Shown one piece after another: positions 1 through 64,000 of a DNA stretch of 64,000 bases. The translations under genes were made by a program, and so were the position numbers. The notes below the pieces were generated by a model. It was not told where the DNA came from and did not search any database. It saw only the letters and a list, made by a program, of their open reading frames with translations. The first letter of the stretch is position 1; every line of letters starts with the position of its first letter. Source of the DNA: Cellulophaga sp. F20128 (GTDB taxonomy: Bacteria; Bacteroidota; Bacteroidia; Flavobacteriales; Flavobacteriaceae); the NCBI RefSeq assembly GCF_023015805.1, contig NZ_JALKBA010000002.1:310001-374000 (forward strand), in the 5' to 3' direction.

Positions 1-216
1 ACTAGCAACAAAATGGAGAAATCGATAGTGGTTTCAGAAGTTAAACGTGTTAAGCACCCTATGTACGGTAAGTTCGTGTTAAAAACAAAGAAATATGTTG
101 CGCACGACGAAACAAACGATTGCAATATTGGCGATACAGTAAAAATAATGGAGACTCGTCCATTGAGTAGAACTAAGTGTTGGAGATTGGTTGAAATTTT
201 AGAAAGAGCTAAATAA
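1..216 (+). CDS. rpsQ: 30S ribosomal protein S17, 5' end cut by window
   Basis: Small-subunit protein S17, a primary 16S rRNA binder. The reading frame is open from base 1 (T-S-N-K before the first in-window Met at 13), and those residues match the usual S17 sequence. The gene therefore starts outside the window and the ATG at 13 is internal. The visible 71 residues include the conserved core around VKHPMYGK and the C-terminal RPLS-TK-WRLVEI stretch. The stop is 1 base before rplN, so the two are translationally close in the same operon. Confidence 0.95.
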
Positions 217-217
217 T

Positions 218-586
218 ATGTTACAGCAAGAATCGAGACTAAAAGTGGCAGACAATACTGGGGCAAAAGAAGTTTTGACCATACGTGTATTGGGCGGTAC
301 CAAAAGAAGGTATGCATCTGTAGGGGATAAAATAGTAGTATCTGTTAAAGATGCTGCACCTAACGGTGGTATTAAAAAAGGTGCTGTTTCTACTGCAGTA
401 GTTGTAAGAACAAAAAAAGAAGTAAGAAGACAAGATGGATCTTACATTCGTTTTGACGATAATGCATGTGTATTATTAAACCCAACGGGCGAGATGAGAG
501 GAACACGTGTTTTTGGACCTGTTGCAAGAGAGCTTCGTGATAAGCAATTCATGAAGATTGTATCATTAGCCCCTGAGGTACTTTAA
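218..586 (+). CDS. rplN: 50S ribosomal protein L14
   Basis: L14 lies at the subunit interface of the 50S particle. The protein is 122 residues, the normal length, begins [18 protein letters not shown] and ends in the family signature [11 protein letters not shown]. It starts one base after the S17 stop and belongs to the same operon. Identity is certain from the near-full conservation of the family pattern. Confidence 0.98.
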
Positions 587-597
587 TATTCAGAAAA

Positions 598-912
598 ATG
601 ATGAAACTAAAAATTAAAACAGGAGATACAGTAAGAATTGTTACCGGAGACCATAAAGGTACAGAAGGTAAGGTTGTTAGTGTAGATCGTGTAAAAAACA
701 AGGCCATTGTAGAAGGTGCAAATTTAGTATCTAAACACGAAAAGCCTAGTGCAAACAATCCTCAAGGAGGAATCGTTAAAAAAGAAGCACCATTACATAT
801 TTCTAACCTATCGTTGATTGATCCAAAATCTGGTGAAGCAACTAAAGTAGGTTTTGAAGTTAGAGATGGTAAGAAAGTGAGATTTTCAAAAAAATCTAAT
901 GAAGTAATTTAG
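598..912 (+). CDS. rplX: 50S ribosomal protein L24
   Basis: L24 initiates 50S assembly. The 104-residue protein carries the KOW motif near its N terminus ([20 protein letters not shown]). Two ATGs occur in tandem at 598 and 601, so the exact first codon is open by one residue. It lies 11 bases after rplN and 2 bases before rplE. Confidence 0.97.
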
Positions 913-914
913 TT

Positions 915-1466
915 ATGACTTACACTCCAAGATTAAAACAAGAATATAAAGAACGTATTGTTGGAACCCTTACAGAAGAGTTCGAATATAAAAACGTTAT
1001 GCAAGTGCCTAAGCTTACTAAAATAGTATTAAGTAGAGGTGTAGGTGCGGCAGTTGCAGATAAGAAGCTGATTGATCATGCTCTAGATGAGTTAACACTT
1101 ATTACGGGTCAGAAAGCAGTTTCTACAATGTCTAAAAAAGATGTTGCTTCATTTAAATTACGTAAAGGAATGCCAATTGGGGCAAAGGTTACGTTAAGAG
1201 GTGAAAGAATGTACGAGTTTTTAGATAGATTAATTACAAGTGCTTTACCACGTGTTAGAGATTTTCAAGGAATTAAAGCTACAGGTTTTGATGGTCGTGG
1301 AAATTATAACTTAGGTGTTACTGAGCAAATTATCTTTCCAGAAATTAACATTGATAAGATTAATAGAATCAATGGAATGGATATTACATTTGTGACAACA
1401 GCTGAAACTGACAAAGAAGCAAAATCATTATTAACGGAACTAGGATTACCTTTTAAAAAGAATTAG
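915..1466 (+). CDS. rplE: 50S ribosomal protein L5
   Basis: L5 binds 5S rRNA and contacts the P-site tRNA. The 183-residue product has the expected patterns, including KIVLSRGVG near residue 35 and the GLPF-KN C terminus. It is packed tightly between rplX and rpsN with 1 to 2 base spacers. Confidence 0.98.
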
Positions 1467-1467
1467 T

Positions 1468-1737
1468 ATGGCTAAAGAATCAATGAAGGCCCGTGAAAGA
1501 AAAAGAGCCAAGACAGTTGCAAAATATGCTGAAAAAAGAAAAGCTTTAAAAGAAGCTGGAGATTATGAAGCCTTGCAAAAACTACCAAAAAATGCATCTC
1601 CTGTTCGTATGCACAATAGATGTAAGATAACGGGAAGGCCTAAAGGGTATATGAGAACTTTTGGTATTTCAAGGGTAACTTTCAGAGAGATGGCTAACAA
1701 TGGTTTGATTCCTGGAGTTAAAAAAGCAAGCTGGTAA
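1468..1737 (+). CDS. rpsN: 30S ribosomal protein S14, zinc-free form
   Basis: S14 sits in the 30S head. At 89 residues it is the long form. The zinc-binding CxxC pairs of the short form are missing: only one Cys, in [11 protein letters not shown], is present. The C terminus [11 protein letters not shown] is typical. A 74-base spacer separates it from rpsH, unusually wide for this cluster. Confidence 0.97.
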
Positions 1738-1811
1738 ACTAGCAAAAATAAATATAAACTGGTTTCAGGTTTAGCAATGAAGTTAAAAACCGTCACCGAA
1801 AATTATTATAA

Positions 1812-2210
1812 ATGGTAACAGATCCTATATCAGATTATTTAACAAGAATACGAAACGCCAGTAGTGCAGGTCACAGGGTAGTTGAAATTCCTGCTTCTAA
1901 TCTAAAAACAGAAATAACTAAAATATTATTTGATCAAGGGTATATTTTAAGTTATAAAGTAATTGAAGATGCAGTACAGGGAACAATTAAGATTGCTTTA
2001 AAATACAATAAAGCAACCAAAGAGCCTGTGATTAAAAAAATACAACGAGTAAGTAAGCCAGGTTTGCGTAAGTATGCTGGTTCTACAGATTTACCAAGGG
2101 TGCTTAATGGTTTAGGTATTGCAGTTGTTTCAACCTCTCATGGGGTAATGACAAGCAAGCAAGCTAAATTAGAAAAAGTAGGTGGTGAGGTTTTATGCTA
2201 CGTTTATTAA
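1812..2210 (+). CDS. rpsH: 30S ribosomal protein S8
   Basis: S8 binds the central domain of 16S rRNA and in enterobacteria also represses the spc operon. The 132-residue protein begins MVTDPISDYLTRIRNA and has the conserved C-terminal block with VVSTSHGVMT. The start follows a 74-base spacer that could carry a control element, but I see no convincing copy of the S8 target there. Confidence 0.98.
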   Translation: MVTDPISDYLTRIRNASSAGHRVVEIPASNLKTEITKILFDQGYILSYKVIEDAVQGTIKIALKYNKATKEPVIKKIQRVSKPGLRKYAGSTDLPRVLNGLGIAVVSTSHGVMTSKQAKLEKVGGEVLCYVY

Positions 2211-2228
2211 TCTATAAAGAAGAAGAAT

Positions 2229-2771
2229 ATGTCTAGAATAGGTAATAATCCAGTAACGATACCTGAAGGAGTAACAGTAGAAGTTAACGATAACATAGTT
2301 ACCATGAAAGGTAAATTAGGTGAGTTAACTCAAGAGTTTTCGGGTGTTTCGGTAAAGATTGAAGAAGGATCAATTGTTGTAACAAGAAATTCAGAGTCAA
2401 AAGAACACAAAGCAAGACACGGTTTGTACAGGTCTTTGTTCTTTAATATGATAGAAGGTGTTTCTAAAGGTTGGAGCAAGGAATTAGAATTAGTTGGTGT
2501 TGGTTATAGAGCTAGCAACCAAGGACAAAAATTAGATTTGGCTTTAGGTTTTTCACACAATATAGTTTTGGACATCGCTCCAGAAGTAAAAGTGGAAACA
2601 GTTTCTGACAAAGGAAAGAATCCAATTATAAAATTAACATCATTTGACAAGCAGTTGGTTGGTCAGGTAGCGGCTAAGATTAGAGCGTTCCGTAGACCAG
2701 AACCTTACAAAGGAAAAGGGGTTAAGTTTGTTGGAGAAATATTAAGAAGAAAAGCAGGTAAATCAGCTTAA
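2229..2771 (+). CDS. rplF: 50S ribosomal protein L6
   Basis: L6 is near the factor-binding site of the large subunit. The 180-residue protein starts MSRIGNNPVTIPEGV and ends with the L6 signature PEPYKGKGVKF followed by a basic tail. It follows rpsH after 18 bases and precedes rplR by 11 bases. Confidence 0.98.
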   Translation: MSRIGNNPVTIPEGVTVEVNDNIVTMKGKLGELTQEFSGVSVKIEEGSIVVTRNSESKEHKARHGLYRSLFFNMIEGVSKGWSKELELVGVGYRASNQGQKLDLALGFSHNIVLDIAPEVKVETVSDKGKNPIIKLTSFDKQLVGQVAAKIRAFRRPEPYKGKGVKFVGEILRRKAGKSA

Positions 2772-2782
2772 TAATTAGCACT

Positions 2783-3136
2783 ATGGGATTATCAAAGACT
2801 GAAAGAAGACACAGAATCAAGAGAAGGATTAGAAAAGTTTCATTTGGAACGGCAACTAAACCGAGATTAGCGGTGTTTAGAAGTAATAAAGAGATTTATG
2901 CTCAAATTATAGACGATAATGCAGGAACTACTTTAGTATCGGCATCATCAAGAGATAAGGGTATAGACGGGAAAGGAACCAAAATAGAAGTAGCAAGCCA
3001 AGTAGGTAAAGCTATTGCTGAAAAAGCTTTAAAAGCTGGAATAGAAGCTATTGCTTTTGATAGAGGTGGAAACTTATACCACGGAAGAATTAAATCATTA
3101 GCAGAAGGTGCTAGAGAAGGCGGACTAAAATTCTAA
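2783..3136 (+). CDS. rplR: 50S ribosomal protein L18
   Basis: L18 binds 5S rRNA together with L5. The 117-residue protein has the basic N terminus RRHRIKRRIRK, the central PRLAVFRSNKEIYAQII block and the terminal GAREGGLKF, all diagnostic. It lies in the same operon, with rpsE 6 bases downstream. Confidence 0.98.
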   Translation: MGLSKTERRHRIKRRIRKVSFGTATKPRLAVFRSNKEIYAQIIDDNAGTTLVSASSRDKGIDGKGTKIEVASQVGKAIAEKALKAGIEAIAFDRGGNLYHGRIKSLAEGAREGGLKF

Positions 3137-3142
3137 GATATT

Positions 3143-3667
3143 ATGTATCAAAAATATAAAAACGTAGAAACAGTTAAACCAGCGGGATTAGATTTAAAAG
3201 ATCGTTTGGTTGGTGTTCAAAGAGTTACTAAGGTAACAAAAGGTGGTAGAGCTTTTGGTTTTTCTGCAATAGTTGTTGTAGGAGATGAAAGTGGTGTTGT
3301 AGGTCATGGTTTAGGTAAATCTAAAGATGTAGCTACTTCTATTGCCAAAGCTATTGAAGATGCAAAAAAGAATTTAATTAGAATTCCTTTAATAAAAGGT
3401 ACTATACCTCACGAGCAAAAAGGTAAGTTTGGTGGTGCACGTGTCTATATTCAACCAGCATCTCATGGTACTGGTGTTATTGCAGGTGGAGCTGTTAGAG
3501 CGGTATTGGAAGCTGTAGGAGTGCATGATGTATTATCAAAATCACAAGGATCTTCTAATCCACATAATGTTGTAAAGGCAACTTTTGATGCCCTTTTGCA
3601 AATTAGAGATGCAAGAACAATTGCGGATCAAAGAGGAATATCTTTAGAAAAAGTATTTAAAGGATAA
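3143..3667 (+). CDS. rpsE: 30S ribosomal protein S5
   Basis: S5 is involved in decoding fidelity and mRNA entry. The 174-residue protein has the N-terminal RNA-binding fold ([19 protein letters not shown]) and the [15 protein letters not shown] helix. The ATG at 3143 gives the usual length. Confidence 0.98.
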
Positions 3668-3676
3668 ACAGGAACA

Positions 3677-3856
3677 ATGGGAAAGATTAAAGTAAAGCAA
3701 GTTAAGAGTGGAATTAAAAAAACTCAAAGACAAAAAAGAACCTTAGAGGCTCTTGGGCTTAGAAAAATTGGTCAAGTTGTTGAGCATGAAGCTACTCCAA
3801 ATATCCTTGGAATGGTAAGTAAAGTTGAACATTTAGTTTCTACTGAAGAAGCTTAA
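3677..3856 (+). CDS. rpmD: 50S ribosomal protein L30
   Basis: L30 is a small large-subunit protein. The ORF encodes 59 residues, starting MGKIKVKQVKSGIKK, with the typical TLEALGLRKIGQVVEH segment. It sits exactly where rpmD is expected, 9 bases after rpsE and 15 bases before rplO. Confidence 0.96.
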   Translation: MGKIKVKQVKSGIKKTQRQKRTLEALGLRKIGQVVEHEATPNILGMVSKVEHLVSTEEA

Positions 3857-3871
3857 TATAATTTTAGCGTA

Positions 3872-4324
3872 ATGAATTTAAGTAATTTAACACCTGCAGA
3901 AGGTGCAGTTAATAAAGCAGGTAAAACTGTTGGTAGAGGACAAGGTTCTGGTAAAGGTGGTACTGCTACTAGAGGTCACAAAGGGGCTAAATCTAGGTCT
4001 GGTTACTCTAAGAAAATTGGTTTTGAAGGTGGACAGATGCCGTTGCAAAGACGTGTGCCTAAGTTCGGTTTTACAAACATAAACAGAAAAGACTATCAAG
4101 GTATCAATCTAGATAAGTTGCAAGTATTGGTAGAGAAAGGAACTATTAAAGATGTAGTTACTTTTGAAACTCTTGTAGAAAATAGATTAGTTAGAAAAAA
4201 TGAGTTGGTTAAAATTTTAGGTGGCGGTGAGTTAAAAGCTCCTCTTAAAATATCTGCTCATAAATTTACTGCTACTGCTAAATCAGCTATCGAAGCTGCT
4301 GGTGGAGAAGCAATAAGTCTTTAA
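3872..4324 (+). CDS. rplO: 50S ribosomal protein L15
   Basis: L15 is a late 50S assembly protein. The 150-residue product shows the glycine- and arginine-rich N-terminal arm (KTVGRGQGSGKGGTATRGHKG), the GFEGGQMPLQRRVPKFGF block and a C-terminal globular domain. It precedes secY by 17 bases, the classical arrangement. Confidence 0.98.
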   Translation: MNLSNLTPAEGAVNKAGKTVGRGQGSGKGGTATRGHKGAKSRSGYSKKIGFEGGQMPLQRRVPKFGFTNINRKDYQGINLDKLQVLVEKGTIKDVVTFETLVENRLVRKNELVKILGGGELKAPLKISAHKFTATAKSAIEAAGGEAISL

Positions 4325-4341
4325 TCACACTAAAAAGGAAG

Positions 4342-5685
4342 ATGAAGAAATTTTTTGATACCCTATCCAATATTTGGAAAATAGAAGAGCTAAGAAATAG
4401 AATTATTATTACGCTTGGTTTATTATTGGTGTACCGTTTTGGTGCTCAGATTGCGCTTCCTGGGATAGATTCTCAGCAGTTGGGTAATCTAGCAGCTGGA
4501 ACTGATCAAGGTATTTTTAGTTTGTTAAATGCATTTACAGGTGGGGCTTTTGCCAAGGCATCTGTTTTTGCGTTGGGAATTATGCCGTATATTTCTGCAT
4601 CTATTGTGGTACAATTAATGGGGATTGCAATACCATATCTTCAAAAATTACAAAAAGAAGGAGAAAGCGGTAGAAAAACTATCAATCAGATTACAAGATG
4701 GCTTACTATTGGTATTTGTGTGGTTCAGGCGCCAGCTTACTTATTAGGATTAGGAGCATTTGGAGTACCAGATAGCGCTTTTGTATTAGGTAAAGGATTA
4801 GATTTTATGGTTCCAGCTGTAATTATTTTGGTTACAGGAACTGTATTTGCAATGTGGTTGGGAGAGAAAATAACTGATAAGGGTATTGGGAATGGAATTT
4901 CATTATTGATAATGATTGGAATTATCGCTACTATGCCACAGGCTTTTATACAAGAAGTTGTATCTAGAACTGGAGAGAATAGTGGAGGTCCAATGTTGGT
5001 ATTAGTGGAAGTGATCTTATGGTTCTTGGTTATTTTAGCCTCTGTTTTATTGGTAATGGCTACACGTCAAATTCCGGTACAATACGCAAGAAGAACAGCA
5101 TCTGGTGGATATGAAAAGAATATCACAGGATCTAGACAGTATATTCCATTAAAATTAAATGCCTCTGGTGTAATGCCAATTATATTTGCACAGGCGTTAA
5201 TGTTCTTACCTGGAATGATTGGGAAGTATTTTAATACCTCTGCTGTAGGTTCATGGTTTGAAGTTAATTTTCAAGATCCTTTTGGATTAGCCTATAATGT
5301 ATTGTTTGCATTTCTTATTATAATTTTCACATATTTCTATACAGCCATCACTGTGCCAACAAATAAGATGGCAGATGACTTAAAAAGAAGTGGTGGATTT
5401 GTACCGGGAACAAGGCCTGGGAAAGAAACTGGAGATTTTTTAGATAAAATTATGTCATTAATTACATTACCAGGATCAATTTTCTTAGCTTTGCTGGCCG
5501 TTTTACCGGCTATCGTAGTTCAATTCTTAGGAATACAAGGAAGTTGGGCAATGTTTTACGGTGGAACATCACTGCTAATTATGGTAGGTGTTGCAATAGA
5601 TACAGTACAACAAGTTAATTCATATTTGTTAAATAGACATTATGATGGATTAATGAAGAGTGGTAAAAATAGAAAGGTAGCATAA
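4342..5685 (+). CDS. secY: Preprotein translocase subunit SecY
   Basis: Central channel subunit of the Sec translocon in the inner membrane. The 447-residue protein has the ten-helix pattern. Helix 2 carries FALGIMPYISASIVVQL, and the cytoplasmic loop carries the GTRPGKET motif that contacts SecA and ribosomes. It ends 3 bases before infA. The map and adk genes often found between secY and infA in other bacteria are absent. Confidence 0.98.
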   Translation: MKKFFDTLSNIWKIEELRNRIIITLGLLLVYRFGAQIALPGIDSQQLGNLAAGTDQGIFSLLNAFTGGAFAKASVFALGIMPYISASIVVQLMGIAIPYLQKLQKEGESGRKTINQITRWLTIGICVVQAPAYLLGLGAFGVPDSAFVLGKGLDFMVPAVIILVTGTVFAMWLGEKITDKGIGNGISLLIMIGIIATMPQAFIQEVVSRTGENSGGPMLVLVEVILWFLVILASVLLVMATRQIPVQYARRTASGGYEKNITGSRQYIPLKLNASGVMPIIFAQALMFLPGMIGKYFNTSAVGSWFEVNFQDPFGLAYNVLFAFLIIIFTYFYTAITVPTNKMADDLKRSGGFVPGTRPGKETGDFLDKIMSLITLPGSIFLALLAVLPAIVVQFLGIQGSWAMFYGGTSLLIMVGVAIDTVQQVNSYLLNRHYDGLMKSGKNRKVA

Positions 5686-5688
5686 GTT

Positions 5689-5904
5689 ATGGCTAAACAA
5701 TCAGCGATAGAACAAGACGGATCTATAATAGAAGCATTGTCTAATGCAATGTTTCGAGTGGAGTTAGAAAACGGACACGTAGTGACTGCACATATATCTG
5801 GAAAGATGAGAATGCATTATATTAAATTATTACCAGGTGATAAGGTGAAATTAGAAATGAGCCCTTATGACCTTACTAAAGCAAGAATTACATATAGATA
5901 TTAA
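5689..5904 (+). CDS. infA: Translation initiation factor IF-1
   Basis: IF-1 occupies the ribosomal A site during initiation. The 71-residue S1/OB-fold protein shows [20 protein letters not shown] and the closing [15 protein letters not shown]. It begins 3 bases after the secY stop and is followed immediately by rpmJ. Confidence 0.98.
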
Positions 5905-5905
5905 G

Positions 5906-6022
5906 ATGAAAGTAAGAGCATCAATAAAAAAGAGAAGTGCCGAGTGCAAAATAGTGCGCAGAAAAGGACGGTTGTACGTAATTAATAAAAAGAATCCTAG
6001 ATTTAAACAAAGACAAGGGTAA
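5906..6022 (+). CDS. rpmJ: 50S ribosomal protein L36, zinc-ligand-depleted form
   Basis: L36 is the smallest 50S protein, here 38 residues ([10 protein letters not shown] to FKQRQG). The zinc form has three Cys and one His. Here only the Cys in AECKIV remains; the first Cys, the later Cys and the His are replaced, so this is a C-minus form. The ATG at 5906 lies one base after the infA stop, and the stop is 2 bases before the rpsM start. Confidence 0.95.
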
Positions 6023-6024
6023 TT

Positions 6025-6399
6025 ATGGCAAGAATTGCAGGTGTAGATATACCAAAACAGAAAAGAGGAGTTATCGCTTTAACCTATATATTTGGTGTAG
6101 GTAGAAGTAGAGCTAAAGAGATTTTAGTGAAAGCCCAAGTTAGTGAAGATACTAAAGTATCAGATTGGAATGATGACGAAATAGGTCGTATTCGTGATGC
6201 TGTAGCTTCGTTTACAATTGAAGGTGAATTGCGTTCAGAAATTCAATTAAACATTAAACGTTTAATGGATATTGGTTGTTATAGAGGTATCAGACACAGG
6301 TCTGGTTTACCGCTAAGAGGTCAAAGAACCAAAAACAACTCAAGAACCAGAAAAGGAAAAAGAAAAACAGTTGCCAACAAGAAAAAAGCAACTAAATAA
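6025..6399 (+). CDS. rpsM: 30S ribosomal protein S13
   Basis: S13 contacts the P-site tRNA and the 50S A-site finger. The 124-residue protein starts [15 protein letters not shown] and has the C-terminal [18 protein letters not shown] motif with a lysine-rich tail. It opens the alpha-operon part of the cluster. A 99-base spacer with an inverted repeat follows. Confidence 0.98.
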
Positions 6400-6404
6400 T
6401 TAAA

Positions 6405-6476
6405 AGTCATTAGTATTTAGAAGTTGGATTGAATCTGTCTGAAATGTAAAAGTTTAGGATTCTAATACTAACAACT
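6405..6476. repeat. Imperfect inverted repeat in the rpsM-rpsK spacer
   Basis: The arms at 6405-6422 and 6460-6476 are near reverse complements, with one gap and two mismatches. The right arm runs on into tandem heptamers of the AACTAAC type up to about 6493. The pattern resembles the ACTGnnA heptamer arrays around the gene at 33595-33964. It may be a small palindromic intergenic element or an RNA structure. The pairing is read directly; the function is unknown. Confidence 0.55.
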
Positions 6477-6498
6477 AACAACTAGAAACTAAAATAAT

Positions 6499-6891
6499 AT
6501 GGCAAAGTCGAATACAAAAGCAGCTAAAAAACGTAAAGTGATAGTTGAGTCAGTTGGGGAAGCTCACGTGACTGCATCTTTCAACAACATCATTATTTCT
6601 TTGACAAATAAAAAAGGAGATGTAATCTCATGGTCATCAGCCGGAAAAATGGGCTTTAGAGGATCTAAGAAGAATACTCCTTATGCTGCGCAGGTAGCAT
6701 CAGAAGATTGTGCTAAAGTTGCACATGAAGCTGGACTTAGAAAAGTGAAGGTTTATGTTAAAGGCCCAGGAAATGGTAGAGAATCTGCTATCCGTGCAAT
6801 CCATAATTCTGGAATTGAGGTAACTGAAATTATTGATGTTACTCCATTACCACACAATGGTTGTAGACCTCCAAAAAGAAGAAGAGTTTAA
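6499..6891 (+). CDS. rpsK: 30S ribosomal protein S11
   Basis: S11 forms part of the 30S platform near the Shine-Dalgarno helix. The 130-residue protein shows [20 protein letters not shown] and the invariant C terminus [12 protein letters not shown]. Spacers of about 99 bases on both sides are wide for this operon. Confidence 0.98.
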
Positions 6892-6990
6892 TTAATTATT
6901 AATAGCCCAATGGGCATTTCACAGAAAGTGTAGTTACGATTATCGAAGGATAAGCCTTAATTCATAATCTCACTTTCAAAATTTTAGAAA
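6892..6990 (+). promoter_or_regulatory. Structured spacer between rpsK and rpsD
   Basis: This 99-base gap holds a perfect short palindrome GCCCAATGGGC near 6904 and a longer-range inverted pair, GAAAGTG near 6923 with CACTTTC near 6971, which would bring most of the spacer into one stem-loop just before the S4 start. S4 autoregulates the alpha operon in E. coli, so an S4-binding leader is one possibility. I cannot confirm it from sequence. Confidence 0.35.
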
Positions 6991-7596
6991 ATGGCAAGAT
7001 ATACAGGACCTAAAACAAAAATCGCACGTAAATTCGGAGAAGCGATATTTGGAGAAGATAAGTCTTTTGAGAAAAAGAATTACCCTCCAGGACAACACGG
7101 TAACACAAGACGCCGTGGTAAGAAATCAGAATATGCAATCCAGTTAATGGAGAAGCAAAAAGCTAAATATTCTTACGGAATTTTAGAAAAACAATTTAGA
7201 AACTTATTTGCTAAAGCAAATAGTAGTAAAGGTGTTACTGGTGAAGTTTTACTTCAATTGTGTGAATCTCGTTTAGATAACGTGGTATACAGAATGGGGA
7301 TTTCTAATTCTAGAAGAGGAGCAAGACAATTAGTTTCTCACCGTCATATTACCGTTAACGGAAACTTGGTAAACATACCATCGTATTCTTTAAAGCCCGG
7401 TGATGTTGTAGGTGTTAGAGAGAAATCAAAATCATTATCTTCTATTCAAGATGCATTGGCGGCAAATAGCCGTGTGTACGAGTGGATTACTTGGAATTCT
7501 GAAAAGAAGGAAGGTGCTTATGTATCTATTCCAGAAAGAGTTCAGATACCAGAAAATATCAAAGAACAACTAATCGTCGAGTTATACTCTAAATAA
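6991..7596 (+). CDS. rpsD: 30S ribosomal protein S4
   Basis: S4 nucleates 30S assembly. The 201-residue protein has [17 protein letters not shown], the [13 protein letters not shown] segment and the S4 RNA-binding domain ([14 protein letters not shown] with [14 protein letters not shown]). The zinc-binding cysteines of some S4 forms are absent. It precedes rpoA by 16 bases. Confidence 0.98.
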
Positions 7597-7612
7597 ACAA
7601 CCTGATTCAACT

Positions 7613-8605
7613 ATGGCATTATTAAATTTTCAGAAGCCCGATAAAGTTATAATGATCGATTCTACCGATTTTGAAGGGAAGTTTGAATTCCGCCCTTTAG
7701 AGCCTGGTTATGGATTGACTGTTGGAAACGCATTAAGAAGAGTATTGCTTTCTGCTTTAGAAGGGTTTGCAATTACTTCTGTTAGAATAGACAAAGTAGA
7801 ACATGAGTTCTCTGTTATTCCAGGTGTTGTTGAAGACGTTACAGAAATGATACTTAACTTAAAGCAAGTTCGTTTTAAGAGACAAATTGAAGATGTTGAG
7901 ACAGAAACTGTATCCATCTCAGTAAGTGGGAAAAATCAGCTTACTGCTGGTGATTTTCAAAAGTTTATTTCTGGCTATCAAGTATTAAATCCGGATTTAG
8001 TAATTTGTAATATGGATGCTAAAGTGAGCATTAATATGGAAATTGTTATTGAAAAAGGAAGAGGATACGTACCAGCAGAAGAAAACAAGAAGCCAAGTGC
8101 TGCCTTAGGTACTATTGCTATAGATTCTATCTTTACACCTATTAAGAATGTAAAGTATAGTATTGAAAACTTTCGTGTTGAGCAAAAAACTGATTATGAA
8201 AAATTAGTATTTGAAATCAGTAGCGATGGATCAATTAATCCTAAAGATGCTTTAACAGAAGCTGCTAAGGTTTTAATTCACCACTTTATGTTGTTTTCTG
8301 ATGAGCGTATTACATTAGAAGCAGATGAGATAGCTCAGACTGAAACTTACGATGAGGAATCATTGCACATGCGTCAGTTGTTAAAAACAAAATTAGTTGA
8401 TATGGATCTTTCGGTTCGTGCGCTAAACTGTTTAAAAGCAGCAGAAGTTGATACATTAGGTGATCTAGTTTCTTTCAATAAAAACGATCTTATGAAGTTT
8501 AGAAACTTCGGTAAAAAATCATTAACTGAATTAGAAGAGTTGGTGATTAATAAAGGTCTTAGTTTTGGAATGGACTTGTCAAAATATAAATTAGATAAAG
8601 ATTAA
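7613..8605 (+). CDS. rpoA: DNA-directed RNA polymerase alpha subunit
   Basis: The alpha subunit dimerises to scaffold RNA polymerase and its C-terminal domain binds DNA and activators. The 330-residue protein has the N-terminal dimerisation domain ([19 protein letters not shown]) and, from about residue 258, the alpha-CTD helix-hairpin-helix ([20 protein letters not shown]). It lies between rpsD and rplQ as usual. Confidence 0.98.
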
Positions 8606-8641
8606 TTTTATTTCCATTAAGGAAATATATAAGATAATATA

Positions 8642-9130
8642 ATGAGACACGGTAAAAAAGTTAATCATTTAGGAAGAAAGAAGGCCCATAGAAAAGCTAT
8701 GTTAGCGAATATGGCTTGTTCTTTAATTGAGCACAAGAGAATAAACACAACAGTTGCAAAAGCAAAAGCTTTAAAACAATTTGTTGAGCCTTTAATTACT
8801 AAATCTAAAGCAGAGAATAATCAATCAGTTGAGAAAGGAACTCACAACAGACGTATTGTTTTCAAAAACTTAAGAGATAAGTATGCTGTAACAACCTTAT
8901 TTGGTGAAGTTTCTTCTAAAATAGGGGATAGACCAGGTGGTTATACAAGAGTTATTAAACTAGGTAATCGTTTAGGGGATAATGCGGATATGGCCATGAT
9001 AGAGTTGGTAGACTTTAATGAGGTTTATAACGTTGGAAAACCTCAAGAAAAGAAGAAGTCTAGAAGAGGTAGAAGTAAAAAAGCCGTAGCGCCAGTTACT
9101 GAAACGAAATCAGATGATTCAGAAGAATAA
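8642..9130 (+). CDS. rplQ: 50S ribosomal protein L17 with basic/acidic tail
   Basis: L17 lines the polypeptide exit region. The 162-residue protein begins [20 protein letters not shown]. After the family core (about 120 residues, ending near LVDFNEVYN) it has an extension of roughly 35 residues, first Lys/Arg-rich and then acidic. Such tails are common in Bacteroidota. It is the last gene of the cluster, followed by a strong terminator. Confidence 0.97.
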
Positions 9131-9160
9131 AAAAATGATTTTTATTTTTATATAGTATTA

Positions 9161-9194
9161 AAAAGGGATAGGCTTATAGTCTATCCCTTTTTTT
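9161..9194 (+). terminator. Rho-independent terminator after rplQ
   Basis: An 11-base perfect stem, AAAAGGGATAG with CTATCCCTTTT, around a 9-base loop, ending in a run of T. It closes the ribosomal protein operon. Confidence 0.9.
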
Positions 9195-9220
9195 ATGGAT
9201 ACTAATAGCTTGTTTGGTAC

Positions 9221-9228
9221 TATTTTTG
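9221..9228 (+). promoter_or_regulatory. Candidate -7 box for the gene at 9269
   Basis: TATTTTTG matches the Bacteroidota -7 consensus TAnnTTTG. It lies 41 bases before the ATG and downstream of the rplQ terminator, a sensible place for a new promoter. No clear -33 element is seen at the ideal distance. Confidence 0.45.
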
Positions 9229-9268
9229 TGATTAAATTGGAGTGTGTAATAATAAAGAAATATGGATT

Positions 9269-9934
9269 ATGAAAAAAATTAAAGTAATAGTGCTAGCATT
9301 TTTTGCCTGCAGTGCCTTAAGCGCTCAGACTTATTTAAGTTATGGTACCGCATCTTCGTCGGGAGGTGGAGGGGGTAGTATAGTTTCAAAACTTGCCAAT
9401 ACAACAGACGGTGTTGTTGGAAGTGTGTATTTGTTTCCTACTTGGAATAATATGGCTACGGTTTCTGCAGTGGGTGATAAAGAGTTTCAAATTAACAATT
9501 TAAACTTTAATGCCTTAGAGTCAACATTTGTTTCGCAATTGTCAAAGGATACTATATTTACTTTTTCAGGAATTGAAAAAGTAAAAGTTAATAATAAATT
9601 GTTTGTTAATGTAAACGATAAATTTTTTGAAAGTTTAGCAGAAAATAGTAAGGGAGAAAGGTTGCTAAAAGAATATGTGGTTAAGTATACCAAGCCAACG
9701 GTGCATGTAATAACAAATGTGGTAACAGGGCCAGCGGAGTATAAAAACTTTGAAAACTATTATATGCGATCTGCAGATGGCAGCCTGAATGAAATAAAAT
9801 TAAATAAAAAAGAGTTTTTAAAGTTTTTTGGAGATGATAGTAAACTTGTTGAATCCTATGCAAAATCGCACAAACTTAAATTTGGAAATGAGGAAGACGT
9901 CATACAAATACTAAAATATTATTACCATCAGTAA
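9269..9934 (+). CDS. Secreted protein of unknown function
   Basis: I do not recognise the family. From the ATG at 9269 (the GTG at 9242 would precede the signal peptide) the product is 221 residues with a clean SPI signal, MKKIKVIVLAFFACSALSAQ. A glycine run (SSGGGGGS) follows, then a globular part. It should be periplasmic or surface-exposed. It stands alone between the rplQ terminator and its own terminator at 9946, so it is probably monocistronic. Confidence 0.8.
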   Translation: MKKIKVIVLAFFACSALSAQTYLSYGTASSSGGGGGSIVSKLANTTDGVVGSVYLFPTWNNMATVSAVGDKEFQINNLNFNALESTFVSQLSKDTIFTFSGIEKVKVNNKLFVNVNDKFFESLAENSKGERLLKEYVVKYTKPTVHVITNVVTGPAEYKNFENYYMRSADGSLNEIKLNKKEFLKFFGDDSKLVESYAKSHKLKFGNEEDVIQILKYYYHQ

Positions 9935-9945
9935 TCATAGATACT

Positions 9946-9976
9946 AGGATAAGTTTTTCAGCTTATCCTTTTTTTT
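9946..9976 (+). terminator. Terminator after the secreted protein gene
   Basis: The stem AGGATAAG / CTTATCCTT is followed by a run of eight T. It separates the gene at 9269 from carA. Confidence 0.85.
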
Positions 9977-10023
9977 ATGTTAATTTGCAGTTGAAAAATC
10001 AATAAGGATTAAATTTTTATAAA

Positions 10024-11136
10024 GTGAAATATCAAACGAGAAAAAAAGCGCTAATTCTATTAGCAGATGGGACCATCTTTCACGGTAAAGCGGTCGGTGA
10101 TGCTACGGGCACTGCCTTTGGTGAAGTGTGTTTTAATACGGGCATGACGGGGTATCAGGAAATTTTTACAGATCCATCCTATTTTGGACAAATTATGGTA
10201 ACCACCAATGCACATATTGGTAACTACGGAACAAATAATGAAGAGGTTGAATCTGATTCTGTTAAAATAGCCGGCCTTGTATGTAAAAACTTTAGTTATG
10301 ATTATTCAAGAGTAGATGCAGATGGTAGCTTGCTAGATTTTTTAAATGAAAATAAATTGTTTGCGATATCTGATGTAGATACTAGGGCCCTTGTAGGGTA
10401 TATTAGAGACAACGGATCTATGAATGCCGTTATGTCTACCGATGTAGATAATATAGAAGGATTAAAGGAGCAATTGGCAAAAGTGCCAAGTATGGAAGGT
10501 TTAGAGCTTTCCTCAAAGGTGTCTGCTAAGGAGCCCTATTTTTATGGAGATGAAAATGCTACCTATAAAATTGCGGCATTAGATATCGGTATTAAAAAGA
10601 ACATATTGCGTAATTTAGCAAAGCGAGATGCTTATATAAAAGTTTTTCCGTACAATGCAACCTATGAAGATTTAAAAGCATTTAATCCTGATGGTTATTT
10701 TATTTCTAATGGCCCTGGTGATCCAGAACCACTTACGGTTGCCATCCAAACAGCCAAAGACATAATTGCCAATAATAATACCTTATTTGGCATTTGTTTG
10801 GGGCATCAAGTAATAGCAATCGCCAATGGTGTGTCTACTTATAAAATGCACAATGGCCATCGTGGTATTAATCATCCTGTAATGAATTTACTTACTGGTA
10901 AAGGTGAAATAACTTCTCAAAACCACGGTTTTGCAATCAACAGAGAAGAAACCGAGGCTAATAGTGAATTGGAGATTACCCATACACATCTTAACGATCA
11001 CACTGTAGCTGGTATAAGAATGAAAAACAAAAATGTTTTTTCTGTACAATACCACCCAGAGGCAAGCCCAGGACCACATGATTCTAATTATTTATTTGAT
11101 GATTTTTTTGAATTAATAAAAAACAATCAGAACTAA
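10024..11136 (+). CDS. carA: Carbamoyl-phosphate synthase small subunit (glutamine amidotransferase)
   Basis: Releases ammonia from glutamine for carbamoyl phosphate, feeding arginine and pyrimidine synthesis. The 370-residue protein has the CarA N-terminal domain and a class I glutaminase domain with the nucleophile Cys at about 258 in GICLGHQ and the catalytic His-Glu in QYHPEASPGP. The start is GTG at 10024, which gives the family N terminus MKYQTRKKALILLADG. No carB partner is adjacent; the next gene is eno. Confidence 0.97.
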   Translation: MKYQTRKKALILLADGTIFHGKAVGDATGTAFGEVCFNTGMTGYQEIFTDPSYFGQIMVTTNAHIGNYGTNNEEVESDSVKIAGLVCKNFSYDYSRVDADGSLLDFLNENKLFAISDVDTRALVGYIRDNGSMNAVMSTDVDNIEGLKEQLAKVPSMEGLELSSKVSAKEPYFYGDENATYKIAALDIGIKKNILRNLAKRDAYIKVFPYNATYEDLKAFNPDGYFISNGPGDPEPLTVAIQTAKDIIANNNTLFGICLGHQVIAIANGVSTYKMHNGHRGINHPVMNLLTGKGEITSQNHGFAINREETEANSELEITHTHLNDHTVAGIRMKNKNVFSVQYHPEASPGPHDSNYLFDDFFELIKNNQN

Positions 11137-11221
11137 ATAATACGATATCGTTTTCGGTTAAATTATAGTTAATAATTGGGATAGTTGTAGTGTAAAGAGG
11201 GCTGTTGGCGTAACACTTTCG

Positions 11222-11229
11222 TATCTTTA
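11222..11229 (+). promoter_or_regulatory. Candidate -7 box for eno
   Basis: TATCTTTA differs from the Bacteroidota consensus TAnnTTTG at the last base. A TTG triplet lies 14 bases upstream, somewhat short of the usual spacing. The eno start is 37 bases downstream. Confidence 0.35.
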
Positions 11230-11251
11230 CATCAAGATTAGATCAACCTAA

Positions 11252-12559
<1,308 letters not shown>

Positions 12560-12579
12560 GAGTACTTATTTCTTATTGT

Positions 12580-12607
12580 AAAAGCCACTTTTTTAAAGTG
12601 GCTTTTT
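12580..12607 (+). terminator. Terminator after eno
   Basis: The perfect stem AAAAGCCACTT / AAGTGGCTTTT is followed by further T, 20 bases after the eno stop. Confidence 0.9.
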
Positions 12608-12798
12608 TTATGTAATATTGTCAATACTGTAGCGAGGTTGATGATTTTTAATTCCTTTTTGATGGAAACATAATCTACCGTGTGTCTTTTTGTAAAAAAT
12701 ATATGTTATTAATAGTATAAATAGCTGTAACTAATTGATAAACTTGTGTCTTTTTCTTAAATTTACAGTTCGATTAATAATATTAGTAAATTATACAA

Positions 12799-14082
12799 AT
12801 GGCAGATAAAGTTACTTTAGAATTTCAAGGAAAGAAATACGAATTCCCAGTTGTTGAAGGCACAGAAAAGGAACTGGCCATTGATATTAAAACACTGCGT
12901 TCTGTTACGGGATTAACCACACTAGACCCGGGCTATAAAAATACAGGTTCTTGTGAAAGTGCAATTACGTTTTTAGATGGTGAAAAGGGAATTTTGCAAT
13001 ACCGTGGATATTCTATTGAAGAACTAGCTGAAAAAGCAGATTTTCTAGAAGTTGCTTATTTGTTGATTTTTGGTGAATTACCAAATAAAGAGCAATTAGA
13101 AAAATTTCATACCGATATAAAAAATGAATCACATGTTGATGAAGAGATGAAGAAAATTTTGGATGGTTTTCCAAAATCTGCGCATCCAATGGGTGTGTTG
13201 TCTTCCTTGACAAATGCATTAATTGCCTTTAATCCATCTTCTGTAAATGTATCTTCAGAAAAAGAGATGTACTATGCAATGGTGAGGATTTTAGCAAAGT
13301 TTCCCGTCTTGGTAGCATGGACACTTCGTAAGAAAAAAGGATTGCCATTAGATTATGGAGATGATACTTTAGGGTATGTGGAGAACATTCATAAAATGAT
13401 GTTTAAAAGGCCAAACCATCAATACGAAAAAAACGATATTGTAATTAATGCCTTAGACAAACTATTGATATTGCATGCGGATCATGAGCAAAATTGCTCT
13501 ACATCTACAGTGAGGATTGTAGGTTCTTCTCATGCAGGTTTGTTTGCTTCCTTGTCTGCTGGAATTTCAGCGCTATGGGGACCTTTACATGGAGGGGCAA
13601 ACCAAGCCGTATTAGAAATGTTAGAGGCTATTGAAGCTGATGGTGGGGATACAGAAAAATACATGGCTAAGGCCAAAGATAAAAATGATCCATTTCGATT
13701 GATGGGATTTGGTCATAGAGTATATAAAAACTTTGATCCTAGAGCTAAAATTATAAAAAAGGCCGCAGATGAAGTACTGAATGATCTAGGCATTGATGAT
13801 CCTATTTTGGAGATTGCGAAAAAATTAGAAAAAGAAGCCTTAGAGGATCCTTATTTCGTAAAGCGTAAATTATATCCTAATGTAGATTTCTATTCAGGAA
13901 TTATGTACAGAGCCTTTGGAATACCAACCGAAATGTTCACCGTGATGTTCGCTTTAGGTAGATTGCCAGGTTGGATCGCACAATGGAGAGAAATGAGGTT
14001 GAGAAATGAGCCAATTGGTCGTCCTAGACAAATATATGTTGGGGAGACTAAAAGGTCTTTTGTTCCTTTAGAAAAAAGATAA
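12799..14082 (+). CDS. gltA: Citrate synthase, type I (GltA-like)
   Basis: Condenses acetyl-CoA with oxaloacetate, the entry step of the TCA cycle. The 427-residue length and the N-terminal beta domain match the large hexameric type. Catalytic His in GPLHGGANQAV and GFGHRVYKNFDPR and Asp in YPNVDFYSGI are all present. It is a single-gene unit with its own terminator at 14104. Confidence 0.97.
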   Translation: MADKVTLEFQGKKYEFPVVEGTEKELAIDIKTLRSVTGLTTLDPGYKNTGSCESAITFLDGEKGILQYRGYSIEELAEKADFLEVAYLLIFGELPNKEQLEKFHTDIKNESHVDEEMKKILDGFPKSAHPMGVLSSLTNALIAFNPSSVNVSSEKEMYYAMVRILAKFPVLVAWTLRKKKGLPLDYGDDTLGYVENIHKMMFKRPNHQYEKNDIVINALDKLLILHADHEQNCSTSTVRIVGSSHAGLFASLSAGISALWGPLHGGANQAVLEMLEAIEADGGDTEKYMAKAKDKNDPFRLMGFGHRVYKNFDPRAKIIKKAADEVLNDLGIDDPILEIAKKLEKEALEDPYFVKRKLYPNVDFYSGIMYRAFGIPTEMFTVMFALGRLPGWIAQWREMRLRNEPIGRPRQIYVGETKRSFVPLEKR

Positions 14083-14103
14083 AAAAGTAATTTTTTTTTA
14101 AAG

Positions 14104-14140
14104 ACTGCCTTATCGTTTTTGCTATAAGGCAGTTTTTTTA
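14104..14140 (+). terminator. Terminator after gltA
   Basis: The 10-base perfect stem ACTGCCTTAT / ATAAGGCAGT is followed by a run of seven T. Confidence 0.9.
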
Positions 14141-14199
14141 TTCATAGTATTATTTAATAAGCTTAAAATTACTTTTCATTATTGAAATAAATTAAATGT

Positions 14200-15111
14200 A
14201 TGCTTCAGTTAAACATTAACGATGAAACTTCTAAACTAAAAGCGGTTATTCTTGGTACCGCAGAAAGTTGTGGGCCTATTCCAAAGGCAGAAGATGCCTA
14301 TGATCCAAAATCCTTGGAACATATTTTGGCCGGAACTTACCCTAGGGAGAAGGATATGATTAAAGAAATAGATGCCTTTGATAAAGTTTTAAAAAAATAC
14401 AATGTAGAAGTTTTTAGACCTAAGGTATTGGAAGATTGCAATCAGATTTTTTCTAGAGACATTGCTTTTGTTATCGGAGATACTTTCTTTAAAGCGAATA
14501 TCTTGCCAGATCGTGAGGAAGAGTTTTTAGCCATAAAACATGTTGTGCAGCAGATCAACAAAGATAAGGTTGTTCAGCTGCCAGAGGAAGTACATATAGA
14601 AGGAGGGGATGTGATGCCGTGGAAAGAATATCTTTTTATTGGTACCTATACGGCAGATGATTATGCAGATCAAATAACTGCAAGAACAAATAAAGAGGCG
14701 GTTACCTATTTTACAAAACTGTTTCCCAATAAGGTAGTTAAATCTTTTGAGCTTCGTAAATCTACAAATGCCAAGGAGAATGCACTACATTTAGATTGCT
14801 GTTTTCAGCCCATAGGAATAGATAAAGCTATTCTTCATAAAAATGGTTTTGTAAATGAAGAAGAATACCAATGGTTGGTGTCTTATTTTGGAAAGGAAAA
14901 CATCTTTGAGATTACAGCGGATGAAATGTATGCTATGTACAGTAATGTTTTTTCAATATCTACCAACGTTATTGTTTCTGAACAAAAATTCACAAGACTT
15001 AATAATTGGTTAAGGGCTGCGGGTTTTACGGTTGAAGAAATTCCTTATGCAGAAATCTCTAAACAAGAAGGTTTGTTGCGTTGTAGTACAATGCCCTTAA
15101 TTCGAGAATAA
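14200..15111 (+). CDS. Dimethylargininase/arginine deiminase-family hydrolase
   Basis: A member of the guanidino-group modifying (pentein) superfamily, which hydrolyses arginine, methylated arginine or similar substrates. The 303-residue protein has the HIEGGDVMPW motif, the catalytic His in LHLDCCFQPIG near residue 199 and the nucleophile Cys at about 295 in LRCSTMPL. In related flavobacteria this family is labelled amidinotransferase or dimethylarginine dimethylaminohydrolase. The substrate cannot be set from sequence. It is followed after 54 bases by ctlX and then argS. Confidence 0.85.
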   Translation: MLQLNINDETSKLKAVILGTAESCGPIPKAEDAYDPKSLEHILAGTYPREKDMIKEIDAFDKVLKKYNVEVFRPKVLEDCNQIFSRDIAFVIGDTFFKANILPDREEEFLAIKHVVQQINKDKVVQLPEEVHIEGGDVMPWKEYLFIGTYTADDYADQITARTNKEAVTYFTKLFPNKVVKSFELRKSTNAKENALHLDCCFQPIGIDKAILHKNGFVNEEEYQWLVSYFGKENIFEITADEMYAMYSNVFSISTNVIVSEQKFTRLNNWLRAAGFTVEEIPYAEISKQEGLLRCSTMPLIRE

Positions 15112-15165
15112 AATATTTATTTTAGCTTCTCAGCTATAAATTAATACACTTTTTACCAATACACT

Positions 15166-16104
15166 ATGCAAGTTACAAATACAATTTTAATGGTTAGGCC
15201 TGTCAGTTTTCGTATGAACGAACAAACAGCTGTTAACAATTATTTTCAAGAAAGTATTAATGTTAAAAATGCAGAAATAAACGCTAAGGCTCAAATCGAA
15301 TTTGATGACTTTGTTACCGTTTTAAAAGCCAAAGGGGTAACTGTAATCGTTGTTGATGATACTGTAAATCCAGATACGCCCGATTCTATTTTTCCTAATA
15401 ATTGGATATCTTTTCATGCCAATGGTGCGGTAGGCTTATACCCAATGTATGCTGAGAATAGAAGAAGTGAGCGTAGGGAAGATATTTTGGATACTCTTGA
15501 AGAAAGTGGATTTGTAATCCATACCGTAATTGATTATACCAATGCAGAACAAGAAGGGGTTTATTTAGAAGGAACAGGTAGTGTTTTAATAGATAGGGTG
15601 AATGAGAAAGCCTACTGTGCTTTATCTGAACGTGCTAATGAAGAACTTTTTATAGAATTCTGTGAAGATTTTGAGTATACTCCCGTAATTTTCACAGCCT
15701 ACCAAACAGTAAAAGAGCAGCGTTTACCAATTTATCATACCAATGTTATGATGTGTATGGGAGAGAAATTTGCGGTGATCTGTTTGGACAGTATTGATGA
15801 TAAAAAGGAAATGAAAAATGTTTTAAAACATTTAAAACAAGATGGTAAGGAGGTTATTGTGATTACTGAAAAACAAATGCACGCTTTTGCGGGCAATATG
15901 CTTCAGGTTATAGGTGAAAGTGGTAAAAGATATTTGGTGATGAGTTCTGCTGCCTATCACAGTCTTACAACTAGTCAAATCCAAATCATTGAAAAATCGT
16001 CGGAAATTATCCATAGTTCTTTGGAAACGATAGAGACTTGTGGCGGAGGAAGCGCAAGATGCATGATGGCAGAAATATTTTTGCCAAGCGCTAAAGAATC
16101 ATAA
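15166..16104 (+). CDS. ctlX: Citrulline utilization hydrolase CtlX-type
   Basis: A second pentein-fold hydrolase, of the CtlX family named for citrulline utilisation in Francisella. The 312-residue protein has the N-terminal MVRPVSFRMNEQTAVNNYFQ pattern, FPNNWISFH, the acidic EGTGSVLIDR, the His in YHTNVMMCMG and the nucleophile Cys at about 299 in GGGSARCMMAEIF. It is paired with another pentein enzyme upstream, which suggests a local arginine/citrulline-handling set. The symbol is given by family resemblance. Confidence 0.8.
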   Translation: MQVTNTILMVRPVSFRMNEQTAVNNYFQESINVKNAEINAKAQIEFDDFVTVLKAKGVTVIVVDDTVNPDTPDSIFPNNWISFHANGAVGLYPMYAENRRSERREDILDTLEESGFVIHTVIDYTNAEQEGVYLEGTGSVLIDRVNEKAYCALSERANEELFIEFCEDFEYTPVIFTAYQTVKEQRLPIYHTNVMMCMGEKFAVICLDSIDDKKEMKNVLKHLKQDGKEVIVITEKQMHAFAGNMLQVIGESGKRYLVMSSAAYHSLTTSQIQIIEKSSEIIHSSLETIETCGGGSARCMMAEIFLPSAKES

Positions 16105-16127
16105 AAAAAGTAGTAGAAAAAAAGTCG

Positions 16128-16135
16128 TAATTTTG
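16128..16135 (+). promoter_or_regulatory. -7 box for argS
   Basis: TAATTTTG is an exact match to TAnnTTTG, 23 bases before the argS start. It would give a short leader of under 20 bases. Confidence 0.6.
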
Positions 16136-16158
16136 CAGGCTTAAATATCCAAAAAATA

Positions 16159-17943
16159 ATGAATATCCAAGAAGTGTTAACCGAGAAGGTAAAAGAGGCA
16201 GTTGAATCAATTTTTAATATAGACCTACCAACTGTAGAGTTTCAGCCTACGAGGAAAGATTTTGAAGGAGACATCACCGTTGTGGTTTTTCCTATTTTAC
16301 GTTTTGTGAAAGGGAATCCTGCACTTATTGGAGAACAAATAGGGAGCTATTTAAAAGAGAATGTTAAAGAAGTAGAAAATTTTAATGTTGTAAAAGGCTT
16401 TTTAAATATAGTTATTAGTGATGCGTTTTACTTCCACTTTTTTAACGATATAAAAGATACGACTAATTATGGTTATTCTACGGTAACCAATACGGATGCT
16501 GTGATGGTAGAATACTCTTCGCCTAACACCAATAAACCTTTGCATTTAGGACATATTAGGAACAATTTATTAGGCTATTCTGTTGCTGAAATTTTAAAGG
16601 CTTCCGGTAAAAAAGTATACAAAACTCAGATTGTTAACGATCGTGGAATACATATTTGTAAAAGTATGTTGGCGTGGCAGAAATATGGAGAAGGAAAAAC
16701 ACCTGAGAATACAGGTCTTAAGGGAGATAAGTTAGTAGGGAATTACTATGTAAAATTTGATAAAGAATACAAGGCTCAAATAGCAGATTTAGTAGCAGCC
16801 GGTACTGATCCTAAAGCGGCAGAAAAGGATGCTCCGCTTATGCAGGAAGCACAAGGAATGTTACGTAAATGGGAAGCTGGTGATGAAGAAGTAGTAGCGT
16901 TATGGAAGAAGATGAACCAATGGGTTTATGATGGATTTGAGGTAACCTATAAAAACTTAGGAGTAGATTTTGATACCTATTATTATGAAAGTGATACCTA
17001 TCTTTTAGGGAAAGACATTGTAGATGAGGGGTTAGAAAAAGGTGTTTTCTACAGAAAAGAAGATGGGAGTGTTTGGATTGATTTATCCGATGAAGGTTTG
17101 GATGAAAAAATAGTGCTGCGTGCAGATGGTACTGCAGTGTATATGACACAAGATATTGGAACGGCCATTCAACGTACTAAAGATTACCCAGATGTAAACG
17201 GGATGGTGTATACGGTAGGAAACGAACAAGATTACCATTTTAATGTACTGTTTTTAATTTTAAAAAAATTAGGATATACTTGGGCAGAACAATTGTTCCA
17301 CTTAAGTTATGGGATGGTAGATTTACCTAGCGGTAAAATGAAAAGTAGAGAAGGTACCGTTGTAGATGCAGATGATTTAATGAATGATATGACTGCAACA
17401 GCAGCGCGTATTTCGGAAGAATTAGGGAAACTAGAAGGGTATTCAGACACTGAAAAACAAGAGTTATATCGGATTATTGGATTGGGGGCTTTAAAGTATT
17501 ATATTTTAAAAGTGGACCCTAAAAAACGCATCCTATTTAATCCTGAAGAATCAGTGGAGTTTCAAGGGAATACGGGACCATTTATCCAGTATACTTACGC
17601 AAGGATTCAGTCCATATTAAGGAAGGCAGATTTTGAGTATAACACCACTGTTGAGCCTAATGGTAACGAGGAATTGCACGAAAAAGAAAAAGAATTGTTA
17701 AAACAAATACAACTTTTTCCAGGGGTGGTAACATCGGCGGCACAAAATTTTAGTCCGGCCCTACTCGCAAATTACACCTATGATTTGGTAAAAGAATTCA
17801 ATTCCTTTTATCAAAATGTACCTATTCTACCCGAAGAAAATTTACAGAAGAAGATATTTAGAGTACAATTATCTAAAAAGGTAGGTGAAATCATTAAATC
17901 TTCTTTTGCGCTATTAGGGATAGAAGTTCCAGAGCGTATGTAA
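16159..17943 (+). CDS. argS: Arginyl-tRNA synthetase
   Basis: Charges tRNA-Arg. The 594-residue class I synthetase has the N-terminal Arg-S domain, the HIGH-like HLGH near residue 129, the KMSKS-equivalent in GKMKSREG near residue 392 and the DALR anticodon-binding domain ending LLGIEVPERM. It is followed after 16 bases by an M90 peptidase gene, likely cotranscribed. Confidence 0.97.
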   Translation: MNIQEVLTEKVKEAVESIFNIDLPTVEFQPTRKDFEGDITVVVFPILRFVKGNPALIGEQIGSYLKENVKEVENFNVVKGFLNIVISDAFYFHFFNDIKDTTNYGYSTVTNTDAVMVEYSSPNTNKPLHLGHIRNNLLGYSVAEILKASGKKVYKTQIVNDRGIHICKSMLAWQKYGEGKTPENTGLKGDKLVGNYYVKFDKEYKAQIADLVAAGTDPKAAEKDAPLMQEAQGMLRKWEAGDEEVVALWKKMNQWVYDGFEVTYKNLGVDFDTYYYESDTYLLGKDIVDEGLEKGVFYRKEDGSVWIDLSDEGLDEKIVLRADGTAVYMTQDIGTAIQRTKDYPDVNGMVYTVGNEQDYHFNVLFLILKKLGYTWAEQLFHLSYGMVDLPSGKMKSREGTVVDADDLMNDMTATAARISEELGKLEGYSDTEKQELYRIIGLGALKYYILKVDPKKRILFNPEESVEFQGNTGPFIQYTYARIQSILRKADFEYNTTVEPNGNEELHEKEKELLKQIQLFPGVVTSAAQNFSPALLANYTYDLVKEFNSFYQNVPILPEENLQKKIFRVQLSKKVGEIIKSSFALLGIEVPERM

Positions 17944-17959
17944 ACCCTAAAGCATAGCA

Positions 17960-18769
17960 ATGGAGAGTGAATTTGGCGTGGATGTTTTTGGATTTGTGGC
18001 ATTACTTTGTATGCTTGCCTATTTGCTGTACGTCTTGTATTATGCCATAGATTTGTATTTTTTAACGCCATCTAAAAGTACTATTAGATTGTCCTTTGAA
18101 GAAGAACAGCTCATAATTGCTAATTTACCGGCCTATTCCTTGTTAACTTATGAGCAAAAACAAAAGTTTAAGCAGCGAGTCTCCAGGTTTAGAGCTAACA
18201 AAAAATTTGTTTTTGCAGAGAAAAGTAAGGATGATGAAAAAATTAAGGTATTGTTGTCTGCAACAGCGGCCTTTTTAATGCTAGGTTTTAAAGATTATAG
18301 AATAGCCTCTATTCGTAAAATAATGATCTATCCATCGGCATATTTTTCTACCATAACCAAACAATCTCATTTAGGGGAGTACAACCCCAAGTTAAAAACA
18401 TTGGTTTTTTCTTCGGAACATTTGTTGTATGGTTTTGAAAACGGCACAGATAATTTAAATTTAGGTGTACATGAGTTTGCCCATGCTTTGGTCTTTAATT
18501 TTAAAACCGATTTAAAATGTACAGCGATTAAGTTTAGAAGAGGTCTTTTAAAAATGAATGCACTTTTGGGTGATGAAAAATTTTTAGAAAGGGTTCAAGA
18601 TACCAAATATTTTAGGGAGTACGGAACAACCAATGTCCATGAATTTTTTTCAGTAGCCTTGGAAAACTATGTGGAAACTCCCTTAGATTTTAAAAGATTA
18701 TTTCCTGAATTATTTGAGGTGATTACACGTATGCTGAATTTTACTGCATTCAATTCTCAACTTAAATAA
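17960..18769 (+). CDS. MtfA-like zinc peptidase, family M90
   Basis: The 269-residue protein starts with one hydrophobic segment (about residues 9 to 35) and continues with an M90/MtfA-type domain. The zinc site HEFAH is at about 171, followed by the downstream EFFSVALENYVETP helix typical of the family. MtfA in E. coli is a cytosolic peptidase linked to glucose uptake control through Mlc; here the membrane anchor suggests a different setting. It ends 4 bases from the convergent receptor gene. Confidence 0.85.
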   Translation: MESEFGVDVFGFVALLCMLAYLLYVLYYAIDLYFLTPSKSTIRLSFEEEQLIIANLPAYSLLTYEQKQKFKQRVSRFRANKKFVFAEKSKDDEKIKVLLSATAAFLMLGFKDYRIASIRKIMIYPSAYFSTITKQSHLGEYNPKLKTLVFSSEHLLYGFENGTDNLNLGVHEFAHALVFNFKTDLKCTAIKFRRGLLKMNALLGDEKFLERVQDTKYFREYGTTNVHEFFSVALENYVETPLDFKRLFPELFEVITRMLNFTAFNSQLK

Positions 18770-18773
18770 GCGG

Positions 18774-21308
18774 TTAAAATCGCAGTCTAAAACTTATATT
18801 AGGGGTACTACCCAAAGAGATGCTTTCAACAGTTTCTATTTCGTTTTCTGGGGAAACTCTATAGTATCTATTTAATACATTTTTTTTGTTTAAAATATTT
18901 AGAACGGAAGCGCCTATGGTGGCTTTTGTATTTTTGCTTATTCTAAAATTATACAAGGCAGAAACATCGGTTCGTAAGTAATAAGGAAGCCTACTACTGT
19001 TTGGGTCTTTGTAATTAATGCTATTGGGGAATACAAGTAGGTCTAAAGCGTTGTTTCCTTCCTTAGGCTCTGTATAGGGCTTTCCAGTATGGTAATTAAT
19101 ACCGACACCTAATTTTATTTTTTTGTAGTTGTAGGTGCCTGCAAAGGTAATATGATGTGTGATGTCTAAATTGTTAGGAAAAGTAGGTGGAGTAATGGTT
19201 TTAAAAGTGTAATTGTTTAAATTATAGGTATAACTTAACCAAGTGCTATAGGAGCTTGTTTTTTTATTAATTAAAAATTCGACCCCTTTTACATTGTATT
19301 TTCCTATTTCTCCATCAAATTGATCTTCATTTTGAAAGCCTTGGGTTAACGTACTAATACCTTTTACATCTTTGTAGAATCCTTCGATTCCAACATACAA
19401 TCGGTTGTGGTTGTATGTAAATCCTAACGAGGCCTGTTTGCTTGTGGTGATAGGCAGATTATCTTCATTCGCTAATATCCACCTTCTTTTTTCAACCCCT
19501 AAAAAATTTTGTTCTAAATCTATAATTTGATTGGTAGACTGACTCTTAAATTCGCCCAATAATTCTGTGTTGATGTTTTTAGCAAGTTTATAGTTTATGT
19601 TTACCCGAGGTTCAACAATCCATTTTTTAAAGGTGTTTATGTTTTCTATATGATTTATTCGGAGTCCGCCTTTCGCTTTAAGGCTCTTGGTTTGGAAGTC
19701 TAATTCCGAATAAATGGCATTAGTTCTAATAACACCTTTAATGTTTTTTCGGTAGGGTGGTTGGGTTACATTGGTGAAATTGATAATTCCGGTTTCAACC
19801 AATTGATATCCATTAAGCCAATATAGGCTTTTGCTTAGTTTGTATCTGGTGTTTAGTTTAATTCCGTTTTCTAAAACCTTATTGATTTGCTCCAATTGTT
19901 GATTGGGATCTGATGAAACACTACTGGCATTTAAATTGTAAAATGTACGGTAGGCATTAAATAAAGTAGAAAAATTGGAGCTCCAATTACTTTCAAGACT
20001 TCCTCCAAAAGAAGTGTTACGTTGGTCTAAAGTGCTAAGGCTTGTTTTGTCATCGACAGTTTCCTGATAGTCCAAGGCATTATTCATTTGTATAAAACTA
20101 ATTCTTAGTTTTTGACTTTCATTTATATCGTACAATATTTTTGCAGAAAAGTCATAAAAATAGAAATCTTCATTCCGTGTTATTTCCGTGCTGCTAGATT
20201 TATTTTCAATTTCACTGTCTTGAAATGCCTTATCAAAAAACATAGTGTAGGTAGGAGAGTTTAAAAAATCAGTTACCGAGCGCCTTACGGAGAATTGAAA
20301 AGCAGTTTTTTTGTTAATTGGTAGTTGGCCAAAAACATCGGCACTAATCATTGTAAATCCGGCTCCCCCTGTAAAACCTTCTGTTATCTCGTTGTTGGTA
20401 CGCATATCAATAACACTGCTTATTCCGTCGCCAAATTGAGAGCTAGTTCCATTTTTTGTAATGGTTACTTTATTGGTGAGGTAGGGGTTAAAGGCTGATA
20501 TTAAACCAAAAAAATGCCCCGATTGATACATTTTTATACCCTCCCATAGAATTAAATTTTGGTCGTTTGTTCCCCCCCGAACATTAATGTTTGATACGGT
20601 TTCATTGATGCTTTTTATGCCGGGTAAGGCTTGGGCGGTTTGTAAAACATCAGGTTCTATTAATCCTGGTAGAATTCCAAAATTTTCAGTATTTAAAACT
20701 ATGCTACCATCTAGGTTTTTAGTTAAACCGGTGGTTAAAAATTGTGAAATTGTAATCTCATCCAGTTCTTCATAATGCTGATCCATTAAAAAGTAGGGGC
20801 AAGGAACATTAGTTGATAGTTCACTTGCTCTTATATATAAGGTTTTAAAACCGATAAAACGCACTCGTATTACGGCGTCTTTTGTAATATTTTTTAAAGT
20901 AAAGCTGCCATTCGTATTTGTAATGGTGCTTTGATTGTCACCTAATACTTCTACGCTGGCGCCAATAATGGTGTTCTGTTGAAAATTATCTAGAATCGTA
21001 CCGCAAACCCTAGCGTATTTTTTGGTAGTTACTGCATAGTATCTATCACTGAGTTTGGCAAAGGTTATATCCGTTTCTTTTTTTATATGATTAAGGATGT
21101 CTTCAATCTTTTTGCTTTTGGAAGGGACAATTGAAATGTTCTCAATACTTGTGTTTATATAGGAAAATTTAACTGTAAACTGTTGTTCTAATTGCTGTAG
21201 GTATGCAATTAAAGGCAGGGTGTTATGAGTTGCTTGTGCTTTAGCTGAATTGCTTAAGACAAGAAAAAAAAGACATAAAATAAATTTAAATTCGTTATTT
21301 TTTAGCAT
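18774..21308 (-). CDS. TonB-dependent receptor with STN and carboxypeptidase-like domains
   Basis: Outer-membrane active transporter of the FecA-like class. The 844-residue protein has a signal peptide, an STN secretin-like domain (about 26-85) for contact with a FecR protein, a carboxypeptidase-D-like regulatory domain (about 90-165), a TonB plug (about 195-310, with NINVRGGTNDQNLILWEGI) and a 22-strand-type barrel ending in aromatic F-R-L-R-F. Its start overlaps the fecR stop by 14 bases, so the two are translationally coupled. No SusD partner is present. The substrate is unknown. Confidence 0.9.
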   Translation of the reverse strand: MLKNNEFKFILCLFFLVLSNSAKAQATHNTLPLIAYLQQLEQQFTVKFSYINTSIENISIVPSKSKKIEDILNHIKKETDITFAKLSDRYYAVTTKKYARVCGTILDNFQQNTIIGASVEVLGDNQSTITNTNGSFTLKNITKDAVIRVRFIGFKTLYIRASELSTNVPCPYFLMDQHYEELDEITISQFLTTGLTKNLDGSIVLNTENFGILPGLIEPDVLQTAQALPGIKSINETVSNINVRGGTNDQNLILWEGIKMYQSGHFFGLISAFNPYLTNKVTITKNGTSSQFGDGISSVIDMRTNNEITEGFTGGAGFTMISADVFGQLPINKKTAFQFSVRRSVTDFLNSPTYTMFFDKAFQDSEIENKSSSTEITRNEDFYFYDFSAKILYDINESQKLRISFIQMNNALDYQETVDDKTSLSTLDQRNTSFGGSLESNWSSNFSTLFNAYRTFYNLNASSVSSDPNQQLEQINKVLENGIKLNTRYKLSKSLYWLNGYQLVETGIINFTNVTQPPYRKNIKGVIRTNAIYSELDFQTKSLKAKGGLRINHIENINTFKKWIVEPRVNINYKLAKNINTELLGEFKSQSTNQIIDLEQNFLGVEKRRWILANEDNLPITTSKQASLGFTYNHNRLYVGIEGFYKDVKGISTLTQGFQNEDQFDGEIGKYNVKGVEFLINKKTSSYSTWLSYTYNLNNYTFKTITPPTFPNNLDITHHITFAGTYNYKKIKLGVGINYHTGKPYTEPKEGNNALDLLVFPNSINYKDPNSSRLPYYLRTDVSALYNFRISKNTKATIGASVLNILNKKNVLNRYYRVSPENEIETVESISLGSTPNISFRLRF

Positions 21309-22200
21309 AAAACAACACCTTATTCTTCTCTAATTTATAACTTATTTGAGAAGGAATACTTATACTCTGCAACGCTAATTCTAAATTTTTGTTGCTAAAT
21401 GAGCCTGTGAAAAGTTGATCGGTATCAATGTCATTTGAAGTAACTGTAATATTAAATTGCCGTTGAAGTTCATTGAGAACAAATGATAAAGGAATACTGT
21501 TAAATGAACTTTCGTTTTGTGTCCAAGAAGGTACTAAGGTAGTTGTTTGAGCTGTAGGCGCAATTTTTCCATTCACAACCATAAAAGAAGAGCCTGCAGG
21601 TATTTTTGTTACTTTGCCGTTGTAAGTTACGCTTACCAAACCTTCATAACAAGTAACTTCAAAAAAGTTGTTTCTCGCTTCAACATTAAATTGAGTTCCC
21701 AAGACAGCCACAGTACCTTGATCTGTAGAAACCGTGAATTTTTTACCCTTAGCAACTTTAAAAAATGCTTCTCCTTGTAAGGAGATGTTTCTGTTCTTCT
21801 CCCATTTATTTTTGTTGTACGCTATTTTTGATTCCGCATTCAATAAAATTTCAGAAGCATCAGGGAGAATTACTTCGTTATTTTGGGCGTAATCTGTACG
21901 TATGGTTTCCTCTAATGAATTTGTGTAAAAATAAGCAATACCACAAATTAGAACTATAGCTGCGGCAACTCCAATATATTTAGTAAACGTATTTAGTTTT
22001 AACACCTTAGGCTCTGCTCTAAATCGTTTTGCGTTAATGGACTGTAAAGCCTTATTTTCATTATAATCAGGTGCTTTTAAATTATTAGAAGCAGCTATTA
22101 TTTTCTGATAAGAAGTGTATTCATCCGACTTTTTAAATTGGATGGTTTCTTCTTCAGATAACTCATTGTTTAGCCACTTTGCCAAGTAATTCTCTTGCAT
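21295..22200 (-). CDS. FecR-family anti-sigma factor
   Basis: Inner-membrane anti-sigma/transducer that relays receptor occupancy to an ECF sigma factor. The 301-residue protein has a cytosolic N-terminal part, one transmembrane helix (YIGVAAAIVLICGIAYFY), a FecR domain (from about 110) and a C-terminal DUF4974/STN-like domain (IPLSFVLNELQRQFNITVTS). The usual adjacent sigma gene is missing; the nearest same-strand ECF gene is 7.5 kb upstream at 29671-30183. The start is preceded by the shared GTAGGGT/TTGTT promoter. Confidence 0.93.
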   Translation of the reverse strand: MQENYLAKWLNNELSEEETIQFKKSDEYTSYQKIIAASNNLKAPDYNENKALQSINAKRFRAEPKVLKLNTFTKYIGVAAAIVLICGIAYFYTNSLEETIRTDYAQNNEVILPDASEILLNAESKIAYNKNKWEKNRNISLQGEAFFKVAKGKKFTVSTDQGTVAVLGTQFNVEARNNFFEVTCYEGLVSVTYNGKVTKIPAGSSFMVVNGKIAPTAQTTTLVPSWTQNESSFNSIPLSFVLNELQRQFNITVTSNDIDTDQLFTGSFSNKNLELALQSISIPSQISYKLEKNKVLFYAKK

Positions 22201-22223
22201 AATATTTTGCTTTATAGAAGTAT

Positions 22224-22249
22224 AACAATATAAAAGTAAAAAACCCTAC
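22224..22249 (-). promoter_or_regulatory. Candidate ECF promoter of fecR-receptor operon
   Basis: On the minus strand GTAGGG is followed by a T-run and, starting 21 bases downstream of its first G, TTGTT. The same two blocks at the identical distance precede the lipoprotein at 30298 and the metalloprotease at 46541. TTGTT ends 23 bases before the fecR ATG. Confidence 0.65.
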
Positions 22250-22274
22250 TTTAAAATTGTGTTTTTTGCGCTAT

Positions 22275-22282
22275 TACTTTTG
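22275..22282 (+). promoter_or_regulatory. Candidate -7 box for the LamG-SARP gene
   Basis: TACTTTTG fits TAnnTTTG, with a TTG 15 bases upstream. It would give a leader of nearly 300 bases before the ATG at 22575, long for this group, so a nearer unseen promoter is possible. Confidence 0.3.
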
Positions 22283-22574
22283 TCATAACTGTTACTTTGG
22301 AATTCATAGGGTTGGTTTTAGGTTTATGTCTCAAAAAAATAATTTAGTTTTTATACAGACAAACTGTTTAAAATGAATTCTATGCGCAATCAGTGTACCT
22401 CAAAGTTTTGGATAGGTGCATATAAATCGTAAGAGCAGAAATAATTGGTTTCTTTGTTGTTGAAAAGTATTGGGTGTTTGTATTGTCTTCTACCTAAATT
22501 ATATGACTTATATTTATGGAATTATTTTAAGAATTGAGATTAATTTGGTTAATTCTGTCTATTCGTGGAATTAT

Positions 22575-24587
22575 ATGCATTTATTTAGAAAATTACTGTT
22601 TTGTTTCTTAGTACATTTTACCTCTGCGGTTTGCTTTGGCCAAGCCAGAATAAATGAAAGAATTGTCATTGTAAAAGAAGTAGATAGTGTATCTAAAACG
22701 TACAATGGAATTTTTATTTCCGGTTCCAATACTGCCTATGTAGATAATGGATCTAGGTATACGGTATTGGATTTAAAAAGGGCAGATTTTAATTTTTGGA
22801 ATCCGAGACGCTTAGATTCGTTGCTATTGGAGCATCGTGTTTTCCCTGATATTGTACTTTCTGAAAATAGTTTCCTGGTTCCTAGGTATGTTGATAGCTT
22901 AAATAAAGTGAGTTACCATAAAGTTAATGCTATAATTAATGAGCTGCCTTTAGAAAATGTAAATTGGAAAGAGCTTTCTAAGGTATATACAACAGGGGAA
23001 TTCATTAGTACATCCAATCAGCTTTCACCTAAAAAAAGGGGATTTTGGTTTTCTCCAGATGTTTTTAATTTTTCAGCCAATAATTTACAAGGAGCAAAGG
23101 TATTCAAAGCCTTTAAATATGATTTAAAGGAGAAGTTGAGGATTAGTATCTCTTACAATGAAAATGCTTATAATACAATGTCTAATGATGATGTGTTAAC
23201 TGGTAATGATTTGGTGGTAGGTTATGATAAAGTACGAGGAAAGACAGCTAGTTTTAATGGAAAAACAAGTTATATTGATGTTAAAACTGCAACTGAAATT
23301 CACTTTAAAGAATTGTCCATTACCGCCTGGATAAAACCTAAAACTATAGAAGGTGCGCTAAGTATTGTAGGTAAAGGAGAGGTTTTTTCTGCAAAAATTA
23401 ACAATGGGTATTTGCAATTTACATCGCCAAAAATTAAGGATCATTTTACAAAGAAAATAGTAGTGAAGCCTAATGAGTGGATACATATTGCGTATGTGTA
23501 TATCCCAAATGATAAAATGTTTTTTTATGTAAATGGCAAGCTCATAGAAGAGCAAAAAGCTTTTGAGATAGATCAAACAAATCATTCTGTTTTAATAGGA
23601 ACTAATCTTTGGGGGGAAAATTATCACGGCCTAATGAGTGATTTTAATATGTGGACCAGGGCCTTAAGTGATGATGAAGTTAATGAGGTGTATAAAGGAG
23701 GTCTTGTTTCTAATGGAGAGGTATATTCTGGTTATGCTGTTACGCTATGGACTGTAGGTATTTTACTTATCCTTATTGTTGGTCTTATTTTAAGTAAGGC
23801 GGTATGGGGTAAAAAGAAATTATTAAATGACCGGAAATCTGTTCATCTTGACTCTTATGCCACATCAGGACCTTTACAGTATCATGTGCAGTGTTTGGGA
23901 GGCTTTAAAATTTTAAGTAAAGATTTTGAAGATATTTCACATAAATTTTCTCCCAAAAGGAGAGAATTGTTTTTGCTTATTTTGCTTTATACCTTACGGG
24001 AAGGTGGCATTACTTCAAAAAAATTAGGAGCAATTTTGTGGCCAAATTTTTCACCGTCAAATGTTAAGAACAACAGAAGTACACAGATAAGGGAAATAAG
24101 AAATATTTTTGAAAATTATCTCAACTTGGATATCGTCTACTCTGATAAGAAATGGAAAGTAATGCTAGGAGAAGATGTTAAAGTTGATATAGTAGCATTG
24201 CAAAAAATGATGGATAACATATTTAGAAACAAATCCAAGGTAACGGAAAATGCAATGCCAAACATAGTTCAACTTATTAATCAAGGGACATTGCTTCCAA
24301 ATATTGAAGTAGATTGGTTAGATGAACTTAAAGGGCAATATGGAAATGTAGTATTAGATAGTTTAATTCCTTTTTTAGAGACAAAGGAAACGCTTTCAAA
24401 GAATTTGTTGTTAGATCTTTCGAATGCCATTTTAATTGTTGACCCTTTACATGAGCAAGCTTTAAAAGTTAAGCTAGAAGTGTTAACAGCTCAAGGTAAG
24501 CATATGTCTGTAAAAAAGGAGATTGAAAACTTTATGAAATTGTACGAGAAATTTTATAGGGAACCCTATAGTGAAAAACTTATTTAA
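22575..24587 (+). CDS. Membrane-tethered LamG-SARP transcriptional regulator
   Basis: The ATG at 22575 is preferred because it is followed at once by a signal peptide (MHLFRKLLFCFLVHFTSAV); the frame is open from 22470. The 670-residue protein has a periplasmic part with a LamG/concanavalin-like domain (about 215-375: KTASFNGKTSYIDV, WIHIAYVYI, MWTRALSDDEVNEVY). One transmembrane helix follows (about 387-407), then a cytoplasmic SARP/OmpR-type winged helix (about 440-530: FSPKRRELFLLILLYTLREG, LWPNFSPSNVKNN) and a helical tail. I infer that glycan or polymer sensing outside is coupled to transcription inside. Its target is probably the two genes immediately downstream. Confidence 0.8.
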   Translation: MHLFRKLLFCFLVHFTSAVCFGQARINERIVIVKEVDSVSKTYNGIFISGSNTAYVDNGSRYTVLDLKRADFNFWNPRRLDSLLLEHRVFPDIVLSENSFLVPRYVDSLNKVSYHKVNAIINELPLENVNWKELSKVYTTGEFISTSNQLSPKKRGFWFSPDVFNFSANNLQGAKVFKAFKYDLKEKLRISISYNENAYNTMSNDDVLTGNDLVVGYDKVRGKTASFNGKTSYIDVKTATEIHFKELSITAWIKPKTIEGALSIVGKGEVFSAKINNGYLQFTSPKIKDHFTKKIVVKPNEWIHIAYVYIPNDKMFFYVNGKLIEEQKAFEIDQTNHSVLIGTNLWGENYHGLMSDFNMWTRALSDDEVNEVYKGGLVSNGEVYSGYAVTLWTVGILLILIVGLILSKAVWGKKKLLNDRKSVHLDSYATSGPLQYHVQCLGGFKILSKDFEDISHKFSPKRRELFLLILLYTLREGGITSKKLGAILWPNFSPSNVKNNRSTQIREIRNIFENYLNLDIVYSDKKWKVMLGEDVKVDIVALQKMMDNIFRNKSKVTENAMPNIVQLINQGTLLPNIEVDWLDELKGQYGNVVLDSLIPFLETKETLSKNLLLDLSNAILIVDPLHEQALKVKLEVLTAQGKHMSVKKEIENFMKLYEKFYREPYSEKLI

Positions 24588-24904
24588 AGCTTAAAAGGAA
24601 TACTTTTAAAAAAGTATCCAACTAAAAATAGTATGGGTTAAATGGGTGAACTTTGGGTTAGACTCAGAGTTTTTTGTTAAAAAGTTGTCTATATTTTCAA
24701 TATTACCCCATTTATTACCCCTAATGATACATCCTATAGATTAGATTTACAGGACGTAATAGTGAAAACTGCATTTCCTGAACATTATTTTAATAAAAGT
24801 CATCAAATTTTATTTTTGGTGAATAATCGATTGTGTATCGAAGGAAAAGTTAAGTAGTTATTGCATACCTAAAAGTCAAATCAAAATATTGAAAAGATTA
24901 GCAT
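24588..24904. other. Intergenic region before the oxidoreductase gene, with repeated GGGT motifs
   Basis: A 317-base gap. It contains an 8-base imperfect hairpin at 24597-24619, three direct repeats TGGGTkA (24634, 24643, 24654) and two copies of TTACCCC (24703, 24715). I see no gene in it; the repeats are candidate regulator sites. Confidence 0.5.
24634..24722 (+). promoter_or_regulatory. Direct repeats TGGGTkA and TTACCCC, candidate SARP operator
   Basis: TGGGTTA at 24634, TGGGTGA at 24643 and TGGGTTA at 24654 are spaced 9 and 11 bases apart. TTACCCC occurs at 24703 and 24715, 12 bases apart and in the opposite sense. SARP regulators are known to bind short direct repeats about one helical turn apart, so these sites fit the neighbouring regulator. 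This is inference. Confidence 0.4.
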
Positions 24905-26173
24905 ATGAAAGAACAGTTAAATAAGAGACGAGATTTTGTGAAAAAAACTATTGTGGCAGCAGCTGGCATTAGTATTATTCCACGACACGTAATGGGGGGT
25001 ACTAATTTTATGGCGCCGAGTGATCAATTAACAAAGGCAGTAATTGGTGTAGGTGGTATGGGACAAGGCCACCTAACTTATGAGGATACTAAGCTTTTAG
25101 CTATCTGTGATGCTGATGCAAACCATTTGGCTTCTACATTGCAAAGGGTAGGTGATGATGTCAAGGGCTATAGGGATTTTCGTGAAGTTTTAGCTAGACC
25201 AGATATAGATATTGTACATATCGCTACGCCGCCACATTGGCACGGTTTAATGTCTATTATGGCTGCTGAGGCTGGTAAAGATGTTTGGTGTGAAAAACCG
25301 ATGACAAGAACAATTGGTGAAGGTAAAAGAGTTGTTGAGGCCATGCAACAACACGGTAAAATGTTCCGATTAAATACTTGGTTCCGTTTTAAAGACAATT
25401 TCTACGGAATGGGGACTCCAGTTAAAAAATTAAAGAAAGTAGTGGATAGTGGTGTTTTGGGTTGGCCTTTAAAAGTTACTATCAGTGGGGTTACCGGTTT
25501 TAACTGGAAATTCTATTGGGTAGGGAAAGAAAATCTAATGCCACAAGCTGTTCCAACACAATTGGATTATAATATGTGGTTGGGTCCTGCGCCAGAAAAA
25601 CCATACAATCCGCACAGAGTACATTCTACTTTTAGAGGGTATTGGGATTATGATGGTGGTGGTTTAGGAGATATGGGACAACACTATATCGATCCTGTAC
25701 AATATTTCCTAGGAAAAGATAATGAGAGTCCGGTTAAAGTTGAAGTAGATGCTCCCCAGCAGCATTATGATGCAATTGGTACATGGCGTAAAATTGTTTA
25801 TACCTATGCCGATGGATGTCAGATTATTTTAGATGGTGAAAATAAAGATAAAGATGCTGCCTATATAGATGGACCTGATGGAAAAATTTACAACGGATTT
25901 AAATCGACCATTCCTAATATTGAAAGTATTATAAATGCAACGCCAGACCCAGAAGAACAAATTACTGTTTTTTCAGAATCTGTACGTACCCGTAAGAAGT
26001 TTGCTTTAAATGAAGAAAACGGACACCGATCTGCTACAGTAGTTAATATGGGGATTATTGCCTTGCGTTTGGGTAGAACATTAGAGTTTGATCCGGTAAA
26101 GCAAGAATTTATTAATGATGAAGAAGCAAATAGATTAATAAACCAACCAATGAGAACTTCTTGGGCGCACTAA
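24905..26173 (+). CDS. Tat-exported Gfo/Idh/MocA oxidoreductase
   Basis: NAD(P)-linked sugar oxidoreductase family. The 422-residue protein opens with a twin-arginine signal, KRRDFVKKTIVAAAGISIIP, so it is exported folded with bound cofactor. The Rossmann motif GVGGMGQG follows near residue 48, and the family EKP motif is in CEKPMTR. Next to a DUF1080 hydrolase this type of enzyme is associated with oxidation of sugars at C3 to keto-glycosides. The downstream gene's upstream TTG codon overlaps its end, and the preferred ATG there is 20 bases on, so they form one operon. Confidence 0.88.
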   Translation: MKEQLNKRRDFVKKTIVAAAGISIIPRHVMGGTNFMAPSDQLTKAVIGVGGMGQGHLTYEDTKLLAICDADANHLASTLQRVGDDVKGYRDFREVLARPDIDIVHIATPPHWHGLMSIMAAEAGKDVWCEKPMTRTIGEGKRVVEAMQQHGKMFRLNTWFRFKDNFYGMGTPVKKLKKVVDSGVLGWPLKVTISGVTGFNWKFYWVGKENLMPQAVPTQLDYNMWLGPAPEKPYNPHRVHSTFRGYWDYDGGGLGDMGQHYIDPVQYFLGKDNESPVKVEVDAPQQHYDAIGTWRKIVYTYADGCQIILDGENKDKDAAYIDGPDGKIYNGFKSTIPNIESIINATPDPEEQITVFSESVRTRKKFALNEENGHRSATVVNMGIIALRLGRTLEFDPVKQEFINDEEANRLINQPMRTSWAH

Positions 26174-26193
26174 TTAAAAAAGATTACTTAAAA

Positions 26194-29100
26194 ATGAAAA
26201 AAAATATATTCAAAATAACAGCTTTACTTTTATTTGTTAGTTGCTCTTTCAATTTGTCAGCACAAATAAATAGAACAATAGAAACCAAAGTTGCAGACAT
26301 TTTAGCGCAAATGCCAACAGATAATCTAGACCATTCTAACAAGGTTATGGAAGAGATTATAGGTATGGGGGAAAATGGAATTTTAAAATTTACAGACATG
26401 CTCGTGCCTTTAGGCACTGGTGATGATACCAAGGTGAGATACGCCCTGCAAAGTGTCGCTATTTATAGCGGAGGAAAAGAGAAAATTATTAGTAATGGGG
26501 TTGTAGAGAATGCTTTATTGCAAGCCATTAAAAAAGCTTCTAATGATGAAGTGAAAACGTTCTTGATTGATCGATTGTTGTATTGTGGTACTGCTAAAAG
26601 TGTAGCGCAATTAAGTGGATATTTATCAGATGATAAATTGTATAAGCCTGCCCTGGCCGCTTTAGAGTCTATTGGAACTACAACAGCTTCAAAGGCAATT
26701 TTAAATGCTGCATCTACTGCTAGTTCAGATAAGCAATTGGCGTTAATAAATACCTTAGGTAAATTAGAATATGAACCCGCTACAGATTTGCTATTAGAAT
26801 TGGCAACTTCCAACGCTATTGCAACCCAAGAAGAATCGTTAAGAGCATTGGCTTCAATTGGGGCTGTAAATGCAATGGGGACCCTTGTCGCAGCTGCAAA
26901 TAATGCAAATTATAGATTGGATAATTCCAGTGCTATTATTTCTCTTATTGCTTATGGAAATAAGTTGGCAGATAATGGGAATAAAACATTGAGTAATGAG
27001 GTTGTAGACTTGTTGCTAAAGAATTGTAAAGCTGATGATCAATTGCATTTTAGATCAGCAGCCGTTCATTTGTTGAGAGCAAACAATGGAACACTTGCAA
27101 ATAAGACCTTGTTGAAAGAATCCTTGCATGAAAACAAAAATTATAGTGCTGCGGTTATAGACGCAGCAGCACAAAATTTAAGCAGCGAAGAGGCGACGAA
27201 ATGGGTGAAAAATTATAAAAAAGCATCTACTACAGTGAAGCCATTAATACTAAATATGTTGGCAAGTAGGGAAGAGGCTGTTGTGTATAATAAGGCTATT
27301 CTTCCTGCAATATCTCATAAAGACCAAGGGGTGCGTATTGCGGGAATTAAGGCATTAGCACATCAAGATAAAACCAAAGTATTGCCGGTATTATTAACGG
27401 CATTAAATAAGGCGAAATCATCTGAAGAGTTAGTTGCTATTGAAGAAACCTTAAGCAAAGTTGCCGCCGCAAAAGATGCTTCAATATTAGCCAAAAGCCT
27501 AAGCGGTGCTAATGGAAAAGCAAAAGAAGTCCTTGTTAATGTATTGGCTGCCAGAGATGCTTCTACCCAATTTGGAACTATTACAGGCTTATTAAACAGC
27601 GCTGATTCAGATTTAAAGGCAACAATTTATAAGGCATTGCCCTCTATTTCTGGAAAAGAAAATTTATCAGAATTGTTAGTTTTGTTAGAAAAGTCAAGCA
27701 CTGCTGCCAATACTACAAATACCCAAAATGCAATTAGTGCCATCCTTAACAGTTCTAAGGAGGATACGGCTGCTGTAATTTACGATGCGTTTGGTAGTGC
27801 TTCTGACAAATCAAAATTGACACCAATTTTGGCAACCTTAAGCACGGAAAAGGCTTTAGAATTGGTTGCCGAGCAATTAAATTCTGGGACAGAAAATGGA
27901 AGAAAAATTGCCTTGGATGCATTGTCTAACTGGAAGACCAATGATGCAATTGCCCTATTGTTTAAAACCGTTTCTGAGAATGGAAATCAAAGTATTAAAG
28001 ACAGAGCTTTTGGAAAGTATTTGGATAAAGTTTTAAAATCTGCGAATCCTGATGATCAGAAATTATTATTGGTTACCAAGTTGTTGCCTTTTAGTAATTC
28101 TGTAGACGATAAAAAGCAATTGATAAAATCAGCTTCGAGAATAAAAACATTCTTGTCTTTAATATTTGTATCTAAATTTTTAGATGATAGTCAGCTTTTA
28201 ACCACTGCTTCTAACGCGGCAATACAATTGGCTTTACCAACACCAGGTAAAGAAAATGGATTAAGTGGCGATGTAGTTCGAGACATAGTTTCTAGAAGTG
28301 TAAACAACTTAACGGGTCCAGATAGTCAATATGTTAAAATAGACGTCAAAGAATTTTTAGAAAAAATGCCAAAGGATAAAGGCTTTGTTTCCATTTTTAA
28401 TGGCAAAGATTTATCGGGATGGGAAGGTTTGGTGAAAAATCCAATTGCCAGAGGTAAAATGTCTGAGAAGGAATTAGCGAAAGAACAAGCAAAGGCGAAC
28501 GCCCAGATGCTGCAAGATTGGTATGTAAAGGATGGTGTTATTGGTTTTAAAGGTGAAGGCTATAATAATATCTGTACCATTAAAGATTATGCAGATTTTG
28601 AAATGCTTGTAGATTGGAAAATTACCAATGGCGGTGATAGTGGAATTTACTTAAGAGGTACACCTCAGGTGCAAATTTGGGATATAGCCCGTGTAAATGT
28701 TGGAGCACAAGTTGGAAGTGGTGGTTTGTACAATAACCAAAAACATCAGAAAGATCCTTTAGTTGTTGCAGATAACCCTATTAATGAATGGAATACCTTT
28801 AGAATTAAAATGGTAGGTGATCGTGTAACGATACATTTAAATGGTGTTTTGGTGACAGACAATGTAATTTTAGAAAATTACTGGGATAGAGAACAAGCAA
28901 TATTTGCCAAAGAAGCAATTGAATTGCAGGCACATGGTGAAGACCTAGGATTTAGAAATGTATATGTTAGGGAGATTCCGTCAGGGGATGATTTGTTAAC
29001 TGATGCCGAAAAATCTGAAGGCTTTAAATCATTGTTCAATGGTAAAGATTTAGGTCATTGGATTGGAAACAAAAAAGATTATTTGGCAGAGAATGGAGAA

Positions 29101-29598
29101 ATAGCGGTGAAACCAAAGCAAGGCGGATATGGCAATCTATACACAGCTAATGAATATTCAGATTTTGTTTTTAGATTTGAATTTAAGTTAACGCCTGGTG
29201 CAAACAACGGTTTGGGGATTCATGCTCCCTTACAAGGAGATGCAGCCTATGAAGCCAAGGAATTGCAGATCTTGGATAATACTGCTGCCATTTATGCAAA
29301 CCTTGAGGAATATCAATATCACGGATCTGTATATGGTGTGATCGCTGCTAAACGAGGATTTTTAAATCCAGTTGGAGAATGGAATTCAGAAGAAGTTATT
29401 GTAAAAGGCGATGCTATTAAAATCACATTAAATGGTACGGTTATATTGGAAGGTAATTTTAAAGAAGCTTCTAAAAATGGAACCTTAGATGGTAAAAATC
29501 ATCCTGGCTTAGATCGTAATAATGGACATATTGGCTTTTTAGGCCATGGCTCAGAATTGTGGTTCCGCAATATTCGTATTAAGGATTTAACAAAATAA
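26194..29598 (+). CDS. Secreted HEAT-repeat protein with two DUF1080 (3-keto-glycoside hydrolase-type) domains
   Basis: The ATG at 26194 is chosen because MKKNIFKITALLLFVSCSF is a signal peptide; an upstream TTG at 26161 adds 11 residues before it. The 1134-residue protein has a long helical HEAT-like region (about 30-720) and then two DUF1080 jelly-roll domains. The first begins at about 728 (FVSIFNGKDLSGWEG), the second at about 942 (FKSLFNGKDLGHWIG). DUF1080 proteins include 3-keto-disaccharide hydrolases. Together with the exported oxidoreductase upstream it suggests oxidative cleavage of glycosidic bonds in the periplasm. The HEAT part may be a scaffold. Confidence 0.87.
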   Translation: MKKNIFKITALLLFVSCSFNLSAQINRTIETKVADILAQMPTDNLDHSNKVMEEIIGMGENGILKFTDMLVPLGTGDDTKVRYALQSVAIYSGGKEKIISNGVVENALLQAIKKASNDEVKTFLIDRLLYCGTAKSVAQLSGYLSDDKLYKPALAALESIGTTTASKAILNAASTASSDKQLALINTLGKLEYEPATDLLLELATSNAIATQEESLRALASIGAVNAMGTLVAAANNANYRLDNSSAIISLIAYGNKLADNGNKTLSNEVVDLLLKNCKADDQLHFRSAAVHLLRANNGTLANKTLLKESLHENKNYSAAVIDAAAQNLSSEEATKWVKNYKKASTTVKPLILNMLASREEAVVYNKAILPAISHKDQGVRIAGIKALAHQDKTKVLPVLLTALNKAKSSEELVAIEETLSKVAAAKDASILAKSLSGANGKAKEVLVNVLAARDASTQFGTITGLLNSADSDLKATIYKALPSISGKENLSELLVLLEKSSTAANTTNTQNAISAILNSSKEDTAAVIYDAFGSASDKSKLTPILATLSTEKALELVAEQLNSGTENGRKIALDALSNWKTNDAIALLFKTVSENGNQSIKDRAFGKYLDKVLKSANPDDQKLLLVTKLLPFSNSVDDKKQLIKSASRIKTFLSLIFVSKFLDDSQLLTTASNAAIQLALPTPGKENGLSGDVVRDIVSRSVNNLTGPDSQYVKIDVKEFLEKMPKDKGFVSIFNGKDLSGWEGLVKNPIARGKMSEKELAKEQAKANAQMLQDWYVKDGVIGFKGEGYNNICTIKDYADFEMLVDWKITNGGDSGIYLRGTPQVQIWDIARVNVGAQVGSGGLYNNQKHQKDPLVVADNPINEWNTFRIKMVGDRVTIHLNGVLVTDNVILENYWDREQAIFAKEAIELQAHGEDLGFRNVYVREIPSGDDLLTDAEKSEGFKSLFNGKDLGHWIGNKKDYLAENGEIAVKPKQGGYGNLYTANEYSDFVFRFEFKLTPGANNGLGIHAPLQGDAAYEAKELQILDNTAAIYANLEEYQYHGSVYGVIAAKRGFLNPVGEWNSEEVIVKGDAIKITLNGTVILEGNFKEASKNGTLDGKNHPGLDRNNGHIGFLGHGSELWFRNIRIKDLTK

Positions 29599-29615
29599 AA
29601 GCAAGGCATATACTT

Positions 29616-29649
29616 AAAAATCCCCATTACATAGTAATGGGGATTTTTT
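29616..29649 (+). terminator. Terminator after the HEAT-DUF1080 gene
   Basis: A long stem pairs AAAAATCCCCATTAC with GTAATGGGGATTTTT around a 3-base loop, followed by T. It is symmetrical enough to serve the convergent sigma gene at 29671 too. Confidence 0.88.
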
Positions 29650-29670
29650 GTTTTTTGGAACAACGATCAT

Positions 29671-30183
29671 TTAGATTCCATCAATGTGCTCCCGTAATGT
29701 TTTTAGTGCCAAATGCATTCTTTTTTCTATTGCTTTTACACTTACTCCTTCCATTTCAGCAATCTCTGCATATTTTTTTTTATCAATTCGATTTAATAAA
29801 AAAGTAGTACGTTGATTTTCAGGTAAACGTGCTAAGGCATTTTCTAATTTTTCATGAAACTGTTTTTCCTCAAGTAGGAATTCAGGGGTTTCATGGGTTA
29901 CATCAGTATTTAAATGTGCGTATTTAAGGCGTACTTTTTCCGCCTTAATCATATTTAAATACAGGTTATTAGCAATAGTGTAGACGTAAGATTTAGCCTT
30001 GCTTGGAATTACCTTTGCGCAATTTTCCCAGAGTTTTACAAATGCCTCTTGTACTGCGTCGTAAGCCTTTTCTTCATTGCCAAACTTATAATATATATAG
30101 TTAAAAACCGTTTTGGAATTAGTTGTAAAGAGGTGATTGTAGATTTTCTCTTCGCAAACGTTAGTATGATCATTTATATCCAA
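29671..30183 (-). CDS. ECF RNA polymerase sigma factor
   Basis: The 170-residue sigma-70 family protein has region 2 (FNYIYYKFGNEEKAYDAVQE, AFVKLWENC, YVYTIANNLYLNMI) and region 4 (LPENQRTTFLLNRIDKKKY, EIAEMEGVSVKAIEKRM). It resembles sigma factors normally encoded next to FecR, but here its neighbours are a divergent repeat lipoprotein and, beyond the convergent HEAT-DUF1080 gene, nothing of that type. The fecR-receptor pair on the same strand lies 7.5 kb downstream and shares a promoter motif with the lipoprotein gene. Confidence 0.93.
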   Translation of the reverse strand: MDINDHTNVCEEKIYNHLFTTNSKTVFNYIYYKFGNEEKAYDAVQEAFVKLWENCAKVIPSKAKSYVYTIANNLYLNMIKAEKVRLKYAHLNTDVTHETPEFLLEEKQFHEKLENALARLPENQRTTFLLNRIDKKKYAEIAEMEGVSVKAIEKRMHLALKTLREHIDGI

Positions 30184-30236
30184 AGTGTCTCTATTTTGTT
30201 TTTTTCAAAGGTATTTTAAAAAAATGAATCTTTTAG

Positions 30237-30262
30237 GTAGGGTATTTTTAAAGTTAATTGTT
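30237..30262 (+). promoter_or_regulatory. Candidate ECF promoter of the repeat lipoprotein gene
   Basis: AGGTAGGGTATTTT (from 30235) is followed by TTGTT at 30258, at the same spacing as in the other two copies. It sits in the divergent gap between the sigma gene and the lipoprotein gene, 36 bases before the latter's ATG. Confidence 0.65.
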
Positions 30263-30297
30263 TTAGTAGTATAAAAACAGAAAAAAACCAGATTGTT

Positions 30298-32067
30298 ATG
30301 AAAAATTTTGTCACCAAATTTATGTTTGCCATCCTACTAATGGCTGCATTTAGTTTATCCTCTTGTCAAGAAGAGTTTGAAGAATTACCTAATAATACCA
30401 ATGAAGAAGCTATCGTAGCATCTTCTAGTACTGCAAAGTTAATAGAAAGGGCATCTTCTAAAGATGGTTCTTTTGATAATATTGTGGATGGCGCAAGTTG
30501 TTTTGCTGTTCAATTTCCATATACTGTTAATGTAGATGGTTTAGATATTACCATTGATTCTATAGAAGACCTAGAATTAATAGAAGAAATTTTTGATACC
30601 GTTGAAACAGACGATGATATTTTAGAAATTCTTTTTCCTATTACCATAACACTAGCCGATTACTCTGAAATTGTAATTAATTCAAAGGAAGAATTACGAT
30701 CAATTGCCAAAGAGTGTATTGAGGGTGGTGATGATGATGATATTGAATGTATTGATTTTGTTTATCCTGTAACCTTGTACTCATTTAGTGTTAATTTGGA
30801 AAAAACAAGTACTGTAACTGTTGAAAATGATAGGCAATTAAGACGATTCTTCGGAGATTTAGAGGATCATGAACTAGTAAGTTTTGATTTTCCATTGACC
30901 TTAGAGCAGTATGATGGAACAAAAATTACTGTAGAAAATAATGCAGAATTAGCTTTGGCATTAGAGAACGCAGAAGATATGTGTGATGAGGATGATGATG
31001 ATGATTATAACGATGATGATTTCACAAAAGAAAGATTAGATAATTATCTTGTAGAATGCCCTTGGTTGGTTCGAGATGTAATTAGAAGTAGTCAAGATCA
31101 ATCAGCTCAGTATTTTGAGTATCTAATGAACTTTAAAGAAGATGGAACCGTAATCGTTAAAGATAGAGTAGGGAATTCTATAGAAGGAAACTGGTCAACT
31201 AGAGTTGGCGCCAATAGCAATAGGGTGTTGTTAAAATTAGAGTTTACAGTTTTAGTAGATTTCAATTTAGAATGGTTTGTGTATGAATTGGGTGATGGTA
31301 TCATTAAGTTTTACGCAAATGATGGGGCCGATAAAATTTTAATGAAGCGTTTTTGTGTAGATAATGATACTCCAGATACGCTTAGAGGACTTTTGAAAGA
31401 GTGTAATTGGATTATTAAAAAAGTAAAACTTAACAATGAGGAAATAAATAGATTGTTAGGATACGAGTTTAGTTTCCTTGCTGATGGTGTGGTAACCTTA
31501 AGTAACAAAACAACAACTTCTCAAGGTACATGGGCAATTACTACAAATGCACAAGGTAGGCTAGTTATGGCAATTACAATGGGCGATGAACCAGGAGTAA
31601 GTTTTGAATGGTTGATATCAGATTTAAGAAATGAACGTTTAAAGTTTAGTATAGAAGGTACTTATTATGAACTTATCTTGGAACGAAATTGTGATGATGA
31701 TGAAAATGATGAAGATGTAACATGGATTCGTGGCATATTTGATGAAACGAAATGGGAAGTGGATTTGTTCTCTCAAAATGAGGATGATATCACAGAGGGT
31801 TATGCAACAGACACCTATAGTTTTACTGCAGATGGAGAAGTAATCATTACAAACCCAAATGACCAGGAATTAGATAGAGGTAGCTGGCGTGTGTATAGAA
31901 ATAGTGAAGGAACCTTAGAAATGATACTTAACTTTTCTGATAATAGTAATTACCATCCTTTAGCCAATGATTATGTTATTTTGGAAGTTGAAGAAGACGA
32001 AATCTCATTAAAGCATAAAAATGATGATGGTAGTTATGATAGATTAGATTTTGAATTGATAGAATAG
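30298..32067 (+). CDS. Acidic repeat lipoprotein with lipocalin-like units
   Basis: The 589-residue protein has an SPII signal with lipobox SLSSC. An N-terminal array of four related units follows (about residues 70, 108, 151, 194), each with a [FY]P[YIVL]T[VIL] strand and then an I[TV][IV] strand. After a DDDD-rich linker near 235 come three tandem units of about 110 residues, each starting with C/T-x-W and containing a GTW/GNW/GSW strand, which resemble lipocalin-like folds. The four-unit part may be an adhesin or binding array. It is divergent from the ECF sigma gene and carries the shared promoter. Function unknown. Confidence 0.85.
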   Translation: MKNFVTKFMFAILLMAAFSLSSCQEEFEELPNNTNEEAIVASSSTAKLIERASSKDGSFDNIVDGASCFAVQFPYTVNVDGLDITIDSIEDLELIEEIFDTVETDDDILEILFPITITLADYSEIVINSKEELRSIAKECIEGGDDDDIECIDFVYPVTLYSFSVNLEKTSTVTVENDRQLRRFFGDLEDHELVSFDFPLTLEQYDGTKITVENNAELALALENAEDMCDEDDDDDYNDDDFTKERLDNYLVECPWLVRDVIRSSQDQSAQYFEYLMNFKEDGTVIVKDRVGNSIEGNWSTRVGANSNRVLLKLEFTVLVDFNLEWFVYELGDGIIKFYANDGADKILMKRFCVDNDTPDTLRGLLKECNWIIKKVKLNNEEINRLLGYEFSFLADGVVTLSNKTTTSQGTWAITTNAQGRLVMAITMGDEPGVSFEWLISDLRNERLKFSIEGTYYELILERNCDDDENDEDVTWIRGIFDETKWEVDLFSQNEDDITEGYATDTYSFTADGEVIITNPNDQELDRGSWRVYRNSEGTLEMILNFSDNSNYHPLANDYVILEVEEDEISLKHKNDDGSYDRLDFELIE

Positions 32068-32092
32068 TAACAATTTTTTCCCCCAATTTTAG

Positions 32093-32128
32093 AAAAAGGG
32101 TAACTTCTACACGAAGTTGCCCTTTTTT
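32093..32128 (+). terminator. Terminator after the repeat lipoprotein gene
   Basis: The stem AAAAAGGGTAACTTC / GAAGTTGCCCTTTTT with one wobble pair is followed by T. Confidence 0.88.
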
Positions 32129-32175
32129 GCATTTATATTTTTTATCTCAAACTTCAGACTTCGAATAGTTATTCT

Positions 32176-32183
32176 TAAATTTG
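32176..32183 (+). promoter_or_regulatory. -7 box for ffh
   Basis: TAAATTTG is an exact TAnnTTTG match, 27 bases before the ffh ATG. Confidence 0.6.
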
Positions 32184-32209
32184 CCCTTTCCAGATAATAC
32201 AGAAAGACT

Positions 32210-33550
32210 ATGTTTAATAATTTAAGTGAAAAGTTAGATAAAGCGTTCCACGTCCTAAAAGGGCACGGACAAATAACGGAGATTAATGTTGCTGAAACAT
32301 TAAAGGAAGTTCGTAGGGCTTTATTAGATGCCGATGTTAACTTTAAAATTGCAAAAGAATTTACCAATAGGGTAAAGGAAAAAGCACTAGGTCAGAACGT
32401 ATTAACAACCTTACAGCCGGGCCAATTAATGGTGAAGCTTGTAAAGGATGAGTTAACAGAACTTATGGGAGGTGATGCAGAAGGTATCAACCTTTCTGGG
32501 ACGCCATCGGTAATACTGATGTCCGGTTTACAAGGTTCTGGTAAAACTACCTTTTCTGGGAAACTAGCCAATTATTTAAAAACAAAGAAAACTAAAAACC
32601 CATTATTAGTTGCCTGTGATGTCTACCGTCCTGCTGCTATAGATCAATTACATGTAGTTGGTGAGCAAATAGGGGTTGCCGTATATTCGGATCGCGGAAA
32701 TACGGATCCTGTGGCGATTGCAAAAGCGGGGGTAGCCTTTGCAAAAGCAAACGGGCATAATGTGGTAATTATAGATACTGCCGGTCGTTTGGCTGTGGAT
32801 AAAGAAATGATGGATGAGATTGCAAATGTGCATAAGGCAATTTCTCCACAAGAAACTTTGTTTGTAGTGGATTCTATGACAGGTCAAGATGCTGTAAATA
32901 CGGCAAAAGCATTTAATGATGTTTTAAATTTTGATGGGGTTATACTTACCAAATTAGATGGTGATACTCGTGGTGGTGCAGCAATATCCATTAAATCTGT
33001 AGTAACTAAGCCTATTAAATTTATTGGTACAGGTGAGAAAATGGATGCCATAGATGTTTTTCATCCATCTCGTATGGCTGAACGGATCCTAGGTATGGGG
33101 GATGTTGTTTCCTTAGTAGAACGTGCTCAAGAACAGTATGATGAGGAAGAAGCACGGAATATTCAAAAGAAAATTGCAAAAAACAAATTTGGGTTCGATG
33201 ATTTCTTAAAGCAGATTCAGCAAATTAAGAAAATGGGGAGTCTAAAAGATTTAATGGGTATGATACCTGGTGCAGGAAAGGCTTTGAAGGGGATGGATAT
33301 CGATGATGATGCCTTTAAACATATTGAGGCTATTATACATTCCATGACACCTTTTGAGCGGGAAACACCAAAAGCATTGGATGCAAGTAGAAAAAAGAGA
33401 ATTGCAAAAGGTAGCGGTAGGTCTGTGCAAGAAATAAATCAATTGCTAAAACAGTTTGATCAGATGGGTAAGATGATGAAAATGATGCAAGGTGGTGGCG
33501 GTAAAAAAATGATGCAGATGATGGGCGGAATGAAGGGGATGCGACCTTAA
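32210..33550 (+). CDS. ffh: Signal recognition particle protein Ffh
   Basis: SRP54-type GTPase that targets nascent membrane proteins to SecY. The 446-residue protein has the N domain, the GTPase domain with GLQGSGKTT, DTAGR and TKLDGDTRGG, and the methionine-rich M domain ending in MMKMMQGGGGKKMMQMMGG. Start and length are typical. Confidence 0.98.
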   Translation: MFNNLSEKLDKAFHVLKGHGQITEINVAETLKEVRRALLDADVNFKIAKEFTNRVKEKALGQNVLTTLQPGQLMVKLVKDELTELMGGDAEGINLSGTPSVILMSGLQGSGKTTFSGKLANYLKTKKTKNPLLVACDVYRPAAIDQLHVVGEQIGVAVYSDRGNTDPVAIAKAGVAFAKANGHNVVIIDTAGRLAVDKEMMDEIANVHKAISPQETLFVVDSMTGQDAVNTAKAFNDVLNFDGVILTKLDGDTRGGAAISIKSVVTKPIKFIGTGEKMDAIDVFHPSRMAERILGMGDVVSLVERAQEQYDEEEARNIQKKIAKNKFGFDDFLKQIQQIKKMGSLKDLMGMIPGAGKALKGMDIDDDAFKHIEAIIHSMTPFERETPKALDASRKKRIAKGSGRSVQEINQLLKQFDQMGKMMKMMQGGGGKKMMQMMGGMKGMRP

Positions 33551-33556
33551 TTTTTT

Positions 33557-33580
33557 AGTAGGCAGTGTCAGTTTTCAGTA
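33557..33580 (-). repeat. Left inverted heptamer array beside the four-helix-bundle gene
   Basis: On the minus strand this reads as degenerate ACTGnnA heptamers in tandem. It matches the right array (33971-33994) at 18 of 24 positions in inverted orientation, and all mismatches fall at the two variable positions of each heptamer. Confidence 0.6.
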
Positions 33581-33594
33581 GATAAATTTATGAG

Positions 33595-33964
33595 ATGGGT
33601 TTTCAAGAATTATTAGCATATAAGAAAGGTTTTTATTTGGCTATGCAAATTTTTGAATTATCTAAAAAAAATTCCAAAGGAAGAAGTATATTCTCTAACT
33701 GATCAAATTAGAAGGTCATCACGTTCCGTTTGTGCTAATATAGCAGAAGCCTATAGAAAAAGGGAGTATCAAAAGCATTTCATTAGTAAATTGTCCGATG
33801 CGGATAGTGAAAACTCAGAAACTCAAGTTTGGCTAGATTTTGCACTTGCTTGTGCTTATTGTTCCAAATTAGAAGTTGAAAATTTAAAAGAAAAAAGCGA
33901 AGAGATTGGAAAATTGATTCAATATATGATTAATAACCCAGTGAAGTTCGGTGTACGAATTTAG
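33595..33964 (+). pseudogene. Four-helix-bundle (S23/IVS-type) protein gene, frameshifted in an A8 run
   Basis: The natural start is the ATG at 33595 (MGFQELLAYKKGFYLAMQIF). After ELSKK the frame runs into a TGA at 33700. The homologous continuation, IPKEEVYSLTDQIRRSS to the stop at 33964, is in the +1 frame. The shift falls in a run of eight A at 33664-33671; seven A would restore a normal protein of about 122 residues. This family resembles proteins encoded by intervening sequences in 23S rRNA and Avd accessory proteins. It may be a pseudogene, a sequencing error or a slippage-expressed gene. Inverted heptamer arrays flank it. Confidence 0.8.
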
Positions 33965-33970
33965 ACTGAA

Positions 33971-33994
33971 TACTGCTAACTGCGACTGCGAACT
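33971..33994 (+). repeat. Right inverted heptamer array beside the four-helix-bundle gene
   Basis: Degenerate tandem ACTGnnA heptamers begin at 33965, directly after the stop codon. They pair with the left array across the gene. The repeat ends 15 bases before the folD start. Confidence 0.6.
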
Positions 33995-34008
33995 TAATAC
34001 AATTAATA

Positions 34009-34896
34009 ATGGAATTACTAGACGGAAAAAAAGTATCAAACCAAATAAAAGAAGAGATTGCTGCTGAGGTAACTAAAATGCGAGAACGTGGGGAAAAAGT
34101 ACCACATTTAGCTGCCATTATTGTTGGTAGTGATGGCGCAAGTTTAACCTATGTGGGCAGTAAGGTGCGTTCTTGTGAACGTGTCGGTTTCGAGTCTACT
34201 TTGGTGCAAATGCCAAGTACAACCAGTGAAATAGAGTTGTTGCGTAAAATAGAAGAGCTAAACCTAAACGAAGAAATAGATGGGTTTATAGTACAGCTCC
34301 CATTACCGCCACAAATAGATACTCAAAAAGTACTGTTGGCTGTTGATCCTGATAAGGATGTTGATGGGTTTCACCCAACTAACTTTGGAAAAATGGCTTT
34401 GGATATGAGTACCTTTATTCCAGCTACACCATTTGGAATTTTAGAGCTGTTAGAACGCTATAAAGTAGACACCAAAGGAAAACATACGGTAGTTATAGGA
34501 CGAAGCCATATTGTAGGGAGACCTATGAGTATTTTAATGGGACGTAAAGGTTGGCCAGGAAACTCAACCGTAACCTTAACCCATAGTGCTACTAAAAATA
34601 TTACCCAAATCATTTCTCAGGCAGATATTGTAATCTCTGCTTTAGGGGTGCCTAATTTCTTAAAAGCGGAAATGGTAAAAGATGATGCCGTTGTTATAGA
34701 TGTGGGTATCACCCGTGTTGTAGATGAAACCAAACCAAAGGGATATTATATTACAGGGGATGTTGATTTTGAAAATGTAAGTAAGAAAGCCTCATTTATA
34801 ACCCCAGTTCCTGGAGGTGTTGGTCCAATGACCATAGCCATGTTGTTAAAAAACACACTCTTAGCAAGAGAGCGTCATAGAAGTGCCAATAAATAA
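34009..34896 (+). CDS. folD: Bifunctional methylenetetrahydrofolate dehydrogenase/cyclohydrolase
   Basis: Interconverts methylene-, methenyl- and formyl-tetrahydrofolate in one-carbon metabolism. The 295-residue protein has the YVGSKVRSCERVGF motif with catalytic Lys, the GFIVQLPLPPQI segment, the NADP-binding VVIGRSHIVGRPMS and the closing TPVPGGVGPMTIAML signature. Confidence 0.97.
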   Translation: MELLDGKKVSNQIKEEIAAEVTKMRERGEKVPHLAAIIVGSDGASLTYVGSKVRSCERVGFESTLVQMPSTTSEIELLRKIEELNLNEEIDGFIVQLPLPPQIDTQKVLLAVDPDKDVDGFHPTNFGKMALDMSTFIPATPFGILELLERYKVDTKGKHTVVIGRSHIVGRPMSILMGRKGWPGNSTVTLTHSATKNITQIISQADIVISALGVPNFLKAEMVKDDAVVIDVGITRVVDETKPKGYYITGDVDFENVSKKASFITPVPGGVGPMTIAMLLKNTLLARERHRSANK

Positions 34897-34983
34897 GATG
34901 TAATTTGTTAATAGACTTTTGACGTACTTTGCAGAAGTGTAGCGTTTTCGAAAGGCTATTTTAGAGCACATTTAAAATTTTAA

Positions 34984-35024
34984 TAAAGCCATTAAAAACG
35001 ATAATTGTAGTTTTTAATGGCTTT
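34984..35024 (+). terminator. Hairpin terminator after folD
   Basis: A perfect 15-base stem (AAAGCCATTAAAAAC with its complement) around a 10-base loop. The following T-tract is short, so termination strength is uncertain. Confidence 0.7.
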
Positions 35025-35071
35025 TATTATTTAATATTAAGAGGAATCCAAGGGCAAGTAAAAACACCATA

Positions 35072-35491
35072 ATGATGAGCGTCAAAATTAAACAGATAAG
35101 CCCTCAAGAAACATGGGCTCTCCGAAGTCGAGTGATGTGGCCCAATAAACCGTTGGAATTTGTGATGTTAAAAGAAGATGCAACGGGTATTCATTTTGGA
35201 CTTTGGCAAAATACAACACTGATAAGCGTTGTTTCTTTATTTGTTAAAAACGATAGTGCACAATTTCGAAAACTCGCCACAGAATTATCCGAACAAGGAA
35301 AAGGCTATGGTACGCTTTTGGTAAAGCATCTTATAGCTTACGCTATTCATTTAGAAATAAGGAAATTGTGGTGTAATGCGCGGATGGATAAAACAGAATT
35401 CTATGGCAAGTTTGGGATGCAAAAAACGACCAACACCTTTTTTAAAGAAAATATAAAATTTATAATTATGGAAAAAACGATTTCCAAATAA
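35072..35491 (+). CDS. GNAT-family N-acetyltransferase
   Basis: The 139-residue protein fits a compact GNAT fold. Its acetyl-CoA motif A is QFRKLATELSEQGKGYGTLL, followed by LWCNARMDKTEFYGKFGM (motif B). Substrate unknown. Two ATGs at 35072 and 35075 leave the start open by one codon. It stands alone between the folD hairpin and the sulfurtransferase gene. Confidence 0.85.
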   Translation: MMSVKIKQISPQETWALRSRVMWPNKPLEFVMLKEDATGIHFGLWQNTTLISVVSLFVKNDSAQFRKLATELSEQGKGYGTLLVKHLIAYAIHLEIRKLWCNARMDKTEFYGKFGMQKTTNTFFKENIKFIIMEKTISK

Positions 35492-35679
35492 GACTAGATT
35501 AGGTACTGCTTAAGGGTGCAAGGTTTATCTCTGGTAAAGGTAAACAGTATAGAGGTTATGGATATTGAAATTATTACATGGGGCTAGGTTGTAATTTTAC
35601 CTGTATTTTATGTTGATAAGTATGTTGTAGGCCTTCGTTTAATTTGGGTAATTTTAAACTTTTAAAAAAATGGTTTAAT

Positions 35680-36501
35680 ATGAAAACACCTATTGTTACT
35701 TCACAGGAATTAGCCGAGTTATTAGATGATCCTAAGTTAATTGTTTTAGATGCTAGTCCGGCTACAAATGTATCTGGTTTAGTTAGTGCTTTAGAAGGTT
35801 TGCAAATAAAAGGTGCTCGGTATTTTAATCTTAAAGATAATTTTAGTGATGCTAACAGTGAATATCCTAATAGCATCCCTAATGCGGAGCAGTTTCAAGA
35901 AGAAGCACGTAAGTTAGGGGTTCGCAAAGATAGTACCATTGTAGTTTATGATAACTTAGGAATCTATACCGCTCCTAGAGTTTGGTGGTTGTTTAATACG
36001 TTTGGGCATAAGAATATTGCGGTTTTAGATGGTGGTTTACCAGCTTGGGTTGCAGCGGGGTATCCCACGGAAAAAATTACAAAAAAAAGAGTGTCACTTG
36101 GAAATTTTACGGCCAAATTAAATACTGCTATGGTTAAAGATTATGTGTCAGTAAAAGAGAACGTTGAAACAGGAAACGAATTGGTAGTCGATGCCCGTTC
36201 TTCAGGGCGATTTAATGGAACTGCACCAGAACCTCGTGAAGGTCTGCGTAGTGGTAGTATACCTAATTCTGTGAATATTCCTTTTGAAAATGTTTTGCAC
36301 GAGGGGAAGTACAAAACCAAAGAGGATCTAACAGAAATATTTAAAGAGGTATTTGCAGCAGACAAACCTTTGGTGTTTAGTTGTGGTTCTGGGTTAACAG
36401 CCTGTATTATTCTTTTGGCTAGTACGTTGCTACAAGAGAAGACAGCATCAGTTTATGATGGTTCGTGGACAGAATGGGCACAGTTAGAACCCAACGACTA
36501 A
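35680..36501 (+). CDS. sseA: Sulfurtransferase, 3-mercaptopyruvate type (two rhodanese domains)
   Basis: Transfers sulfur from 3-mercaptopyruvate or thiosulfate. From the ATG at 35680 (a TTG at 35644 would add 12 unconserved residues) the protein has 273 residues. An inactive N-terminal rhodanese domain is followed by a C-terminal domain whose catalytic Cys at 235 lies in CGSGLTA, the loop typical of mercaptopyruvate sulfurtransferases. The regulator gene starts 3 bases after its stop, so the two are probably cotranscribed. Confidence 0.88.
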   Translation: MKTPIVTSQELAELLDDPKLIVLDASPATNVSGLVSALEGLQIKGARYFNLKDNFSDANSEYPNSIPNAEQFQEEARKLGVRKDSTIVVYDNLGIYTAPRVWWLFNTFGHKNIAVLDGGLPAWVAAGYPTEKITKKRVSLGNFTAKLNTAMVKDYVSVKENVETGNELVVDARSSGRFNGTAPEPREGLRSGSIPNSVNIPFENVLHEGKYKTKEDLTEIFKEVFAADKPLVFSCGSGLTACIILLASTLLQEKTASVYDGSWTEWAQLEPND

Positions 36502-36504
36502 GAA

Positions 36505-37230
36505 ATGGAAAAAGAGAAACCAAGGTTGGCTCGTTTAACGGCTATTATAACGCAACTACAAGGAAAAAGAGTAATAACGGCCAGGGAGCTTGCAGAAAAG
36601 CATTTGGTTAGTGTTAGAACGGTGTATAGAGACATTCGTACTTTAGAACAATCGGGAATTCCAATTTTTACAGAAGAGGGTAAAGGGTATTCCATAATGG
36701 AGGGCTATATGTTGCCACCCGTAATGTTTACTGAAGAAGAAGCCAATGCCCTAATTACTGCGGAGCAAATTGTAAATAAAAACAAGGATACTTCGTTTAC
36801 AGAAAAATATTCTAGCGCAGTAGAAAAAATTAAAGCAGTATTAAGATACACTCAAAAAGACAAAGCCACTTTGTTAACAGAGCGTTTGCAAATCAGGACC
36901 AATCTAGAGAATGAAAAAACAAGCAACTACCTAATGCCATTGCAAACGGCAATAACCAATTATAAAGTAATCCGTATCAATTATACGTCCTTAGAACAAA
37001 AACAGACCCAAAGAGAAGTAGAACCTTTTGCATTAATTCACAATAAGGACAATTGGGTGATGATTGCTTATTGTAGGCTTCGGCAAGATTTCAGAGCTTT
37101 TAGGATAGATTGTATACAACATCTGCTTGTAGACGAAGCCACTTTTGAGCCACATAAAATTACACTTCAAGATTATTTTGAGTTGGCGAGAAAAAAATGG
37201 GAAAGCACCCCTGACATAGGGTTGTCCTAA
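36505..37230 (+). CDS. YafY-type HTH and WYL-domain transcriptional regulator
   Basis: The 241-residue cytosolic regulator has an N-terminal HTH_11 domain (ITARELAEKHLVSVRTVYRDI) and a WYL ligand-binding domain (KVIRINYTSL, EPFALIHNKDNWVMIAYCR, FRIDCI). It lies between a sulfurtransferase and a GyrI-like protein in one direction, so it may control that small group or itself. Confidence 0.9.
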   Translation: MEKEKPRLARLTAIITQLQGKRVITARELAEKHLVSVRTVYRDIRTLEQSGIPIFTEEGKGYSIMEGYMLPPVMFTEEEANALITAEQIVNKNKDTSFTEKYSSAVEKIKAVLRYTQKDKATLLTERLQIRTNLENEKTSNYLMPLQTAITNYKVIRINYTSLEQKQTQREVEPFALIHNKDNWVMIAYCRLRQDFRAFRIDCIQHLLVDEATFEPHKITLQDYFELARKKWESTPDIGLS

Positions 37231-37271
37231 GTCGTGTTTACATTTGTGAATAATCACTAAAAAAAACTACA

Positions 37272-37742
37272 ATGAAAAATGTAAACATTGAATCTTTTCA
37301 AGTAATTGGAATTAAAGTACGTACAACTAACGAAAATGGACAAGCAGGCAAGGATATCGTTGCACTGTGGAACACATTTATGTCGGAAGGTGTTTTGAAT
37401 AAGATTCCTGCTAAGCTTAGTACGGCCATTTATTCGATCTATACCAATTATGAAAGCGATTATACAAAGCCCTATGATACGCTATTAGGTTGTAAAGTGT
37501 CTTCCTTAGATAATATTCCTGAAGGAATGGTGGGGCAGTCGTTTGCTAGCGGTGCCTATGCCAACTTTACGGCTCAAGGAGACTTATCAAAAGGAATCGT
37601 TTATGCCAAGTGGGTAGAAATATGGAAGACAGATTTAGATCGGTTGTATATAGCAGATTTTGAAATTTATGACGAAAAAACACAGAACCCCCTAGATGCT
37701 GCAGTTTCTATTTATGTAGGTGTTAAAAACGAATACTTGTAA
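37272..37742 (+). CDS. GyrI-like effector-binding domain protein
   Basis: The 156-residue protein has a stand-alone AraC effector-binding/GyrI-like fold (FQVIGIKVRTTNENG, ALWNTFMSEG, IYSIYTNYESDY, YAKWVEIWKTDLDR). Such proteins bind small hydrophobic molecules. It follows the WYL regulator by 41 bases and may be part of the same unit. No DNA-binding part is present. Confidence 0.88.
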   Translation: MKNVNIESFQVIGIKVRTTNENGQAGKDIVALWNTFMSEGVLNKIPAKLSTAIYSIYTNYESDYTKPYDTLLGCKVSSLDNIPEGMVGQSFASGAYANFTAQGDLSKGIVYAKWVEIWKTDLDRLYIADFEIYDEKTQNPLDAAVSIYVGVKNEYL

Positions 37743-37876
37743 ATAATAGAATTTTACCAGATCCAGGTCTCTTGGTTGGCTTATCCTATAAAACCGAATG
37801 TTTATAGAAAATATAGGCAGAATAAACTTTCATTTTCTATATTTAGTGGAAATAGTGAACCAATTCAACTTTTTCT

Positions 37877-38734
37877 ATGCGTAAAATAGCATTTTTTAGC
37901 TGTGCCTTCTTTTTGACTTACGTTATCACAAATGCACAAACGGGCAAGGTTTATGATAACTTAACCCTGAATAGTAAGATTTTAAAAGGAGAACGGAATT
38001 TTTCTATTTATTTACCGCCAGATTATGAAACTTCCATGCGAGATTATCCAGTTTTGTATTTATTACACGGAGCAGGAGATAATCATACAGGATGGGTGCA
38101 ATTTGGTGAAGTTTTATACATAACAGATAAGGCTATTAAAGAAGGTAAAGCTACTCCAATGATTATAGTAATGCCCGATGCTGATACGGGTCAGCGTGGC
38201 TATTTTAATAGAGTTGATTGGCGGTATGAAGACTTCTTTTTTGAGGAGTTTATGCCTTATGTAGAAAAGACATATCGCATTAAAAGCGAAAAGAGATATA
38301 GGGCAGTTTCTGGATTGTCTATGGGAGGTGGTGGTGCCTTTATGTATGCACTGCATAAACCAGAGTTGTTTTCATCAGCATGTCCTTTAAGCGCGTCTGT
38401 TGGTATGTTACCCCAAGACACCCTACGACTTAATGACTTTGCTAGAGACAAAGAAAAGTCAGTTGAAGAAATACGAACCTATTTAAATCACCATTCGGCC
38501 ATTTCTTTGTTGGATAGTGTCCCAATAGATAAAATAAAATCGGTGCGTTGGTATATCGATTGTGGCGATGACGATTTTTTATATGAAGGCAACAGTTTGG
38601 TGCATATTGCGATGAAGAAAAAAAGGATAGCACATGAATATAGGGTTCGTGATGGTGGACATACATGGACCTATTGGAGAGCGTCATTGCCTAAGGTGTT
38701 GCAGTTTGTCTCCGATGCTTTTCATCAGTATTGA
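37877..38734 (+). CDS. Secreted esterase, carbohydrate-esterase 1/esterase D type
   Basis: An alpha/beta hydrolase of 285 residues with a signal peptide (MRKIAFFSCAFFLTYVITNA). It has the LLHGAGDNHTGW oxyanion segment, nucleophile Ser in VSGLSMGGGGA and a C-terminal DGGHTWTYWR His. Proteins of this family cleave acetyl, feruloyl or similar esters, often from polysaccharides. The substrate is not evident. Confidence 0.88.
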   Translation: MRKIAFFSCAFFLTYVITNAQTGKVYDNLTLNSKILKGERNFSIYLPPDYETSMRDYPVLYLLHGAGDNHTGWVQFGEVLYITDKAIKEGKATPMIIVMPDADTGQRGYFNRVDWRYEDFFFEEFMPYVEKTYRIKSEKRYRAVSGLSMGGGGAFMYALHKPELFSSACPLSASVGMLPQDTLRLNDFARDKEKSVEEIRTYLNHHSAISLLDSVPIDKIKSVRWYIDCGDDDFLYEGNSLVHIAMKKKRIAHEYRVRDGGHTWTYWRASLPKVLQFVSDAFHQY

Positions 38735-38866
38735 GGAAGAAGTCAAAAGTCTAATATCTACAGTCCTGTACCTGACTTATGATTCTTTTTTGATATAATT
38801 AATTGTAGATGTATTTTTTGTTTAATTCTTGCTGTGGTTCCAGATTTTGTTTGTTCACCCAACACC

Positions 38867-39295
38867 CTATTTTGCAAATAACTGTCCGATGTCCTTAAAA
38901 GCTTTAAATTCTAAGGCATTACCTGCTGGGTCAAGAAAGAACATAGTTGCTTGTTCGCCAGCTTCACCCTTAAAACGCACATAGGGTTCTATTTCAAAGG
39001 CGACTCCTTTGTCTTTTAGTTCTTGTGAAAAAGTTTCAAACGTTTCCCAGTCTAAAACTACTCCGTAATGGGGTACTGGGACATTTTTGCCGTCTACTGC
39101 ATTGGTATGTAAATCTTCAGTTGTTGCTTTAGGTTTGTAGTGGATTACGAGTTGGTGTCCAAATAGATTGAAATCAACCCAATGGTCACTACTTCTGCCT
39201 TCAGGGCAATCTAAAATATCGCGGTAAAAAGTGCGACATTCATCTAAATTATGAACCGGAATTGCAATGTGAAAAGGTGCTATGGGGTATTTCAT
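38867..39295 (-). CDS. VOC-family (glyoxalase/bleomycin resistance-like) protein
   Basis: The 142-residue protein has paired beta-alpha-beta-beta-beta modules ([20 protein letters not shown] and [18 protein letters not shown]). Metal-binding positions His, His and Glu are plausible, the last in [14 protein letters not shown]. Its ATG directly abuts the stop of the upstream hydrolase gene, so they are one transcript. The reaction is unknown. Confidence 0.85.
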
Positions 39296-40138
39296 TTAAT
39301 TTTCTTTTAAAAATTTAACAATGGCTCTACTAACTTCCTCCTGGTGTAGCGAATGTCCAAAACCTTCTGTTTTTATCAAGCTACTATTTGCCCAATTTTT
39401 ATGTACAAGTTCAGAATCTGAACAAGGTGCAATTTCATCAAATTTATCGTGAATTAATAAGCCCTTTTTAATATTGGTTTTTACATAGTCAGAAATTGAA
39501 AAGGCCTCAGCTTCAAAACCAAATGTGTTTTTAATATAGGCTTTTAGAGCTTCTAAAACAATATTGTTGAAATGTAATAATTTTTGGTAATCAAGTAAAA
39601 TAGTGCGAAATTCAGATGGAGCTCCAAGAATAACCAATTTATCTACAGCTTCATTGCTGTTTAAATAATTGTTGTAAAGCGTGGTCATACCGCCATAACT
39701 ATGTCCGATAATATGTTTTGGATTGTATTTTTGAACAAGTGTTTGCATCACCTTGGCATACAGAGGTATATTTAATATGGTACCTGAAGAATGGCCATGT
39801 GCTGGAGCATCAAATGCTATAATATTGTATTTTTCTTCTTGTAAAAAACCAATTAGGTTTTTCCAGCGAAAAGCGTTGCTCTCCCAACCGTGTACTACTA
39901 ATATAGTTTCTTTCTCCCCGGGCCATTCGTATACCTGTAAATGAATATTGTTGCTTTCAACAACTTCTTTTTTAGCACTTTCTAAATAGGCTTTTTGTTG
40001 TGGTAAAACCATTCCTCTTCGCGGTGTGCAAAAAAGGTCAAAAGCTTTTTTTGCAGCTCCTTTTTTAGAGAAGATTGCTACTAGATTAAAATAGGCGCCG
40101 TAGAGTAGGGGAATGTATTTGTTAAGTAGTTTCTTCAT
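39296..40138 (-). CDS. Alpha/beta hydrolase
   Basis: The 280-residue protein has HG in VVHGWESNAFRW, nucleophile Ser in IIGHSYGGMTTL, acid Asp in LLIHDKFDEIAP and catalytic His in GFGHSLH. It lacks a clear signal peptide but has a hydrophobic N terminus. It is followed without a gap by the VOC-family gene. The substrate is unknown. Confidence 0.88.
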   Translation of the reverse strand: MKKLLNKYIPLLYGAYFNLVAIFSKKGAAKKAFDLFCTPRRGMVLPQQKAYLESAKKEVVESNNIHLQVYEWPGEKETILVVHGWESNAFRWKNLIGFLQEEKYNIIAFDAPAHGHSSGTILNIPLYAKVMQTLVQKYNPKHIIGHSYGGMTTLYNNYLNSNEAVDKLVILGAPSEFRTILLDYQKLLHFNNIVLEALKAYIKNTFGFEAEAFSISDYVKTNIKKGLLIHDKFDEIAPCSDSELVHKNWANSSLIKTEGFGHSLHQEEVSRAIVKFLKEN

Positions 40139-40192
40139 GGATTCTAAGGTCTGTAGGCTTTTTGGGGTTTATTTTATTGTAGAATAGGTCGA

Positions 40193-40738
40193 TTAATCCC
40201 AATCAATCATCATATACTTAATCTTAGCCGCATCTGGTATTTGAATAGCTTCTATTTTTGCAGTAATATCATAGCGCAAATTGGCAGGTAATTCTTTTTT
40301 ATCTATTGTAAAATAAATACCACTATCTTTAATAAAAAGAACAACATTGTTCATCGAAGTAATCACTTTACCAATAGTGTAATTGTCTTTTATGTCTTTA
40401 AAAGTACTGCCTAAACCAATGCCACTCGCTGTTGTGTATCTAGGGTCTAATACCTGTATGTTGTTTATAAGAGTGTCCTTGCTAATACTAACGGAAAACA
40501 AAGGTTTCCCTCCTTTTTCATAAATATATTGTTTTTGTTGCCTGGCATTAAATTGTAAATCGTTTCCCGTTACCAGTGAATCATTTGCAAAAATTGTTTT
40601 TAAATCATTGGCAGTGTGCTCTTTTGTTAACTTGCCAAAACTAGTGGTGGTGATTAAGAAATCTGAACTAGGTGCTGTGTTGCATTGAATGGTAACTTGG
40701 GTAATGGCAACTAGTGCCAGAATTGTAATTTTTTTCAT
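40193..40738 (-). CDS. Small lipoprotein of unknown function
   Basis: The 181-residue protein has a lipoprotein-like signal (MKKITILALVAITQVTIQC) with Cys at 19. The rest looks like a small beta-rich domain with a YTTASGIGLGSTFKDIKDNY segment reminiscent of DUF1131-type lipoproteins, but I am not certain of the family. It is probably periplasmic or outer-membrane-attached. Confidence 0.65.
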   Translation of the reverse strand: MKKITILALVAITQVTIQCNTAPSSDFLITTTSFGKLTKEHTANDLKTIFANDSLVTGNDLQFNARQQKQYIYEKGGKPLFSVSISKDTLINNIQVLDPRYTTASGIGLGSTFKDIKDNYTIGKVITSMNNVVLFIKDSGIYFTIDKKELPANLRYDITAKIEAIQIPDAAKIKYMMIDWD

Positions 40739-40774
40739 GTAGGATTTTAATTATTCTTTAGATTTATAATTTGT

Positions 40775-42283
40775 TTAGCGCAGTACTTTTTTAAGTACAC
40801 CCAACATGCCTCTAATAAAAGTGGCGCTGGTTAATACCTTTATAACGGGGTTTTGTCGGGTACTTTTGCTAGAACTTCTTGCTCTTCTTGTTGTGGATTT
40901 CTCTTTCTCTTTTTCCGCTACGGCTTCTGCTTTTTCAATTTTTTCATTTAGCATTTCATAGGCACTTTCCCTGTCTATTACGTCGTTGTATTTTTTAACC
41001 AAGGCAGAAGAGTCTATCACTTCTTTTAATTCACGCGGTGTTAATACATCCATCCGGCTCATTGGAGCTCGTAACATTGTTGCTGCCAGTGGTGTTGGTC
41101 TGCCTTTTTCATCCAGTGCAGAGATTAAAGCTTCTCCAATACCCAAAGAAGTTAGTACAACTTCCGTGTCGTAATAGGCACTGTCTGGGTAATTCTGAGC
41201 GGCCAATTTAATGGCTTTTCGGTCTTTTGCTGTAAAGGCACGTAAGGCGTGTTGCACTTTTAAACCTAACTGTGCCAACACATCTTCTGGCACATCTGTT
41301 GGGTTTTGAGTGACAAAATAAACACCAATCCCCTTAGAACGTATCAGTTTTACAATGCTTTCAATCTGATTTAATAGGGCCTTTGATGCTTCATCAAATA
41401 TTAGATGTGCCTCATCAATAAAAAGAACCAACTCTGGTTTATCACTATCACCTTGTTCTGGAAATGTATCATAAATTTCAGCTAAAAGACTCAACATAAA
41501 GGTAGAAAACAGTTTGGGCCTGTCTTGTATGTCTGTTAGTCTTAAGATATTAATATATCCTCTTCCATTACTATCTATTCTGGTTAAATCATCTACCTCA
41601 AACGATTTTTCACCAAAGAACAAATCGGCTCCTTGCTGTTCCAATTCAATTATTTTTCGAAGAATAGTGCCTGTCGATGCCGATGAAATTCGCCCGTAAC
41701 TTTCTTTAAATTCTTGTTTTCCTTCTTCGGTAGCGTAATTCAATACCTTTTTAAAATCTTTCAAGTCTAGAAGCGGTAATTTATTATCGTCACAATATTT
41801 AAAAATAACAGCAACAATACCTTCTTGGGTTACGGTTAAATCTAAAATTCGAGATAATAATACAGGGCCAAACTCTGAAACTGTAGCTCGTAGTTTTACC
41901 CCGTCTTGTTCCGACAAGGATAAAATTTCAACAGGAAAGCTTTTGCCTTCAAAAGGCAAACCAATTTTAGCGTGACGTTCGTCTATTTTTGCATGACCAG
42001 AGCTGGGTTGTGCAAGGCCACTTAAATCGCCCTTTAAATCCATTAACAATACAGGAATACCTTTGTCTGATAAACTTTCTGCCAGAACTTGTAGTGTTTT
42101 TGTTTTACCCGTTCCCGTGGCACCGGCAATTAAGCCGTGACGGTTTAAGGTTTTTAAGGGTATTTTAACAAAAGCGTTGGTAACAGTTTCTCCATTAACC
42201 ATTCCTGCACCCATAGTGATAAAATCTCCTTTTGTGGTGTATCCTTTTTCTATGTCAGCTAAGAATTTTTCCTTGATATTCAT
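40775..42283 (-). CDS. HerA-like ATPase, YjgR/DUF853 family
   Basis: The 502-residue protein has a P-loop GATGTGKTKTLQ near residue 37, Walker B in LVLFIDEAHLIF and sensor-like GIGVYFVTQNPTDVP, the pattern of the HerA-helicase-like YjgR family. The C-terminal coil is basic and Ser/Arg-rich. The cellular role of this family is not settled. It is cytosolic. Confidence 0.88.
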   Translation of the reverse strand: MNIKEKFLADIEKGYTTKGDFITMGAGMVNGETVTNAFVKIPLKTLNRHGLIAGATGTGKTKTLQVLAESLSDKGIPVLLMDLKGDLSGLAQPSSGHAKIDERHAKIGLPFEGKSFPVEILSLSEQDGVKLRATVSEFGPVLLSRILDLTVTQEGIVAVIFKYCDDNKLPLLDLKDFKKVLNYATEEGKQEFKESYGRISSASTGTILRKIIELEQQGADLFFGEKSFEVDDLTRIDSNGRGYINILRLTDIQDRPKLFSTFMLSLLAEIYDTFPEQGDSDKPELVLFIDEAHLIFDEASKALLNQIESIVKLIRSKGIGVYFVTQNPTDVPEDVLAQLGLKVQHALRAFTAKDRKAIKLAAQNYPDSAYYDTEVVLTSLGIGEALISALDEKGRPTPLAATMLRAPMSRMDVLTPRELKEVIDSSALVKKYNDVIDRESAYEMLNEKIEKAEAVAEKEKEKSTTRRARSSSKSTRQNPVIKVLTSATFIRGMLGVLKKVLR

Positions 42284-42443
42284 CTCTAAAAATTTTGATA
42301 AAAATAGTTTAAATTTAAGGAACGGGAAAAAGAACTTTTAATGTTAGATGTTGAAACATCAAGAATGTTGATGGATTTCTTTTTGAATGGTTTGCTATTT
42401 TATTTTGTCTTTTAGCTTGTACTGAATACTAAAAACAAAAATG

Positions 42444-42451
42444 TATCTTTG
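42444..42451 (+). promoter_or_regulatory. -7 box overlapping the 5' edge of queE
   Basis: TATCTTTG is an exact TAnnTTTG match and lies 4 bases before the ATG at 42456. It overlaps the alternative ATG at 42441, which argues for the later start and a leaderless or near-leaderless mRNA. Confidence 0.5.
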
Positions 42452-42455
42452 CAGA

Positions 42456-43088
42456 ATGGTTAAAGATGAGGTGTTAGCATTAGTAAATAAAGGGGAAATG
42501 CTTCCGTTAATGGAAGAGTTTTACACCATTCAGGGGGAAGGTTTTCACAAAGGAACCGCTGCCTATTTTATACGTGTTGGTGGTTGCGATGTTGGTTGTC
42601 ATTGGTGCGATGTTAAAGAGAGTTGGAACGCAGAAACCCATCCACCTACTGGTATAGAGGCTATTGTGACGAACGCTGCTAAATATTCCAATACTATTGT
42701 GGTTACAGGTGGTGAACCGCTAACTTGGAATATGGAGCCATTAACACAGGCCTTAAAAGCGAAAAACCTACAAACACATATTGAAACTTCTGGTGCCTAT
42801 ACCTTAACAGGGATTTGGGATTGGATTTGTTTATCGCCTAAGAAAAACAAATTACCAGAAGGGATTATTTACGATAAGGCGCATGAGCTAAAAGTAATTG
42901 TTTTTAATAAGCACGATTTTGTATTTGCTGAAGAACAAGCGGCTAAAGTAAACAAGGATTGTATTTTGTATTTACAGCCAGAATGGAGTGTTAAAGAAAA
43001 AATGACTCCCTTAATAGTAGATTTTGTAATGAAGAATCCCAAATGGAAGGTTTCTTTACAAACCCATAAATATCTAAATATCCCATAG
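42456..43088 (+). CDS. queE: 7-carboxy-7-deazaguanine synthase
   Basis: Radical SAM enzyme of the queuosine/preQ0 pathway. The 210-residue protein has EEFYTIQGEGFHKGTAAYFIR and the cluster-binding CDVGCHWC (Cx3Cx2C), then VTGGEPL and the ETSGAY strand. The ATG at 42441 is rejected because a -7 promoter box covers it. No other queuosine gene is adjacent. Confidence 0.92.
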   Translation: MVKDEVLALVNKGEMLPLMEEFYTIQGEGFHKGTAAYFIRVGGCDVGCHWCDVKESWNAETHPPTGIEAIVTNAAKYSNTIVVTGGEPLTWNMEPLTQALKAKNLQTHIETSGAYTLTGIWDWICLSPKKNKLPEGIIYDKAHELKVIVFNKHDFVFAEEQAAKVNKDCILYLQPEWSVKEKMTPLIVDFVMKNPKWKVSLQTHKYLNIP

Positions 43089-43113
43089 AACTTTGGGGTA
43101 TATAAAATCGTAT

Positions 43114-43146
43114 TTTCCTTCTAATTGCACTACTTATAGAAGGAAA
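43114..43146 (+). terminator. Possible hairpin terminator after queE
   Basis: The 10-base stem TTTCCTTCTA / TAGAAGGAAA around a 13-base loop is followed by a mixed CTTTAGTTTT stretch, not a pure T-run. Confidence 0.5.
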
Positions 43147-43295
43147 CTTTAGTTTTCCCGCTATACAATGAATCAAGTAAACCTACTTCAGGTTTTGACT
43201 TAAAATTTATCACAAAACAGAAATTTGTTGTACAACTTTATGCGAGAAAATGCATATAGTTGCGCTTGGATTTTAATATATTGCTATTCTAAATA

Positions 43296-45659
43296 ATGCA
43301 ATACATGATACAAGCTAAAATAAAACTTCCCTTAATTTTTATCGCCTTACTTTTTTTAAATACAGTATGTATACAGGCACAAGATTCAACTAACATACAT
43401 ATAATTCCAAAGCCTTTAGAACTTATAGAAGGAAAAGGGCATTTTAACTTAAGTGCGGCCACGGTATTGTATTTTGAAAATTCTGTTGAGGCAACCGAAA
43501 CTTTGCAACAACGATATGTAGAAGAGCTACAATCAATAACAGGTTTTGCGCTAGAGACTTCAAAAACGAAGCAATTTTCTAATGTTATTAGTATAGCCCA
43601 ATCATCAAGGTTAGAAAAGGAAGCCTATGTTTTAGCGGTTGATGCTAAGTCCATAAAAATTAAAGCGGGTAGTGCGGCTGGGGCATTTTATGCATTACAA
43701 ACCCTAAAACAGTTGGTTGCTACAGATTTTTTAGAGAAGAAATCTGTTACTGACATAGTTTGCAGCATTCCGGCAGTTACTATAAAAGATAAACCAGAAT
43801 TTGGATGGCGAGGGTATATGTTAGACGTTTCTAGACATTTTTTTGGTCCCGACAAAATAAAAGAAGTGCTAGACCTTATGGCTACTTTAAAGTTAAATAG
43901 ATTTCATTGGCATTTAGCAGATGACCAAGGGTGGCGCGTAGAGATAAAGAAGTATCCAAGGCTTACTTCTGTAGGAGCTTGGCGTGTAAACTATGTAAAT
44001 TTTGATGAAAATGTAAACAATTGGTGGGGCCAACCTGTACAGGAAGAAAATGAAAAAGCAACCTATGGCGGGTTTTATACCCAAAAAGAGATTGCTGAAA
44101 TTATAGCCTATGCCAAAGCCCGTTATATTGAAGTTTTACCAGAAATAGATGTGCCTGGACATTCACAAGAAATTTTAGCAGCTTACCCCAATATTTCTTG
44201 TGATGATGGTGAGTATACGGTTGCTACTGGAGGAGTTTATAAAGACAATGCACTTTGTGCATCCAAAGAAGAAACCTATGCTTTTTTAGAAGATGTGCTC
44301 GGTGAAGTTATGGATTTATTTCCTTTTGAGTATATCCATATCGGAGGAGATGAATGCAATAAAGAGGGGTGGAAAAACCATGAGCTATGTCAAAGCCTTA
44401 TCAAAGAGAAAGGCTTAAAGGATGAGCATGGTCTTCAAAGTCATTTTATTGGAAGAGTTGAAAAAATGATTAATGCCAAAGGAAAGAACATGATAGGCTG
44501 GGATGAGATTTTAGAAGGAGGATTGGCTCCAAATGCAACCGTTATGTCATGGCGCGGTGAAAAAGGAGGTATTAAGGCAGCAAAAGCAAAGCATGATGTA
44601 ATTATGACGCCTAGTTTTGCTAATTATTTAGATTTAAAACAAGGGCAATCAGACAATGAGCCTAATCTCGGTTACTCGGAAGCCTTATTATCTACTAGTT
44701 ATAATTATTCCATTGTTCCCAAAGAGCTAAGCAAGCAGGAAGCGAAATATATTTTAGGTACCCAAGGTAATCTATGGACCGAATCCATATCAGATTGGGG
44801 GAAGCTAACTTATATGACTTTTCCGCGATTGTTTGCCGTAGCAGAGAACGCATGGACGCCTGAAGAAAATCAAAATTTTGGAGATTTTATCAATAGATTA
44901 GAGCCTCAATTGAAACGCCTAAAATCGCAAAACATACGGTATGCCAATAGCGTGTTTAACCCTTGGATACATCAAAAAGGAAATGGGGAAACAATGGAGA
45001 TTTCATTGAGTTCTGAATTGCCTAATCCAGATATAAGGTATACTCTAGATGGATCTAATCCTACAAGTACTAGTAAAAAGTACCAAGTGCCGTTTACTAT
45101 TGATAAAACAACGACCATAAAATCTGGTATTTTTAAAGGTGACAAATTGCGAGGAAATATAACGGATGTTACGTATCCTATACATAAAGCTGCTGGGGCA
45201 AAAGTAATTTACCATAGCAAGTATCTTACACAATATAAAGCAGCCGAAGCATTTGCTTTAACGGATTTAAATTATGGGCAATTATTGGCGAATGGTGATC
45301 AGAATTGGCAAGGATTTAATGAGGATTTAGATGTAGAGTTGGTTCTGGAGAAACCAATAGACATTAGCGCTGTTCATATACAATCCCTTAAAAAATCGAT
45401 TAATGGGATTTACCCTCCAAGACATATTGAAGTTTATGGATCGGTAGATGGGGTAACCTATAAAAAAATTGGAGATTCTGGTTTTATTAAATCAAGTTTA
45501 ATTCAAGGGCGAAATAAAGTAAAGACAGAAATTGTTTGTAAAGGGAAGGATATTCAATCGTTGAGAATTAAAGCGTATGCGGTACGTCCTATTCCAAATG
45601 GACATCACAAAGCAGGAGAAAAAAGCGTGCTCTTAATTGATGAAATTATGGTTTTTTAA
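43296..45659 (+). CDS. Beta-N-acetylhexosaminidase, GH20
   Basis: Exo-acting secreted enzyme that removes terminal GlcNAc/GalNAc from chitin oligomers or glycans. The 787-residue protein (or 784 from the ATG at 43305) has a signal peptide, a GH20b domain and the catalytic TIM barrel. The barrel carries HWHLADDQGWRVEIK and the catalytic Asp-Glu pair in YIHIGGDECNKEGW near residue 352. C-terminal chitobiase-like (DIRYTLDGSNPTSTS) and F5/8-type domains follow. It is a single-gene unit. Confidence 0.95.
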   Translation: MQYMIQAKIKLPLIFIALLFLNTVCIQAQDSTNIHIIPKPLELIEGKGHFNLSAATVLYFENSVEATETLQQRYVEELQSITGFALETSKTKQFSNVISIAQSSRLEKEAYVLAVDAKSIKIKAGSAAGAFYALQTLKQLVATDFLEKKSVTDIVCSIPAVTIKDKPEFGWRGYMLDVSRHFFGPDKIKEVLDLMATLKLNRFHWHLADDQGWRVEIKKYPRLTSVGAWRVNYVNFDENVNNWWGQPVQEENEKATYGGFYTQKEIAEIIAYAKARYIEVLPEIDVPGHSQEILAAYPNISCDDGEYTVATGGVYKDNALCASKEETYAFLEDVLGEVMDLFPFEYIHIGGDECNKEGWKNHELCQSLIKEKGLKDEHGLQSHFIGRVEKMINAKGKNMIGWDEILEGGLAPNATVMSWRGEKGGIKAAKAKHDVIMTPSFANYLDLKQGQSDNEPNLGYSEALLSTSYNYSIVPKELSKQEAKYILGTQGNLWTESISDWGKLTYMTFPRLFAVAENAWTPEENQNFGDFINRLEPQLKRLKSQNIRYANSVFNPWIHQKGNGETMEISLSSELPNPDIRYTLDGSNPTSTSKKYQVPFTIDKTTTIKSGIFKGDKLRGNITDVTYPIHKAAGAKVIYHSKYLTQYKAAEAFALTDLNYGQLLANGDQNWQGFNEDLDVELVLEKPIDISAVHIQSLKKSINGIYPPRHIEVYGSVDGVTYKKIGDSGFIKSSLIQGRNKVKTEIVCKGKDIQSLRIKAYAVRPIPNGHHKAGEKSVLLIDEIMVF

Positions 45660-45740
45660 AAGGTGCAAGGGGAGGCTTCTAATTCATAATGAAATTGGTC
45701 TCCCGTTTATGATACTTAGGTGATTCATTACTAAAAAGGT

Positions 45741-46541
45741 TTATCGCCCGCCATTGGCTTTTAAATCGGCAATACACTCAGCGTCTAAAGTAGGAGCTGA
45801 ATTTTTACTGGCAACTAACATTTTTTTCATACCGCCACCAAACTCTAATTCGGTACTCATTAAACAATTTAGGGTAGTACAATGGCTGTTGCCAACTTCA
45901 TTTCCCTCTTCATCTGTGGTTTGTTCCTCGTGGTTGTTTACCATTTCACTTCCTAAATTGACCAAGCCCATTAAGTGTCCCATTTCATGGTTAAGCGTTG
46001 CTTCTTCAACCGCCGCTTCAGTGATTAAAAAACTCTTGGCAGTTAATTTTTTTATGGTTGCTTCGTAAATGATCATGGATGTATTTCTGTAAACAGCTCC
46101 CAAGGTAACAGCATTGGTGTCTTCTTCATCATTTTCAGAAGGAGCATCTGCAAAATAAATGTAAATAGATAGTGTTTTGCCTTTGGTATATTGGGTGCGA
46201 TTTTCAGTTTCTAAACTGGCAATTTTTTTTAAACTTAAGGTAGTTTCATTCGGAGAACTAAGTTCTTTATAAACAACACTAATGTTATCTTTAAATGTAG
46301 TAGCTTTAATAAAGCTTATAAAATTTGCAATGCTTTCAGTACTTGGTTTGTAATTTTTGACATAGGCTATTTCAAAAGTTAAGGCATCGTAATTAACATT
46401 GGAAAGAATATCATTTGCAGAGTCTCCAGAAGCTTTTAAATTGGCAGCAGTATTGGTTTTTATAGAATCCTGATCACTAGAATCTTTGGAACAACCCATT
46501 ATCAATAGGAAAGCAAAACACAATACACTAAAATTTTTCAT
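45741..46541 (-). CDS. Lipoprotein zinc metalloprotease (metzincin-like)
   Basis: The 266-residue protein has an SPII signal (FAFLLIMGC, Cys at 17). The zinc motif HEMGHLMGLVN near residue 186 is of the extended HExxHxxG type, with a later CLM Met-turn candidate in NCLMSTE. It should be anchored in the outer or inner membrane facing outward. Its start is preceded by the shared GTAGGGT/TTGTT promoter, which suggests it belongs to the same ECF regulon as the repeat lipoprotein and fecR. Confidence 0.85.
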   Translation of the reverse strand: MKNFSVLCFAFLLIMGCSKDSSDQDSIKTNTAANLKASGDSANDILSNVNYDALTFEIAYVKNYKPSTESIANFISFIKATTFKDNISVVYKELSSPNETTLSLKKIASLETENRTQYTKGKTLSIYIYFADAPSENDEEDTNAVTLGAVYRNTSMIIYEATIKKLTAKSFLITEAAVEEATLNHEMGHLMGLVNLGSEMVNNHEEQTTDEEGNEVGNSHCTTLNCLMSTELEFGGGMKKMLVASKNSAPTLDAECIADLKANGGR

Positions 46542-46557
46542 AAACCTTTTTTATAAT

Positions 46558-46583
46558 AACAAGACGCTGGCAAAATACCCTAC
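46558..46583 (-). promoter_or_regulatory. Candidate ECF promoter of the metalloprotease gene
   Basis: On the minus strand AGGTAGGGTATTTT is a perfect 14-base match to the copy at 30235, followed by TTGTT at the same distance. TTGTT ends 16 bases before the ATG. A CGTC, a common ECF -10 core, lies immediately before TTGTT here only. Confidence 0.65.
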
Positions 46584-46607
46584 CTTTAAACGTGACAAAG
46601 TCTGGTT

Positions 46608-47324
46608 CTATTGTGCTGCAACAGTAAGCCTAGCGAGATAGTCGTAATGATTACCATTCGTTATCAATTCACATTGAAAACCATTTAAAATTGCGGCTCG
46701 TTGTAAGGTGTTGTAATCTGCATACAACCAAGAGAAGGATTCACTTTTATGGTCTTTATAGCACATAGTAAAATCCACTTCGCCATAGTATTCTTTATCA
46801 TCCGGTATCCAATAGCCACCATCCTCATCGGGGTCAAACATGTAAATAATATCACTAGAATCTATTAAAACTTGCCCCTTTGGCTTTAAAATAGATTTTA
46901 AATGGGTGAAATAAAGCCCTAAGTTAACCAATTTGCCAACAATACCGATACCATTCATTAAAAGCAAAAGGGTGTCAAACTGTTCTGAATTATAGTCCAA
47001 AATATCGGAATGTACTCTTTTCTTAATCCCTCGTAAAGCACAGGTTTGTATAGCTCCTTCAGAACTGTCTAATGCCGTTACATCCATGCCTCTGTTTTGT
47101 AAGTAGAGGCTGTGGCTGCCAGCTCCGCAACCAATGTCTAAAACTTTGCCTTTGCATAATTGCAAGGCTTTTTGTTCAATTGTAGGCATTGCTTGGTACT
47201 CCCTGAAAAGATAGGGCACAGGGATTGTATCATTATCTGCAACCGATGAAAAGGTGGTGATGTCTTCCTTGTAGTTGTTGTTTTGATAATCTAACATTGC
47301 CAAACCAAAAATATCACTTCCCAT
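46608..47324 (-). CDS. Class I SAM-dependent methyltransferase
   Basis: From MGSDIFGLAMLDYQ (ATG complement at 47322-47324) the protein has 238 residues; an upstream ATG at 47369 adds 15 unconserved residues. The SAM-binding motif I is VLDIGCGAGSHSLYL, with motif II in DVTALDSSEGAI. Substrate unknown. It is a single gene on the minus strand, 66 bases upstream of the metalloprotease gene. Confidence 0.88.
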   Translation of the reverse strand: MGSDIFGLAMLDYQNNNYKEDITTFSSVADNDTIPVPYLFREYQAMPTIEQKALQLCKGKVLDIGCGAGSHSLYLQNRGMDVTALDSSEGAIQTCALRGIKKRVHSDILDYNSEQFDTLLLLMNGIGIVGKLVNLGLYFTHLKSILKPKGQVLIDSSDIIYMFDPDEDGGYWIPDDKEYYGEVDFTMCYKDHKSESFSWLYADYNTLQRAAILNGFQCELITNGNHYDYLARLTVAAQ

Positions 47325-47574
47325 TTTATTCGTATTTTTACCAGCAAAAGTGCCACTTTTTAATAACATATTAAAGAATAAGTACCAGCAAAATGGCTCG
47401 CTATGGGTTTATGGTATCAAATAGATTAAAAGACTGCGCTTAGTAGGTTGTTTAATGCTTTGTAAGGTTGGAATTAAATCAGAATAGTGCTTTAGAATTA
47501 GGTGTGGTTGCTTAGGATGAGCTAATGAGATTAAAGAAAAAGCAATACTCACAAACAGTTACCAATATATAGGG

Positions 47575-48069
47575 ATGGAAGAAATTATTAAATTGCTGCC
47601 AAAAAAAGCAAAGGAGAAAGAAGTTGAAAATAAAAAGTTTTTTACCAAGCTAAAAAAAAAACCGCCTAAGAATTTGGACTATGTAATGCAAGAATTGCAT
47701 ACCAACGAATTTAAAAAAACGGATTGTTTAAAGTGTGCAAATTGCTGTAAAACTACAGGTCCTTTGTTTACAAATAATGATATAGCACGTATTTCAAAGC
47801 ATTTTAGACAAAAACCCCAGCAGTTTATTTCAGCGTATTTACGCCTAGATGAGGAAAATGATTATGTGTTGCAAACTGTGCCTTGTTCGTTTTTAGGAGC
47901 AGATAATTACTGCTCTATTTACGATGTTAGACCAAAGGCCTGCCGAGAATTTCCGCATACAGATCGCAAAAAATTTCAGCAAATAAGTAATCTAACTTTG
48001 AAAAATGTATCTATTTGCCCGGCAGCATTTAATATTGTCGAAGAAATGAAACGCGCCATAAAAATGTAG
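47575..48069 (+). CDS. YkgJ-family cysteine cluster protein
   Basis: The 164-residue protein has the CLKCANCCKTTGP cluster near residue 56 and the second set CSFLGADNYCSIYDVRPKAC, the YkgJ pattern of metal or Fe-S ligating cysteines. It is cytosolic and basic at its N terminus. The function of the family is not firmly known. Confidence 0.88.
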   Translation: MEEIIKLLPKKAKEKEVENKKFFTKLKKKPPKNLDYVMQELHTNEFKKTDCLKCANCCKTTGPLFTNNDIARISKHFRQKPQQFISAYLRLDEENDYVLQTVPCSFLGADNYCSIYDVRPKACREFPHTDRKKFQQISNLTLKNVSICPAAFNIVEEMKRAIKM

Positions 48070-48277
48070 GATTCCTATCGGAAATACTTCAAAGGAATAA
48101 GAAATACCATTTTTGGAAATTGTTGTTTGAGTTTTTTAATGGTCATTTTTATAGCCAAGACTTTTAGTTAGTGTGCTTTACTATAAATAATTGGTGTGCT
48201 TTAAGGATTGCTGCTGATTTTTTAATAAATTAGGTCTGATAGAAATGGTGTCCCAAAAGTTTAAAAACAGAAAAGCT

Positions 48278-48811
48278 ATGAGAATAATTTATTTTTGTTT
48301 GCTGTTATATCTAATAAGCGGATGTGCTACTAAAAAAATAGTGGATGCGAGCCCGTTAAAAGATATAGTCATGGCGCAAGATTTCAGTGTAGAATCAGAT
48401 AGGGCGCTTCCAATGGCCAGTTCTAGTCTCAATAGGCTTCAAAATTCAGGAATTTTAGGGGTTGGCAATTCTGCCAATCATATTAGCCTGATAGGGAACC
48501 CTAATTTTTTTAAAATGAAAGGCGATAGTATTACCTCATACTTGCCCTATTTTGGAGAACGCCATATGGGAGGTGGTTACAGCGGGGATGATATTGCCAT
48601 TCAGTTTGATGGGTTAGTAGATGAATATGATGCAGAATGGGATGCCAAAAAACAACAATATAATATTGGGTTCAAGGCAAAAAGTAAAGGTGAATCTTTT
48701 GAAGTGCGCTTGGTGTTATTTCCAAATTTAAACAGTTTTTTGACAATTCTTGGTACACAACGATCGAGCATCATATATACGGGAAAAGTTATGGCGAATG
48801 CTGAAAAATAA
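48278..48811 (+). CDS. DUF4251-family lipoprotein
   Basis: From the ATG at 48278 the 177-residue protein has an SPII signal ending LISGC; an ATG-less extension upstream to a GTG at 48245 would precede the signal and is rejected. The body matches DUF4251, a Bacteroidota-specific beta domain (FSVESDRALPM, YLPYFGERHMGGGYSGDDI). Function unknown. Confidence 0.82.
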   Translation: MRIIYFCLLLYLISGCATKKIVDASPLKDIVMAQDFSVESDRALPMASSSLNRLQNSGILGVGNSANHISLIGNPNFFKMKGDSITSYLPYFGERHMGGGYSGDDIAIQFDGLVDEYDAEWDAKKQQYNIGFKAKSKGESFEVRLVLFPNLNSFLTILGTQRSSIIYTGKVMANAEK

Positions 48812-48855
48812 AATGTAGAAATTGTTTGTGGATCTAAAAATGAGCTGAATTTAAT

Positions 48856-49686
48856 ATGGAAAACATTATTGATTATTTTGAAAGTATTCCAACAACCCAT
48901 CGAAGTATTTTATTGATTGGTGGAATTACGCTGTTTTGGTTGCTTGAAGGTATTTTGCCTTTACAACGATTTACCTATAAAAAATGGCGGCATGCTTGGC
49001 CCAATCTCTTTTTTACGATAACCACCATAATTATTAATTTTTTATTGGCTTTTTTACTGTTGTGGACAAGTGATTGGACCGTAGCCAGTGATTTTGGCAT
49101 TTTAAATTGGTTGCCAGACATGCCTTTGTGGTTGTATGCTATTGTTGGCGTTTTATTGCTCGATTTTTTTGGAGCTTATTTGGCGCATTTTACAGAGCAT
49201 AAAGTAAAACCATTGTGGATGATTCACTTGGTACATCATTCCGATCATAATGTAGATACCACTACTGCAAATAGACACCATCCCTTAGAAAGCGTAATTC
49301 GGTTTGCATTTACCTTGATGGGTGTTTTGGTTGTGGGTGCTCCAATGGGCGTGGTTATGTTGTATCAATCCTTGTCATTGGTGGCTACACAATTTGGGCA
49401 CGCAAATATAAGGTTACCTAAAAAAGTAGATGAAACATTAAGTTACTTTATTGTTTCGCCAGATATGCACAAGGTACATCATCATTATGTGTTGCCTTAT
49501 ACGGATTCCAATTATGGAAATATTTTTTCTATTTGGGATCGGTTGTTTGGGACTTTTATGAAGTTAGATCGTGATACAATTATTTATGGCGTAGATACCT
49601 TCCCTGATGAGGTTGAAAATGGAAGTGTCAAAGGATTGCTTAAACAACCCTTTCATAGGTATAGAAAGCCAACCCAAGGCAGTTAG
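48856..49686 (+). CDS. Fatty acid hydroxylase/sterol desaturase family membrane protein
   Basis: Di-iron membrane oxygenase of 276 residues with four or five hydrophobic segments. The His boxes are HFTEH, HLVHHSDHNVDTTTANRHH and the C-terminal HKVHHH. Members hydroxylate lipids, carotenoids or sterols; the substrate here is unknown. Its stop overlaps the convergent namZ-like gene by 4 bases. Confidence 0.9.
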   Translation: MENIIDYFESIPTTHRSILLIGGITLFWLLEGILPLQRFTYKKWRHAWPNLFFTITTIIINFLLAFLLLWTSDWTVASDFGILNWLPDMPLWLYAIVGVLLLDFFGAYLAHFTEHKVKPLWMIHLVHHSDHNVDTTTANRHHPLESVIRFAFTLMGVLVVGAPMGVVMLYQSLSLVATQFGHANIRLPKKVDETLSYFIVSPDMHKVHHHYVLPYTDSNYGNIFSIWDRLFGTFMKLDRDTIIYGVDTFPDEVENGSVKGLLKQPFHRYRKPTQGS

Positions 49687-50918
49687 TCGTACATTAAATG
49701 TTTGGCCCTAATCGTTTTAAAGTTTGCAAGGGCAGGCTGCCAGGTATGTTTAATTTCTTCTTCTGTTAATCCCGCTTCTATTTGTTGTTGTAGTTTTTCT
49801 GTTCCTGCGTGTTTAGTAAACCCACTCCTTAAAAATACCTTGCTTTTGTCGGTACTATTGTTATAAGCATCTAGGAGCCATTGTAAAGAAACTACCTTCA
49901 TTGTAGGTGTTGTTGTCAAGTCTTTGCCATAGCATCTTTTGCCCATATGCTTTGGTGATTTAGATCCAAAATTTGGTTCAGGAATATAGGTAAAATCATA
50001 CTTAGTGGAATCTAAAAGTGGAGAACCATAGCGCTGAAATTGAAATTCTGTTCCCCGACCGGCATTTATAGTAGTACCTTCAAATAAGCCTAAACTTGCA
50101 TATAGGTTTATAGATTTGTCGTTTGGTAAGTTAGGAGAAGGCCTTATCGGTAAATTATATGTGCTAGAATGTGTGTAATTTTCTAATGGGATAATAGTTA
50201 ATGCTGCTTTTTTTCCGCTTTCTAACCAACCTTCCTCATTAATCATATTGGCATACTCCCCAATGGTCATACCATATACCAGCGGAATATTAGTCATTCC
50301 TAAAAAACCATTGTGTTTTGTTTCCATAGTTGGCCCATCTACATAATGTCCGTTTGGATTGGGTCTGTCTAGAACAATAACTTTAATGTTATTTTTAGCA
50401 CAAGCCTCCATCACCAATTGCATGGTTGCAATGTAGGTGTAAAAACGTACACCCACATCTTGGATGTCAAAAAGAACTACATCAAGGCCGGCTAACTGTT
50501 CATCACTGGGTTTTCTGTTTTTTCCATAGAGCGATATTAAGGGCAAGCCTGTTTTGGTGTCAATATTATCTTTTACGTGTTCCCCTGCATCCGCTTCTCC
50601 TCTAAACCCGTGTTCAGGAGCAAATACTTTTTCAATATTAATTTGTAAGGTTTGTAAAGAATCTACAATATGGGTATAGCTATTATCATCCTTAAATATA
50701 ACACTGGTTTGGTTGGCTACAATTGCTATTTTTTTGCCTTTTAGTAGAGGTAAGTAGGCTTCAGTTTTGTTGGCTCCAACAATTATGTTTTTGGTTATTT
50801 CGTTTGTAACTTCAGCCTTCTTTTCTATTTTAGAAGTGGTTTTTGGAGTGTTTCCACAAGCGGAAAGTATTAAAAACCATAATAAAACTGTACTTTTGAA
50901 ATTGGATAAAATAACCAT
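49683..50918 (-). CDS. Exo-beta-N-acetylmuramidase NamZ-type lipoprotein (DUF1343)
   Basis: The 411-residue DUF1343/GH171 protein has an SPII signal (LLWFLILSAC). The body has VANQTSV, FAPEHGFRGEADAGE, SLYGKNRKPS, LFDIQDVGVRFYTYIATM and DRPNPNGHYVDGP, all typical of NamZ. NamZ releases terminal MurNAc from peptidoglycan fragments. Its ATG lies 3 bases from the divergent ABC permease start, so both promoters must lie in coding sequence. Confidence 0.9.
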   Translation of the reverse strand: MVILSNFKSTVLLWFLILSACGNTPKTTSKIEKKAEVTNEITKNIIVGANKTEAYLPLLKGKKIAIVANQTSVIFKDDNSYTHIVDSLQTLQINIEKVFAPEHGFRGEADAGEHVKDNIDTKTGLPLISLYGKNRKPSDEQLAGLDVVLFDIQDVGVRFYTYIATMQLVMEACAKNNIKVIVLDRPNPNGHYVDGPTMETKHNGFLGMTNIPLVYGMTIGEYANMINEEGWLESGKKAALTIIPLENYTHSSTYNLPIRPSPNLPNDKSINLYASLGLFEGTTINAGRGTEFQFQRYGSPLLDSTKYDFTYIPEPNFGSKSPKHMGKRCYGKDLTTTPTMKVVSLQWLLDAYNNSTDKSKVFLRSGFTKHAGTEKLQQQIEAGLTEEEIKHTWQPALANFKTIRAKHLMYD

Positions 50919-50921
50919 AAA

Positions 50922-52163
50922 TTGAATTTAGAATTTTTTATTACAAAGCGCCTAATCAAAGGTAAAGAGAACAAAGGTAGTATTTCTGCCCCTATCATAA
51001 AAATTGCAATTGTAGCCATTGCGCTGAGTGTAATAATGATGCTTTTTGCCATTGCAACTGGGGAGGGATTAAAAGAAAAAGTCAGGGAAAAGGTGGCTGC
51101 TTTTAATGGGCATATTCAAATTTTTAATTACGATAATAATTTTTCAGATGTTTCTGTAATTCCCGTGTCTATCCACCAAGAATTTTATCCAGAATTTAAA
51201 AATGTAGAGGGTGTAACTCATGTTCAGGCTATAGCCAATAAAGGCGGAATTATAATTGCTGATGACACCTTTGAAGGAATTATAGCCAAGGGTGTAGGAG
51301 AAGATTATAATTGGGATGTTTTTAATGAGTATATTGTAGAAGGTAGGTTGCCAGATTATAGTGGAAAATTAAATGAAGAGGTTTTTATTTCTTCATTAAT
51401 AGCCAATAGGCTGCGACTTGCTTTGGGAGATACCTTTTCTACTTTTTTTTTAAAAGATGATAATCCTTCTCAAATACCAAACCGTAGGAATTTTAAAATT
51501 GTCGGTATTTATGATAGTGGTTTTGAGGAATTTGATGGCACTTTTGTTTTTGTCGATATTCGTCACATTCAACGTATCAACAAATGGAAGGATGACCAAG
51601 TGGGTAGTTTTGAAGTGTATTTAAATAGTTTTGATGATATAGACGCCAAGAGCAAAGAAATTAGAGGTAAAACCTTGGCTACTTTTGACTCAAATAGTAT
51701 AAAAGAAAAGTATCCCAGTATTTTTGAATGGCTAGACCTGTTTAATATAAACGTGACGCTTATTATTAGTATTATGATTATTGTTGGGGGCATCAATATG
51801 ATAACCGCCTTGCTGGTGCTTATTCTAGAACGAACACAAATGATAGGTGTGCTAAAAGCACTGGGAATGGCCAATTGGAGTGTGCGTAAAGTTTTCTTGT
51901 ACAATGCCGTATATTTAATTGGTATTGGACTTTTTTGGGGTAATTTAATTGGTTTGGGGCTCTTGTTTTTACAAGACAAGTTTCGGTTTTTGAATTTTGG
52001 AGAATCAAAAGAATATTATATAGAATACATTCCTGTTCATATCGATTTTTTAACGGTTGTAGTATTAAATATAGGTGTGATGGTACTTTGTTTGTTAATG
52101 CTTCTAGTACCGTCCTATATAATTACGAAGATAAGTCCTGTAAAGGCAATTAAGTTTGAATAA
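50922..52163 (+). CDS. ABC transporter permease, FtsX/LolC-E type
   Basis: The 413-residue inner-membrane protein has an N-terminal transmembrane helix (IIKIAIVAIALSVIMMLFAIATG), a large MacB-like periplasmic domain and a C-terminal FtsX block with three helices (WLDLFNINVTLIISIMIIVG, QMIGVLKALGMANWSVRKVF). This matches LolC/E-like lipoprotein-release permeases. The start is a TTG at 50922, giving the family N terminus MNLEFFITKRLI. No ATPase gene is adjacent. Confidence 0.88.
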   Translation: MNLEFFITKRLIKGKENKGSISAPIIKIAIVAIALSVIMMLFAIATGEGLKEKVREKVAAFNGHIQIFNYDNNFSDVSVIPVSIHQEFYPEFKNVEGVTHVQAIANKGGIIIADDTFEGIIAKGVGEDYNWDVFNEYIVEGRLPDYSGKLNEEVFISSLIANRLRLALGDTFSTFFLKDDNPSQIPNRRNFKIVGIYDSGFEEFDGTFVFVDIRHIQRINKWKDDQVGSFEVYLNSFDDIDAKSKEIRGKTLATFDSNSIKEKYPSIFEWLDLFNINVTLIISIMIIVGGINMITALLVLILERTQMIGVLKALGMANWSVRKVFLYNAVYLIGIGLFWGNLIGLGLLFLQDKFRFLNFGESKEYYIEYIPVHIDFLTVVVLNIGVMVLCLLMLLVPSYIITKISPVKAIKFE

Positions 52164-52180
52164 ATAAATTGCAGTAAGTA

Positions 52181-53161
52181 ATGGATTACGTAGAAAATAT
52201 ATTAGGGACTATTGGGAATACACCTATGGTTAAATTAAATAAATTAACGGCAGAATTGCCATGTTTGGTACTTGCAAAGTATGAAACTTTTAACCCGGGA
52301 AACTCGGTGAAAGATCGTATGGCATTGCAGATGATTGAAGATGCTGAAGAGGCAGGAGTTTTACAAGCTGGTGGAACGATAATAGAAGGAACTTCTGGGA
52401 ATACAGGAATGGGCCTTGCTTTGGCAGCAGTCATTAAAGGGTATAAAATGATCTGTGTAATTAGTGATAAACAGTCCAAAGAAAAAGTAGATATTTTAAA
52501 AGCTATGGGTAGTGAGGTTTATGTTTGTCCAACAGATGTTGCGCCAGAGGATCCACAAAGTTATTATAGTACCGCAAAGCGATTGGCTACCGAAATTCCA
52601 AACTCGTGGTACGTAAATCAGTATGATAACCCTTCTAATACTAAAGCCCATTTCTTAAGTACAGGGCCAGAAATATGGAAACAAACAGCTGGTAAAATAA
52701 CCCATTTTGTAGTTGGAGTAGGCACAGGAGGCACCATTTCTGGAGTAGGCAAATTTTTAAAATCTAAAAACCCCAATGTAAAGGTTTGGGGAATTGATAC
52801 CTATGGTTCTGTTTTTAAAAAGTACCACGAAACTGGTATTTTTGATGAAAATGAGATTTACCCCTACATTACCGAAGGCATAGGAGAAGATATCTTACCT
52901 AAAAATGTAGATTTTAGTGTTATCGATGGTTTTACCAAGGTGACAGATAAAGATGCTGCCGTATATACCCAACGCTTGGCAAAAGAAGAAGCAATGTTTT
53001 TAGGAAATTCTGCAGGAGCCGCTATTAAAGGTTTGTTGCAATTAAAAGAACATTTTACAAAAGACGATGTTGTGGTGGTGCTCTTCCATGATCACGGCAG
53101 TAGGTACGTTGGTAAAATGTTTAATGATGATTGGATGAAAGCACAGGGGTTTTTAGAGTAA
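52181..53161 (+). CDS. PLP-dependent cysteine synthase family protein (cystathionine beta-synthase-like)
   Basis: A 326-residue fold type II PLP enzyme that makes cysteine or cystathionine. Catalytic Lys is in NPGNSVKDRM near residue 45. The phosphate loop GTGGT and TSGNTG loop are present. The sequence resembles the catalytic core of cystathionine beta-synthase more than CysK (PNSWYVNQYDNPSN, VVLFHDHGSRYVGKMFNDDW), without haem-binding or CBS regulatory parts. It follows the ABC permease by 17 bases and precedes the acetyltransferase by 12 bases. Confidence 0.85.
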   Translation: MDYVENILGTIGNTPMVKLNKLTAELPCLVLAKYETFNPGNSVKDRMALQMIEDAEEAGVLQAGGTIIEGTSGNTGMGLALAAVIKGYKMICVISDKQSKEKVDILKAMGSEVYVCPTDVAPEDPQSYYSTAKRLATEIPNSWYVNQYDNPSNTKAHFLSTGPEIWKQTAGKITHFVVGVGTGGTISGVGKFLKSKNPNVKVWGIDTYGSVFKKYHETGIFDENEIYPYITEGIGEDILPKNVDFSVIDGFTKVTDKDAAVYTQRLAKEEAMFLGNSAGAAIKGLLQLKEHFTKDDVVVVLFHDHGSRYVGKMFNDDWMKAQGFLE

Positions 53162-53173
53162 AGTGTACAAGCT

Positions 53174-53773
53174 ATGGAGAGTGAAAAGGAAAAAATGATA
53201 GCAGGTAAGCCTTACTTGCCTGGAGGCAGGGAGCTATCCATAGATAGGATGCAAGCCAAAGAGGTGTGTCATGATATAAATACGCTATCGCCAAGAGAAG
53301 TTGCTAAAAGAAATAAAGCGTTTAAAAAATTATTTGGGAAGACTTCAAAGCGTTTCTATATTGAACCGCCTTTTTATTGCGATTATGGGTACAATATTGA
53401 AGTTGGAAATAATTTTTATGCCAATCATAACCTAGTAGTTTTAGATTGTGCCAAAGTTTGTATTGGTGATAATGTTATGATAGCGCCAAATGTGGCACTG
53501 TATACTGCTGGTCACCCCATACATCACCAACTAAGGAATCAAGAGATAGAGTATGCCTTGCCAATAACCATAGGGAATAATGTGTGGATTGGTGGTAACG
53601 TTGTTGTTAATCCAGGCGTGACTATTGGTAATAATACAGTTATAGGTTCCGGAAGTGTACTTACAAAAGATATTCCTAGTAATGTAATTGCCGTTGGTAA
53701 TCCATGCAGGGTATTGCGCCAAATCACAGATGAAGATAAACAGTATTATTATAAAAGGATGAAAATTAAATAA
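53174..53773 (+). CDS. Maltose/galactoside O-acetyltransferase-like protein
   Basis: The 199-residue left-handed beta-helix acetyltransferase matches the MAT/GAT family (KEKMIAGKPYLPGGRELS near the N terminus, FYIEPPFYCDYGYNIEVG, VALYTAGHPIHHQLR with the catalytic His, then hexapeptide repeats up to VIAVGNPCRVLR). It lies 12 bases after the cysteine-synthase-like gene. A serine-acetyltransferase role would be tempting, but the motifs favour sugar acetylation. Confidence 0.88.
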   Translation: MESEKEKMIAGKPYLPGGRELSIDRMQAKEVCHDINTLSPREVAKRNKAFKKLFGKTSKRFYIEPPFYCDYGYNIEVGNNFYANHNLVVLDCAKVCIGDNVMIAPNVALYTAGHPIHHQLRNQEIEYALPITIGNNVWIGGNVVVNPGVTIGNNTVIGSGSVLTKDIPSNVIAVGNPCRVLRQITDEDKQYYYKRMKIK

Positions 53774-53821
53774 AGTTCTTACCTTGAATTTTGAGTGCTA
53801 TTTGTGTTTTGTGCCATCACT

Positions 53822-53862
53822 ACTATTTGTTGTATTTAAATATTATCTTGTAATTATGATTG
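53822..53862 (+). repeat. Start-region repeat, copy 1
   Basis: About 41 bases upstream of and including the ATG at 53856 are 31/41 identical to 54669-54709 before the gene at 54707. Similarity continues across the first six or seven codons. Confidence 0.5.
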
Positions 53863-54545
53863 CAGTAGTACACATTTTTTCTGGGAAACGTTTACGCCCG
53901 AATATAAAAATAACACTAATTATTTTGTTCGGCTTTTTTATAATTTCACCAGTTTTAGGTCAAGAAAATTTTGACTTAAAAAGTGATGCGTTAATTTCTA
54001 AGTCATTCAACAAAAATGAAATTGAAGGGTTGGAGTCAATGGTGAGGTATGTGGACAAGATGGTGCTGAAAATGAATAATCAGCCAAACATTAATAAAGC
54101 CTACCATTTGCTTTTTGAAAAAATAGCGCTGTCTGTAGAAACCTTTGCTCCCATCAAGGAAACTGAAAAATACCAATTTCTCAAAAGTTTGAATTCTGAG
54201 CAATTCTCAGCCGTATATGAATTTAACACTTTGGATAGGGTCTACGTACAAAATGTTGACTATCAAAACCTTACTAATTTCACTGTGCTAGACATTAAAC
54301 CATTTAGCAAATACATGGACTATCTTAAGCTAGTCGGAAAAGAAGATTCTTATTTTAAAGGAATTCAAAATAAATTTGAGATGGTTGGCGGATTTTCGGC
54401 AGCTGATGCTTATTGGTTCCCTGCGAACCATGCACAATTCGATTTTACTATTCCTAAAAACAGGTTGTGGGCAGTTATTTATGTACTGGGAAAGGAGGAA
54501 ACTATTGCTATGAAATTAGATAGATACCTGGATACTAATAAATAA
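53856..54545 (+). CDS. Protein of unknown function with N-terminal membrane segment
   Basis: I do not recognise the family. The ATG at 53856 gives 229 residues: a short basic N terminus (HIFSGKRLRPNIK), one hydrophobic segment (ITLIILFGFFIISPVLG) and an exported domain. An upstream start at 53784 would add a Cys-rich hydrophobic stretch and is less likely, because the same region is conserved as non-coding DNA before the gene at 54707. It follows the acetyltransferase by about 80 bases. Confidence 0.7.
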   Translation: MIAVVHIFSGKRLRPNIKITLIILFGFFIISPVLGQENFDLKSDALISKSFNKNEIEGLESMVRYVDKMVLKMNNQPNINKAYHLLFEKIALSVETFAPIKETEKYQFLKSLNSEQFSAVYEFNTLDRVYVQNVDYQNLTNFTVLDIKPFSKYMDYLKLVGKEDSYFKGIQNKFEMVGGFSAADAYWFPANHAQFDFTIPKNRLWAVIYVLGKEETIAMKLDRYLDTNK

Positions 54546-54668
54546 TATTTAATAGCATAAATTATGGGAAACAAATGATATGAAAAGTATCTTGCTCGTT
54601 TGTTTAACAAAAATTTTAATAAAAGCTATTGTATTGATGAATGCCTGCCTGTTGCCATTTTCTAGTTT

Positions 54669-54709
54669 CATTATTATTTGTTATATTTAAGAATAACTTA
54701 GTACTTATG
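54669..54709 (+). repeat. Start-region repeat, copy 2
   Basis: Second copy of the sequence before and across the ATG at 54707. TTTG and a TAACTTAG box are present, but their spacing is short for a standard promoter, so this may be a conserved leader. Confidence 0.5.
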
Positions 54710-55000
54710 AGTGGAGCAGGACATGTAATTGATATGAATAATAGGATGAGACAAAATCGTTCTATGACATCTTCCAATAGGCAAAAATTTCAAGGAAGTA
54801 ATCGAGAGTTAGATTTTTCAATAAAAAACACCACAGAATTAAGTTTTAAAGTGATATCCGAAAAGGAATTGGCTGGTATTAAAAATACGATACGTTCAAA
54901 GGCAAAGGCTTCTCAAAGAAGAGAAGTTATTATTTTTAGTGGCGTTCTACTTAGTGCCCTAATTGTATTAATTTACTGCTATACCAAATATGTTAATTAA
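54707..55000 (+). CDS. Small membrane protein, flavobacterial family of unknown function
   Basis: From the ATG at 54707 the product has 97 residues. A polar N terminus (MSGAGHVIDMNNRMRQNRSM) recalls a small family I have seen only in Flavobacteriaceae. A C-terminal transmembrane helix follows (EVIIFSGVLLSALIVLIYCY), so it is tail-anchored. The longer frame from 54641 is rejected for lack of conservation. Function unknown. Confidence 0.7.
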   Translation: MSGAGHVIDMNNRMRQNRSMTSSNRQKFQGSNRELDFSIKNTTELSFKVISEKELAGIKNTIRSKAKASQRREVIIFSGVLLSALIVLIYCYTKYVN

Positions 55001-55142
55001 CACTTTAAAGGCAAAAAAAATAGCCTTTTCTTTTTTAAAATAACGCTTTTTTACCTTCTGTTTTCTTAGGTTTATTCCATACTCCGTATAATAACCCATC
55101 TAGTTTGGTATATTTGATATTCCTTTAATTAGATTAGAAATA

Positions 55143-55928
55143 GTGATTACATTAAAATTAGCAAACCAAACCGTAAAATTAGACCAAGGTGAACTCGTGA
55201 GTTATGCGGTAAATGAATATGAATACATACACCAGAAGGGAAGCCCTGGATGGGGGAGTTCGGATACCGAAATGTTTCCAGTTATTGGGCCAACTGTAGC
55301 TAATAATTTTAAAGTGAGGACACCCATAGGGGATGCTGTTCAAGACCAACACGGAATTTTACGAGAGTTAGCTTATGAATTGGTAGAGCAATCAGCTACC
55401 ACTGCTATTTTTCAAAAAAAGTATACGGCAAACACCAAGGTTACCAATTCTAAGTATCCAGAAAAATCATCGGTAAATGAAGTACATTGGCCCTATGATT
55501 TTCAGTTTCAAAAAACAATACATCTAAATAATGAAGGAGTAGAGATTACCTTTAAAATAAAAGCAGAAGAGGGGATGCCTTTTATGTTTGGGTATCATCC
55601 GGCTTTTAAAACAGAAAGTAGCGCAATAGCAATTGAAGTTTCTGCAAGTAAAAGTGTTACGGTATCTGAGATCCAAGAAGCGGGCAGTAGGGCCTATTAT
55701 GTAGCCAACAATACAACAATTGTTTTAAAAAGGAAGCAGCCTTTAGAAATTAAAACGGAAGGCTTTGGACAGTTTATGTTCTGGACAGAGGTAGGTACAA
55801 TGGTTTGCATAGAGCCCATTACTTTTTATCCCTATGATACTGCACAAGATAAGTTGTCTAAAGGGTATGATTATATGGAGAAAGATGTGAAAATATATAA
55901 AGTATATTTAAAACCGAATAAAAATTAG
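55143..55928 (+). CDS. Aldose 1-epimerase family protein
   Basis: The 261-residue mutarotase-fold protein starts at GTG 55143. It shows WGSSDTEMFPVIGPT, HGILRELAYE, FGYHPAFKTE and the C-terminal YPYDTAQDKLSKGYDY. It belongs to the LacX/YeaD-like branch that interconverts sugar anomers. It overlaps nothing; the NAD(P)H oxidoreductase gene starts one base after its stop. Confidence 0.88.
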   Translation: MITLKLANQTVKLDQGELVSYAVNEYEYIHQKGSPGWGSSDTEMFPVIGPTVANNFKVRTPIGDAVQDQHGILRELAYELVEQSATTAIFQKKYTANTKVTNSKYPEKSSVNEVHWPYDFQFQKTIHLNNEGVEITFKIKAEEGMPFMFGYHPAFKTESSAIAIEVSASKSVTVSEIQEAGSRAYYVANNTTIVLKRKQPLEIKTEGFGQFMFWTEVGTMVCIEPITFYPYDTAQDKLSKGYDYMEKDVKIYKVYLKPNKN

Positions 55929-55929
55929 A

Positions 55930-56511
55930 ATGTCAAAAAAAATTTTAATCATCAATGGACATCCCGATGAGGAGAGTTTTAATTTTGGACTTTCTAAGGC
56001 GTATTGTAAAGCTGCTTTGGCTGCAGGTGCCGTCGTTAAAATTATTGAAATTAGAGCCCTTAGTTTTAATCCTAATTTACAATATGGGTATCGAAAGCGA
56101 ACGGAGTTAGAGCCAGATTTAATAGAAGCCCAAAAAAGTATTATGTGGGCTGAACATTTGGTTTGGATATACCCTGTTTGGTGGGGTTCTGTACCTGCCA
56201 TAATGAAAGGTTTTATTGATCGAGTTTTTTTACCCGGATTTGCATTTCAAAAAAAAGAAAATTCCGTTTGGTGGGATAAATATTTAGGCGGTAAAACGGC
56301 ACGGTTAATATGTACTTTAGACCAACCAGCTTGGTATTATAAATGGGTGTATGGAAGTCCAAGTCACAAAGCAATGAAAAAACTTACAATGCAATTTGTA
56401 GGTGTTAAAAAAGTGAAAATTACGTCTATTGGCCCCCTACGATTGTCAAAAGAATCCTATAGAGAAAAGTGGCTATCAAAGGTTGAAAACCTCGGAAGGT
56501 CCATGTTGTAA
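55930..56511 (+). CDS. NAD(P)H-dependent oxidoreductase, flavodoxin-like fold
   Basis: The 193-residue cytosolic flavoprotein of the NQO/KefF-type family has INGHPDEESFNFGLSKAY near the N terminus for flavin phosphate binding and WIYPVWWGSVPAIMKGFIDR. It probably reduces quinones or similar compounds with two electrons. It is cotranscribed with the epimerase gene (one-base gap). Confidence 0.9.
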   Translation: MSKKILIINGHPDEESFNFGLSKAYCKAALAAGAVVKIIEIRALSFNPNLQYGYRKRTELEPDLIEAQKSIMWAEHLVWIYPVWWGSVPAIMKGFIDRVFLPGFAFQKKENSVWWDKYLGGKTARLICTLDQPAWYYKWVYGSPSHKAMKKLTMQFVGVKKVKITSIGPLRLSKESYREKWLSKVENLGRSML

Positions 56512-56603
56512 TCTTTTGAAATATTGTTAAGATGACAAAAATCATAGTTTTTGCTTTCTAACATTCTTATATTTATGGTTGCTTACTAAGCAGTTACTTT
56601 AAT

Positions 56604-57809
56604 ATGCCTATAATTCGCTTTTATTTAGGAATGGTGCTTGCCGTACTGGCAATAGGATGCTCTAACTCTAAAAAGGAGAAGTATACAGCCATTGATGGTT
56701 TAAGTAGAGACAAAGACAATATAGCCTTGCTTCAAAAAGTGTCGGCATTGCCTCAAGATATTCTATCTCCAGAAAACAACCCTTTGTCAGAAGATAAAAT
56801 TGCCTTGGGTAAACTGTTGTTCTATGATCCCATTTTATCGGGCAATCAAGATGTAGCCTGTGTTACTTGTCATCACCCTAGTACTGGTTATGCAGAGTTT
56901 TTAGATCTTTCCATAGGTCCTAATGCACATGGCTTAGGGAGTAAGCGTAAGTTTAAAGTGCCAAATAATATTCCTTTTGTGAAACGCAATGCGCAAACCA
57001 TATTAAATGCTGCTTTTAACGGTATTAATATCTATAACAAATACGATCCGGAAAATGCATCCATGTTTTGGGATGAACGGGTTAGTAGTTTAGAAAGGCA
57101 AGCCTTGGAACCAATAAAGGCATTTGAAGAAATGCGAGGAAATGATTATGCGGAAGATGAAATCTTGGATGAAGTTATAAGTAGATTGAAAAAAATACCA
57201 GAATATAATTTGCTTTTTGAAACTGCTTTTAACGAAAAGAATGCCATTACAATAGATAATTTGGCCAAAGCCATAGCCGCTTTTGAGCGTACTTTAGTTA
57301 CAACCAATTCTAGATTTGACCAATACATGCGCGGGGACGAAGATGCAATTCATATTTCTGAAAAAGATGGTTTTGAGTTATTTAAGACCGTGGGGTGTAT
57401 GAACTGTCATAACGGTCCCATGTTTTCAGATTTTAAACCGCATGTTATTGGAGCACCAGCAAATGCCAAGTTAAAAGAAGAAGACAAGGGAATTAAAGAT
57501 AGTTTTGCATTTAGAACACCCACCTTGCGTAATTTGCGGTTTACTGCTCCCTATATGCACAATGGAAGCTTAACCACTCTGCGTAGAGTGTTAGAGTTTT
57601 ATGAGGATATATCCAATGGTAAAGTAAGGCATAAGTCTATTCCAAAGGATAGGTTTGACCCGTTGGTGCAAGAATTAGATTTGTCGGTAAAAGATATGTC
57701 ATTGATTATTTCATTTTTAAATACTCTTAATGACGAAAACTTTGATAAAGAAATTCCGAAATCTGTGCCCAGTGGTTTACCAGTGGGTGGTGAAATATTA
57801 ACGAAATAA
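56604..57809 (+). CDS. Di-haem cytochrome-c peroxidase/MauG-like lipoprotein
   Basis: The 401-residue protein has an SPII signal (MVLAVLAIGC). Two CxxCH haem sites lie at 86-90 (CVTCHH) and 265-269 (CMNCHN), with an N-terminal peroxidase domain rich in FYDPILSGNQD-type residues and the YMHNGSL segment. It reduces peroxide with electrons from c-type cytochromes in the periplasm. It ends 9 bases from the convergent MBL fusion gene. Confidence 0.93.
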   Translation: MPIIRFYLGMVLAVLAIGCSNSKKEKYTAIDGLSRDKDNIALLQKVSALPQDILSPENNPLSEDKIALGKLLFYDPILSGNQDVACVTCHHPSTGYAEFLDLSIGPNAHGLGSKRKFKVPNNIPFVKRNAQTILNAAFNGINIYNKYDPENASMFWDERVSSLERQALEPIKAFEEMRGNDYAEDEILDEVISRLKKIPEYNLLFETAFNEKNAITIDNLAKAIAAFERTLVTTNSRFDQYMRGDEDAIHISEKDGFELFKTVGCMNCHNGPMFSDFKPHVIGAPANAKLKEEDKGIKDSFAFRTPTLRNLRFTAPYMHNGSLTTLRRVLEFYEDISNGKVRHKSIPKDRFDPLVQELDLSVKDMSLIISFLNTLNDENFDKEIPKSVPSGLPVGGEILTK

Positions 57810-57818
57810 ATTAAAATT

Positions 57819-59855
57819 TTATTGATTTCTTCGGCTTAGTTCATTTTCCGTGATATACCCATCATTATTGGTGTCGCGTCTGTCAAAATTTTCTTTTAGG
57901 TTTCCTTTCGCTTCTTCCTTAGAAATTTTTTTGTCCTTATTGGCATCCATGCGTGCTACTATGTTGGCAAAATTAGGAGCCGCGTTTGCATTCTGATTTT
58001 CTCTAGGTCTTTGCTGATTGTTGGTTTGTTGTGTTCTTTCCCGGTTTCCGCCAATCTTAAAACTGTCACTTGGGGTGCCGTTAAAGCATCTGCCCGCTGA
58101 TGGAAAATCATCAGAAACAACATAATAATAGGTTCCCTTCGGAAACTCGGGAGTAACGCCCGTTCTTCCATTGCATTCATCCAAATCGCCGTAGTGCTCT
58201 TGATAAGCGTAATCCCGTACATATTTTCCAGTATAGACACCATCTGGCGCTGAAACCCCGTCGCCCGGCCGTTCCCCTTTTTTAAGGGAATAACTAGATT
58301 TTAACTCAATAACTTCACTCTTGGAGTTCATAGGATCTTTATAGCCCATTTTGTAATAGATGGGGAATCCGTCTGCGGCCCAACCCACAAGGTTCATTGT
58401 ATTTTTACTAAAATTAGAAACTAAGCCCGTTGGGGTTCCGTGGTAATGGTATTCTCCGTTAGGCTGTACATGCGCGTTGTTCCGGTCGTCCCCTAAATTT
58501 ACCTCATCACTTAGCGCTTCCAAGGTCCATTCGTAATTGGGTTGCTTGGTTTTAGTGTTTCTAAAATATTCATTGGCAGAGGGTTCAAATTTCACCCCAT
58601 TGATAGCTACTCCAAAAACATAATTAGGCTTTCCGCTATCTATTCCTAAATCATAAACAAAAGTCTTGTTTTGCGCTAATTCAGGGGTTAGATCTATCTC
58701 GTATAATTTGTCTTGTTCCGAAATGGTATTGGGGTTACCTCGTGTTGGAAATTGACCAACAGTGTGATTGGGTATGGCGTTCGATTTTATTATTCGAACA
58801 TCACGCCTCTCATTTTCAGAAATGGTTACTTCATTTTTAAAACCGTGTTCTACCAAGCTATCATTGGTAATGTGTGCAATGGATTCGTTATTGTGGGAAT
58901 GGGAAATACCATCATGGCTATGCGTTTCTTTTTCAACAGGAATAGTCATTAAATCTTTAGCAAAAAGTACCGTGCCCACATAGTTTTTTCGCAATGCCTT
59001 AGTAGTAGCTTCTTCGTCTACAGTAGTAAAGCTAAAATGTGTTAATACCAAATTTGTCACATTGGCTTCTTTTGCCATCCGTGAGCTTTCATCCAAAGTA
59101 ACATGGGCTCTTTCCTTTTTGCCGCCGTTTTTTCGGTTGGTAGTTCTGTTCGTATTTCCGTTCACGTTTTTGTTTCCGTTTCTATTTTTTCTCAGTTCAA
59201 TGGCACCGCCAGAGTCAATAAGTAAGTAATCGGCATTTTCTGCCAATTTTGGTAGATTTTCGGAATAAGATAAATCCCCTGAAATAACAATGGAACTTCC
59301 TCCAGCATCAAAGCGATAAGCGACCGTTGCAATAGTGTGGTTTACCGGTATACATGAAATTTCAATGTCACCAATGATAAAAGATTGGGCTCCATTTAAA
59401 TTTTTTACGGTAAAATTGGTTTGTACATCTGTTAGGGTTCTTGCACTTCGCGACAGTCGGTAATTAATATCTTCTTCGTAATTTTCTAAAATGCTTTTTA
59501 CTAAGTTTTCAGTTGGCTTTGGTCCTGCAACTATGAATTTATTTGCACCTAGAAGCGATTTGATAAAAATAGGAGTAAATTCTTCATTGTGGTCCAAATG
59601 GTGATGGGTAAAAAGAAGTCCATCGAGATCTTTAGTTTTGGTTTTTATCTTATCTAGATTGGCTTGAGAGCCATTGCCCATATCAACCAAAATCTTTGTG
59701 TTTTTATAAGAAACTAAAACAGAAGGCCCAGCGCGTTCAGTGTCGTATTTTGGTGATCCCGAACCGATAATTGTAGCACTTAAAGTCGCTGTGTTTTCTT
59801 GAGCATAGGAATGAAGACCAACACTAAAAATCAATAGGAATATATATTTTTGCAT
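57819..59855 (-). CDS. Secreted MBL-fold hydrolase fused to YHYH and EF-hand domains
   Basis: The 678-residue protein has a signal peptide and a metallo-beta-lactamase domain (about 25-300, with THHHLDHN, HTIATVAYRFDAGGSS and ISGDLSYSENLP). A His-rich linker follows (HSHDGISHSHNNESIAH), then a YHYH domain (about 400-600, NGEYHYHGTPTGLV, DGVYTGKYVRDYAYQ, YYYVVSDDFPSAGRCFNGTP). Two C-terminal EF-hands have loops DANKDKKISKEE and DTNNDGYITENE. The combination suggests a calcium- and zinc-binding extracellular enzyme. The substrate is unknown. Confidence 0.88.
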   Translation of the reverse strand: MQKYIFLLIFSVGLHSYAQENTATLSATIIGSGSPKYDTERAGPSVLVSYKNTKILVDMGNGSQANLDKIKTKTKDLDGLLFTHHHLDHNEEFTPIFIKSLLGANKFIVAGPKPTENLVKSILENYEEDINYRLSRSARTLTDVQTNFTVKNLNGAQSFIIGDIEISCIPVNHTIATVAYRFDAGGSSIVISGDLSYSENLPKLAENADYLLIDSGGAIELRKNRNGNKNVNGNTNRTTNRKNGGKKERAHVTLDESSRMAKEANVTNLVLTHFSFTTVDEEATTKALRKNYVGTVLFAKDLMTIPVEKETHSHDGISHSHNNESIAHITNDSLVEHGFKNEVTISENERRDVRIIKSNAIPNHTVGQFPTRGNPNTISEQDKLYEIDLTPELAQNKTFVYDLGIDSGKPNYVFGVAINGVKFEPSANEYFRNTKTKQPNYEWTLEALSDEVNLGDDRNNAHVQPNGEYHYHGTPTGLVSNFSKNTMNLVGWAADGFPIYYKMGYKDPMNSKSEVIELKSSYSLKKGERPGDGVSAPDGVYTGKYVRDYAYQEHYGDLDECNGRTGVTPEFPKGTYYYVVSDDFPSAGRCFNGTPSDSFKIGGNRERTQQTNNQQRPRENQNANAAPNFANIVARMDANKDKKISKEEAKGNLKENFDRRDTNNDGYITENELSRRNQ

Positions 59856-60003
59856 TACGGATTGTTTCAGTCTTGGACCATTCTTTTTTTAAAAGGTTTA
59901 AGAAAAAAATAAAAATAGTAGTAATGAAGTACTATTAGCGAGGTCCGTTTTTTAAGCAAACCATTAGCTAACTACAATAAATGCCCTTGTTTCGTTTTTA
60001 ATG

Positions 60004-60115
60004 ACGCACAACTTTTGGGATCATTTTAAATAGAATAAAGCTTGTAGTTTTTAAGCTTTGAATTCATATAGGCTTTAAGGTTTCGCAATGTAGCTTTTCT
60101 AAAGTCTATAACTTA
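60004..60115 (-). pseudogene. Decayed tail of a DUF1080 gene
   Basis: Read on the minus strand the sequence translates to IDFRKATLRNLKAYMNSKL, then KNYKLYSI, stop, NDPKSC. This matches the C terminus of the intact DUF1080 protein at 61173-62045 (IDFRKVEIRNLKG, MNPKAKNYKAYYIKNDPENC). One in-frame stop (AAA to TAA) and no upstream domain remain, so it is a fragment left by duplication or deletion. Confidence 0.75.
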
Positions 60116-60147
60116 TACAGATGTAGGAAATAGTAAAAGATGATAAA

Positions 60148-61008
60148 TTAAAAGGTGCCTACAATACCTAGTTGTCTACCGTTGAATTTTAGATTCCAAG
60201 TGATTTGTTTGTCCTTTTGTGGGTAATTATAGGTTTTAGAATTAAATAAGAATTTATCAATTCCATCCACCACAACAATACTTAAAGCGGCACCAAAAAC
60301 GATATCACTGGCCCAATGAGCACCATCAATTAATCTTGATATTGCAGGTGCGCTACCAATAGAGTAAATTCCAATTTTAGCCCAAGTGCTTTTGAATTGT
60401 TTAGCAACAGAGTGCGCAATTGTCATTCCTAAAACAGTATGTCCAGATGGAAATGAAAAATATTCTTCTTCACTGGCAAATAGTTTAAAAGTATAGGGGT
60501 CTTGGCCAGAATATGGACGAGCACGGCCAAATGCTGAGCGAGCTAAAATTTGTAAATAGCCAGCTGTTAGAGATGATGAAATTATTAGAACAGCCGTTTT
60601 TCGGACCTGTTCATTTTTAGTAAATAAACCAAAACCATATATGCCTGCATTCATCATAAGGTAATATTTTGGTTTGGCAAAATAATATCCAAAATCTTGA
60701 ATAGGTTGAGGGAAACTTGAATCATGTCCTCTAAAAAAGGTGCTGGTTTCGTTGTCAGCTACCGCTATAATTGCTGTACCTGCAACAATACTTCCTAATT
60801 TTGCGTAGTCCTTTCCTTTCCAGTGTAACGGCCTAGTGACGGAATGTTTTATACTGCGCCATGAGGCATTAGTGTCGTACTTTAAAATTTGCCAGGTTTT
60901 ACTGCTATCAGTAGGTTGGTTTCTTAGTTGTGCTGAAACATTAACAACAAAGAAAAATATAATTACAGGGCTTAACCGCATATTTAGCTTAATCTGTTTT
61001 GTGATCAT
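60148..61008 (-). CDS. PAP2-family membrane phosphatase
   Basis: The 286-residue protein has a signal-like N terminus and the three acid-phosphatase motifs of PAP2: ARSAFGRARPY, SFPSGHTVLG and SRLIDGAHWASDIVFG. It is probably a lipid or sugar phosphatase facing the periplasm. It lies between an intact DUF1080 gene and the DUF1080 fragment, all on the minus strand. Confidence 0.9.
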   Translation of the reverse strand: MITKQIKLNMRLSPVIIFFFVVNVSAQLRNQPTDSSKTWQILKYDTNASWRSIKHSVTRPLHWKGKDYAKLGSIVAGTAIIAVADNETSTFFRGHDSSFPQPIQDFGYYFAKPKYYLMMNAGIYGFGLFTKNEQVRKTAVLIISSSLTAGYLQILARSAFGRARPYSGQDPYTFKLFASEEEYFSFPSGHTVLGMTIAHSVAKQFKSTWAKIGIYSIGSAPAISRLIDGAHWASDIVFGAALSIVVVDGIDKFLFNSKTYNYPQKDKQITWNLKFNGRQLGIVGTF

Positions 61009-61172
61009 ATTAGAAAGTAGTTGCTCTTGAATGAAGGGACTATACTTTATAATAGTATTTTAAGGTGTAAAATTACATTTTTTAAGGGTTAGAATGCGAT
61101 CAATTTTAGCTAAGCTATCAATGTAATCTTTTTTAATTTCACTGAAGCAAACGCTGATATGGGCCTTTCTAC

Positions 61173-62045
61173 TTAAAAGATGCAGTTTTCGGGATCATTT
61201 TTAATATAATACGCCTTGTAGTTTTTTGCTTTTGGATTCATACAACCTTTAAGATTGCGAATTTCTACCTTTCTAAAATCTATAGGTTGTCCTTCGCTTT
61301 GCAAGGCAATAAAACCTTCTTTTAAAGGCGTGCCATCTATTTTTATTTTAGGATCGTAGCGATTGGCAACACCACCGCCAATTTGAGGCTTGGTGTAGCT
61401 TAAAACTTTTTCGCCATTGATAATATGTGTCACTAAGGAATCTCCTAAAACAATGGCTTCTGCACGCACCCATTGTTCGCCAAAATAGGTTTTTGAGGTT
61501 GATTCAATACAATGTCTAGGGTCAACTTTTCCATTGTAAACAACGTCGGTTCCTGGAGAACACATATTGCCTGTTGGCCGTGCTTTGCCTTCTTGTAACC
61601 CAGCCAAAAATTGCATTTCTACCGAAATTGGCCAGTCTTGTTCTTTCAGTACTGTTCTTGGATCTTGTGAATGAAACATTACGCCACTGTTTTTAATGGT
61701 ATAACCGGGTGCTCCAGGATGTAACTCTCCAACAAACCTATATTCTATAACCAGATGATAATAGGAATACGGCTCATTGTAGTATAAATGCCCATAACGT
61801 TCATTAAACGGTCCCTCGTAATTATCATAGCGTACCTTTATAATACTATCTTCTACCCTAAAAGTATCGGCATAATTATCCCCTGGTTCATAATGATGAA
61901 CCTTGGTGGTCCAATCCTTAAGGTCTTTTCCATTAAACATTGCATGCCATCCATTGTCTTCTATGGTTGTTTTTTTTACGGTAGCACATTGTAAAAAAAG
62001 GATAGACAGGAGTAGAAAAATTGCGGTATTAAAATAAGTTCTCAT
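61173..62045 (-). CDS. DUF1080 lipoprotein (3-keto-glycoside hydrolase-type)
   Basis: From the ATG at 62045 the 290-residue protein has an SPII signal (FLLLSILFLQC). The frame is open further to 62120, but those residues precede the signal. The body is a single DUF1080 jelly-roll (WHAMFNGKDLKDWTTK, GVMFHSQDPRTVLKEQDWP, MQFLAGLQEGKARPTGNMCSP). The family includes 3-keto-disaccharide hydrolases. A Cys pair near the C terminus (CMNPKAKNYKAYYIKNDPENC) is unusual and is preserved in the decayed copy at 60004. Confidence 0.88.
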   Translation of the reverse strand: MRTYFNTAIFLLLSILFLQCATVKKTTIEDNGWHAMFNGKDLKDWTTKVHHYEPGDNYADTFRVEDSIIKVRYDNYEGPFNERYGHLYYNEPYSYYHLVIEYRFVGELHPGAPGYTIKNSGVMFHSQDPRTVLKEQDWPISVEMQFLAGLQEGKARPTGNMCSPGTDVVYNGKVDPRHCIESTSKTYFGEQWVRAEAIVLGDSLVTHIINGEKVLSYTKPQIGGGVANRYDPKIKIDGTPLKEGFIALQSEGQPIDFRKVEIRNLKGCMNPKAKNYKAYYIKNDPENCIF

Positions 62046-62224
62046 TGTTTTTGGTTTAAAAAAAAATGAAGATAGTATTTTATTAAAAAACGATGCGATT
62101 CTAGGCGATAAATTCCACAAAAGGATTTGTTTTTGTATTTTAATTATAAAGAGTATTCAATGTAATATAAGTCTATTGGTTTATATTTGACTTCTTACGT
62201 TTAAAACCAAAAATAAACAGCCAA

Positions 62225-64000
62225 ATGAAAAAACTAATGCTAATTTTTCTTGCCACTATTTTAATTAGTTCTTGTGGGGCCATCGAAAAAAAAGAAGGAG
62301 ATTTTAAATTATTGCCATTGCCACAAGAGTATGCAATTAGTGGTATTAGTGATTTGCAATTTGAGGATGTTATCTTGGCTTATGCCAAGGAAGGGGATGA
62401 GCTTCCTTTTTTGGGGAATTTTTTCAACGATTTAAAACTTACACCAGACCAGGATAATGCTCAAATTACCTTTAGTATTGCGTCAGACTTAGATATAAAA
62501 GCAGAAGGTTATACATTAGAGATAAGCACGGTGCAAATTAACTTACAAGCAAAGGATAAGGCCGGACTTATGTATGGGTTCATGACCCTAGGGCAGTTAC
62601 TTCAAGATGCAAAAGAGCAAAATGCTTACTTGCCGGTATGCAGCATAAAAGATTACCCAGCCTTGGCGTATCGGGCAATTCATTTGGATGTAAAACACCA
62701 TTTAGAAAAAACATCGTATTACTATAGTTTACTAGATAAGTTGGCCAGTTATAAAGTAAATGCCATTATATTAGAAATAGAAGATAAAGTAAAGTATCAG
62801 CGGCAACCAATAGTGGGGTCGCCAGATGCATTAACCATTGAAGAATGGAAAGAAATTAGTGAATATGCCCATGCTCGAAATATCGAAATAAGCCCTTTGG
62901 TGCAAGGACTTGGTCATGCTTCGTTCGTTTTAAAACACGAAGAATATAAAGATTTAAGAGATGATCCTAATAGTGATTGGGCCTTTAATCCCTTAGATCC
63001 AAAAACATATGAGGTTCAGTATGATCTGTATTTGGATGCAATAGAAGCTATGCCTTATGGAAAGTACTTGCATATTGGAGGGGATGAGGTACATACCACT
63101 GGACGAAATAGTGGAAAATCACCCTTAGAATTACAGTTAGATTGGCTGGCCAAGGTGTGTCAATTTGCAGCAGAACAAGGGAAAACGCCAATCTTTTGGG
63201 ATGATATGCCATTAAAGCATGCTGGGGTATACAGCGCAATGTTTAATGGAAATTTAACTGCTGCAGAAGTCGATTCCATTTGGGCAAAGAACGAACACAA
63301 ATTAGTTGAGTTTTTAGACGTTTTTCCTAAGAATTGTATCTATATGAGGTGGAATTATAATATTCCACAGGCCTTAGGAAACAAAAAGGCAATGGAATGG
63401 TTTATGGAGCATGACTTGCAAGTGATGGGAGCAACGGCTGGGCAAACAAGATGGGTGCTTATGCCTCAAAATGAAAGTAATATTGAAAATATTAAGTCCT
63501 TTGCAAACAGCTCTATTTCAAGTGGTTTAAACGGTTTGTTGTTAACACTTTGGGATGATGACTCTCCTCATTTTGAGTTGTATATGCGCGGGATAATTGC
63601 TTTTTCAGAATTAACCTGGTCTGGAGATAAAAGAACAAATACAGCCTTGAAATCTGCCTACAGACAAAGAGAGTTTTCAAATACAGTAAGTGATAGCTCC
63701 TATGCTTTTATAGATGCATTAGAAACACCTGTAGCCCATTGGAAAAATATATTGTTAGAGAATAAAGTTTCTCGAAATATTTTAATGCGTGATAAAAGAT
63801 CTAAAGAAGAACTTGTCATCACATTGCCAACTAAAGAGGCGAAGGGAGCTTGGAGCAAAAAGTATGCAAAACGTATTGAACAAGCGCAAAACACTCTAGT
63901 TGCAACCAATGATGTTGCTAAAAAGATAGCATCAGTTAAATCACTTGCAACGCGTAACACCTATAACTTAGAAGTGTATGAGCAAGTGAATAAGTTAGTT
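62225..64000 (+). CDS. GH20 beta-N-acetylhexosaminidase-like lipoprotein, 3' end cut by window
   Basis: The frame is open from the ATG at 62225 to the window end (592 codons). It has an SPII signal ending LISSC, a GH20b-like N domain and a GH20 barrel with the catalytic Asp-Glu in YLHIGGDEVHTTG near residue 282. It differs clearly from the hexosaminidase at 43296. The C terminus is missing. Confidence 0.9.
   Translation, partial: MKKLMLIFLATILISSCGAIEKKEGDFKLLPLPQEYAISGISDLQFEDVILAYAKEGDELPFLGNFFNDLKLTPDQDNAQITFSIASDLDIKAEGYTLEISTVQINLQAKDKAGLMYGFMTLGQLLQDAKEQNAYLPVCSIKDYPALAYRAIHLDVKHHLEKTSYYYSLLDKLASYKVNAIILEIEDKVKYQRQPIVGSPDALTIEEWKEISEYAHARNIEISPLVQGLGHASFVLKHEEYKDLRDDPNSDWAFNPLDPKTYEVQYDLYLDAIEAMPYGKYLHIGGDEVHTTGRNSGKSPLELQLDWLAKVCQFAAEQGKTPIFWDDMPLKHAGVYSAMFNGNLTAAEVDSIWAKNEHKLVEFLDVFPKNCIYMRWNYNIPQALGNKKAMEWFMEHDLQVMGATAGQTRWVLMPQNESNIENIKSFANSSISSGLNGLLLTLWDDDSPHFELYMRGIIAFSELTWSGDKRTNTALKSAYRQREFSNTVSDSSYAFIDALETPVAHWKNILLENKVSRNILMRDKRSKEELVITLPTKEAKGAWSKKYAKRIEQAQNTLVATNDVAKKIASVKSLATRNTYNLEVYEQVNKLV

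Follow-up and report, generated by a model that had tools for sequence, protein, structure and literature searches.

Three sites in the window, by which we mean the whole 64,000-nucleotide stretch of DNA analysed here, carry the same two-box, promoter-like sequence, and one of them lies beside a gene for an ECF sigma factor. This raises the question of whether they form a common regulon with the neighbouring sigma factor as its reader. Judging from the sequence, we consider it highly probable that they are promoters of a single regulon read by the ECF sigma factor encoded at 29671-30183, and this protein is by far the likeliest reader of the motif. The features concerned are the following.

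18774-21308, minus strand: TonB-dependent-receptor-like protein, its gene sharing 14 nt with the end of fecR (Pfam CarbopepD_reg_2 and Plug above cut-off)
21295-22200, minus strand: FecR-like anti-sigma factor (Pfam FecR and FecR_C above cut-off)
22224-22249, minus strand: putative ECF-type promoter of fecR, exact match
22470-29598, plus strand: three-gene cassette between fecR and the sigma gene, encoding LamG, Gfo/Idh/MocA, and HEAT plus 3-keto-disaccharide hydrolase proteins (Pfam)
29671-30183, minus strand: ECF sigma factor, 170 aa, TTG start (Pfam Sigma70_r2, r4_2 and r4 above cut-off)
30206-30213, minus strand: TACCTTTG, housekeeping-type TAnnTTTG box before the sigma gene (sequence match)
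30237-30262, plus strand: putative ECF-type promoter of the repeat lipoprotein, with GTAGGGT as -35-like and TTGTT as -10-like box, exact match
30298-32067, plus strand: lipoprotein divergent from the sigma gene (from its translation), with predicted beta-alpha repeats followed by three barrel-like domains
45741-46541, minus strand: putative metalloprotease lipoprotein with the sequence HEMGH (from its translation; Reprolysin_3 match below cut-off)
46558-46583, minus strand: putative ECF-type promoter of the metalloprotease-like lipoprotein, exact match

The original prediction described GTAGGGT and TTGTT at identical spacing at the three sites, and the pattern GTAGGGT-N14-TTGTT indeed matched exactly at each of them, TTGTT starting at position 22. 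Two of the copies had also been said to share a sequence exactly; this was confirmed for the 14-mer AGGTAGGGTATTTT, present at 30235 (plus strand) and 46572-46585 (minus strand). The distance from the end of TTGTT to the ATG was 23 nt for fecR, 35 nt for the lipoprotein (start at 30298), and 16 nt for the metalloprotease-like lipoprotein (start at 46541). A tighter pattern, GTAGGGTNTT-N11-TTGTT, had 3 matches in the window versus 0 in 100 dinucleotide shuffles. When two mismatches were allowed, the motif showed no enrichment in the window (10 matches seen, 6.8 expected), and its meaning is therefore confined to near-exact copies. The consensus would be GTAGGGT-W-TTT-N10-TTGTT, the 14-base gap after GTAGGGT appearing fixed.

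A search of the 4.17-Mb genome with the exact 14-spaced pattern had been proposed with the original prediction as a check. Eight matches were found: five were intergenic (the three window sites and two upstream of small ORFs), and three lay within genes. We took these three (L004, L005, L009) to be due to chance. The presence of 3 of the 8 exact matches within 64 kb had a p value of 0.0002 in a post hoc test. Mismatch-tolerant searches of the same genome yielded 31 matches versus 25 with the reversed control in one case, and 48 versus 32 in the other; the last 18 of the 48 matches, all with one mismatch, were left out of the locus assignment. Matches with one or two mismatches were dropped except for a 143-aa gene (L301), which was retained because the same gene recurs behind exact motifs elsewhere.

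The sigma protein is short and comprises Sigma70 regions 2 and 4 only, the domain content of ECF (group 4) factors (Pfam), and a two-box promoter of its own at the targets, the second mark of this group, would be provided by the fixed GTAGGGT-N14-TTGTT. Its best match was TIGR02985, a Bacteroidetes sigma subfamily, with 112.2 bits, below the curated cut-off of 126.4. It had been called the only sigma factor seen, which holds for the window, where it is the sole Sigma70_r2 match, but not for the genome, which encodes 26 such proteins.

FecR proteins hold ECF sigma factors and relay signals from TonB receptors. In the present case, a FecR-type regulator is linked to the sigma factor, usually adjacent to it in relatives and 7 kb apart in the window, and the unit includes a TonB-dependent receptor gene (Plug and CarbopepD_reg_2 domains) that overlaps fecR. 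The receptor-like protein is a possible signal transducer. FecA-type transducers are expected to have an STN signalling domain; residues 37-88 in the N-terminus of the receptor gave a FecR_C/STN-like match below the cut-off, and the top Foldseek match was a SusC NTE domain, no FecA or STN domain being named among the 50 matches listed. The divergent lipoprotein, for which the predicted structure had a mean pLDDT of 77 and a pTM of 0.46, matched no Pfam or NCBIfam family at E ≤ 0.001. TbpB and DUF4847 were discarded as hints to its function, being weak Foldseek matches with low TM.

Both promoters flanking the sigma gene were well conserved in the named relatives, i.e., the best 80 of 325, which include Cellulophaga, Maribacter, Zobellia, Flagellimonas, Eudoraea, Arenibacter, and others. 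In these 80, the exact core was found upstream of fecR at 70 of the 77 loci with an identified fecR start, and in the gap between the sigma and lipoprotein genes at 78 of 80. The seven fecR exceptions all keep GTAGGGT, six being one base off in TTGTT and the seventh (L233) being complete with a 15-base gap; the two lipoprotein-promoter exceptions (L259 and L292) are likewise one base off in TTGTT. If one TTGTT base was allowed to vary, the gap was 14 in 79/80 and 75/76 matched sites of the same best 80. TTGTT ended 22-24 nt upstream of the fecR ATG at 68 of 70 of these loci and 112 nt upstream at the other two; for the lipoprotein, the distance was measured at 20 loci and came to 32-37 nt.

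Upstream of the metalloprotease-like gene, the motif was present at 7 of 30 ortholog loci (5 exact, 2 near), in close relatives only, and this gene is a predicted, lineage-specific member of the regulon. At the motif-less orthologs (L159-L181), we noticed by eye a CGTTA at a -10-like place in 15 of 23, a hint that one ECF promoter type may have been exchanged for another.

The motif and the sigma factor also occurred together across genomes. Sigma relatives (E ≤ 1e-20) and FecR relatives (E ≤ 1e-25) were found in the same 44 of 100 genomes and in equal copy numbers (compared by eye); the own genome had a single match to the window sigma at E ≤ 1e-20. With the stricter pattern GTAGGGTWTT-N11-TTGTT, 100 relatives gave 96 matches in 26 genomes versus 7 for the reversed control (hand tally). 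Of these, 45 were local or preceded the metalloprotease gene and 51 were elsewhere, 48 of the latter being outside any 120-codon open frame. The same was true for 45 of 46 further non-local sites among the matches listed, which came only from genomes with a close sigma and from which at least one listed non-local site (G182) was left out. The motif was absent from two genomes of the same genus, one without a sigma match (G010) and one with 42-44% identical paralogs only (G017).

Among 299 family genomes, 47 (counting the own genome) had a close sigma ortholog at E ≤ 1e-70, and all of these contained the motif, as against 45 of the remaining 252 (Fisher p = 2e-29, uncorrected for phylogeny, the association being partly confounded by kinship). 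The corresponding site counts were 146 motif versus 7 reversed-control matches in the 47 genomes, and 75 versus 38 in the 252. Sixteen of these 75 came from a single genome (G273, L325-L340), in which the best sigma match was 59% identical; its 16 exact sites, none of which is inside a 150-codon frame, lie upstream of quite different genes, and this reads as an enlarged regulon.

We also looked at 16 distant loci (14 distinct), where the sigma proteins are 46-57% identical. The fecR box had a gap of 14 in 16/16 and consisted of GTAGGGT or GTAGGA with TTGTT, CTGTT, or TTGTC; the divergent promoter on the lipoprotein side was found in 12/16. When near and distant sigma sequences were pooled (106 distinct ones), both promoters could be read in 96 cases and were GTAGGG/GTAGGG in 92, GTAGGA/GTAGGA in 4, and mixed in none. 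One mixed locus (L088; GTAGGA before fecR and GTAGGT in the divergent gap) was outside the base choice of this search. Such mostly joint change is the trace that would be expected from one reader of both promoters, although the GTAGGA group is probably a single clade. Residues 156-158 in sigma region 4 were considered as the cause of the GTAGGG/GTAGGA difference and abandoned, the differences between the groups being spread along the whole protein and confounded with clade.

The sigma gene itself appears to be controlled differently. Upstream of it, no sense GTAGGG was found in any of the best 80 of 325 relatives (0/80), which ruled out the idea of sigma autoregulation, while a TAnnTTTG box was present within 90 nt in 75 of these 80, versus 4.4% of random windows. 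Therefore, the sigma gene is not its own target. Around the motif sites of the same 80 relatives, TAnnTTTG was found in 1/77 (fecR) and 0/80 (lipoprotein) cases, indicating that these sites are unlike housekeeping promoters.

The reading as one regulon thus rests on the conserved position and spacing of the sites, their co-occurrence with the sigma factor, the adjacency and equal copy number of sigma and fecR, and the mostly joint drift. The motif could also be the promoter of one or several different ECF sigma factors, its closeness to the window sigma being incidental. This would be in line with the presence of 26 Sigma70_r2 proteins in the genome, with the F. psychrophilum study, which allows several sigmas per motif in the part available to us (PMC9723704), and with the occurrence of the motif in some genomes without a close sigma ortholog. 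We nevertheless judge it improbable, since motif presence tracks the ortholog of the window sigma (47/47 versus 45/252), motifs flank its orthologs in nearly all named relatives and drift mostly jointly in distant clades, and the own genome has a single match to this sigma at E ≤ 1e-20. Another of the 26 proteins may read the motif in an overlapping manner.

It is still less probable that the fixed two-part sequence serves as the operator of a DNA-binding regulator, whether activating or repressing, rather than as a promoter recognised by a sigma factor: there are two boxes with rigid spacing, oriented toward the gene at a near-constant distance from the ATG, no housekeeping box accompanies them, and TGTT near -10 has been reported for ECF-type promoters of B. 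theta (PMC12596196, in the part available to us). Finally, a coincidence of AT-rich upstream sequence would agree with the near-chance number of 2-mismatch matches and with the intragenic position of 3 of the 8 exact genome matches, but the tighter pattern was absent from 100 shuffles and the sites are conserved across many genera; this explanation is refuted by the conservation data and retains practically no weight.

If the neighbouring sigma does read all three sites as promoters of a single regulon, the FecR-like protein would hold the sigma factor at the inner membrane until an outer signal, relayed via the TonB-receptor-like protein encoded after fecR, causes its release. The freed sigma would transcribe fecR and the receptor gene, a feedback on itself, as well as the divergent lipoprotein and the metalloprotease-like lipoprotein. 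Further targets would be two small membrane proteins and a secreted protein of 143 aa, while the sigma gene would be expressed from its housekeeping-type promoter. The best reading is a FecI/FecR-type sigma regulon with a small-protein and small-RNA arm, and its role is probably in sensing and remodelling of the cell surface or envelope.

The regulon had been predicted to be local. That it is one regulon, with the neighbouring sigma as its likeliest reader, agrees with our findings; it is not local, because at least three more likely targets sit on other contigs of the same genome. These are a 46-aa protein (C11) and a 55-aa protein (C21), both behind an exact motif, and the secreted 143-aa protein (C70, L301), which has a motif with one mismatch (GTGGGGT). 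Each type recurs behind the motif in other species. The dN/dS ratios (ratio of means, saturated pairs left out) were 0.18 for the 46-aa type (n = 7), 0.13 and 0.18 for the 55-aa type (n = 6 and 7), and 0.14 for the 143-aa type (n = 9), which supports the prediction that the three frames are coding. No Pfam family was found above cut-off for the small proteins or for the tested part of the 143-aa type.

By our reading, genes of the 46-aa type (26-46 aa) follow the motif at 19 of 97 non-local sites (51 + 46), and genes of the 55-aa type (about 54-61 aa) at 25. The 143-aa type accounts for 8 sites, the small RNA for 21, and fecR for 1, which leaves 23 others. For the 46-aa type, some assignments (3 among the first 51 sites and most among the further 46) were made by general resemblance. 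A glycosyltransferase-like gene recurs 136 nt behind the motif in L142 and 180 nt behind it in L366; the two loci come from different genomes of a single genus.

At the 21 RNA loci (L183, L207, L210, L341, L346, L350-L353, L356, L360, L361, L363, L367, L368, L370, L374, L376, L381, L383, and L385), the motif is followed by a stretch of ~100-175 nt made up of a 5' block, a core, and a hairpin with a T-run. The 5' block is like AAATTGCTATGA (absent in L376 and varied in several others), and the core lies around TGTTTAGGTTGGTTTT. The terminator hairpin was free of mismatches (G-U allowed) in 20/21 loci versus 3/400 random windows, and RNAalifold gave 12 pairs, 10 of them with double-sided changes, i.e., a covarying terminator. 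Rfam searches covered 6 of the 21 loci. They gave no match at the gathering score in four loci (3 of the 21 plus L211). At E ≤ 1, a search of four of the 21 brought up Phe_leader and L20_leader alone, both scoring far under the respective cut-offs. The core is not a peptide (MCLGWF...), since the variable T-run length and a variable ATG break the frame. Pairing of the core with translation starts gave no signal, matches of at least 9 being found in 25 of 1106 cases versus a mean of 20.7 (maximum 65) with shuffled cores. No site of the RNA type was found among the own-genome matches examined.

How does this system compare with known ones? Like FecI-FecR-FecA of E. coli and other Proteobacteria, it has an ECF sigma factor, a FecR-like regulator (FecR and FecR_C domains), and a TonB-receptor-like protein whose gene follows fecR. 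It differs in having its own promoter sequence, in that fecR and the receptor gene are predicted targets and the sigma gene is not, and in its divergent lipoprotein, small-protein, and small-RNA targets; moreover, STN was seen only below cut-off and there is no evidence for iron. E. coli sigma-E is an ECF sigma factor with small RNAs, and its regulon shares with the present one the envelope proteins and (in the relatives studied here) a terminator-ended small RNA; this likeness is one of description. We would tentatively go further and propose, with a confidence that falls a little short of even, a widespread envelope-sensing regulon of Flavobacteriaceae with its own promoter code, in which a FecI/FecR-type sigma factor drives surface lipoproteins and, in addition, an arm of minimal genes, namely two families of membrane proteins of 26-61 aa and a new trans-acting sRNA of ~100-175 nt. 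If true, Bacteroidota would have an equivalent of the small-RNA arm that belongs to sigma-E in E. coli, with the RNA seen in relatives only.

In the same family, sigma motifs SM1-SM6 have been described for Flavobacterium psychrophilum (this and what follows on SM motifs refers to the part of PMC9723704 available to us). A point of likeness is SM6, which is attributed to an ECF sigma factor and counts a sigma/anti-sigma operon and a regulatory RNA among its members. Points of difference are the CGT -10 box and the T9SS targets of SM6, and the sequence TAnnTTGY of SM5; GTAGGG is not described there. The -10-like box found here, TTGTT, is without CGT, and SM5 fits the fecR site of the window and not the other two; the A of its TA was found in 11% (fecR) and 8% (lipoprotein) of the best 80 of 325 relatives.

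In B. thetaiotaomicron, a non-canonical -30/-10 promoter (PM2) has been tied to ECF sigmas (PMC7366714, PMC12596196, both as available in part). It shares with our sites TGTT at about -10 and the link to ECF sigma factors, and differs in order, sigmas, and targets. Since TGTT occurs near -10 in these ECF-linked promoters (available part of PMC12596196), the TTGTT box fits a known kind, and what looks new is the GTAGGG box and the regulon. The EcfO-type and dual-membrane-spanning anti-sigma systems of Bacteroides (PMC9308784, PMC12596196, in part) are likewise ECF systems of Bacteroidota, answering oxidative or envelope stress. In the former report, as far as available, the anti-sigma factor is one protein that reaches an outer-membrane barrel, whereas here the FecR-like protein and the receptor come from separate genes.

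We found no description of the GTAGGG motif or its regulon in the open-access literature, mostly searched at listing level; three papers that combine GTAGGG, a flavobacterial name, and 'sigma factor' (PMC5399024, PMC7906972, PMC6613710) contained GTAGGG in primers only, in the parts available. For Bacteroidota, the promoter codes of ECF sigma factors have been worked out in few cases (PMC7366714, PMC12596196), although a single genome may carry 50 such sigmas (PMC12596196), according to the available parts of these reports. For one sigma factor, the motif would provide a concrete promoter that can be searched for, together with a list of targets conserved in many marine genera. It also predicts genes that tend to be overlooked (two microprotein families, one secreted protein, and one small RNA), and the putative response of marine flavobacteria at their envelope or surface becomes directly testable.

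A last observation concerns the 7-kb cassette that parts sigma and fecR in the window. Adjacency is the usual state in relatives, with a median sigma-fecR gap of 139 nt in the named ones (best 80 of 325). Related cassette genes likewise lie between sigma and fecR in L221, and the fecR promoter is retained despite the split both there and in the window. The cassette adjoins the sigma gene in L261, on a contig where no fecR was found, and it lies beyond the receptor gene in two Arenibacter loci (L259 and L284). It is thus repeatedly associated with the sigma/fecR unit.
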